The translations under genes were made by a program, and so were the position numbers. Shown here piece by piece: positions 1-35,217 of a DNA stretch of 35,217 bases. Source of the stretch: Deltaproteobacteria bacterium (GTDB taxonomy: Bacteria; Myxococcota_A; Polyangia; GCA-2747355); NCBI GenBank assembly GCA_019314525.1, contig JAFCZD010000005.1:1-35217 (forward strand), in the 5' to 3' direction. Below the pieces are notes generated by a model. It was not told where the DNA came from. It saw only the letters and a program-made list of their open reading frames with translations, and made no database searches. The stretch's first letter is position 1, and each line of letters starts with the position of its first letter.

Positions 1-3000
1 CCCGTGGCGTTATGCCAGCGGGTGTAGTTTCCGTCGCCTTCGTCGGCGAGGTAGATGCCCGTGGTGGCGACCTTGCCGACCTTGCCAAAGGGAGCTGCCG
101 CTGAGCCGCTGGTGTCGCCCGTGACGAGCACGAAGACATCCTTGCCCGGGGTGGCCGCCGTCGCTGCTACGTAGAGCTGCTGCCCATTGAAGCTGGCGTA
201 GAGCTTGACGCCCTGCTCGTCGATGACCTCATAGGTCGTGTCGTCGACCTTGCCGTCGAGGATATACTTCCGACGTGGAATGCCAGCGGCCGCGTCGCAA
301 CCGTTGACCGCCACGGGCAGACCAAGAACCGTGTCAGTGCAGCTGTCGCAGGCGTCTCCTGCGCCGTCGCCGTCACTGTCGCTCTGATCGTCGTTCTTCG
401 TGCCCACGCAGTTGTCATAGCTGTCGAGGATGCCGTCGGCGTCCGCGTCGGGGATCTGCGTTTGAGCGACCTGGAGGACCTTCGTCTCGTGACCACCCAC
501 ACGGAGCTTGCCACCGGAGAGCAGCTTCGTCTTGGTGATGGCCGTCTGCTCCGTGGGCTTCATATGGTTGATGAGAAAGAGGTTCTCGGGGAAGGCCTTG
601 AGCTTATCTGTGGGCGGGTAGAAGACCACCTCTTTACCCACGGAGGTGGCGTCGTAACGATTGGAGAGCACGATGAAGTGCTGCCCCTCATCGTAACGAG
701 AGAAGGAGTAGATGTCTTTTCCACCGGAGTCGCGGTCTGCGTTAATGCGCACAAAACGGTTGCCCTCGCTACCAAGCCCAGCGGAGTTTTGGCCCTGCAG
801 TCCTGGGTTATTCTTGCGAATGATCAGCAGCTTCTGATAGTGGGCGTGCATCTCTGGGTCATGACTGAAATTCATCGTGCCGCGCTCTTGCTCGGCGGCC
901 TGCTCGTCACCGTAATAGATCATCGGCACACCAGGCAGCATCAACTGCACACCTGCGGTTGCCCGCTGCACGCCCTTATTCAGCCCAGCCTTCAGCAGCA
1001 AACGGTCTTCGTCTTGGTTTCCGATATAGAGCATCTGTAAGACGCGCTCGGGGTCCACCCTCTCCCGCACCATCTTCTCGCCTGCGGAGCTCATCAGGTG
1101 CTCAGATTCACCCCAGGCCTCGTTGACGTCATCGAAGCCCGAACTGCCTACGAAGACATCTTTGAACTTCCAATAGAGCGCGGTGTGGTAGGCGATATCG
1201 AACTGCTCATCAAAGAAGCCCGGCACAGGTTTGAGGATCTCTGCCAGCATCGCGCCGCCGGGGCGCTTGGCGACGACGTGCCGACGCGCCATGCGCCAAA
1301 AAACGGGTGAGATGAAGCTCGCGATGTCGCAGCGGAACGAATCGACGCCACGTTCGAGCCAGAAGTCGATAAAATCCAGAAAGAGCCCATACGATGCGGT
1401 GCTGTTGTAGTTCACTGCGGGCAAGGTTGAAAAATCGAAAGCGTACTCAAAAGGGCGATCCGTGTTGCCGTCGTTGAAAACGAAGAGGTCGCGCAGGGGG
1501 GAGGCGGGGTTGTTGGTCGCCGCTTGGAAGAGCGGGTGACGATCCGAGGTGTGGTTGGCCACCGTATCGAGCATGATCTTCATGCCAAGGCGGTGGGCCT
1601 CAGCAACCATGGCATCCCAGTCCTGCATGGTGCCGTAGTCTGGGTGGGTGGTGTAGAGGGCTGTGGCAGCATAACCATGGGAGGTGGGGCCAGGGGTAAT
1701 GGGCATCAACCAGAGCACGTTGACCCCTAGCTTCTTCAGGTAGGGGAGCTTCTGGGTTAACCCTTTGAGGTCACCTTGGTTGTCGCCATTGGTGTCGAGA
1801 AAGCGCCGAATGAAGATGGTGTAGATGACAGCGTCTTTCTTCCAAAAGCGCGACTGATCGTCGAGCTCCTGGCTCGTGATGCCATCGTTGTTTACACGCA
1901 CCACGAGGGTACGTGCATGGGAGTTGCCCACCTGCAAATAAAAGAAGTACGCGCCCGTTTGGGGCTTAGCGAAGCTGACGGTCTTGCCGTCATTTTCGGG
2001 GGTCAACGTCACCTGCTGGGGGTTTTCCAGGTCTTGAAACCACTTGAAGGTGCCCATGCCGCGGGTATTGCGCCCATCGAGATAGACCTTGCCATCCCTT
2101 AGCGTTGCGTCGGCGCTCGCTCGAATCGTCGCATCGAAGGCGTTGACCACCACGAGCTCCATCTCGCCTTCATCGCTCCACGTGCCCTCATGGTCTTTGA
2201 CCTTGAGGCCAATGCGGTAGGTGCCTGCCGCCGTCGCCGTGGCGCGGGCCGCGCAGGTTTGGCCAGAGAAGGGGATGTGGTTTGCGGCGACGCCGTTGCC
2301 TTCATCGTCAAAGTTCAGCACTCCCAGGTAGTTCTTCTCGGTGCGCTCCTCATCGTAGGATTTGAAGGTTACGTTACCTGGACCGCTGATCTTGCGCCAC
2401 GCAAACTCCGTGAGGCCCACGCGATCGGGGTCTTTCGATGCGCAGCCAGCGAGCTGCACTTCATGCCCTACATAGCCAAAGCGCGTGAACCCGGCCTTGG
2501 CGATGGGCTTGGTGTTTTCGCGATTGACGATGATGTAGGTCGTGAAGGTGTCACCGTCGTTGCCTGCCTGGTCCACCAGATCAAAGTCTACTGCGTGAAA
2601 ACCTTCGGGAGGGTTATCGATGGTGGCCGTGACCCGAGTCCCGCTCACGCTGGTGGCAACCACACGGCTCCTCGGCGCAGGAGGTGCGCCGTTGGGTTTG
2701 TAAAGGGCGGGGGGCTCGGTCTCATGCAAGGTCGCTTTCACGCGCGATGCGTCGAGAGCGCTGCCTGCGTTGCCCAGACGTGCCTCCACGCTGATGGTGA
2801 TGGAAGACCCTGAGGTCGTGAGCGTGCCCGACGCTGGGTTGACGGTTTCGGGGCGGTATTGTGGGCGTTTGGGGTCACGCACAAAATAGAGGTTGTCCTT
2901 GCCAAATTGCCCGCCAAAACCTGGGAAAATCTCCTGGTCGTCGTTGAAGAAGTTGCCGTCGGGCACCTCGTCTGGGTTGAGACCGCAGTCGGAGAGCGTG

Positions 3001-3359
3001 ACATAATCGGCAGCGTTGGAGATGAAGACGTAAATATAGTCGCCTTCAAGGAGGTCGAGGCTCACAGACCACAGGCTGCCATCCCAATTCATTTCGATGG
3101 CGCCCTCACCAGGCCCATCATTGCCACCCGTCTGACAGAGGGGGTTATCCCCGCCAGCGACATCGAGCAAGAGATACGCCTGCTTGATGGTTCCGCTGTA
3201 CGCCACATTATTGACGTCAAAGGCAAAGGTGACGCGCTCGGTGTATTGCGCCTGCGCCGCGAAGGAGCTCAGCAGCACGATACAGGCCGCGAGCATTCCG
3301 GTGAGCCATTGCGCAACCGATCGCGAGAGCGAGGGGTGTTCAGAGAGTGTCCGGCGCAT
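1..3359 (-). CDS. Secreted GH13 alpha-amylase-family enzyme (3' end outside window)
   Basis: This frame is open from ATG 3359 to the window edge (about 1118 residues) and is missing from the ORF track because it has no stop here. A Sec signal peptide ends near AAQAQ. It is followed by a beta-sandwich domain starting VTFAFDVNN, a PKD-like domain, and a (beta/alpha)8 GH13 domain. The catalytic set is readable: D598 and NH602-603 in DTVANHTS, nucleophile D678 in FRCDIAS, acid E707 in MLAEIL, and D783. The usual region-IV His is Gln782 (NQDED instead of NHD). A calcium-type repeat (DSDGDGAGDACD) follows near residue 975, then a DOMON/CBM9-like module shared with the upstream lipoprotein. The family cleaves or rearranges alpha-glucans; the exact substrate is inferred. 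The start overlaps the upstream stop (TAATG), so translation is probably coupled. It is the last visible gene of the proposed glucan operon. Confidence 0.88.
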   Translation of the reverse strand, partial: MRRTLSEHPSLSRSVAQWLTGMLAACIVLLSSFAAQAQYTERVTFAFDVNNVAYSGTIKQAYLLLDVAGGDNPLCQTGGNDGPGEGAIEMNWDGSLWSVSLDLLEGDYIYVFISNAADYVTLSDCGLNPDEVPDGNFFNDDQEIFPGFGGQFGKDNLYFVRDPKRPQYRPETVNPASGTLTTSGSSITISVEARLGNAGSALDASRVKATLHETEPPALYKPNGAPPAPRSRVVATSVSGTRVTATIDNPPEGFHAVDFDLVDQAGNDGDTFTTYIIVNRENTKPIAKAGFTRFGYVGHEVQLAGCASKDPDRVGLTEFAWRKISGPGNVTFKSYDEERTEKNYLGVLNFDDEGNGVAANHIPFSGQTCAARATATAAGTYRIGLKVKDHEGTWSDEGEMELVVVNAFDATIRASADATLRDGKVYLDGRNTRGMGTFKWFQDLENPQQVTLTPENDGKTVSFAKPQTGAYFFYLQVGNSHARTLVVRVNNDGITSQELDDQSRFWKKDAVIYTIFIRRFLDTNGDNQGDLKGLTQKLPYLKKLGVNVLWLMPITPGPTSHGYAATALYTTHPDYGTMQDWDAMVAEAHRLGMKIMLDTVANHTSDRHPLFQAATNNPASPLRDLFVFNDGNTDRPFEYAFDFSTLPAVNYNSTASYGLFLDFIDFWLERGVDSFRCDIASFISPVFWRMARRHVVAKRPGGAMLAEILKPVPGFFDEQFDIAYHTALYWKFKDVFVGSSGFDDVNEAWGESEHLMSSAGEKMVRERVDPERVLQMLYIGNQDEDRLLLKAGLNKGVQRATAGVQLMLPGVPMIYYGDEQAAEQERGTMNFSHDPEMHAHYQKLLIIRKNNPGLQGQNSAGLGSEGNRFVRINADRDSGGKDIYSFSRYDEGQHFIVLSNRYDATSVGKEVVFYPPTDKLKAFPENLFLINHMKPTEQTAITKTKLLSGGKLRVGGHETKVLQVAQTQIPDADADGILDSYDNCVGTKNDDQSDSDGDGAGDACDSCTDTVLGLPVAVNGCDAAAGIPRRKYILDGKVDDTTYEVIDEQGVKLYASFNGQQLYVAATAATPGKDVFVLVTGDTSGSAAAPFGKVGKVATTGIYLADEGDGNYTRWHNAT

Positions 3360-5818
3360 TATTTCACCTCGAGATTGGAGATTGAAAGTTCGAGCATCTC
3401 GTCCGCGTCGACGTTGCCATCTTCATTGTTGGCAGCCCCAGCCAGCGCTGGTCCGTAGAGCACGCCTGCGTCGTTGGTGTCCCAGGGGCCCACAACCACC
3501 CAAATACTGGTGGGCATGGTGCCAAAGAGCGTCTCAAGGTTGATCACCGCCTCGAGCACTCCACCATTTTGGGTAGGCGTCGCGACACCCAGTTGCGTGG
3601 TGGACGTGGAGGCATCGGCGAGCATGGTGTCGGGGGTTCCAAACTCGAAGATCCCCGCAAAATCGCTGTCATTTTCGTCGGCGACAAAGATCATCTTGCT
3701 GCTGGTGGGCACCGTCCCGGCTTTGCCCCAGGGCGCTGGACGCGACCCCGTAGGCGCCGTAGCGGACACCAGGAGGAAGTGGTCCGAGCCTTCCCCTGCG
3801 TCGTCGGTGGCGATGTAGAGGATCTTGCCGGAGACCGCCGCGTGGATCTTCATGGTGCTGCTGTTGCCCGCCACCTGCTTGGCTTCGCTGTCCAGCGCGC
3901 CATCGAGGTCGAAGACCACCGGATCTGGCGGATCCACCGTGCCCGAGAGTTCGTAGGAGGGAGGAAAGCTCCCGATGAAGCCAGCGTCATAGTCTGTGTC
4001 ATCGAGGTCAACGGTGACCCCACCGCTGAGCATGTCCTCAGGCGTCCCCGCGATATTGACATCGCGCCAGGTGCCGATCACGTAGACAGGTGTAACCACC
4101 GGCTCGGTGGTTACTTGAGCGATGAAGTCTGGGATCTCCTGCTTGAACATCAAGGCCGCGTTGGGCGTGTTGCTGGGGTCTTGCTGATCGTTGAGGCCAG
4201 CTCCCGTACCCTCATGGATAGTCGCGCTGCTGTAGTTCAACGTGCCCTGGCCCGTGTCTACCTGGCTCAGGTCTCGGGGGTCGATCAGCTTGGGGCTTTT
4301 GCATTCCGTGTCTGTCCAATGGTCCCGCGAAACATCGCAGAGCTCGGTGACGAGGTTTTTCATCACCGTAGGAAAGGCCGTCCCTGAGGAGATGACGGTC
4401 TTATTGAGCAAAGAGCAGCCTGCATCTTTGGGACAGCGCACCACTTTCCAACTGTAGGGGCGGCTTTTGTTGAGGAAGATCGTGCGCTCCCAAACGCCAG
4501 GATGGTCAGAACGCTCGACCATTTGCAGCCCTAAGGTCTCGCCCCCAGAAAAGTCATCGGAGGTGTTATTCCCAAAGGCGTCCTCGGCTGGGCCGAAACC
4601 ACCTGTGAGGAAGACAGCTTCACCGGCGTAGAGGCCCTTTTTGCTGCCTGTGAGGTTGAGCCAGGCGTTCTTCACGTCCACACGGAAGGTCACAGGCACC
4701 TTGTCTACGTTGCCCATGAGGATCTCAACAACTTTGGCGTCGGCGTTAACCACGCCGAACTCCGTGAAGCGACCGGGGTGCTCTTGCCCACCCTCCATGA
4801 GGATCACCGAGTAGGGGAAGGTCGCCGGCTGGTCTCCACCCTCCACGCGGTTGGGATCGATCTTCACCAGCGCCTCACCCTCCCAGACATCGTCGCCATC
4901 GTCGTCCGAGAGCGTGATGGTGGTTGGAGAGTCGATATTGAAGGTACCCTCGGCGTCGAAGCTCGCCACAAGAGAGGGCGCCAAGAGCGCCTGCGCGGGG
5001 CGATCGTCCACGCGGAAGGTCACCCGCACCGTACCGCCGGGGGGCGGTTTTATGCCGAGCCGCAAGAGGTTCACGGTTTGCGCCACAGCCTCTTTCACCT
5101 CGAAGATGGCCAACTCGGAAAGGGGCTGACCTGCAGCGTCAGCCACACGCGCGGTGTAGCCGATATACTCAGGCCCCTTGTTGTCATCGTCCGTGGCGGC
5201 GGTACGCAGGGGATCCACGGCGACGTTGAGCACCGCTTCCCAAATGTGGTCGCCGTCGGCGTCCAGCAGTTGCACCTTGTTCAAGCCTGGGTTGAACGCT
5301 CCCGTTGCGGGGTCGACGGAGAGCAGCAGCGAGGCCTCGGTAACGTCAGCCTTTTCGCTGTCATCGAGCCGGAAGGTCAAGGGCGCCGTCACGGCCGAGC
5401 CACTGCCCGTGAAATTGCGCGTGCCCACCACGGCGTTTCCTGCCGCGTCTTTGACGCCATCGACACGCAAGGTGTAGGTGGTGCCCACGTCTTGAGGGTC
5501 TGTGGTCAAGACCACCGACGAGCTGTCGGCGCTCTTGGCGCTGAGCACCGCGAGCATCTGTGCGGGCTGCACCGCCAGGTCGCCAACCTCATAGTTGGCG
5601 GCCACCTGAGCGCTCTCGGCGTCCACGCGGCAGGCGAAGGTCACCTGCATGCGTGTCGTGTCCAACGCCTTGACGTCGGCGATACCGCGCCCCCGGGGGC
5701 ACACGTCACCATCATCGCCACTCGCGCAGGCGCCCATGGCCAACGCGCTGAAGAGAAGGACACCGAAGGGAAGGAGATAGGGGGCTACCAGTTGACGGGT
5801 TGCTTTAGCTTTGCTCAT
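3359..5818 (-). CDS. Multidomain outer-membrane-type lipoprotein 2, probable glycan-binding (SusE/F-like role)
   Basis: I choose ATG 5818 (MSKAKATRQ) over the track start at 5833, because it overlaps the upstream stop as TGATG, has GGAAGAAG just upstream, and gives a proper signal peptide with a lipobox-like AMGAC (Cys31). The 819 residues contain a bacterial Ig-like (SbsA/Big_5) domain at about 45-140 and two tandem repeats with the pattern FR[LV]DD...DGD..WE....DP at about 147-370. A roughly 200-residue module starting VTFRVD and containing GTWRD follows at about 373-600; it recurs in lipoprotein 1. A DOMON/CBM9-like module at about 638-780 also occurs in the amylase. There are no catalytic motifs. 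A role in holding alpha-glucan at the cell surface is inferred from domain type and operon context, not shown. It could also be a general adhesin. Confidence 0.82.
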   Translation of the reverse strand: MSKAKATRQLVAPYLLPFGVLLFSALAMGACASGDDGDVCPRGRGIADVKALDTTRMQVTFACRVDAESAQVAANYEVGDLAVQPAQMLAVLSAKSADSSSVVLTTDPQDVGTTYTLRVDGVKDAAGNAVVGTRNFTGSGSAVTAPLTFRLDDSEKADVTEASLLLSVDPATGAFNPGLNKVQLLDADGDHIWEAVLNVAVDPLRTAATDDDNKGPEYIGYTARVADAAGQPLSELAIFEVKEAVAQTVNLLRLGIKPPPGGTVRVTFRVDDRPAQALLAPSLVASFDAEGTFNIDSPTTITLSDDDGDDVWEGEALVKIDPNRVEGGDQPATFPYSVILMEGGQEHPGRFTEFGVVNADAKVVEILMGNVDKVPVTFRVDVKNAWLNLTGSKKGLYAGEAVFLTGGFGPAEDAFGNNTSDDFSGGETLGLQMVERSDHPGVWERTIFLNKSRPYSWKVVRCPKDAGCSLLNKTVISSGTAFPTVMKNLVTELCDVSRDHWTDTECKSPKLIDPRDLSQVDTGQGTLNYSSATIHEGTGAGLNDQQDPSNTPNAALMFKQEIPDFIAQVTTEPVVTPVYVIGTWRDVNIAGTPEDMLSGGVTVDLDDTDYDAGFIGSFPPSYELSGTVDPPDPVVFDLDGALDSEAKQVAGNSSTMKIHAAVSGKILYIATDDAGEGSDHFLLVSATAPTGSRPAPWGKAGTVPTSSKMIFVADENDSDFAGIFEFGTPDTMLADASTSTTQLGVATPTQNGGVLEAVINLETLFGTMPTSIWVVVGPWDTNDAGVLYGPALAGAANNEDGNVDADEMLELSISNLEVK

Positions 5819-8800
5819 CACTGCTTCTTCCATGAGACATCGTCTGTGACCCAGACGAAGGGTGGTGCGTCGGTAAACTTCTTATAGGTGATCTCGTCGC
5901 CAAAGAGACAGCGCACCTGCACGAGGCCATCTCCGTCAGGGTCGCCGAGGATGCGCACGGCGTTCTCGTTGCCTGGGTATTCCTGGCCATCGGAATAAAT
6001 CGACGGCCCGAGCTGAGGATCCGCAACGATGGCGAGGGGATCGTCAGATCCCACGCGATGCGAGGCGAAGGTCTTCCATTGCAGGCTCGTTCCGAGGGGC
6101 ACGTCTCTGATCAAGATGGAAAAGACATGGTCGCCTGCGGCGAGGTCTCCGTGTTGGCCATCGTCAGAGAGTTGCGGTTCGATACCATCTAGAGGCTGTC
6201 CTGCAGGGGGGAAACCACCCAATTGGGCCGTCACCGGCTCGCTGATGTCGCTCTTTTGCGTGCCATCCACGGAGACAGTAGCGCCAAGGATGAAGAGCCC
6301 CTCGCGCTTGGCTGCCAACGTCGCAGCGTTGATCGCTCGTGAGGGGATGCGTCCTCCCACTTTTTCGGTGTCGGACACGAGGTAGGAGATTAGCACGTCC
6401 ACCTTGGGGGCCTTGGCAACTGCTACGACCTCGATGCTGTTTTCGCACGCGTTGCCCGACAGGTCGGTGACACCGGAAGGTGTGATGGTATAGCGTTCAC
6501 CCGCGCTCATGGCCGAGGTGGTGAGCACCACCACGTCTTGAGAAAACGTCGTCGAGGTGGAATTGAACGCCGCCGCGCGACGTATGGGTGCAGCCCCGAA
6601 GTCTGCCGTGGTCACGCTAACGCCGCGGATGGCGTAGCTGCCCGCCGCCGCAGCCGTCTCAGGCCAGAGGGGCTCATCGAAGCCCAGGGCCACGCTCGTG
6701 GGCGAGAGCGCCTGGGCAAAGATAACCTTGGGTGTAGAGGTATCGCCAAACCCCTTGAAGGGCACCACCTGCTCGGTGAGCGTATTGGGCGGCGTCGCCG
6801 CGTCCAAGACGTTGCCAACGGTGAGGGTGTAGTCGGCTTCGATGGTCTGCGCCGTGGTGGTCAGCAGCACCTCTGTGCTCCCCGGTTGAAGCTCTGCCGC
6901 TGTCACCTGGGGCGCTGTGCCTTCGCCCGCGATAACATAATTGGCCACGTTGGTGGCTGACGCGCGCTCAACCTCTTCATCGAATTTTACGAGCAAGGAT
7001 GTGGGGCTGCGAGGCTGCGCACCCACGACTGAGGGTGGGCGTGTATCTTCGTCGGGGACCAGCGTGCTTGGGGAAGTGAAGCTCTGAGTCAGCTGGCGAG
7101 ATTGAACATTCTCCGAGACATCGGCGATGGTGTTGTAGCTGAGGGTGTAGGTGCGTGAGAGGGGCATCTCGTCCACCTTGAGCCAAATTTGGTGTGGCAG
7201 CAGCTCGCTGTCGCCGAGTGTGCCGACGCGGTCCACCGAGAGGCCCAAAGGCTCTCCACTGGCCGCGTCGTTGGCGAAGAAGACAAAATCGGAGCTATCA
7301 GCGCCCAAGCGCTCGTCAAAGGTGAGGATCAGCGAATAGGACGAGAAGACGTTGATGTCCACCAAGCGCGGTACCTTGAGGTCGGGGGTCAAGCACGCGG
7401 GGTCGACGTCGCGCACACCGTCATCATAGTCGGTGGTGGTGCCCGCCGCCGTCTTGAATGCCTCGATGTCACGCCATGTGCCCACGACGATGGCTGGACA
7501 GTTGATATCCGTGCTGCGAGACACACAGACCTCGTCGGGGTTTTCCCGTTTGAACATGATGGTGGGAGGACCCGCGTTGCCAAAGGGCCCAGGCTTGTCG
7601 AGCCCTTCGAGGGAGAGGGTCGCAGCAGAGTAGCTGATGCCGCTTTGAGGGGTGCCGTCGGCTCCTGGGATACCGAGGGCCACCAGCGTGATGGGGCTGA
7701 TATCCACCCCTGTGGCGTCATTGGTGCTGCAGAGGCTCTTGTGCACCTTCACCAAGGTGGTGGGTGGATTCTTCCATTCTCCAGGTACGCCATGAGCCAC
7801 TTTCCATGCGTAGGTTCCCGGCGGCGCCAGCACTGTCAGGGTGTAGACGGGTTTGCCCTGGTGTGTTTGTTCACTGGGTTTCATCTCGAAAGCGGGTACG
7901 CCTGTGACGTCCGTGCGCCCCCCGATGGCCATAGAGTTGCCGTCGAGGTCTCGGGCTACCGCGAGCACCGTGCCCGTTAGATAGAGCCCTGAACCAGCGG
8001 GCAGCCCACGTTCGTTGCCTCGAGGATCCAAGAACGCAAAGCCCGGGACCGCGCCAAAGGTCATCTTGAAGAGCGCAAACCCGCTGAACGCGTGGGTGCC
8101 CCCGTGGCTCACCGGGTTGCCCGAGAGGTCGCGAACGCCGCTCAGCTTCAGCTCGTAGGGACGTCGTTTCTTCTGAGGTTCCGTGACCAGCCAAACTTCG
8201 CGCTGATCGCGGACGATGGCCGCCCGCACCTCGAGGGGCAAGCCCAAGCTGGAGACGATGCGATAGTTTGCGCTATTTTCCGCGCTCACAGCATCGAGGA
8301 CCTCGCCGAAGGTCACGACGACGACCTGTCCGATGGTTGGATCATCGCCAGTGCCTGGGTTGAGGTCCCGCAGGGGTGCCGAGCGCACACCCACCACCAC
8401 AGGGGGGGTATAGTCCGGCTTGATGGTCACCTGGCTTCCAGCTGGCAGGGGGTTTCCGTTGGCGCTGGCGTCGAGCAGGTTGGTCACCTCCAACGTGTAG
8501 GTCTTACGAAGATCGGGCGCGCCCACCATCAACGTCACCTGCCGGCCGCTCGCAGCGGCCGTGAGCACAGGTAGCACGTCCCCAGCATCATCAACGATGG
8601 CATAGTTGGCAATTTGGCTCGCGCTGCCGAACTCCATGGCCTCGGAGAATTCAACCTTCACCACGGAGGTGGAGAGGAATTGCGCCGCCATCAACGCTGG
8701 GGGCTCGGCGTCGTCGGTGCTCGCCGTGAGCGGTGCTGGGCAACGATTGCAGATGCCATTTTCGCGAGCCTCTGGGATACCTGCAGGTGTGAGAGGTGCA

Positions 8801-10092
8801 CGCTCGCGGGCGTCGCCGAGGCGCAAGCCACCGGCATAAAAGCCATCTTTGCCCAGGGTGACAGGGCCACCTCCGAGATCGGACTCGAAGGAGAGGTTGC
8901 CCCCGCTCGCCTTAATGTCTTTGTGCAGGTTGACGTGGTTTTTGTTGCTGGCTTCGTCACCAAAGACGTCACGACGAATGATCAGGCAGTCAGGCTGCCC
9001 GCTGAGGCTGAGGGTATCTCGCACCTCGAGGAGGCGCGCGTTGCCTGGCCACTCCTCGGTCCGTGTCCAGCCCTCACCTGCAGATCCATTGGTGTATTTG
9101 TATTTAACGCGCATACCACGAGGCAGCACCAGCACGCGGGTGAAAACGCCATCGCTGGCCACCTCGTCGCCATTGGTGCCATCATCGAACATCTCGCCGT
9201 CGGCGTCGTTGGGCGTCATCTGTGTCTTCAGCAGCCCAGCGGTATCAGCGAGTGGGGAGGTCTCTTCTACAGTGATCGCCAAGTAGACTTTGCCCGACTT
9301 CGGGGCCTGACGAACCAGCTGCGTCACCCCATTGCCGTCGAGGGCGTTACCGCTGACATCAACGGTGAACATCACCTTGATCAACGAGGCGTCACAGACG
9401 ATGGGCACCTCAAGGGTCTCTACGGCGGCTGCCAGGGCTGCCTTGTAGCGCATCACCAGGTCGGAAGGCGTGCCGCTCTCTTTGACAAAAACTTCATCGA
9501 GGCGGGCGTCGAGGGCATGAAAGGTGGGCGTCGCACCTTCGAAGGTGCCAGCCTGGGCCAATTCGACGACGATGTCCTCGAAAGCCGCGATCTCGTCGCT
9601 CCCCGTTGCCAGTTGTGCAGCCAAGCCGCAAAAGACGCTCTCTGGCATAGAAGAAAAGGCGCCGCCCTGACCGGCGATGCGCTCCTGGACGAGCTGGGCG
9701 TGGGCTGTCTGCTTGCTGTCCACTTTGCCCAGGTCGGCCTTGTCTGAGCGGGCAAGGGAGGGCCAGATCGCCTTGAGCACCCGTTGGCCTGCCTCGGCCG
9801 TGAGCCGCAACCCGACGACGTCGCGGTTGGGCGGCAGGGTCAGCTCATTCACGGCGCCTGCGGTGACGCTCTCTTCTAGCAGCAGCTGCTCGTTTTCATC
9901 GTGCAGACGAACGCGCGCGACGGTCCCTGCTGGAAAATCGAGTTCAAAAGAAACTTGGGCGGCAGGGGGAGGGGTTGGATCGAAGCCTGCGCAACCCCAG
10001 CCCACGGCAAGGAGCACCGCCAGGCAGAAGGTTCGGAGGCAGCCGGGAGGAAGGCTAGAGGTGAGGGCGTATGGTGAAGAATATGCTCTCAT
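5818..10092 (-). CDS. Giant multidomain lipoprotein 1 with Ig-like and CBM-like modules
   Basis: The likely start is ATG 10092 (MRAYSSPYALT), 8 nt after the stop of the barrel gene; the track's start at 10212 lies inside that gene. The product is about 1424 residues. A hydrophobic segment ends at GWGC (Cys34), an imperfect lipobox. The N-terminal third (about 235-400) has a CBM20-like stretch (MFTVDVSG, then YKYTNGSAGEGWTR and EEWPGNARLL). At least five Ig-like Big_5 units follow, recognised by the pattern PP.VV.a....T.l.V.F.E......A.NY.I. They are interrupted at about 677-900 by the GTWRD-containing module shared with lipoprotein 2. A DGD-containing C-terminal domain ends at SWKKQ. There is no enzyme motif. 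By position and architecture it plausibly binds polysaccharide at the surface and may associate with the barrel and amylase. The function is inferred. Confidence 0.82.
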   Translation of the reverse strand: MRAYSSPYALTSSLPPGCLRTFCLAVLLAVGWGCAGFDPTPPPAAQVSFELDFPAGTVARVRLHDENEQLLLEESVTAGAVNELTLPPNRDVVGLRLTAEAGQRVLKAIWPSLARSDKADLGKVDSKQTAHAQLVQERIAGQGGAFSSMPESVFCGLAAQLATGSDEIAAFEDIVVELAQAGTFEGATPTFHALDARLDEVFVKESGTPSDLVMRYKAALAAAVETLEVPIVCDASLIKVMFTVDVSGNALDGNGVTQLVRQAPKSGKVYLAITVEETSPLADTAGLLKTQMTPNDADGEMFDDGTNGDEVASDGVFTRVLVLPRGMRVKYKYTNGSAGEGWTRTEEWPGNARLLEVRDTLSLSGQPDCLIIRRDVFGDEASNKNHVNLHKDIKASGGNLSFESDLGGGPVTLGKDGFYAGGLRLGDARERAPLTPAGIPEARENGICNRCPAPLTASTDDAEPPALMAAQFLSTSVVKVEFSEAMEFGSASQIANYAIVDDAGDVLPVLTAAASGRQVTLMVGAPDLRKTYTLEVTNLLDASANGNPLPAGSQVTIKPDYTPPVVVGVRSAPLRDLNPGTGDDPTIGQVVVVTFGEVLDAVSAENSANYRIVSSLGLPLEVRAAIVRDQREVWLVTEPQKKRRPYELKLSGVRDLSGNPVSHGGTHAFSGFALFKMTFGAVPGFAFLDPRGNERGLPAGSGLYLTGTVLAVARDLDGNSMAIGGRTDVTGVPAFEMKPSEQTHQGKPVYTLTVLAPPGTYAWKVAHGVPGEWKNPPTTLVKVHKSLCSTNDATGVDISPITLVALGIPGADGTPQSGISYSAATLSLEGLDKPGPFGNAGPPTIMFKRENPDEVCVSRSTDINCPAIVVGTWRDIEAFKTAAGTTTDYDDGVRDVDPACLTPDLKVPRLVDINVFSSYSLILTFDERLGADSSDFVFFANDAASGEPLGLSVDRVGTLGDSELLPHQIWLKVDEMPLSRTYTLSYNTIADVSENVQSRQLTQSFTSPSTLVPDEDTRPPSVVGAQPRSPTSLLVKFDEEVERASATNVANYVIAGEGTAPQVTAAELQPGSTEVLLTTTAQTIEADYTLTVGNVLDAATPPNTLTEQVVPFKGFGDTSTPKVIFAQALSPTSVALGFDEPLWPETAAAAGSYAIRGVSVTTADFGAAPIRRAAAFNSTSTTFSQDVVVLTTSAMSAGERYTITPSGVTDLSGNACENSIEVVAVAKAPKVDVLISYLVSDTEKVGGRIPSRAINAATLAAKREGLFILGATVSVDGTQKSDISEPVTAQLGGFPPAGQPLDGIEPQLSDDGQHGDLAAGDHVFSILIRDVPLGTSLQWKTFASHRVGSDDPLAIVADPQLGPSIYSDGQEYPGNENAVRILGDPDGDGLVQVRCLFGDEITYKKFTDAPPFVWVTDDVSWKKQ

Positions 10093-10100
10093 CAGGTAAC

Positions 10101-12329
10101 TCAAAAGCTCGTGGCGATGGTGCCAAGGCCGCGCACCACATTCTTGAAAGAATAGCTCGCCACTTCGTCTTTGGAACCCCCGCGTGTGACCTTCACGTCC
10201 TTGTTCAACCACTGCATATTCCAGGCGAGGGTCACCCCGCTGAATTGGTATTTTAGGTCGATGAAGAGGTTCGTCTTGAAGGTGCGATAGTCTGGATAGT
10301 CTGGTCGTCCACCCACCACAGCCCCGGACCGTGCTTTTTCATCCCAATAGTCAAAGCGAAAGCCCCCGCGCACAGAGAACTCATCGTTGAGTTGCGTGGA
10401 GATCTGGGTGCGGGTGAAGATCAGGTGGCCCGCATAGTCATCGCCCTCGACGTCGAGGTCGCGCAGGTCTCGGTCGTAGATGTACTTGACCTTGGTCTCC
10501 CAGAGCAGCCCACGGCCCACGTCGAAGCGGTAGCCGAAGTCGAGCAACGCGATGAGCGTGCGCCGCGCCTGGTTCTGCTTGTAAACCGCGCGAGGATCGC
10601 GACCGCGATCGTTGGTGTTGGCGTAGGAGAAAAAATCCGTGTCCGTCATGCCATCGGGGAAAAGGAAGTCTGGGTAGACGCCGTAGTAGTTGCCGGCCTT
10701 GTCTTGTGGGCAGACGTTTGACGCGATGGGCACACCGTTCTGATCGGTGATATTGGTGCCCGTGCAGCGATCCTGAGCGTCGGTGTTGTATTCGAGGAAG
10801 GTGAACTCTCCCTGCACCTCTAGCGCGCCTCGGGTGAGTTTGGGCGAGATCGTCGCGCCATGCCAACCCACGATGGACTCATAGAACTTGTCGTTCCAGT
10901 CGATGAACTCGTTGGCGATATTGAGCGTGGGCACCTGTCCGTCGACGAAACCATCGGTGAGCAGGACGTCCGTCTCTCGACGCGCGCCAAAGTTGGCGAC
11001 CCAATCGGCGCTGATATTGAAATACTCCACACGGATGTCGAGGCCGATACCGAAGGGATCCGCGAGGTCGGTGCGGGCCTTGAGGGCGTAACCGTGGGCC
11101 CGCTTCATGGGAATGGGTGAGATGCCTTGGTTTCCATCGACGCTGTTGAAGACGTAGTCCAGATCTGGGTCCGAAAAGGAGTAGGCAAGGAGCAGGTTGC
11201 TATCGACGAAGCTCTTGTTGAACTGCATCTCAAGGGTGCTATTGACGTTCTGGTAGCGGGGCAGGGTAGCCACCCGACCGTCCTTCTTGTCGATGAAGTT
11301 CGTCGATCCGAGGGAGTCGGGATCGTTGAGGTCAGCCTCTTCGTCGAGCAAATAGGTTGCAATGGCCGTCCAACTCAAAGAGTCCAAGGGGCGCTGCGAG
11401 AGCTTGAGCGCATAGGCGGCGTCCCGCGTCCAGAAGGGGTTTTGCACGAGAGGGTCGTCGATGCCCGTGTTGTAGCCCGCTGAAGCGAAGAGCTTGGGCA
11501 GCGCGATGCGCGCGAAATGGTAATCGATGGTGCCCCAAGGGATGGTGCCGTCGAGGAAGAGGCCATTGGCGTTGTCACGGTCGATATAACGCACCTTGCC
11601 GATGGTCCACGCGTTGTACATGGCCAGGTCACTCGAGCCAGCGTGAAAGGTCTTCACGGTGGGGATCGGGGGCCGCATGCGTACGTAGAGCCCACGCAAC
11701 TGAATATACGCGGAGTGGTTCATGCCCAGGCTCTCGCCCGTGCCATCGGCGCCCCGCGGAAGGCCCGCCGCGTCTACAGAGAGGTCGCCATTTTCATAAA
11801 ACTCGGCCCATTGCCGATGGAAGCGGCTCTTGATGCGCGCGCCCACCTCCACCCGGTCGGAGACCCGTCCATCGAGATAGAGGGTAAGCTCAGAAGCAAA
11901 ACCGTTGTTACCGGTGAAGTTATCGCCTCGTGGGTGTGGTGTGCCGTAGCTGATGGACCCCTGACTCTGGTCGTTTTGGTAAAGGATCTTCGTGTAGGTC
12001 TCTGCGCGCCAGGAAAGCCGTGGCTTCTTGACGGGCGCCGGAGGGCCTCCCTTGGGCATGGACCTGCGAATTTGCTTCTCCCAGGCCTGCAGAAACTTCT
12101 TCTGTGCCGCGTTGAAGGGAGCCTTGGAGAGGTCGACGCTGGGCGTGTCATCGTCGTCATCTTCCTCTTCCTCGTCATCCACCTCTTCTTCATTTGCAGG
12201 CGTGACGTCCTTGGCGCTCGAGGGCTTGGATGCAGGTTTGGTGGCGCTTGGTTTTGGTTCTGGCTGAGCGATGGCGAAAGACGGTGTTAAAAACAGGAGG
12301 AAGAGGAAAATGGAAAGCAGCCGAGGCAT
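10101..12329 (-). CDS. Outer-membrane beta-barrel (porin-like) protein, first gene of glucan operon
   Basis: This 742-residue protein has a clear signal peptide (FLFLLFLTPSFAIAQ). A Pro/Lys/Ser-rich stretch and an unusually acidic tract (EEEVDDEEEEDDDDD, about residues 47-61) follow. From about residue 105 there are alternating amphipathic strands rich in Tyr/Trp, ending in Phe (IATSF), the usual signal for BAM insertion. Length and pattern fit a large substrate-specific porin or alginate-export-like barrel. TonB box and plug motifs typical of SusC were not seen. AAGGAG lies about 11 nt before the ATG, and the sigma-54 promoter at 12392-12407 is about 63 nt upstream. As the first gene before two lipoproteins and an amylase, it is a candidate channel for glucan fragments. 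The exact substrate is unknown. Confidence 0.85.
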   Translation of the reverse strand: MPRLLSIFLFLLFLTPSFAIAQPEPKPSATKPASKPSSAKDVTPANEEEVDDEEEEDDDDDTPSVDLSKAPFNAAQKKFLQAWEKQIRRSMPKGGPPAPVKKPRLSWRAETYTKILYQNDQSQGSISYGTPHPRGDNFTGNNGFASELTLYLDGRVSDRVEVGARIKSRFHRQWAEFYENGDLSVDAAGLPRGADGTGESLGMNHSAYIQLRGLYVRMRPPIPTVKTFHAGSSDLAMYNAWTIGKVRYIDRDNANGLFLDGTIPWGTIDYHFARIALPKLFASAGYNTGIDDPLVQNPFWTRDAAYALKLSQRPLDSLSWTAIATYLLDEEADLNDPDSLGSTNFIDKKDGRVATLPRYQNVNSTLEMQFNKSFVDSNLLLAYSFSDPDLDYVFNSVDGNQGISPIPMKRAHGYALKARTDLADPFGIGLDIRVEYFNISADWVANFGARRETDVLLTDGFVDGQVPTLNIANEFIDWNDKFYESIVGWHGATISPKLTRGALEVQGEFTFLEYNTDAQDRCTGTNITDQNGVPIASNVCPQDKAGNYYGVYPDFLFPDGMTDTDFFSYANTNDRGRDPRAVYKQNQARRTLIALLDFGYRFDVGRGLLWETKVKYIYDRDLRDLDVEGDDYAGHLIFTRTQISTQLNDEFSVRGGFRFDYWDEKARSGAVVGGRPDYPDYRTFKTNLFIDLKYQFSGVTLAWNMQWLNKDVKVTRGGSKDEVASYSFKNVVRGLGTIATSF

Positions 12330-12391
12330 TGAAAATGGGCTCCTTTTTGCACGAACGTCTAGGGAATTGCTGATAGTCTCTGCCGCACTGC

Positions 12392-12407
12392 AGCAAGATT
12401 CCTGCCA
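12392..12407 (-). promoter_or_regulatory. Sigma-54 promoter for the barrel-lipoprotein-amylase operon
   Basis: On the minus strand the sequence reads TGGCAG-GAATC-TTGCT, which matches the sigma-54 pattern TGGCAC-N5-TTGCW with the invariant GG and GC at the right spacing. It lies about 63 nt before the barrel gene's ATG and directly downstream of a gene for an NtrC-family activator. Transcription would start near 12381. Confidence 0.8.
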
Positions 12408-12440
12408 GCGTCTAAATGACCAAAATGATGAGGATAGCGC

Positions 12441-12494
12441 GTTGCGGATTACAACATGTGGCGCAGGCTTCCCACGCTTGTTGTCATCTGCAAC
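12441..12494. promoter_or_regulatory. Two GTTG-N7-CAAC dyads, candidate activator binding sites
   Basis: The same inverted repeat occurs twice: GTTGcggattaCAAC (12441-12455) and GTTGtcatctgCAAC (12480-12494), 39 nt apart. They sit about 60-115 nt upstream of the predicted sigma-54 start, where enhancer sites of NtrC-type activators usually lie. Binding by the adjacent regulator is inferred. Confidence 0.5.
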
Positions 12495-12524
12495 AGCCGA
12501 TGGGTAGACGACGACACCATTGTC

Positions 12525-13937
12525 CTAGAAGTCCTCGCCAGGCTCGTCTTCCCCCTCGACTCCATCGTAGCGACGGAGCTTCTTCCAGAGGGTCGTCCGG
12601 TTGATGCCAAGGATCTCGGCGGCCTTGCTCTTCTGGCCGCCACAAGCACGCAACACCACCTCGATATGGTGCCGCTCGAGGTCCTCGAGGCTCCTGCCCT
12701 CGAAGGGGTAGGGACTCTCCGCACATCGCGAGGCGGGCGCCGGGATACCTTCAGCGTGGGGCGCCACTGAGATCTCGTCTGAGAGGTCTGCACTATCGAT
12801 CACCCCCCCGGAGGAGAGAATCACCGCACGCTCGATCACGTTCTGTAACTCGCGCACATTGCCAGGCCAAGGGCGCTGCTGCAGGTATCCGAGGCCTGCC
12901 TCCGTGATGCCCTCCACCGGTTGACGCACTTTCAACGCTGCTTCACGCACAAAGCGCTCTGCGAGCAGGGGAATATCTTCAGGTCGATCCCTCAGCGGCG
13001 GGATCTCGATGCTGATCACGTTTAGGCGGTAGAAGAGATCCTCACGGAAGGTCTTTTGCTGCACCTCTTGGCGTAGATCTCGGTTCGTCGCCGCCACCAC
13101 GCGTACGTCTACCTTCTTCGTCTCCACCGCCCCAACAGCTTTGACCTCTCCCTCTTGGAGCAGCCGTAAGAGCTTGGGCTGCATATCGAGAGCCAGCTCA
13201 CCCACCTCGTCGAGAAAGAGGGTCCCGCGGGCCGCGGCTGTTACCAACCCAGCCTTGGCCACGTGAGCGCCGGTAAAAGAGCCTTTGGCGTGCCCGAAGA
13301 GCTCGCTCTCCAAGAGCGTGCCCACCATGGCGCCGCAGTTAATGGGCACGAAGGGGCGCGCGGCTCTATCGCTGTGCACATGGATCGCCCGCGCCACGAG
13401 CTCTTTGCCGGTGCCGCTCTCCCCGCTGATCAAGATTGTGGTGTTGGTCCGGGCCACCTTGCGGATCATCGCGCTGAGGGCGCGCATCTTCGCTGAACCA
13501 CCCAAGATCGCATCGACGCCGCTCTTTGCGCGCAGCTCACGCCGGAAGACCTCGTTTTCATCTTGGAGCGCCCGCTCTTTGAGCGCACGGCCCACCACGA
13601 TCCGCATTTCGTCAGGGGTGAAGGGCTTGGTGATGTAATCACGAGCGCCCTGCTTCATGCCCTCAATAGCTGTCTCCAACGAGGGGTAGCCGGTAACGAG
13701 GATTACCACCTGTTCTGGCTGCTCTTCCCGCATGCGTTTGCAGAGCTCGAGGCCATCCATCTCGGGCATCTTGATATCCGAGAGCACCACATCGAATTCG
13801 CTCTCTGCGAAGCGAACCAAGGCCTCGGATGCCGAGGCGGCCACGACCACTTCGTGACCCGCTCGACGCAAGATATCCGAGGAGAGCGTCCTCACCCCAC
13901 GCTCATCATCAACCACCAGTATTCGTGCTTGCACCAT
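12525..13937 (-). CDS. NtrC-family sigma-54-dependent response regulator
   Basis: There are three domains. A receiver domain (ILVVDDE, phospho-acceptor Asp54 in VLSDIKMP, Lys in TKPF) is followed by an AAA+ sigma-54 activation domain and a C-terminal Fis-type helix-turn-helix (KSKAAEILGINRTTLWKKL). The AAA+ domain has Walker A GESGTGKE, sigma-54 contact loop GSFTGA (a Ser variant of GAFTGA), Walker B GTLFLDEV and an arginine-finger region. I start at ATG 13937 (MVQARILVVDDE) because the track's TTG at 13979 adds a tail outside the receiver fold; a GTG at 13946 with AAGG upstream is an alternative. It follows the kinase gene by 43 nt, and a sigma-54 promoter lies just past its stop. It is therefore very likely the activator of the barrel-lipoprotein-amylase operon. 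Confidence 0.93.
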   Translation of the reverse strand: MVQARILVVDDERGVRTLSSDILRRAGHEVVVAASASEALVRFAESEFDVVLSDIKMPEMDGLELCKRMREEQPEQVVILVTGYPSLETAIEGMKQGARDYITKPFTPDEMRIVVGRALKERALQDENEVFRRELRAKSGVDAILGGSAKMRALSAMIRKVARTNTTILISGESGTGKELVARAIHVHSDRAARPFVPINCGAMVGTLLESELFGHAKGSFTGAHVAKAGLVTAAARGTLFLDEVGELALDMQPKLLRLLQEGEVKAVGAVETKKVDVRVVAATNRDLRQEVQQKTFREDLFYRLNVISIEIPPLRDRPEDIPLLAERFVREAALKVRQPVEGITEAGLGYLQQRPWPGNVRELQNVIERAVILSSGGVIDSADLSDEISVAPHAEGIPAPASRCAESPYPFEGRSLEDLERHHIEVVLRACGGQKSKAAEILGINRTTLWKKLRRYDGVEGEDEPGEDF

Positions 13938-13980
13938 GATCCTCACGATCGACCTTAGGCCGTCTCCAATATGCGCCAAC

Positions 13981-16200
13981 TCAACGGCCGTTGGCTACCT
14001 CCTCGAAGGAAGGCAAGATGACGCGAAATGTCGCGCCGGACCCTTGGGTACTCTCGACCTCGATCTTGCCCCCATGATCGCTGACGATCCCATGACTCAC
14101 CGAAAGACCCAAGCCTGTACCAGCCCCTGGAGCCTTTGTCGTGAAAAAGGGATCGAAGATCCTGTCGATATTTTTCCCCCGGATACCCGGCCCGTCATCA
14201 GAAAACTCGACATAGACCTGCGCTGGCGCCACATCATCCAGGGTGCCGCTGCGCAGGGTGAGCGTACCACCATCTGTCATCGCGTGCCCTGCGTTGGTGA
14301 GCAGGTTGACGAAGACCTGCTCAAGCCGACGCCCATCCACCAGCACCAGGGGAAGATCTGCGCTGAGCTCTTCCACCACCTTCACCCGCCGCTTTCGCAG
14401 ATCGGGTCCCACGAGCGCCAAGGTGTGACGTATTAAATCAGCGAGGGGTTGAGGTCGCTTTTCACCGGACTCCTGGCGAGAGAAGTCCAGCAGGTTGCGC
14501 ACGATCATCTGTACGCGCTGCGCCTCTTCTGCGACCAACTCGAGAGCAGCCCTATCGGGCGAGTCGGCGTCTACCCCTTCGAGGAGCAGCTTGGCGTAGC
14601 CAAGGATCGTCGTCAGCGGGTTGTTGATCTCATGGGCCACACCCGCCGCCAAGACGCCAACGCTCGAAAGCTTCTCCGAGCGCAAGAGCTGTTGCTGCAG
14701 GCGAGCGCTCTCGGAGAGATCCTCCTGGAGGATCACCGCGCCATCCACCTCGCCGCTGCGGCTGCGTAGGGGAGTGATACGAACTCGGTAACGCAAGGGC
14801 TTGCGCGCGGAAAAGGGCGTGCGTTGTCCCTTGGTCAGGTTGAGATCCACCTCACCACCCACATCCAGCACACGCTCCAATCGCTCCAAAACCCCGGCTT
14901 CGTCGCGTTCGGCTGGAAAGACCTCATCGAGCAACTGCCCCACAGCGTCGGCCGCCACCACCTCGCTGAGCTGCTCCTGGGCGGGGTTCAGCGTCAGGAT
15001 GCGCCCATCCTTGTCGATGGAGATCACACCAATGGGCAGGCTGCGCACCAGGTTTTCGCGGAACTCCGTAAGGGCGTACATGCACTCGCGGTCGTCCCGC
15101 AACTCAGACACCATCACAGCGAAGCTCTCGGCGAGTTGCCCGATCTCGTCCCGTTCGCGCACCTTATCAAAGGCGATGTCGAGGTTCCCCGCGGCGACCT
15201 GTCGTGTCTGGCGTACCAGGCGGGAGAGTGGGCGCGTCAAGCGTCGGGCGCTGAAGGCTCCCACCCCGAGGGCTAGGACCAACATTCCGATGACCACCGC
15301 CAGGGTATTTCGGGCCGTGCGGCTGGCCAAGGCGTAGGCGTCGCGGGTGGGCTGGTGCAGGATCACCCCCCAGCGCACCGCGCGGAACTCGCTCATGCCA
15401 GCGATATTGCGATAAACCGAGAGCCAACGGCGCCCTTGGTCGTCATCCCACTCGAGGTGCCCCGCTTCGTGGCTGGCGAGGAGGCGATCGATGACAGGGT
15501 CGCGCCGCCGCTGCTGCCCACCACTGCCCACCTTCGGACCTTCACCGCGCGCGGCCACTCGCCGGCCCGATCCATCGACCACCAGGAGGCCCGCGTTATT
15601 GCCCAAGCGAGGTTCGGCAAGGCGCTGGCGCACGAAGGTCAGGTCCACCACGCCAGCAACGAAACCAAAGAGAGCGCCACGACGATCGCGGGCCTGCACC
15701 ACCATCAGCACACGCCGCTTACCGTCTGCGCCAAAGAGCACATCGCTGACATAACCTCCGTAAGTATTGGCCTGTTCGCGCTCGAAACCCGTACCCGCGT
15801 CCAAAGCATCCCCGGCTACACGTTTGCCACGTGCATCAAGCGCAGTAGCCGTGTCGAGGAGGGGGAATTCGGCACGAAGACGGCGCAGCAGGCGAGCCAA
15901 CGCACGTTTCTCCGTATCACCCTCGGACGCGACGTCGCGCAAACCACCCCAACCGCTCGCGGTCACCGCGAGGGCCCGTCGCGTGTCCTGCAGCCGTGTA
16001 TTGAGTTCATGACCAATGGAGCGAATCAGCGCCAGATGGCCTCGGGTGACCTCGTCCTGCACGTTGCCGCGCGCGCTGTGGATAGCGATCCAACCCAACA
16101 GGAGGGTAGGTGTGAGCGCCATCAAGGCGAGGAGGATCACCAGCCGGGAGCGCAACCCGGCCCGAACCCGAGGGGGCAGCGCCACCTTTTCTTCGGTCAT
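13981..16200 (-). CDS. Membrane sensor histidine kinase (Cache-like, HAMP, PAS)
   Basis: ATG 16200 (MTEEKVALPP) overlaps the upstream stop as ATGA, so it is preferred to the track start at 16305. The roughly 739-residue protein has two membrane helices (LVILLALMALTPTLLLGW and TLAVVIGMLVLALGVG) flanking a Cache-like periplasmic domain. A HAMP linker, a PAS domain (LPIGVISIDKDGRILTLNPA), a HisKA domain with His about 523 in VAHEINNPL, and a HATPase domain with N (NLLTNAGHAM), G1 (DDGPGI), F (DPFFTTK) and G2 (GTGLGLS) boxes follow. It should phosphorylate the response regulator encoded next. Coupling to a periplasmic sugar-binding lipoprotein suggests that it reads ligand-loaded binding protein; this is an inference. 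Confidence 0.92.
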   Translation of the reverse strand: MTEEKVALPPRVRAGLRSRLVILLALMALTPTLLLGWIAIHSARGNVQDEVTRGHLALIRSIGHELNTRLQDTRRALAVTASGWGGLRDVASEGDTEKRALARLLRRLRAEFPLLDTATALDARGKRVAGDALDAGTGFEREQANTYGGYVSDVLFGADGKRRVLMVVQARDRRGALFGFVAGVVDLTFVRQRLAEPRLGNNAGLLVVDGSGRRVAARGEGPKVGSGGQQRRRDPVIDRLLASHEAGHLEWDDDQGRRWLSVYRNIAGMSEFRAVRWGVILHQPTRDAYALASRTARNTLAVVIGMLVLALGVGAFSARRLTRPLSRLVRQTRQVAAGNLDIAFDKVRERDEIGQLAESFAVMVSELRDDRECMYALTEFRENLVRSLPIGVISIDKDGRILTLNPAQEQLSEVVAADAVGQLLDEVFPAERDEAGVLERLERVLDVGGEVDLNLTKGQRTPFSARKPLRYRVRITPLRSRSGEVDGAVILQEDLSESARLQQQLLRSEKLSSVGVLAAGVAHEINNPLTTILGYAKLLLEGVDADSPDRAALELVAEEAQRVQMIVRNLLDFSRQESGEKRPQPLADLIRHTLALVGPDLRKRRVKVVEELSADLPLVLVDGRRLEQVFVNLLTNAGHAMTDGGTLTLRSGTLDDVAPAQVYVEFSDDGPGIRGKNIDRIFDPFFTTKAPGAGTGLGLSVSHGIVSDHGGKIEVESTQGSGATFRVILPSFEEVANGR

Positions 16201-17582
16201 GGTGCCAGACCCGACTTGCCGGGCTGTGATGCAGCTGGAGATCCAGCCGGTGCGGTGGCTGGTGCGGTCGCCGGTGTTGTGGGTGGGCCCAGGAGTCGTC
16301 GCCACGCCTTCGCCACTGCCGCGAGGGCCTCTTTGGGCTGCGCGTCCCCAAGGAGCACCGCTTGCACTGCGGGAGTAAAATCGTCGAAAATACGTGCCAT
16401 GATCGGATGAGCGGGACGCGCGCGGGCACCCTTCAAAGCGGCGCGAAAGGCTCCGATCAGGGGCAGGCGCTTCACCCTGGCACGATCATAAACTTCAGCG
16501 ATGGCAGGAAGAAGCCCCGCACGCTCGGCGAAGACCATTTGAGCATCTCCATCGGCGAGAGCCATGGCCAGCTTCCAGGCCAGAGCAGGGTCTTTGGCGC
16601 AGCGTGAGACGACGAAGCCGTGGCCGCTCATGGGCGCCGTGGGTCGCCCTGAGGGCCCCATGGGCAAAGGAGCGACGCCGAGGTGTCGATGCTCACGGAA
16701 AGCAGGCTGCTTGAGGATCGCCCGCGCAGCCCAGGGCCCGTTGACCATCATCGCCAGCTCGCCGCGACCAAAGCGTTGCAGCTGATCTTCATAGTCGTTG
16801 GAGAGCCGCAGGTGGGGCGGGGCGATGTGATGGGTGCGCGCCAAGTCACGGTAGAAGCTCAGCGCCTGCACCGCGCGCGCCTTATCAATAAAGATCTCGC
16901 CGGAGTCAGGGTCTAAGAGCTGACCCCCATGGGCCCACAAGAAGGGGAGAAACCAATATCCATCCGCGCGCACATAAAAACCCCACCGGATCGCCTGTGA
17001 GACGACGAAGGCAGGCGAACTCGACGGCTTCCCGGCTCGGTCCGTCGTGAGTCGCTGACCCACGCTAATGAGCTGCTTCAGCGTCTGCGGTGGCTTCTTT
17101 AAGAGGGCTTTGTTGTAGAGCAGCGCCAGGCCATCCACGCTGGTCGGTACGAGGTAGGTCTTTCCGCGGTAGCGCCCAACATCGGCGGCCTCTGCGAGAT
17201 AATCGCCTCGTGGCACGACCTTGCCCTTGGCAGGGCGCAAGAAGCCGCGCTCGACGAAGCCAGCCAACCACGGCAACTCAGCACGAAAGACATCAGGCGC
17301 GTTTGGCGCACAACCTGTCACAGCCCGGCGGAAAGCGTTCTGCGCCTGAGAAAAGGGGATCACCGTCGCGCGAACGCGGACATCGGGGTAACGCTCTTGC
17401 ACACGAGCAATCACGTCATTGAGCGCCTCGGTCTCATGGGGGTTGAAGGTGTGCCAGAGCCGCACCTCTTGGCCTGGTGGTTTCGTGGATGTGTGGTCGC
17501 GGCACGCAGACAAGGCTCCCAAACCAAAGAGAAGGAAGCTCGTCAACCATGGCGACGCAAGTCTTTGCGTGCAAAATCTCAC
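16197..17582 (-). CDS. Extracellular sugar-binding lipoprotein (ABC-type family 1), probable sensor component
   Basis: It resembles maltose/oligosaccharide-binding proteins (LWHTFNPHETEALNDVIARVQERYPDV near the N-terminus, and AMMVNGPWAARAIL). The signal peptide ends in a good lipobox (LGALSAC). I propose GTG 17582 (MRFCTQRLASPWLTSF...), about 461 residues, because the track's ATG at 17669 would give a 50-residue pre-signal extension. No strong ribosome site supports either start. The C-terminus is a Pro/Ala/Thr tail. No permease or ATPase gene is adjacent. Instead the stop overlaps a histidine kinase start (ATGA), which suggests that it delivers an oligosaccharide signal to the kinase. It could also still serve an importer encoded elsewhere. 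Confidence 0.85.
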   Translation of the reverse strand: MRFCTQRLASPWLTSFLLFGLGALSACRDHTSTKPPGQEVRLWHTFNPHETEALNDVIARVQERYPDVRVRATVIPFSQAQNAFRRAVTGCAPNAPDVFRAELPWLAGFVERGFLRPAKGKVVPRGDYLAEAADVGRYRGKTYLVPTSVDGLALLYNKALLKKPPQTLKQLISVGQRLTTDRAGKPSSSPAFVVSQAIRWGFYVRADGYWFLPFLWAHGGQLLDPDSGEIFIDKARAVQALSFYRDLARTHHIAPPHLRLSNDYEDQLQRFGRGELAMMVNGPWAARAILKQPAFREHRHLGVAPLPMGPSGRPTAPMSGHGFVVSRCAKDPALAWKLAMALADGDAQMVFAERAGLLPAIAEVYDRARVKRLPLIGAFRAALKGARARPAHPIMARIFDDFTPAVQAVLLGDAQPKEALAAVAKAWRRLLGPPTTPATAPATAPAGSPAASQPGKSGLAP

Positions 17583-17598
17583 GTCCGGCAACTTGCCG
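17555..17598. promoter_or_regulatory. Two short perfect palindromes at the 5' end of the sensor operon
   Basis: ACGCAAgtctTTGCGT (17555-17570) resembles LacI-family (MalR-type) operators, and CGGCAAcTTGCCG (17586-17598) is a perfect 13-bp palindrome. The first would lie inside the coding sequence if the sugar-binding protein starts at GTG 17582, so its operator role is uncertain. No LacI-type regulator is encoded in the window. Confidence 0.3.
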
Positions 17599-17615
17599 CA
17601 CCCGCCTGCAACTGG

Positions 17616-17641
17616 CAACTGTGAACATTTGTTCGCAGTTG
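17616..17641. promoter_or_regulatory. 26-bp inverted repeat in the divergent spacer, candidate operator
   Basis: CAACTGtGAAC-attt-GTTCgCAGTTG has 11-bp arms with one mismatch and a 4-nt centre. It lies between the minus-strand sensor operon and the plus-strand barrel gene, so a bound regulator could act on both. The core GAACATTTGTTC also fits the Gram-positive LexA box, but there is no damage-response gene nearby. No T-run follows, so a terminator is unlikely. Confidence 0.45.
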
Positions 17642-17668
17642 GCCGTGAAGAAGAGTGCACGCCAAACA

Positions 17669-17697
17669 TTGAATGTGGAGGTTGTTTTTCCTAGAAA
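17669..17697 (+). promoter_or_regulatory. Possible sigma-70 promoter of the small barrel gene
   Basis: TTGAAT (17669-17674) and TAGAAA (17692-17697) are separated by 17 nt, about 70 nt before the ATG at 17768. Each box matches 4 of 6 consensus positions, so this is a weak call. Confidence 0.3.
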
Positions 17698-17767
17698 CAA
17701 GCACTTGCGGCGCGCACGATGGTGGGCATGAACACTGCATGACCTGGTCGCAGCTCAGGAGGCTTCC

Positions 17768-18478
17768 ATGCGCATAACCCTCATTATCGGCGCCACTCTG
17801 CTTGGGGTCTGGAGTATGTCTAGCCCTGCAGAAGCTCAGCCGTGCTGTGCTCCTCGCCCCGTACATGTTCGTCCTGTGTATGTTCACCCAGCGCCTGTTC
17901 CGGTACGCCCCGTCTATCGCGTGCAAGGCCAACGTTATCGGCCCACTTTTCGCATCCCTTGGTCTATCGGCCTCCATGTGACGGGGATTTCGACAAACCA
18001 ACGCGTCGGAGACGAAGGGGTTGCTCTCGGGGGCATGGGCGGGCACGTGCGTATGCGTGGCTACCGTTGGGGCACGGAACTCTCCCTGGATGTCCTGGGA
18101 AATCGCTTCCTCGAAGGTGGCGTTGAGCGCGTAGCGGTGCCCCTGCAGGTCTCAGGCATGCTTTATCTGGTCCCACGGGGCCAACTCCAAGTCTACCTAC
18201 TCGGGGGAGCGCAAGCCGTTTTCTCCCATGTAACCTGGAACCTACCCAACCTGAGCACAGACCAGACGTTCACTCAGGTGGGCTTGCACGCAGGCGTTGG
18301 AGCAGAGCTCTTCCTCTCGCGCCGCTTCGCGCTCACCGCGGATCTTCGCGTCTTTGGCCTGGCGCGCAGCGACGAGGCGGACGACGGTGTTCATTATGCG
18401 GGCATTGATCAGGAAGCGGTTGTCCCGCAGAAGACGTCGGGCATGCAAGCCAACATCGGCGTCAACTACCATTTCTAA
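17768..18478 (+). CDS. Small outer-membrane beta-barrel protein
   Basis: The 236-residue product has a signal peptide ending near PAEAQ, preceded by a strong ribosome site (AGGAGG, 6 nt before ATG). A short His/Pro/Val/Tyr-rich linker (RPVHVRPVYVHPAPVPVRPVY) leads to about eight amphipathic strands. The last strand ends NIGVNYHF with a terminal Phe, as in barrels inserted by BAM. It looks like the many small OmpA/OmpX-like barrels of deltaproteobacteria, but no specific function can be read. It is transcribed divergently from the sugar-sensor operon and is followed by a roughly 100-nt spacer with no obvious terminator. Confidence 0.8.
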   Translation: MRITLIIGATLLGVWSMSSPAEAQPCCAPRPVHVRPVYVHPAPVPVRPVYRVQGQRYRPTFRIPWSIGLHVTGISTNQRVGDEGVALGGMGGHVRMRGYRWGTELSLDVLGNRFLEGGVERVAVPLQVSGMLYLVPRGQLQVYLLGGAQAVFSHVTWNLPNLSTDQTFTQVGLHAGVGAELFLSRRFALTADLRVFGLARSDEADDGVHYAGIDQEAVVPQKTSGMQANIGVNYHF

Positions 18479-18579
18479 ATGTGTCGCTAGCGAACCTCAC
18501 TCAGTTTCGCGCCGCAGCAACATGTGCACCCAACTACTATGGGTAGGCAAAGTCCGCACGAGCGTGTAAAACCTGCGCC

Positions 18580-19452
18580 ATGAAGTCCATGACCGGTTTT
18601 GCGCGGGTGAGCTTCGCAGCCAAAGGCGCCCGCTATCGCGTCGAGCTGCGCAGCGTCAACAGCCGCTTTCTCGATGTGAAAATCCGCCTACCTTTTCATG
18701 ATGGGGAGCTCGAGAGCCAAGCGACGGCGCTGCTGCGTAAGCGTTTGGCTCGTGGACGCGTCGACCTTTGGGTGCATGAAGAAGGTTCCGTGGATGGACA
18801 GGCCCACCTGCTCCTTGACACATCGGTGGCCGTTGATGTCGGTCAAGTCCTGCAAGACCTCGCCCGCCATCTTGGATCCGATTTGGCGACCGCGGCGCAA
18901 CTGCTTCCCCCCTTCAAAGAACTGGTGACCACTGGCACCATTGCCGAGAGTCCTGAACGCTGGAAAGCGCTCCATCCGGCCTTAGAGCAAGCCCTGGAGC
19001 GCTTGGTGGAAGAACGCCTTCGCGAAGGACAAGGCCTCCTCGCCGATCTTCGCACTCATTTGCAAACCCTCGTGGGTCTCACGCAGCGAGTGGAAGAGCT
19101 AGCGGCTGGCGAGCCTGCTCGGGCCCAGCAACGCCTCGTCGAACGCTTGAACCATCTGGGCGTTGGCGACACGCTGGACGCCGCGCGGTTGACGCAGGAG
19201 GTCGCAATCCTCGCTGACAAGGCCGATATCAGTGAAGAACTCGCGCGCCTGCGGATCCATGTCGGGCAATTCGATGCCCTGCTTGGCGAGACCAAACCCG
19301 TGGGACGACGGGTGGAGTTCATGCTGCAGGAGCTGCAGAGAGAGCTAAATACCATCGCTTCCAAGACAACGACGGCAGAGACCACCACCTTGGTCGTAGA
19401 GGCCAAGGGCGCCTTGGAGAAGATGCGCGAACAAGCGCAGAACGTGGAGTAA
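18580..19452 (+). CDS. yicC: YicC/YloC-family endoribonuclease
   Basis: The N-terminus MKSMTGFARV and the C-terminus (RRVEFMLQELQRELNTIASKTTTAE...VEAKGALEKMREQAQNVE) are signatures of the family. Length 290 is normal. Members are cytoplasmic RNases that act on RNA and influence small-RNA stability. The gene is followed after 5 nt by guanylate kinase, the usual neighbour in many bacteria, so the two are probably co-transcribed. Confidence 0.95.
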   Translation: MKSMTGFARVSFAAKGARYRVELRSVNSRFLDVKIRLPFHDGELESQATALLRKRLARGRVDLWVHEEGSVDGQAHLLLDTSVAVDVGQVLQDLARHLGSDLATAAQLLPPFKELVTTGTIAESPERWKALHPALEQALERLVEERLREGQGLLADLRTHLQTLVGLTQRVEELAAGEPARAQQRLVERLNHLGVGDTLDAARLTQEVAILADKADISEELARLRIHVGQFDALLGETKPVGRRVEFMLQELQRELNTIASKTTTAETTTLVVEAKGALEKMREQAQNVE

Positions 19453-19457
19453 GGTCG

Positions 19458-20090
19458 ATGCAGGGCAAGCACGGACTACTCTTTGTTCTCTCTTCGCCAT
19501 CTGGCGCGGGGAAGACGACCCTCTGTCGGCGCCTACTCGACGAGTTCCCCGAACAGCTCTGCTTCTCCGTCTCCACCACGACCCGCCCCAAACGTCCCAA
19601 TGAGCGTGATGGGGTCGACTACTATTTTGTCGACGAGCCAACCTTCACGAGGAAGGTCGAGGCAGGAGACTTCGCCGAGTGGGCCGAGGTCCATGGCAAT
19701 CGCTATGGCACGGCCTGGGCCACGATCCATGAAAACGTGGACGCAGGTCGCGATGTAATCTTCGATATCGATTACCAAGGCGCCCAAGGGCTGCACGCTA
19801 AGTTTGCTAGTGACACCGCCATGGTCTTCGTTTTACCGCCGAGCCTCGAGGAGCTCGCGAAGCGTTTACGGGGACGAGGAACCGACGCGTCGGATGTGGT
19901 GGAGCGACGCCTGAACAAGGCGAAGGAGGAGCTTCAGCACTATGGGGAGTACCAATACCTCGTGCTGAATGATGATCTGGACCAAGCCTACGCGGAGGTC
20001 AGGGCGATCTATGTGGCCGCCCATTGCGTCAAACATCGACGGAGCCGCCTCGCTCAAGCGCTCATCGAAGAAAGTCGTCTTGGCAGTTGA
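19458..20090 (+). CDS. gmk: Guanylate kinase
   Basis: This 210-residue enzyme phosphorylates GMP to GDP using ATP. The P-loop is SSPSGAGKTTL. The GMP-binding region has the typical STTTRPKRPNERDGVDYYFV and EWAEVHGNRYGT, and DIDYQGAQGL follows. The start ATG is 5 nt after the yicC stop, with TAAGG upstream. In many proteobacteria rpoZ (RNA polymerase omega) follows gmk; here the next gene is the Rel/SpoT enzyme, after a 125-nt spacer without an ORF. Guanylate supply and (p)ppGpp metabolism are thus adjacent. Confidence 0.97.
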   Translation: MQGKHGLLFVLSSPSGAGKTTLCRRLLDEFPEQLCFSVSTTTRPKRPNERDGVDYYFVDEPTFTRKVEAGDFAEWAEVHGNRYGTAWATIHENVDAGRDVIFDIDYQGAQGLHAKFASDTAMVFVLPPSLEELAKRLRGRGTDASDVVERRLNKAKEELQHYGEYQYLVLNDDLDQAYAEVRAIYVAAHCVKHRRSRLAQALIEESRLGS

Positions 20091-20215
20091 GCCAAAACAC
20101 GCGCAGCCAATGAGGGCATGGCAAATTTCACCCACTCTTCACTACGAGCTTGTTGCCAGCCTCTGTCATGGGGCATAGACTTCAAGATAGACGGTAGCAT
20201 AGGGCATTAATCTCT

Positions 20216-22390
20216 GTGTCGACACCATTGGAAACGCAGCTCGAAGAGCTGTTGGCAAAGGTCAAAGCCTATAATCCGAGCGCGGACCTCTCCCTCGTGA
20301 CGGATGCCTTCACCACAGCGGGGGATGCCCACGCGGGACAGAAACGCAAATCGGGCGAGCCGTATTTCATCCATCCAGTCTCCGTCGCCCACTTGATCGC
20401 AGACCTCAAGCTCGACGTGCCCAGCATCTGCGCTGGTTTGCTGCACGATTGCGTCGAGGACACAGAGATGACCCTGGAGAACCTCGAGGAGACTTTCACG
20501 CGCGAGGTCGCCTTCTTGGTGGATGGGGTGACCAAGCTCGGCAAGTTGCCCTGGAATACGCGTGAAGAGCGGCAAGCGGAGAATTTCCGCAAGATGCTCT
20601 TGGCCATGGCCAAAGATATCCGAGTGGTCCTGATCAAGTTGGCCGATCGCACGAATAATATGCGCACGCTGGAGCATATGTCCGAGGATGGGCAGGACCG
20701 AATCGCCCGCGAGACCATGGACATCTATGCGCCCCTCGCCAATCGCCTCGGCATTTACTGGTTGCGAGCGGAGCTCGAGGACCTCTCTTTTCGCTACCTC
20801 TACCCCAACGAATACCGGCAACTCTTAGAGGATCTTGAAGCGACAGAAGAGCAGCGGCGCGCCTATGTCGTGGAGGTTGAGCAGACCCTACGCCGGCTGA
20901 TGGCGCGAAACGATATTCGGTGTGAGGTCCATGGTCGAACCAAGAACCTCTGGGGCATCTACAACAAGATGCGCAACCAGAAGCGCAGCCTCGACCAGAT
21001 CTATGATGTCGTCGCCTTTCGTGCCCTCACCAGCACTATCCGTGATTGCTACGCCGCCCTCGGTGTCGTCCATGAGAAGTTCACTCCTATCCCGGGACGC
21101 TTCAAGGACTACGTGGCGATGCCCAAACCCAACCAATATCAGTCACTACACACCTCCTTGATGGGGCCGAGGGGAGAGCGGATGGAGGTGCAGATCCGCA
21201 CCTACGAGATGCACCGTGTGTGTGAAGAAGGTATCGCTGCGCATTGGGTCTACAAAGACGGCAGAGGAGGGCTCTCAGCCAGTGACCAGCAGAAGTTTGC
21301 CTGGCTCCGACAGTTGGTGGAATTTCAGCGTGATCTGAAGGATCCCGCGGAGTTCATCGACGCAGTCAAGATCGACCTCTTCGCGGATGAAGTCTATGTC
21401 TTCACGCCCAATGGCGACGTCAAGGCCTTTCCCGCTGGTGCCACCCCTGTGGACTTCGCCTTCGTCATCCACACGGAGGTCGGCAACCACTGTGCTGGCG
21501 CCAAGGTCAATGGCCAAATGGTACCCTTGCGACACAAGCTGCGTAATGGCGACACCGTTGAAATCATCACCAACTCCAACCAGAGGCCGAACAAAGATTG
21601 GCTCAAGACCTGCGCCACCGCGCGAGCACGCTCCAAGATTCGCCACTACATCCGGGGTGAGCAGCGCGACCGCGGACGGGCTCTGGGCAAAGAACTGGTA
21701 GAGCGCGCGCTGCGCCAGGCGGGTCACTCCTACCAGAAGATGCAGAAGCAAGGCGCGCTCAAACGCGCGACCCTTGATTTGCATGCTGGCAACAAGGAAG
21801 AAGACCTTCTGATGCAGGTCGGCTTTGGCAAGGTCACGCCCACGCAGGTGGTGCGTTCGATCTTCCCCGAAGAAACGCCAGCCGCCGATGCCACAGACAA
21901 GGGTGGGCGACTCAAGCGACTCACCGGGATCTTCAGCAAACCACGCCGGCGGGCACCAAGCGGCATCCGCGTGCAAGGTGAAGAGGACGTGCTTGTGCGC
22001 TTCGCGCACTGTTGCAACCCGCTGCCCGGCGACACCATCCTCGGTTTTATCACCCGCGGCCGAGGCGTAACGATCCACAAACTCGATTGCCCCAAAGCGC
22101 TCAACCTCGACCCCGAGCGGCGCATTGACGTCTCCTGGGATAGTGAATCCGAGGTCTCCCATCCGGTAACGATCAACGTGCACTCCACGGACAAGCCTGG
22201 CTTGCTCGCTGAGGTGAGCAAGACGTTCTCTGAGCTGAAGGTGAACCTGGCGCAGGCAAATTGCAGAGTCACGCCCAATGGGAGGGCGATCAACACCTTC
22301 CACTTCCAGGTAGCACACCTCGATCACCTCAAGCAGGTGATGCGCGCACTACAAAAAATCAGAGGTGTCTATTCGGTGGAGCGGGTCTAA
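20216..22390 (+). CDS. Bifunctional (p)ppGpp synthetase/hydrolase (Rel/SpoT)
   Basis: This 724-residue protein has the full long-RSH layout. The HD hydrolase domain (HPVSVAHLI and LLHDCVEDTEM, with the H-D pair near residue 77) is intact. The synthetase domain has GRFKDYVAMPKPNQYQSLHTS and EVQIRTYEMHRVCEEGIAAHW. A TGS domain (DEVYVFTPNGDVKAFPAGATPVDFAF), a Cys-containing ZFD/RIS segment (RFAHCCNPLPGDTILGFITRGRGVTIH) and a C-terminal ACT domain follow. Hydrolysis and synthesis residues both look intact, so it should make and degrade (p)ppGpp in the stringent response. The start is GTG 20216 with only a weak ribosome site. Confidence 0.96.
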   Translation: MSTPLETQLEELLAKVKAYNPSADLSLVTDAFTTAGDAHAGQKRKSGEPYFIHPVSVAHLIADLKLDVPSICAGLLHDCVEDTEMTLENLEETFTREVAFLVDGVTKLGKLPWNTREERQAENFRKMLLAMAKDIRVVLIKLADRTNNMRTLEHMSEDGQDRIARETMDIYAPLANRLGIYWLRAELEDLSFRYLYPNEYRQLLEDLEATEEQRRAYVVEVEQTLRRLMARNDIRCEVHGRTKNLWGIYNKMRNQKRSLDQIYDVVAFRALTSTIRDCYAALGVVHEKFTPIPGRFKDYVAMPKPNQYQSLHTSLMGPRGERMEVQIRTYEMHRVCEEGIAAHWVYKDGRGGLSASDQQKFAWLRQLVEFQRDLKDPAEFIDAVKIDLFADEVYVFTPNGDVKAFPAGATPVDFAFVIHTEVGNHCAGAKVNGQMVPLRHKLRNGDTVEIITNSNQRPNKDWLKTCATARARSKIRHYIRGEQRDRGRALGKELVERALRQAGHSYQKMQKQGALKRATLDLHAGNKEEDLLMQVGFGKVTPTQVVRSIFPEETPAADATDKGGRLKRLTGIFSKPRRRAPSGIRVQGEEDVLVRFAHCCNPLPGDTILGFITRGRGVTIHKLDCPKALNLDPERRIDVSWDSESEVSHPVTINVHSTDKPGLLAEVSKTFSELKVNLAQANCRVTPNGRAINTFHFQVAHLDHLKQVMRALQKIRGVYSVERV

Positions 22391-22400
22391 CGTGACCACC

Positions 22401-22435
22401 AGCGTGGCTGGGCAGCGTGGCTGGGCAGCGTGGCT
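22401..22435. repeat. 13-bp tandem repeat after rel/spoT stop
   Basis: AGCGTGGCTGGGC occurs twice perfectly (22401-22413, 22414-22426), followed by a 9-bp partial third copy. It begins 10 nt after the stop codon of the Rel/SpoT gene. Confidence 0.95.
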
Positions 22436-22479
22436 TAGAGTGGAGTGGCAGACCTAAAGATCCCCAATGGGGTCCACAA

Positions 22480-22505
22480 GAAACGCGAGAAACGCGAGAA
22501 ACGCG
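22480..22505. repeat. 9-bp tandem repeat after the small basic gene
   Basis: GAAACGCGA occurs twice, followed by an 8-bp partial copy, about 15 nt beyond the stop of the minus-strand 52-residue gene. Confidence 0.95.
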
Positions 22506-22520
22506 GAGAGACCGTTGTAT

Positions 22521-22679
22521 CTACTGCTTAGGGGCGGGTTCTCCAGGTGCACCAAAACCGGCAAAGAGCTCCTCATAGGAGAGAGTGCTCTTGCGTGCGC
22601 CTTCGTTCTTGCGTTTGCGCCCCGCCCGATAGAGACGAGCACGCCGCTTGGCCGTAGTTTTTCTCGAATTTGAAGCCAT
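22521..22679 (-). CDS. Small basic protein of unknown function (52 aa)
   Basis: I choose ATG 22679 (MASNSRKTTAKRRARLYRAG) rather than the track start at 22745, because GAGG lies 9 nt upstream and the encoded protein becomes compact. About half of the first 30 residues are Arg/Lys, as in ribosome- or nucleic-acid-binding peptides. The tail reads TLSYEELFAGFGAPGEPAPKQ. The SYEEL motif recurs at the N-terminus of the acidic repeat protein 3.5 kb away. It is divergent from the pseudokinase gene. The family is not recognised. Confidence 0.65.
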   Translation of the reverse strand: MASNSRKTTAKRRARLYRAGRKRKNEGARKSTLSYEELFAGFGAPGEPAPKQ

Positions 22680-22774
22680 TTTGCGCCTCGCTTTTGGCCC
22701 CGTCAAAGACGGCGGCGAATTAGGTCGCTTTAATAGCGGATTCATCTTGGGGTGTCAACGACACGAATCATTTC

Positions 22775-22825
22775 GAATCCCACAAGCTTTTCGCTAGAGT
22801 GTGGACAATAGTGCTAGAATCCCAC
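22775..22825. repeat. Direct repeat GAATCCCAC upstream of the pseudokinase
   Basis: CGAATCCCACAAG (from 22774) and AGAATCCCACGAG (from 22816) share 11 of 13 bases and are 42 nt apart, about four helical turns. They lie in the divergent spacer ahead of ATG 22866, so a regulator site is possible. Confidence 0.35.
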
Positions 22826-22865
22826 GAGTTCTGGAATCGACAATGGCCTCGACAGTGAGGGTTTC

Positions 22866-24710
22866 ATGTCCGACGCGCAAGTAGTTTGCCCCAAGTGCCA
22901 ACAGACAACACCAAGCAGTGCAGCCTTCTGTGGGCATTGCGGGCACGATTTAAGGCAAGATGAGCCAGTTGTGGCCGAGAAGAAGACGATGTTCGGCTAT
23001 CGAGCTGACATGATCTTTGCCAGTGCTGCCAAACCCGGTGCAGGTGCTGCACCAGCAGAGGCCGCAGAGCCACCAGCGCCTGCTGCAGCGACGCCTCCCG
23101 CAGCCACCGCTGCAGAGCCCCCAGTTCCGGCTGCTGTGGCGCCTCCTGCGGCTGCTGTGGCGCCTCCTCCTGCGGCGGCGGCTCCCGCGCAGAGCACGCT
23201 CTTTGCTGACCGCTACGCGCCTGAGGGTGCCCCCCATACCCTGCCCGTGGGCACGCTCCAGGTGGCACGAGATACTCAATCAAATGAGCTGGTGGATCTG
23301 CTCATCGTCGCCCCTGACCACTTTGCTTCGCCTCTCGACACCGAGCGAGCAAGACGTGAGTTGCGACAATTGCAGAAGGTGGAGAGCCCTCATCTCGTTC
23401 GCGTCGTCGACCATGGTAAGAGCGGAAACCAGATCTACATGGCCATGGAGCACATTGATGGCGCAACCCTCGAGCAACGGGTCGCTCAGGGACCTTTGAC
23501 ATTGCCGGAGGCCCAGAAGGTGATCCGGGCGCTTGGCATCGGTCTTTCAGACGCGCAGAAGGCCGGGGTCATCCATCGTGACGTGGCTCCACATAATGTC
23601 GTCTTTGCTGAAGATGACACGATTAAGATTCGCGGTTTCGGCGTCGCACCCCTGATCAAACGCAACGTCATGGGTACCCCAGAATACCTGAGCCCCGAGC
23701 AAGCCGCCGGGCGTCCCGTGGACCAGCGTTCTAGCATCTACAGCATTGGTGCGTTGTTCTTCTACATGATCACTGGGGAACCACCCTTTTCTGGCAGCGC
23801 CGAGGAAATTCTCGAACAGCACCAACGAGCCGAACCACCGTCACCAGCGGACCGACGTCCCGACCTTCACCTGCCACCACGTGCGGCCCAGCTCATCACC
23901 AAAGCGCTCGCCAAGAGTTCAAGTCGACGTCATCTGACATTGCGACAATTCCTCCGTGACCTTGATTCCCTCAGCGAGAGCGCCCCCATGGTGCAGCAAC
24001 CAGTCGCTCCCGCGATCCATACCTTCGAGACTCCCCTGCATGGGGTCACCTCCCTCAGCGGGGGTGACCGACCCCCGTCATCCGAGTTTCCAGCCATCAA
24101 GGCTGCACAGCAAATGGCGGCCGCCAGCGTCTTGGCTGAGACGCTGCCCGATAAGGCAACACCAGATGCGCCACAACAAGCCGAAGATGGTCCCAGTGCT
24201 GTTGGTGCAGGTGGAGGGGGCGCGGTATCGGGTGAGATGAGTGGTGGTGCAAGGGTCAGCATGCGTCAGAAGGACGCCCAGCCTTCGAAAGTTGCCGACG
24301 AACCGGTGGTGACACCTCCCAGTGGCCAAGAGGCTCAAGGGGCAAAAGGTGGCAAAGGTGGCTTTCGGGAGACCATGTGGTTCTTCAAGGGCGAGATTGA
24401 GTCTGAGCTGGCTCAACAGGGGGAGACTTCTGAGGCGCCGGCCCCAGAGGACGCCCACGAACTGGCAGCCAAGTATCGTGACGATGGTAGCCTCGACGAG
24501 GATGAGGCCAAGCGCCTCTCGCTACGCACTGGCAAGACACAGATGATGCAGGCGGCAAAAATCCCATCAGGTCAGTTACCTGGTGAGAAGATGAGCGCAG
24601 ACGACTTTATCGGCGAGTTCAACAAGGGCCGAAAACTTGGCTTGTGGATCTCCCTCGGGGTGCTTGGGCTCGCGGGTGTGGGAGCAGCACTCTTCTTCCT
24701 CTTGCGTTGA
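22866..24710 (+). CDS. Membrane-anchored zinc-ribbon pseudokinase
   Basis: The 614-residue protein starts with a zinc ribbon (CPKC...CGHCG, Cys8/11/22/25). An Ala/Pro-rich linker of about 60 residues leads to a Ser/Thr-kinase fold (about 115-370). A variable region and one C-terminal helix (LWISLGVLGLAGVGAALFFLL, about 590-612) follow. Several kinase landmarks are present: the alpha-C Glu (ARRELRQL), HRD (HRDVAPHN) and GTPEYLSPEQAAG. However, the VAIK lysine position reads DLLIV, the catalytic-loop Lys is Ala, and DFG is GFG (IKIRGFG). It should therefore bind partners or scaffold rather than phosphorylate. GAGG lies about 7 nt before the ATG. Whether it retains nucleotide binding cannot be read. 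Confidence 0.85.
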   Translation: MSDAQVVCPKCQQTTPSSAAFCGHCGHDLRQDEPVVAEKKTMFGYRADMIFASAAKPGAGAAPAEAAEPPAPAAATPPAATAAEPPVPAAVAPPAAAVAPPPAAAAPAQSTLFADRYAPEGAPHTLPVGTLQVARDTQSNELVDLLIVAPDHFASPLDTERARRELRQLQKVESPHLVRVVDHGKSGNQIYMAMEHIDGATLEQRVAQGPLTLPEAQKVIRALGIGLSDAQKAGVIHRDVAPHNVVFAEDDTIKIRGFGVAPLIKRNVMGTPEYLSPEQAAGRPVDQRSSIYSIGALFFYMITGEPPFSGSAEEILEQHQRAEPPSPADRRPDLHLPPRAAQLITKALAKSSSRRHLTLRQFLRDLDSLSESAPMVQQPVAPAIHTFETPLHGVTSLSGGDRPPSSEFPAIKAAQQMAAASVLAETLPDKATPDAPQQAEDGPSAVGAGGGGAVSGEMSGGARVSMRQKDAQPSKVADEPVVTPPSGQEAQGAKGGKGGFRETMWFFKGEIESELAQQGETSEAPAPEDAHELAAKYRDDGSLDEDEAKRLSLRTGKTQMMQAAKIPSGQLPGEKMSADDFIGEFNKGRKLGLWISLGVLGLAGVGAALFFLLR

Positions 24711-24731
24711 CCCGTTCCTCTTGCGTTGACC
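24696..24731. repeat. 17-bp direct repeat spanning the pseudokinase stop
   Basis: TTCCTCTTGCGTTGACC at 24696-24712 is repeated exactly at 24715-24731. The duplicated unit contains the gene's last codons and its TGA stop. Confidence 0.95.
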
Positions 24732-24765
24732 AGCGTCCCCGCTGACAAAGAGTAACCGACGGTGC

Positions 24766-25695
24766 TCACATCCGCGTGACAGCGTCGCCTTTGAGCTTGA
24801 TGGCCAGGGTGCCGATGAGCACCTTGACCTCCCCTTTGGCATCGACATCTTGAACAATACCCGTCTTGCCGGCGAGCATACCGCTGATGATGCGGACGTG
24901 ATCGTTCTTCTGCAGTCCGCCCGTCTTCTTCTTGACGGCCTCCTTGCGCAACGCAGCGCGCATCTGCAGCTTGTCGTTCTTCCGACTCCAGGAGAGACTG
25001 TGAAGCGCTGGAAGCAGCTCCACGAGCGCTGTCGCTGCGACATCCACAAAGGCCTCGGCTTCTGAGATCACCTCCTCGCGCGCGAACGTCTGATGAACCT
25101 TCAGCCAACTTTTTGCTGCCGGCAGGGCCTTCACCAGCCCAAGGAAACCTGGGTCGTCGAGTTCTGGGCAGGGCACCAACGCGTGTCCGGTGATACCAAT
25201 GCTGAAGGCAGGACCAAGGGCCCTGATGCTAGCGAGAAGCTTTTCGCGTTCGAAGAAATCCGCGCTTCGCCGCTCTAAATTCTCCCGATCCACCGCGGCA
25301 TCACTATGCAGCGCGAAGGCAACCTCGATCTCGTGGCTGTCGATCCTCAGCCCGAGGTAAGCGTGGTTGTGAAGAGGCGAAGGGTCACTCACCAACGAGG
25401 CGAGAGAGCGGCTACGCGAAATGAACCCATCGAGTTCGCGCTGAGTCTCTCGGTTTCTTACGAAGAAGAGGTGCTGGCAAGATACCTGCCGATGATTCCA
25501 GACAGCAGGGTGCTCAATGCTGACTTCAGAAGCGAGAGGCTCTCCGTCGCTCCCCTCCAAGCGTGGCGTGAGGATATGCCCGAGGGCTTCGAGCTTCTGC
25601 TTTACCTGCAGCCGCTCCCGGTTGAAGACGTTGCTGCACCACTTGCGGTCCAAGTAGGCATCAAAGTCACTTTCTGTGAAGCCGATGAAGTGCAC
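24766..25695 (-). CDS. KOW-motif protein of unknown function
   Basis: The 309-residue protein starts with GTG (MHFIGFTESDFDAYLDRKWCSN). The N-terminal 240 residues match no family I can name; parts are rich in Trp, His and charged residues and look globular (SPLHNHAYLGLRIDSHEIEVAFALH). The last 45 residues (KNDHVRIISGMLAGKTGIVQDVDAKGEVKVLIGTLAIKLKGDAV) form a clear KOW/NusG-type SH3-like domain after a Lys-rich linker (RKEAVKKKTGG). Such domains bind RNA, ribosome or RNA polymerase. It is convergent with the pseudokinase gene. A role in transcription or translation is only a guess from the KOW domain. Confidence 0.8.
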   Translation of the reverse strand: MHFIGFTESDFDAYLDRKWCSNVFNRERLQVKQKLEALGHILTPRLEGSDGEPLASEVSIEHPAVWNHRQVSCQHLFFVRNRETQRELDGFISRSRSLASLVSDPSPLHNHAYLGLRIDSHEIEVAFALHSDAAVDRENLERRSADFFEREKLLASIRALGPAFSIGITGHALVPCPELDDPGFLGLVKALPAAKSWLKVHQTFAREEVISEAEAFVDVAATALVELLPALHSLSWSRKNDKLQMRAALRKEAVKKKTGGLQKNDHVRIISGMLAGKTGIVQDVDAKGEVKVLIGTLAIKLKGDAVTRM

Positions 25696-25797
25696 GGGGC
25701 GGGATTATTCGCGCTACGCCCAGACGTGTCAATGCCAGAGGTGTCGATGGTCTAACGTGTCACTGGAGAGCACAAATTTGAGGATGGAACATGTGGC

Positions 25798-26241
25798 TCA
25801 AGCGGGGGCTTTCTCGCCTGTGCCGCTTGCAGCTTCGTCGCCTTGAGGCTCACCGATCTCCTCGCCAATAGCGGCGTCACCATGAGCGGTGGTGCTGTCC
25901 TCAGCAGAGACAGCCTCTGGCTCCGCGAGGGCTGCCGCCTCGGCTATAGCCTCTTCGACCACATTGGGAATTGCCATCTCTTCGACGTTCTCTTCACCCG
26001 CTAACACCTCCTCCATGGGCTCCACGGGCATCTCCTCTATGGATTCCACGGGCATCTCCTCTATGGATTCCACGGGCATCTCCTCTATGGATTCCACGGG
26101 CATCTCCTCCATAGATTCCACAGGCATATCCTCCATGGGTTCCATGGGCATCCCCTCCCTGGCGTCCATGGGGCTCTCCTCCACGGCCTCAGGTGCTTGC
26201 TTTTGTACCAGAGCTTCACATAGCTCTTCATAGGAGATCAT
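25798..26241 (-). CDS. Acidic octapeptide-repeat protein
   Basis: The 147-residue product begins MISYEELCEALVQKQAPEAVEE and is then built of repeats of the octapeptide MPVESIEE (with MPMEPMED and MPVEPMEE variants), followed by an Ala/Glu-rich acidic tail. It has no signal peptide or membrane segment. AAGGGA precedes the ATG by about 9 nt, and the reading frame is kept through all 24-bp repeat units, which supports a real gene. The extreme composition suggests a disordered, highly negative protein. The SYEEL motif also appears in the 52-residue basic protein. The function is unknown. Confidence 0.6.
   Translation of the reverse strand: MISYEELCEALVQKQAPEAVEESPMDAREGMPMEPMEDMPVESMEEMPVESIEEMPVESIEEMPVESIEEMPVEPMEEVLAGEENVEEMAIPNVVEEAIAEAAALAEPEAVSAEDSTTAHGDAAIGEEIGEPQGDEAASGTGEKAPA
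26026..26169. repeat. 24-bp tandem repeat array encoding MPVESIEE
   Basis: Three identical units of 24 bp (26026-26049, 26050-26073, 26074-26097) are followed by three or more diverging units. Because 24 is a multiple of three, gain or loss of units keeps the frame of the acidic protein. Confidence 0.95.
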
Positions 26242-26287
26242 CGGTGCATTCCCTTTCGCGAGAGAAGTGTATCGTATCCGCCCCTTG

Positions 26288-26329
26288 CCCAGATCTCAAC
26301 GCCCAGATCTCAACGCCCAGATCCCAACC
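26288..26329. repeat. 14-bp tandem repeat at the stop of the PDZ lipoprotein gene
   Basis: CCCAGATCTCAACG occurs twice exactly and a third time as CCCAGATCCCAACC. The third unit touches the stop codon of the PDZ lipoprotein gene on the minus strand. Confidence 0.95.
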
Positions 26330-26862
26330 TACTCGACGATGGGCCAACGAGGTCGCAGTTCACGCTGGCCCCGCATGAGCCTGATGGTTAGATGGCTTTG
26401 TTCAGCCATCTCCTCCCAGACCTTCATGAATTGCCCAGGACGTTCAATGGAGGCGCCGTTCACGCGGGTCACGACATCACCGTGCTGCAGTGTTCCAGGC
26501 CCCCCATAGGCCAACACACGCCAACCAACGAACCTGCCCCGATGAAAAGCTGGCCTCACCTCTAGTTGCCGGATGAAGCTCTGGGCCCCTTTTTTCTGGA
26601 TTCGCTGCAGCGCGGCGCGCCGGATGGCCCAGCCGCCTTCGGCCCTCTTGACCAGAAGCTCATCACTGGACGCGAGCTTGGGTGTCTTGCTCTTGGCCAT
26701 ACTTGCCGACTGCGGTGGCGGGAGATCCGGGAGATCTCGCGTCACGTCTGCACCAGCCGCGTTTGCGCCAGTCACCTCTGGCTTGGGGGTGCTGGCGCAG
26801 CCGGGCAGGGCACACCCGCTGAAAAGAAAAAGAAGGGGGGCAGTCCATCGATATGAGTTCAT
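26329..26862 (-). CDS. PDZ-domain lipoprotein (GspC-like C-terminus)
   Basis: The 177-residue protein has a short signal peptide with two possible lipoprotein cysteines (LFSGC and LPGC). A Pro/Ala-rich linker follows, then a C-terminal PDZ-like domain (GGPGTLQHGDVVTRVNGASIERPGQFMKVWEEM...LTIRLMRGQREL) of the kind found in GspC of type II secretion systems and in periplasmic proteases. No protease motif is present. The start overlaps the thymidylate kinase stop as ATGA. No other secretion gene is near, so its partner is unknown. Confidence 0.78.
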   Translation of the reverse strand: MNSYRWTAPLLFLFSGCALPGCASTPKPEVTGANAAGADVTRDLPDLPPPQSASMAKSKTPKLASSDELLVKRAEGGWAIRRAALQRIQKKGAQSFIRQLEVRPAFHRGRFVGWRVLAYGGPGTLQHGDVVTRVNGASIERPGQFMKVWEEMAEQSHLTIRLMRGQRELRPRWPIVE

Positions 26863-27572
26863 GACCTCTCCTCCCCCCGCAGCGCTTCGAGGGCGCCCAG
26901 AAGCGCAAAGATACTGTTGTGGATCCCCTCTGGAGACGCGTCGCCTTCGATGACCGCCACCTCGCCAATGCGCGCGTCATCATCCCCAAGAGACCTCCTG
27001 GACCGTTGCCAACGTCCCTGGAGGAGGTCCCATGTGGCGCTCCGTGCCTCAGGCTGCAAGAGGTCCTCATAGCGTTCAGCCACACGCTGCTGGAAGCGGT
27101 CCGTTTCGAAAATCTCCGCCGCGTCACCACGACTCGCCCGACGCTGGGCCGCTCGCGCGGGGTGGATTCGCAAGAAAACCGTGAGGTCTGGGATGATGGC
27201 TTGGCGGTTAATTGCCTCCACCCAAGCGTGCTCACATTCGAGCCCCTGATACGCCAATGACGAGAGAAGATAACGATCGCTAACCACGTGCTGGCCCTCA
27301 TCCAGGCGGGGCAAGATCTCGTCGTTGAGATGGTGAAGGCGATCAGCCGCGAAGAGCAGCGCAGTGCCCGCGCTAGGCATCTTCCATTCACCACGCAAAA
27401 CATCCCGCAGAAGGCGTCCCACAGGCCCGCTGGAGGGTTCCTGGGTTAGGTGCGCTGGGTGTCCAGCCTTGGCCAGTTGCTCCACGAGCAGACGCGCCTG
27501 CGTTGTGGTGCCACTGCCATCAATGCCCTCGAGCGCGACGAAGAGCCCACGATCATGGGCATGTGAAATCAA
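26859..27572 (-). CDS. tmk: Thymidylate kinase
   Basis: This 237-residue enzyme phosphorylates dTMP to dTDP. It has the P-loop EGIDGSGTTTQ (Thr in place of the common Lys, as in other members), QEPSSGPVG, DRLHHL and the DRYLLSSLAYQG motif. The start is a TTG with a strong AGGAGG 5 nt upstream and overlaps the preceding stop (TTGA). The C-terminal part (about 180-215) is longer and more charged than usual. It forms a coupled trio with the membrane HEAT protein and the PDZ lipoprotein. Confidence 0.95.
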   Translation of the reverse strand: MISHAHDRGLFVALEGIDGSGTTTQARLLVEQLAKAGHPAHLTQEPSSGPVGRLLRDVLRGEWKMPSAGTALLFAADRLHHLNDEILPRLDEGQHVVSDRYLLSSLAYQGLECEHAWVEAINRQAIIPDLTVFLRIHPARAAQRRASRGDAAEIFETDRFQQRVAERYEDLLQPEARSATWDLLQGRWQRSRRSLGDDDARIGEVAVIEGDASPEGIHNSIFALLGALEALRGEERS

Positions 27573-29497
27573 GGGGTCCTCCTGCGACGCCAGAAGACCA
27601 AAAGCAGCAGAGCAGCGAGACTCGTTCCACCTGCGGCGCTCATAGCCACTTTCATTGAACTGCGGTGCTGATGACGCAAATCGTCGATGCGCTTCTGAGC
27701 CAGTTCACTGCCCGGATCGAGCATAAGAGCACGCTCGAGTCGCCAGCGTCGCCCCGACCCCTCGTCGCGACCAGCTTCAGCGATCAGACGCATCGCTTCA
27801 GCACGCCGAAAAGACGCCGCATTGGGGGCGAGGAGCGCGAGGGCCTTGCCAAGGGCCAGGGCTGCACGAGCATGACAAGCCCGATCACCCTCGGCACACA
27901 ATCCAAGCTGCGCCTCCCCCTCTCTGAGGTAAATACGGGCGATCTCTCCTCGCTCGCTGCCCTCTGGCTGAAGCGCCAAGAGTCGATCCAGCTGCGCCAC
28001 CGCTGTCTTGCGTCGTCCCGTGCGCGCGAGCTTCAGGGCAACTTCATAGCGCTGCCGTTGCGCCTGAGCCCTACGTTCATCCGTCGCAACGGAGAGCTTC
28101 TCAGCCAGGGCTATTCCGTCGTGTTCCCTGCGCAAAGTCTCGGCCACCGCGTCCACCTGGCCCTTTGCGCGACCGGCCTTAATCTCCAAGGTGGCCAAAC
28201 GCGCAGCTAACTCATGTCGAGCCAACTGCCGATAGGTAAGATAGAGAGACCGCGCCCGCTCGGTCTTCTTGCCCCCGGCAAGCTTCAGTTGTCGCTTCGC
28301 CGCTCGCGGAGGGCGACCGCTAACGTAGCGGAGGGCAGCCCAGCGCGCGGCGCGGCGTACCTCACCGTTTGAATCATCCATATGAGCGACCACTGCCGCT
28401 ACCGCCGCCAGGGTTCGCGCCTCTCCATAGGCGTGGAGCATTTCAACCTGGAGGGAGGGATCGGCGTTGGCCAGAGCAAGCTCGGGTCGGGAGCGGTTGA
28501 GGCGATCGAGTTGGTAGCTCGCGTAGCGGGCGATACGATAGGTTAGAGGGTGTTTTAGCAGCGGGGCGCGCGCCAAAGAGGGCACGGCTGCGCTGCCCAT
28601 GGCGCGCAGGGCGCGACCGCATTGGTCGCGAAAAGCTTCTCCATGTCGGTACGCAAAGAGCAAGATCGTCGATCCAGCCTCGCTCCGCCCTGTGGCCACG
28701 AGGGCACGAGTCAGCACGACAGAATAGAGAGCCTCCTGTCGCGCCAGAACAAGTTTCTCAGGGAGCGAAGCGGGATCGAGAACCGAGAGGGCTTCGAGCC
28801 AGTCGGTCTCCTTTTTTGCGTCCTTGCCCTTCACAGGGCTGCTGAAGCGCCCATGGCGATCAGGCACCGCCGCGCCAATGCGACGCAGCACACGCTTGAA
28901 GTTCGCAGCCGAGACTTTGGTGCGCCGTAGGAGGGCACGGTGCAGCAGGGGCAGGTCAGCGGGTTGGGCCGCCAAGATCTCCCTGAGCGCCTTCTTGTGC
29001 CCATTCTTGTCAGCGTTCGCGAGCGCTGCCCGTGTTCTTCTTAGTTGCGAGTCGGTCAGGGTTGGCCGCTCTTGCTCAAAAGGATTGTCTAGGGTCAAGT
29101 TGGCGCCTTGCGCGCCACGCTTGTGGTGTGATTGAGCTGGAGAGGCAGGCGCGTCCACTTGGGAAAGGACCAACGCCAGCCCAGCCGTTGCACCAAGAAC
29201 CGTGGTTGGCCAAAGCAGTCCACGCATCAGCCGCAAAATGCCCATCAGCACGCTAGTTCCAGCCTGGAACAACGCACAAGACGCCTGCCTCAGCGCCCCA
29301 GGGAGCTTCCGACGGAGCGGCGCGATGGCATCCCTGAGCATGTAGGAGATCTGCAGCCAACCTGCCAGCGAGGTGCGGGTTGCGGCCCAGGCAAGACGCA
29401 AGAGCCAGCTGCCCATACGCAACCCGAACGCGAGACTCAGCAAACAGAGGCGGAGCCAGAGGGGGAGGGATGGGGGCTCGTGAACTCTCGAGGTCAT
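27569..29497 (-). CDS. Large membrane protein with HEAT/TPR-like repeats
   Basis: ATG 29497 (MTSRVHEPP) with GAGAGG upstream is preferred to the track start at 29530. The roughly 642-residue product has N-terminal hydrophobic segments (LWLRLCLLSLAFGLRMG, WPTTVLGATAGLALVLS) and a long Ala/Leu/Arg-rich helical region with HEAT-like (NGEVRRAARWAALRYV) and TPR-like repeats. It ends in a C-terminal helix (GGTSLAALLLLVFWRRRR) with a positive end. It therefore probably displays a helical-repeat domain outside the cytoplasm, anchored at both ends. Its stop overlaps the tmk start. The function is unknown. Confidence 0.8.
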   Translation of the reverse strand: MTSRVHEPPSLPLWLRLCLLSLAFGLRMGSWLLRLAWAATRTSLAGWLQISYMLRDAIAPLRRKLPGALRQASCALFQAGTSVLMGILRLMRGLLWPTTVLGATAGLALVLSQVDAPASPAQSHHKRGAQGANLTLDNPFEQERPTLTDSQLRRTRAALANADKNGHKKALREILAAQPADLPLLHRALLRRTKVSAANFKRVLRRIGAAVPDRHGRFSSPVKGKDAKKETDWLEALSVLDPASLPEKLVLARQEALYSVVLTRALVATGRSEAGSTILLFAYRHGEAFRDQCGRALRAMGSAAVPSLARAPLLKHPLTYRIARYASYQLDRLNRSRPELALANADPSLQVEMLHAYGEARTLAAVAAVVAHMDDSNGEVRRAARWAALRYVSGRPPRAAKRQLKLAGGKKTERARSLYLTYRQLARHELAARLATLEIKAGRAKGQVDAVAETLRREHDGIALAEKLSVATDERRAQAQRQRYEVALKLARTGRRKTAVAQLDRLLALQPEGSERGEIARIYLREGEAQLGLCAEGDRACHARAALALGKALALLAPNAASFRRAEAMRLIAEAGRDEGSGRRWRLERALMLDPGSELAQKRIDDLRHQHRSSMKVAMSAAGGTSLAALLLLVFWRRRRTP

Positions 29498-29548
29498 CGG
29501 GACAGGGCCTCTCGTTGCGTGCGCAAACACACGCTAATAGCAGATTCG

Positions 29549-29576
29549 AGTATAGGGAAAAGAGCGGAGACAACAA
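29549..29576 (-). promoter_or_regulatory. Probable sigma-70 promoter for the HEAT-tmk-PDZ operon
   Basis: On the minus strand TTGTTG and TATACT are separated by 16 nt. The -10 box matches 5 of 6 consensus positions, and the site lies about 50 nt before ATG 29497. Confidence 0.5.
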
Positions 29577-29653
29577 AAAAACAGGGTGGGGGTGCAAAAC
29601 TCCTGCGCCTGGATGGCTCCACACTGGACCTTCGCAGGGTAAGTCGCGAACGT

Positions 29654-30016
29654 TTAGTGTAGGGGCGTGGGGGCTACACCAAAAGCCCACTCGGGAAACT
29701 CATCCCGTTCTTCAGCTTCGAAGCTGGAGAAGCGCACTCCCATTCCTGTGAGCGAACGCGTCCGTGAGTCCGAACCATAGTGGAAAAAATAGTGATGTTT
29801 CACCGCACCCCTGGCGACGATGGGCGTCGCTCCATCCGGTGCCTCGAAGGTAACCGCCACAGCCGTGCCGATAGGCAAGGGCTCACGAGTCTCGATGAAG
29901 ATCCCCCCCTCGGAGACATTCCTCGCCACACAGAACGTCTCCCCGTGTGCTGCGGATTCCAGCCTCACGGGGCATAGGGAAGAAAATCTGTGCCAACTGC
30001 GTCGGTCTGTGGACAT
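29654..30016 (-). CDS. PilZ-domain protein (cyclic-di-GMP receptor)
   Basis: The 120-residue protein is a single PilZ domain. The two cyclic-di-GMP-binding signatures are present: RRSWHR near the N-terminus (RxxxR) and NVSEGG (D/NxSxxG). The core strands (GIFIETREPLPIGTAVAVTFEAPDG) and GMGVRFSSF are also typical. It likely acts as a soluble receptor relaying cyclic-di-GMP to motility or surface functions; the partner is unknown. No cyclase or phosphodiesterase gene is nearby. Confidence 0.9.
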   Translation of the reverse strand: MSTDRRSWHRFSSLCPVRLESAAHGETFCVARNVSEGGIFIETREPLPIGTAVAVTFEAPDGATPIVARGAVKHHYFFHYGSDSRTRSLTGMGVRFSSFEAEERDEFPEWAFGVAPTPLH

Positions 30017-30341
30017 TCGGACTCCTCTGCAACCTGAAATGGCTGCAACAGGGCCTATGGTCTACCGAAGGTTTGATGAAGTCAAAAATCCTACATGTAG
30101 GTATTAGTGAGATATATACGTGGCGAGTAAAAGTGTGGGTTTCCCATATGGATGGGGTCATCGCATGAGGACGAACGTGGTATGGTCGATGGGGTAAGAT
30201 TTGGGATAAAGGAAGAGATGTTGCGCTGCTTACTGAAGTTCACCCGAGAGTAATGGCATACTGAAGGCCCCCTTGGGAGTACAACGTGTCTTTCAGCACG
30301 TGAATAGGTTCTCACACGACCCGTCGAAAGCGGGTAACGAA
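30017..30341. other. 325-nt divergent spacer with a perfect palindrome
   Basis: This stretch separates the PilZ gene (minus) from the secreted HEAT gene (plus). I see no gene in it. It contains the perfect 12-bp palindrome CCTACATGTAGG (30090-30101) and an AT-richer segment (TTAGTGAGATATATACG). No convincing sigma-70 or sigma-54 promoter was found on either strand. Confidence 0.6.
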
Positions 30342-31163
30342 ATGAACAAACGCCTCTTTACGGCCATCATTGCCACCCTCAGTCTGCTGTGGGCCCAGCC
30401 TGCGCAAGCAGATCGCATCGATCGTCTCGTGCGTATCCTGAAGACCGATTCTAGCTACAAAGTTCGCATGCAAGTCGCTATCGCCCTCGGCAAACTGAAG
30501 GCGAAACAAGCCGTGGGAGCTTTGATTTACACCTTGCGCGATCCCAACCAAACGGTGCAGGGCGTCGCAGCCGCCGCTCTTGGGCAGATTGGAGACCGCC
30601 GCGCGCTGTCCAGCCTGCGCTCACTGAAGCAACGAACGAAAAATAGTTTTGTACGGAAACAAGCGGCTCGAGCTATCGGCATCATCGATGGGGGAGGTGG
30701 AAGCGCGCCTCCACCCAACGCGCGCTTTTACGTCACCATTGGCAAACTCAGCAACAAATCAGGCAAGGGGGGCGGTCAGCTGTCCAAAGCCTTTGGCGCT
30801 GCTCTGCGCAAGGAGTTTAGCCGGGTCAGTGGAGTGGCAACTCGTTGGTATGGTGGTGGCAAACCAACAGCGAGCCAGCTGCGCAAGCGGCGCATGAAGG
30901 GCTTCGTCATCGATGGCTCAATCCTCAGCCTTTCCCATAAACAAAGCGGTGGAAATATCGAAATTTCTTGCAGTATTCGTGTATCTCTCGCCACCTACCC
31001 AGGTAACAGCATGAAGGCCTTCTACTCCGGGGGCGCGAGCACGGCCGTCTCCGCGCGTTACTTCAACCCCTCACAAGCATTCAGCGTCTACAAAGACCTC
31101 GTTGATGGTGCCGCCACTGGCGCCAAGCAGCATATCGTGCGGTCTTTTTTAGCCCACCAGTAG
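30342..31163 (+). CDS. Secreted HEAT-repeat protein
   Basis: I start at ATG 30342 (MNKRLFTAIIATLSLLWAQPAQA), which gives a clean signal peptide; the track start at 30273 adds a non-signal tail. The roughly 273-residue protein has two or three HEAT repeats (YKVRMQVAIALGKLKAKQAVGALIYTLRDPNQTVQGVAAAALGQIGD), a Gly/Pro linker, and a beta-rich C-terminal domain (RFYVTIGKLSNKSGKGG...). It probably works in the periplasm or at the cell surface as a binding protein. It is co-transcribed with the HAMP-like membrane protein 9 nt downstream. Confidence 0.82.
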   Translation: MNKRLFTAIIATLSLLWAQPAQADRIDRLVRILKTDSSYKVRMQVAIALGKLKAKQAVGALIYTLRDPNQTVQGVAAAALGQIGDRRALSSLRSLKQRTKNSFVRKQAARAIGIIDGGGGSAPPPNARFYVTIGKLSNKSGKGGGQLSKAFGAALRKEFSRVSGVATRWYGGGKPTASQLRKRRMKGFVIDGSILSLSHKQSGGNIEISCSIRVSLATYPGNSMKAFYSGGASTAVSARYFNPSQAFSVYKDLVDGAATGAKQHIVRSFLAHQ

Positions 31164-31172
31164 GAGCAGCAG

Positions 31173-31805
31173 ATGGGCAAGAGTTATAAACGTCACCTTC
31201 GTAATTATCTACTCGACCGCAGGTTCCAACTCCGATTCACCATCATCATCGTGCTCGTCGCCGCGGTGCTCACGGGCGGCCTCGGGTCCTTTTGGTATGG
31301 CGAAATGCGGAAGGCTTCACGAATGGTGGAGGTCAACGCGCTCACCACCATGACCGACGACGAGGTAAAGAAGGTCGAAGATGAGATGGCCACCGACGAT
31401 GGCATTCGCTTGGGAGTGCTTCTCGGCTTCGGTGTACTCCTCGCCTTGGTGCTCGCGGGCTTCAGCATCATCTTCACTCACCGCATTGCAGGACCGCTCT
31501 TCAAGATCAGCCGCCATCTACGCGATCTTCGAGACCACAACCTCTGTGAGGTTTGGGATCTCAGAAAGAGCGACCAGTTGCAGGAGTTCTGGGCCGTTTT
31601 TAAGGAGACGCACACAGCACTACGAGATCGTCAAGAAGAAGAAATTCAGGTATTAGCAGCGGTTTTAACGAAGACCGAGGCCATGGACGGCCTGCAGGAT
31701 GATGAGGCTATCAAGAAGCTCGCGCAGCTCCGAGACAGGAAAATCCTTTCCCTCGAACCGCCTGCCGTCGAACCCTCCGAAGAGGCTGAATCCCAGTCAG
31801 GATGA
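31173..31805 (+). CDS. Two-helix membrane protein with HAMP-like domain
   Basis: The 210-residue protein has two membrane helices (FTIIIVLVAAVLTGGLGSFWY and LGVLLGFGVLLALVLAGFSII) flanking a short extracytoplasmic loop. A HAMP-like linker (THRIAGPLFKISRHLRDLRDHNLCEVWDLRKSDQLQEF) and a charged helical tail follow, with no kinase or methyl-accepting region. GGAG precedes the ATG, and the gap to the HEAT gene is 9 nt. It may act as a signal adaptor for an outside ligand or for the secreted HEAT protein; this is inferred from gene order. Confidence 0.78.
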   Translation: MGKSYKRHLRNYLLDRRFQLRFTIIIVLVAAVLTGGLGSFWYGEMRKASRMVEVNALTTMTDDEVKKVEDEMATDDGIRLGVLLGFGVLLALVLAGFSIIFTHRIAGPLFKISRHLRDLRDHNLCEVWDLRKSDQLQEFWAVFKETHTALRDRQEEEIQVLAAVLTKTEAMDGLQDDEAIKKLAQLRDRKILSLEPPAVEPSEEAESQSG

Positions 31806-31807
31806 AG

Positions 31808-31835
31808 TGACCGGCTCCATCTGACCGGCTCCATC
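31808..31835. repeat. 14-bp tandem repeat between HAMP-like gene and der
   Basis: TGACCGGCTCCATC occurs twice exactly, starting 3 nt after the stop of the HAMP-like gene and ending 10 nt from the der stop. Confidence 0.95.
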
Positions 31836-31844
31836 AGAGCCATC

Positions 31845-33215
31845 TCACTGACGATCTTTTCGCTGTGGCTTCTTGTTCGCTGAGCGTTCTCGTGCGCGGT
31901 AGAAGATGCGCAAAGGCACCCCCTCGAACTTATACTGGTCGCGCAAACGGTTCTGTAGGTAGCGACGATACGAAGTCGTTACACCATCAACATAGTTGAC
32001 GTGCACGATGAATGTGGGTGGTCGCGTGTCAGCTTGGGTAATGTAGAAGAGCCGCACCTGACGTCCGTGATAGGCAGCAGGATGATGAGCGTTGAGGGCT
32101 GATTCCAAGAATCGGTTCAACTCGGAGGTCGAGATGCGCCGTTGGCCCTCAGCATATACTCGCTTCACCATGGGCAGGATCTTATTGACGCCTTTGCCTG
32201 TCTTGGACGAAAGCAGCACCTGGGGGGCATAACTGACGAAGGCGAGCCGGTCGTCGAGTTGCTGGTCCAGCTCACGGCGTGCTTGTCTCCCAGGGACGAG
32301 AAGATCCGCTTTGCTCAAGATCAAGATCAACCCCCGGCCCGCTTCGAGCGCCATATTCGCGATCTTGGCGTCCTGCATTGCGATGGGTTCCGTGGTATCA
32401 AGCAAGAGGCAGGTCACATCTGCCTCACCCACGGCGCGCAGGGCGCGCAGCACGGAGATCTGCTCCATCACCGGTCCAGAGCGGCGCTTGCGACGAATCC
32501 CTGCGGTGTCCACCACCACAATTCGCTCCCCATCGGCGTCAATCTCGACATCCACCGGATCCCGGGTTGTGCCTGGCACATCGGAGACAATGGAACGCTC
32601 AGCGCCAGCGAGCCGGTTGAGCAGGGCGCTCTTGCCCGCGTTGGGTCGCCCCACGAGCGCGATGCGAATACCGTCTCCCTTGGCCGAAGGCTCTGATGCT
32701 CCTGCGTCCGCTCTTTCAGCGGCGATCCACTCGAGGACTGCGTCGATGAGGTCGTCTATGCCAAGCCCATGCTCCGCTGAGACGGGGAAAATGCGCTCGA
32801 CCCCCGTGGCATAGAATTCCGCGACCAAGGGGTCTTGCTTGGGCCCATCAACCTTATTGGCAACATGGAGCGTTGGTTTGCCCGAACGCCGCAGAAGATT
32901 CACGAGCTCGGTGTCCGTGTTGGTGATGCCCTCGCGGGCGTCCCAGATGAGGAGAACGAGATCCGCCTCCTCCACAGCCACTTCTGTCTGCTCACGAATG
33001 AGCCCGTCCATAGCGCCAGGCGTGGCGTCACTCTCGAAACCGCCGGTATCCACCAACTGGAAGGGCACGCCCTCCCACTCAGCCCGTCCATAGTGCCGAT
33101 CACGGGTCAAGCCCGGCTCGTCGGCCACCAGCGCGCTGCGACGCCCCACGAGACGATTGAAAAGAGTTGACTTGCCCACATTGGGGCGACCGACGATGGC
33201 GACAAAAGGAATCAT
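31845..33215 (-). CDS. der: Ribosome-assembly GTPase Der (EngA)
   Basis: The 456-residue protein has two tandem GTPase domains and a C-terminal KH-like domain, the hallmark of Der, which is needed for 50S subunit maturation. Domain 1 has GRPNVGKSTLF, DTGG and ANKVD. Domain 2 has GRPNAGKSALL, DTAGIRRK and, at the place of NKxD, SKAD. The Ser for Asn in the guanine-specificity motif of domain 2 is unusual. The gene follows era by 11 nt, so the two GTPase genes likely form an operon. Confidence 0.96.
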   Translation of the reverse strand: MIPFVAIVGRPNVGKSTLFNRLVGRRSALVADEPGLTRDRHYGRAEWEGVPFQLVDTGGFESDATPGAMDGLIREQTEVAVEEADLVLLIWDAREGITNTDTELVNLLRRSGKPTLHVANKVDGPKQDPLVAEFYATGVERIFPVSAEHGLGIDDLIDAVLEWIAAERADAGASEPSAKGDGIRIALVGRPNAGKSALLNRLAGAERSIVSDVPGTTRDPVDVEIDADGERIVVVDTAGIRRKRRSGPVMEQISVLRALRAVGEADVTCLLLDTTEPIAMQDAKIANMALEAGRGLILILSKADLLVPGRQARRELDQQLDDRLAFVSYAPQVLLSSKTGKGVNKILPMVKRVYAEGQRRISTSELNRFLESALNAHHPAAYHGRQVRLFYITQADTRPPTFIVHVNYVDGVTTSYRRYLQNRLRDQYKFEGVPLRIFYRARERSANKKPQRKDRQ

Positions 33216-33226
33216 TATTCTACTGC

Positions 33227-34183
33227 TTACTCGTAGCCGAAACGGCGACGCAGGGTTGGCTTACGCGTCCAGTCACGACTAACACGGACAACGAGCTTGA
33301 GGTGCACGGTGCACCCGATGAGGCCACTGATCTCTTCACGAGCGAGGGTCCCCACCTCTTTGATGCGGCTGCCCTTGGCACCAATGATGATCGCCTTCTG
33401 CCCCTCACGTTCAACGTGAATGGCGGCCTCGATCATCACGTCCCCCTTTTCGGGGCGCTCCTCAAAGCGCTCCACCTCTACCGCGGTGGCAAAGGGGACC
33501 TCCTCATGGCACTGCAGGAACACTTGCTCACGAATGAACTCAGCCACCAGGAAACGTTCCGCGCGATCAGTGAACATCTCCTCGGGGTAGAGGTGCGGCC
33601 CTGCGGGGAGCATCTTCTGCACCTCATCCACGAAGCGGTCGACACCATCGCCCGCTTGCGCTGACATGGGCACAATGCGGGAGAACCCACGTGAACTCCA
33701 GGCCTCGATCAGGGGCAAAAGCCAGCGACGGTCGCGCAACAAATCGATCTTGTTGAGGACAACGATGAGCGGGATCTCCCCGTGCAACTGGCGAACTTGC
33801 TCGAGCACATACTCGTCTTCGCTGTTCAGCTCAGCCCGTCCACGACGTGCCTTGGAGCTGACCTCGGTGATCAACACGACGCAATCAACGCCATCAAGGG
33901 CGTCGAGGGCCTCCTGCACCATGAAGCGGTTCATATTTGCGCGGGTGCGGTGGATGCCGGGAGTGTCCAGCAAGACCATCTGCGCCTTGGCGTCGGTGCG
34001 TACCCCGAGAATTCTGTTGCGTGTGGTTTGCGGTCGCGGGCTCACGATCGCCAACTTCTCGCCCAATACAGCGTTGAGCAACGTCGACTTGCCAACATTT
34101 GGCCGGCCCACAAGAGCTACAAAGCCAGCATGAGTATCGCTAGGGGATGAGTTGGAGGCTTTGCCTTGGGGTTGACCGCTCAT
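33227..34183 (-). CDS. era: GTPase Era
   Basis: This 318-residue protein has one GTPase domain (GRPNVGKSTLL, the switch region PQTTRNRILG, DTPGIH, NKID) and a KH domain (KAIIIGAKGSRIKEVGTLARE). It ends in the typical DWTRKPTLRRRFGYE tail. Era binds 16S rRNA and helps 30S assembly. The N-terminus carries about 20 extra residues. No clear ribosome site precedes ATG 34183, because this stretch is used by the oppositely oriented gene starting 14 nt away, so the true start could differ slightly. Confidence 0.96.
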   Translation of the reverse strand: MSGQPQGKASNSSPSDTHAGFVALVGRPNVGKSTLLNAVLGEKLAIVSPRPQTTRNRILGVRTDAKAQMVLLDTPGIHRTRANMNRFMVQEALDALDGVDCVVLITEVSSKARRGRAELNSEDEYVLEQVRQLHGEIPLIVVLNKIDLLRDRRWLLPLIEAWSSRGFSRIVPMSAQAGDGVDRFVDEVQKMLPAGPHLYPEEMFTDRAERFLVAEFIREQVFLQCHEEVPFATAVEVERFEERPEKGDVMIEAAIHVEREGQKAIIIGAKGSRIKEVGTLAREEISGLIGCTVHLKLVVRVSRDWTRKPTLRRRFGYE

Positions 34184-34197
34184 GGAAGGAGGTACCC

Positions 34198-34482
34198 ATG
34201 GGCGTGCTTGCCCTGGTGCTCGCTATCATCGCCATGCTCTTCTCGGTGCTCCCCACCTTTGGTGTGGCACAAATGTTGGGTATTGCGCTGGGCATACTCG
34301 CGCTCTTCTTTGGCGCAGTGGCGCGGGATCGCAGCAAGAGAGCGGGGAGGGGGGGGATGCTGGCCACAGCTGCTGTGGTCGTAGGCATCATCGCAATCAT
34401 CGTCAGTGGGCTGGTTTTTGCCACATGTCAGGTCGTCACCCAGGAGATGGGGCAGAAGCTTGGCGACTCCAAGTCCAGGTGA
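34198..34482 (+). CDS. Small membrane protein (about three helices)
   Basis: I start at ATG 34198 (MGVLALVLAII), which has AGGAGG 5 nt upstream; the track start at 34147 lies inside era on the other strand. The 94 residues comprise three hydrophobic stretches (VLALVLAIIAMLFSVL, MLGIALGILALFFGAVA, TAAVVVGIIAIIVSGLVFA) separated by a basic loop (RDRSKRAGRGG), as in DUF4190-like proteins. The 3' end overlaps the convergent barrel gene by 47 nt. The function is unknown. Confidence 0.72.
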   Translation: MGVLALVLAIIAMLFSVLPTFGVAQMLGIALGILALFFGAVARDRSKRAGRGGMLATAAVVVGIIAIIVSGLVFATCQVVTQEMGQKLGDSKSR

Positions 34483-35044
34483 TCCGAGGCCCCATTTCGA
34501 CGAACATCGGAATATTCGCGAGGTCGGTGACGAAACCATGGTAGGAGATGCTCAGCCCCACCATCCAGCGGGGCGAAATTTGGTAATCGACGGAGAGCCC
34601 AAGACGTACACCAAGGTCAGTGCTATAGGCGTCGGCGAATCGACGATGCAGAGCACCCACCCCCGCCTCGATGCGTGGCAGAAAACGCACCAGGTCAAGG
34701 GTATAGACCAGACCAAAATCAGCAGTCATTACATGGAAGTCGCCCCCCACTTTATCAGCAGCGCCTTCAATGCTGTGCATCGTCCACAGACCGGCGACCA
34801 CCAGCCCAAAGGTGTCAGAGAGGCCATAGCGCAGCTGAAGGCCCACGCCCCACCCGTCGGGTTCGTGCCGGTTATCGAGCAGCAAATAGGCGTAGTGCGG
34901 GCTCACTCCAAGCTCGAGTTTCCCACTTTCCGCCCTGACAGGAGAGGCGAAGAAGATCGTAAGGGCAAACACACTAATTCCAAGAAAACATCCAGTTCCA
35001 TGGCAGGCTTTCACGCTTGTCTCTTTCCATCGCAGCAGCGCCAT
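34436..35044 (-). CDS. Small outer-membrane barrel-like protein
   Basis: The 202-residue protein has a signal peptide (CFLGISVFALTIFFASPVRAES) and then amphipathic strands with aromatic residues (HYAYLLLDNRHEPDGWGVGLQLRYGL, GLSVDYQISPRWMVGLSISYHGF). The last strand, GPRITWTW, would be a normal barrel end, but the frame continues SRQASAPSPG to the stop. The extension lies exactly where the gene overlaps the convergent membrane-protein gene. It could be an OmpX-like barrel of unknown substrate. Confidence 0.72.
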   Translation of the reverse strand: MALLRWKETSVKACHGTGCFLGISVFALTIFFASPVRAESGKLELGVSPHYAYLLLDNRHEPDGWGVGLQLRYGLSDTFGLVVAGLWTMHSIEGAADKVGGDFHVMTADFGLVYTLDLVRFLPRIEAGVGALHRRFADAYSTDLGVRLGLSVDYQISPRWMVGLSISYHGFVTDLANIPMFVEMGPRITWTWSRQASAPSPG

Positions 35045-35105
35045 TGACAGCGCCCATGGCGACTGTTAGATATCGCGCACTTATGCTCCAAACACCGGGG
35101 TAACA

Positions 35106-35217
35106 ATGGCCACGAAGAAATATACTCGCAAAGAGCTCCGTCAACCTGATGAGTTCATCTCTTTTTCCAACAAGGCCTGGAAGTGGGCCACTAACAACGC
35201 CAAAGGTCTGGCCGTGG
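35106..35217 (+). CDS. Probable YfgM/TPR-type membrane protein, 5' part only
   Basis: Only the first 37 codons are in the window: MATKKYTRKELRQPDEFISFSNKAWKWATNNAKGL. The motif KxTRKELRQPDEFISF at the N-terminus, just before an expected membrane helix, is typical of single-helix TPR proteins (YfgM-like) of deltaproteobacteria. GGGG lies 4-8 nt before the ATG. The start is divergent from the barrel gene with a 61-nt spacer. Confidence 0.6.
   Translation, partial: MATKKYTRKELRQPDEFISFSNKAWKWATNNAKGLAV

Follow-up and report, generated by a model that had tools for sequence, protein, structure and literature searches.

A predicted membrane-anchored kinase fold downstream of rsh

The window analyzed here is a 35,217-nucleotide stretch of contig JAFCZD010000005.1, from a Deltaproteobacteria bacterium of the class Polyangia. 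It contains an open reading frame, with its own ATG and stop codon, whose product combines an N-terminal zinc ribbon, an Ala/Pro-rich linker and a kinase-like domain; a further linker, which is disordered, then leads to a conserved C-terminal module and a hydrophobic helix (Table 1). Three of the zinc-ribbon cysteines are invariant in an 18-member alignment. The Pfam zinc-ribbon models match residues 8-30 below their cut-offs when the whole protein is the query, and in the genome search the stretch scores 27.3 against a cut-off of 25 bits. At least six more open frames of the same genome have a zinc ribbon-like stretch ahead of their kinase domain, several of these stretches with weak scores; fusion of a zinc ribbon to a kinase therefore seems to be common in this genome.

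The Pfam Pkinase model (PF00069) matches residues 157-361 with an E value of 5.8e-31 (108 bits, cut-off 31.7). Because the match begins at profile position 40, the glycine-rich N-terminus is left unmatched. A glycine-rich loop is unrecognizable in the window's order. An AlphaFold model of the domain, built on a 36-sequence alignment, was compared with solved structures by Foldseek, which ranked PknB of M. tuberculosis first (TM 0.81/0.83, 33% identity). A sequence-only reading of this DNA had proposed that the protein is tethered to the membrane. This is supported by the C-terminal helix, which has a Kyte-Doolittle value of 2.3 over 19 residues from position 595 and is modeled by AlphaFold as a helix spanning residues 587-613. 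Almost no tail follows it in the window protein; in several relatives the tail is longer and rich in Pro, Ala and Lys. Elsewhere in the window, an acidic open reading frame with tandem MPVESIEE repeats lies at 25798-26241 on the reverse strand.

Table 1. Coordinates of the pseudokinase gene, its neighbors and the features of its product
Feature	Position	Strand	Remarks
rsh, (p)ppGpp synthetase/hydrolase	20216..22390	+	nearest same-strand gene upstream
52-aa basic protein gene	22521..22679	-	unannotated; between rsh and the pseudokinase gene
Zinc-ribbon pseudokinase, predicted membrane-anchored	22866..24710	+	614 aa; one clade with 35 relatives, 100/100
Zinc ribbon CPKC-x10-CGHC, residues 8-25	22887..22940	+	Cys 8, 11, 22, 25
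KKTMFGY, residues 39-45	22980..23000	+	first T-M-[FMLIW] linear motif
Ala/Pro-rich linker	23001..23198	+	63% A+P; mostly low AlphaFold confidence
Kinase-like domain	23199..23984	+	AlphaFold pLDDT 96, pTM 0.92; top PDB match PknB 5u94
Leu146 at the VAIK (beta-3) Lys position	23301..23303	+	family: K in 31/36, L/C in the window's order
Catalytic loop HRDVAPHN, residues 237-244	23574..23597	+	Ala241 replaces Lys; HRD and Asn kept
GFG (257-259) replacing DFG	23634..23642	+	first position N 24, D 6, G 4, E 2 (n = 36)
Ser290 replacing the invariant subdomain-IX Asp	23733..23735	+	N 29, S 5, A 2 (n = 36); D in 40/40 other kinases of the genome
FRETMWF, residues 500-506	24363..24383	+	opens the conserved C-terminal module
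C-terminal transmembrane helix (predicted)	24636..24704	+	hydrophobicity and AlphaFold

Catalytic residues in the protein, its genome and its relatives

Alignment bore out the three substitutions that had been read from the letters, with L146 at the VAIK Lys, A241 at the HRDxK Lys and G257-F258-G259 at DFG. The elements said to be kept are indeed present: HRD at 237-239, the APE-region SPE at 276-278 and the alpha-C Glu, E165; N244 is retained as well. Two further losses had been overlooked. The subdomain-IX Asp, the equivalent of D220 of PKA, is a serine, and the activation segment is shortened to 22 residues; 40 other kinases from this genome have segments of 23-36 residues, most often 29. 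Active Ser/Thr kinases have the VAIK Lys, the HRD Asp and the DFG Asp, and a pseudokinase lacks at least one of them; only the HRD Asp is present here. With two of the three gone and a clear match to the kinase fold, the designation as a pseudokinase is supported. Basic residues near the cleft are H243, K264 and R265. A replacement catalytic lysine conserved across the family was looked for, and none was found.

The claim that three elements are lost together is correct for the window protein, but the losses are distributed very differently elsewhere. Absence of the HRDxK Lys is common: among the matches listed for this genome, 44 of 96 HRDxxPxN motifs lack it, the residue at HRD+2 being Lys in 52, Ser in 32, Thr in 6, Ala in 4 (the window protein included) and Asn in 2. 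The listing covered most of the 109 matches, and four entries that did not resemble kinase loops were left out. The VAIK Lys, DFG Asp and subdomain-IX Asp are intact in the 20 Lys-less kinases examined, and absence of the HRDxK Lys alone is no ground for calling myxobacterial kinases dead. Twenty of the 21 Lys-less HRDxxPxN kinases placed in the tree group into one branch. By comparison, the VAIK Lys, alpha-C Glu and HRD occur together in 39 of 40 other kinase domains of the genome (39 are soundly aligned; in L218 the catalytic loop is misaligned), and the DFG and subdomain-IX Asp in all 40.

Thirty of the 144 genomes of the class, the window's included, carry one relative each at an E value of 1e-50, and the 30 matches contain no internal stop codon. 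More divergent relatives occur in families f4, f9, f13 and f8; a scan of named genomes, dominated by ordinary kinases, yielded a single true member, L031, from a Myxococcales MAG and identical in sequence to L028. In a maximum-likelihood tree, 36 family members split from the genome's other kinases (100/100), and the clade was recovered again (100/100) after the f8 proteins were added.

How well the substitutions are conserved in orthologues depends on the position. Lack of Lys at HRD+2, lack of the subdomain-IX Asp and a short activation loop mark the whole family, with neither residue found in any of the 36. The VAIK Lys, in contrast, is kept in 31 and the DFG Asp in 6; the HRD Asp and Asn are each retained in 34 and the alpha-C Glu in all 36. 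Loss of the VAIK Lys is limited to the window's order, the f9 protein L152 and the f8 proteins (outside the 36). What replaces the DFG Asp differs by branch: Asn in a large branch, Gly in the window's order and Glu in two f20 members. Orthologues with intact motifs had been named as evidence against a pseudokinase, and four f16/f20 relatives (L008, L010, L011 and L013) do have an intact VAIK Lys, alpha-C Glu, HRD, Asn and DFG, although they too lack the HRDxK Lys and subdomain-IX Asp. In the orthologues from the large f8 genomes, which share the locus and the clade, HRD has become HRN, and both the VAIK Lys and DFG are missing. Because the pattern is common, in graded form, to the 36-member set, chance can be excluded as the source of the residue losses.

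Neighboring genes and linear motifs

In 15 of the 16 large loci with enough sequence, from several families, the rsh gene lies upstream of the pseudokinase gene and in the same orientation; the recurrent wider block is yicC, gmk, rsh, pseudokinase, tmk. We considered an operon of the pseudokinase with rsh alone, but this idea is weakened by the opposite-strand gene that separates them in the window. That gene encodes a 52-residue basic protein with the pattern MASN..GRKRKN..ELFAGxGEPG, for which there was no match in Pfam or NCBIfam. It is divergent from the pseudokinase gene in the window, and co-oriented and upstream in most relatives. It occurs in 92 of the 144 class genomes, including all 30 that carry the pseudokinase; in 28 of these 30 the two genes share a contig and lie at most about 1.3 kb apart, and in the remaining 2 they are on separate contigs. 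The pair was also seen without an adjoining rsh (in G080 and G004). In further families of the class, including f7, f12, f14, f25 and f26, no member of the pseudokinase family was found in the roughly 1.5 kb that follow rsh; an f22 locus has a kinase of 95 bits there.

Outside the fold, the best-conserved parts are, in order along the protein, FRETxWF, an S-L-x-x-G-x-T stretch and the helix. The FRETxWF module, the T-M motifs and the transmembrane helix are retained despite low overall identity. Beyond their kinase domains, 24 family proteins contain 55 instances of T-[MV]-[MFLIW], compared with 6.6 +/- 2.6 in shuffled sequences. This enrichment is a description and not a test, since the motif was picked after viewing the sequences and the family proteins share ancestry. 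The f8 proteins, which have no zinc ribbon, contain three to nine T-M motifs each, mostly RGWTM[FIL], and every one that was read to its end has a C-terminal hydrophobic helix. RGWTM[FIL]-type repeats are found in the linkers of the fully dead f8 pseudokinases L255-L259 and L268; L259 also has DTMYFKKGE, comparable to FRETMWFKKGE.

In a pattern search, FRETxWF had a single site in the window's genome. It is found, too, in kinase-less zinc-ribbon/transmembrane proteins of family f44, from another class. These are probably related to the pseudokinase and share its architecture without the kinase domain, a grading that reflects weak scores (best E 2e-5) and the same order of elements. At the f44 loci L199, L200, L201, L202 and L204, an RNase Y-like HD-domain gene adjoins the kinase-less gene or lies a few kb from it.

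Known pseudokinases and the role of the family

PknB/PknA-type Ser/Thr kinases share the fold, include the nearest solved structures (5u94) and, in PknB, likewise have a membrane helix after the domain; the window protein differs from them in lacking the VAIK Lys, HRDxK Lys, DFG Asp, subdomain-IX Asp, T-loop and PASTA domains, and in its added zinc ribbon. Seven bacterial pseudokinase families have been reviewed, none of them described with the present combination of features (PMC12599244), and in the open-access literature searched we found no description of a zinc-ribbon bacterial pseudokinase. The DLHK proteins are closest by motif: they have lost the VAIK Lys and kept the HRD Asp and Asn, and a listed P. 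aeruginosa member has GFG. However, they have no transmembrane region and frequently carry a fused helicase or nuclease domain, unlike the window protein with its predicted C-terminal transmembrane helix and zinc ribbon (PMC12599244).

By membrane link, the nearest families are ActPs3/MviN, EssB and GLW, all of which lack HRD. ActPs3/MviN and EssB/YukC are membrane-linked pseudokinases with a shortened activation loop, and EssB/YukC has a known non-catalytic scaffold role; they belong to other lineages, and no zinc ribbon or FRETxWF module is reported for them (PMC12599244). ActPs3/MviN proteins have lost all three motifs and their activation loop is deleted, whereas the window protein keeps HRD and Asn and has a shortened loop; the f8 relatives have lost all three motifs yet fall in the present clade, and both are set apart from ActPs3 by description. 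GLW pseudokinases resemble the window protein in a Leu at the VAIK Lys position and a C-terminal transmembrane region, but in them GLW replaces HRD (PMC12599244).

We think it likely that this membrane-anchored kinase fold is a non-catalytic, partner-binding protein of a conserved myxobacterial pseudokinase family. The C-terminal helix would hold the fold, on the cytoplasmic side, at the inner membrane; the fold would transfer no phosphate and bind partners instead. Other proteins, possibly the active Ser/Thr kinases abundant in the window's genome, probably dock at or phosphorylate the T-M-[FMLIW] motifs of the linker and the FRETxWF module. Binding rather than catalysis is suggested because the catalytic losses vary by branch while the anchor and linear motifs persist. 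A function shared with the f8 orthologues, given their HRN and their lack of the VAIK Lys and DFG, cannot need catalysis, and replacement of the DFG Asp by G, N or E according to branch is what would be expected once selection for metal binding has ceased. The regulatory scaffold proposed earlier, a role assigned by analogy, is a plausible reading, and the best one for the window pseudokinase; the zinc ribbon would be inessential to it, since the f8 and f9 relatives have none.

The four relatives with the VAIK Lys, HRD, Asn and DFG count against a non-catalytic role. They also have an Arg four residues past the HRD Asp, as does the tyrosine kinase loop HRDLAARN, and might suggest an atypical active enzyme in which nucleotide is still used by way of the retained HRD Asp and Asn, with other basic residues (H243 or the KR of the activation loop) standing in. 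There are precedents: ULK4 binds ATP, and SelO catalyzes another reaction. Moreover, the near-universal HRD Asp and Asn of the family fit such an enzyme, and the DLHK pseudokinases, which retain HRD, have been modeled with ATP (PMC12599244). We nevertheless consider this unlikely, in view of HRN in the f8 orthologues, three different replacements of the DFG Asp and the unrecognizable glycine-rich loop in the window's order. The proteins of that order may show weak nucleotide binding or an unusual activity, since their HRD Asp and Asn are kept and, in the window protein, H243, K264 and R265 lie near the cleft.

Less likely again is a nucleotide-sensing switch, in which relatives with the VAIK Lys and alpha-C Glu would bind ATP without hydrolysis and so alter partner binding, a property since lost in the window's order. 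The frequency of both residues in the family is consistent with a switch, as is the nearby rsh, which handles a nucleotide signal; but the window's order and f8 are both without the VAIK Lys, so a switch is unneeded for the family to persist. That these genes encode decaying, functionless products is very improbable: catalytic residues are certainly being lost, but the reading frames of the 30 matches are free of in-frame stops, the fold residues and C-terminal motifs are highly conserved, and so is the locus.

Returning to the partner-binding protein, we tentatively suggest, as a possibility we would not favor strongly, that the rsh/52-residue protein/pseudokinase locus records graded decay of the active site, from nearly intact in f16/f20, by way of partial loss in the window's order and f5, to fully dead in f8, with the linker motifs and membrane anchor retained. 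The kinase fold would then be an exchangeable part of an older FRETxWF/T-M membrane adaptor acting together with the basic protein, perhaps in the stringent response or growth control. The existence of a pseudokinase is in itself ordinary; the conserved syntenic family, its graded decay and the recurrent small-protein neighbor are more interesting. To our knowledge, a function has been established for few bacterial pseudokinases. Here a single syntenic gene exists in many natural versions, at differing stages of catalytic decay, which, together with the recurrent neighbor and clear linear motifs, make the role of a dead kinase fold in a bacterium testable.
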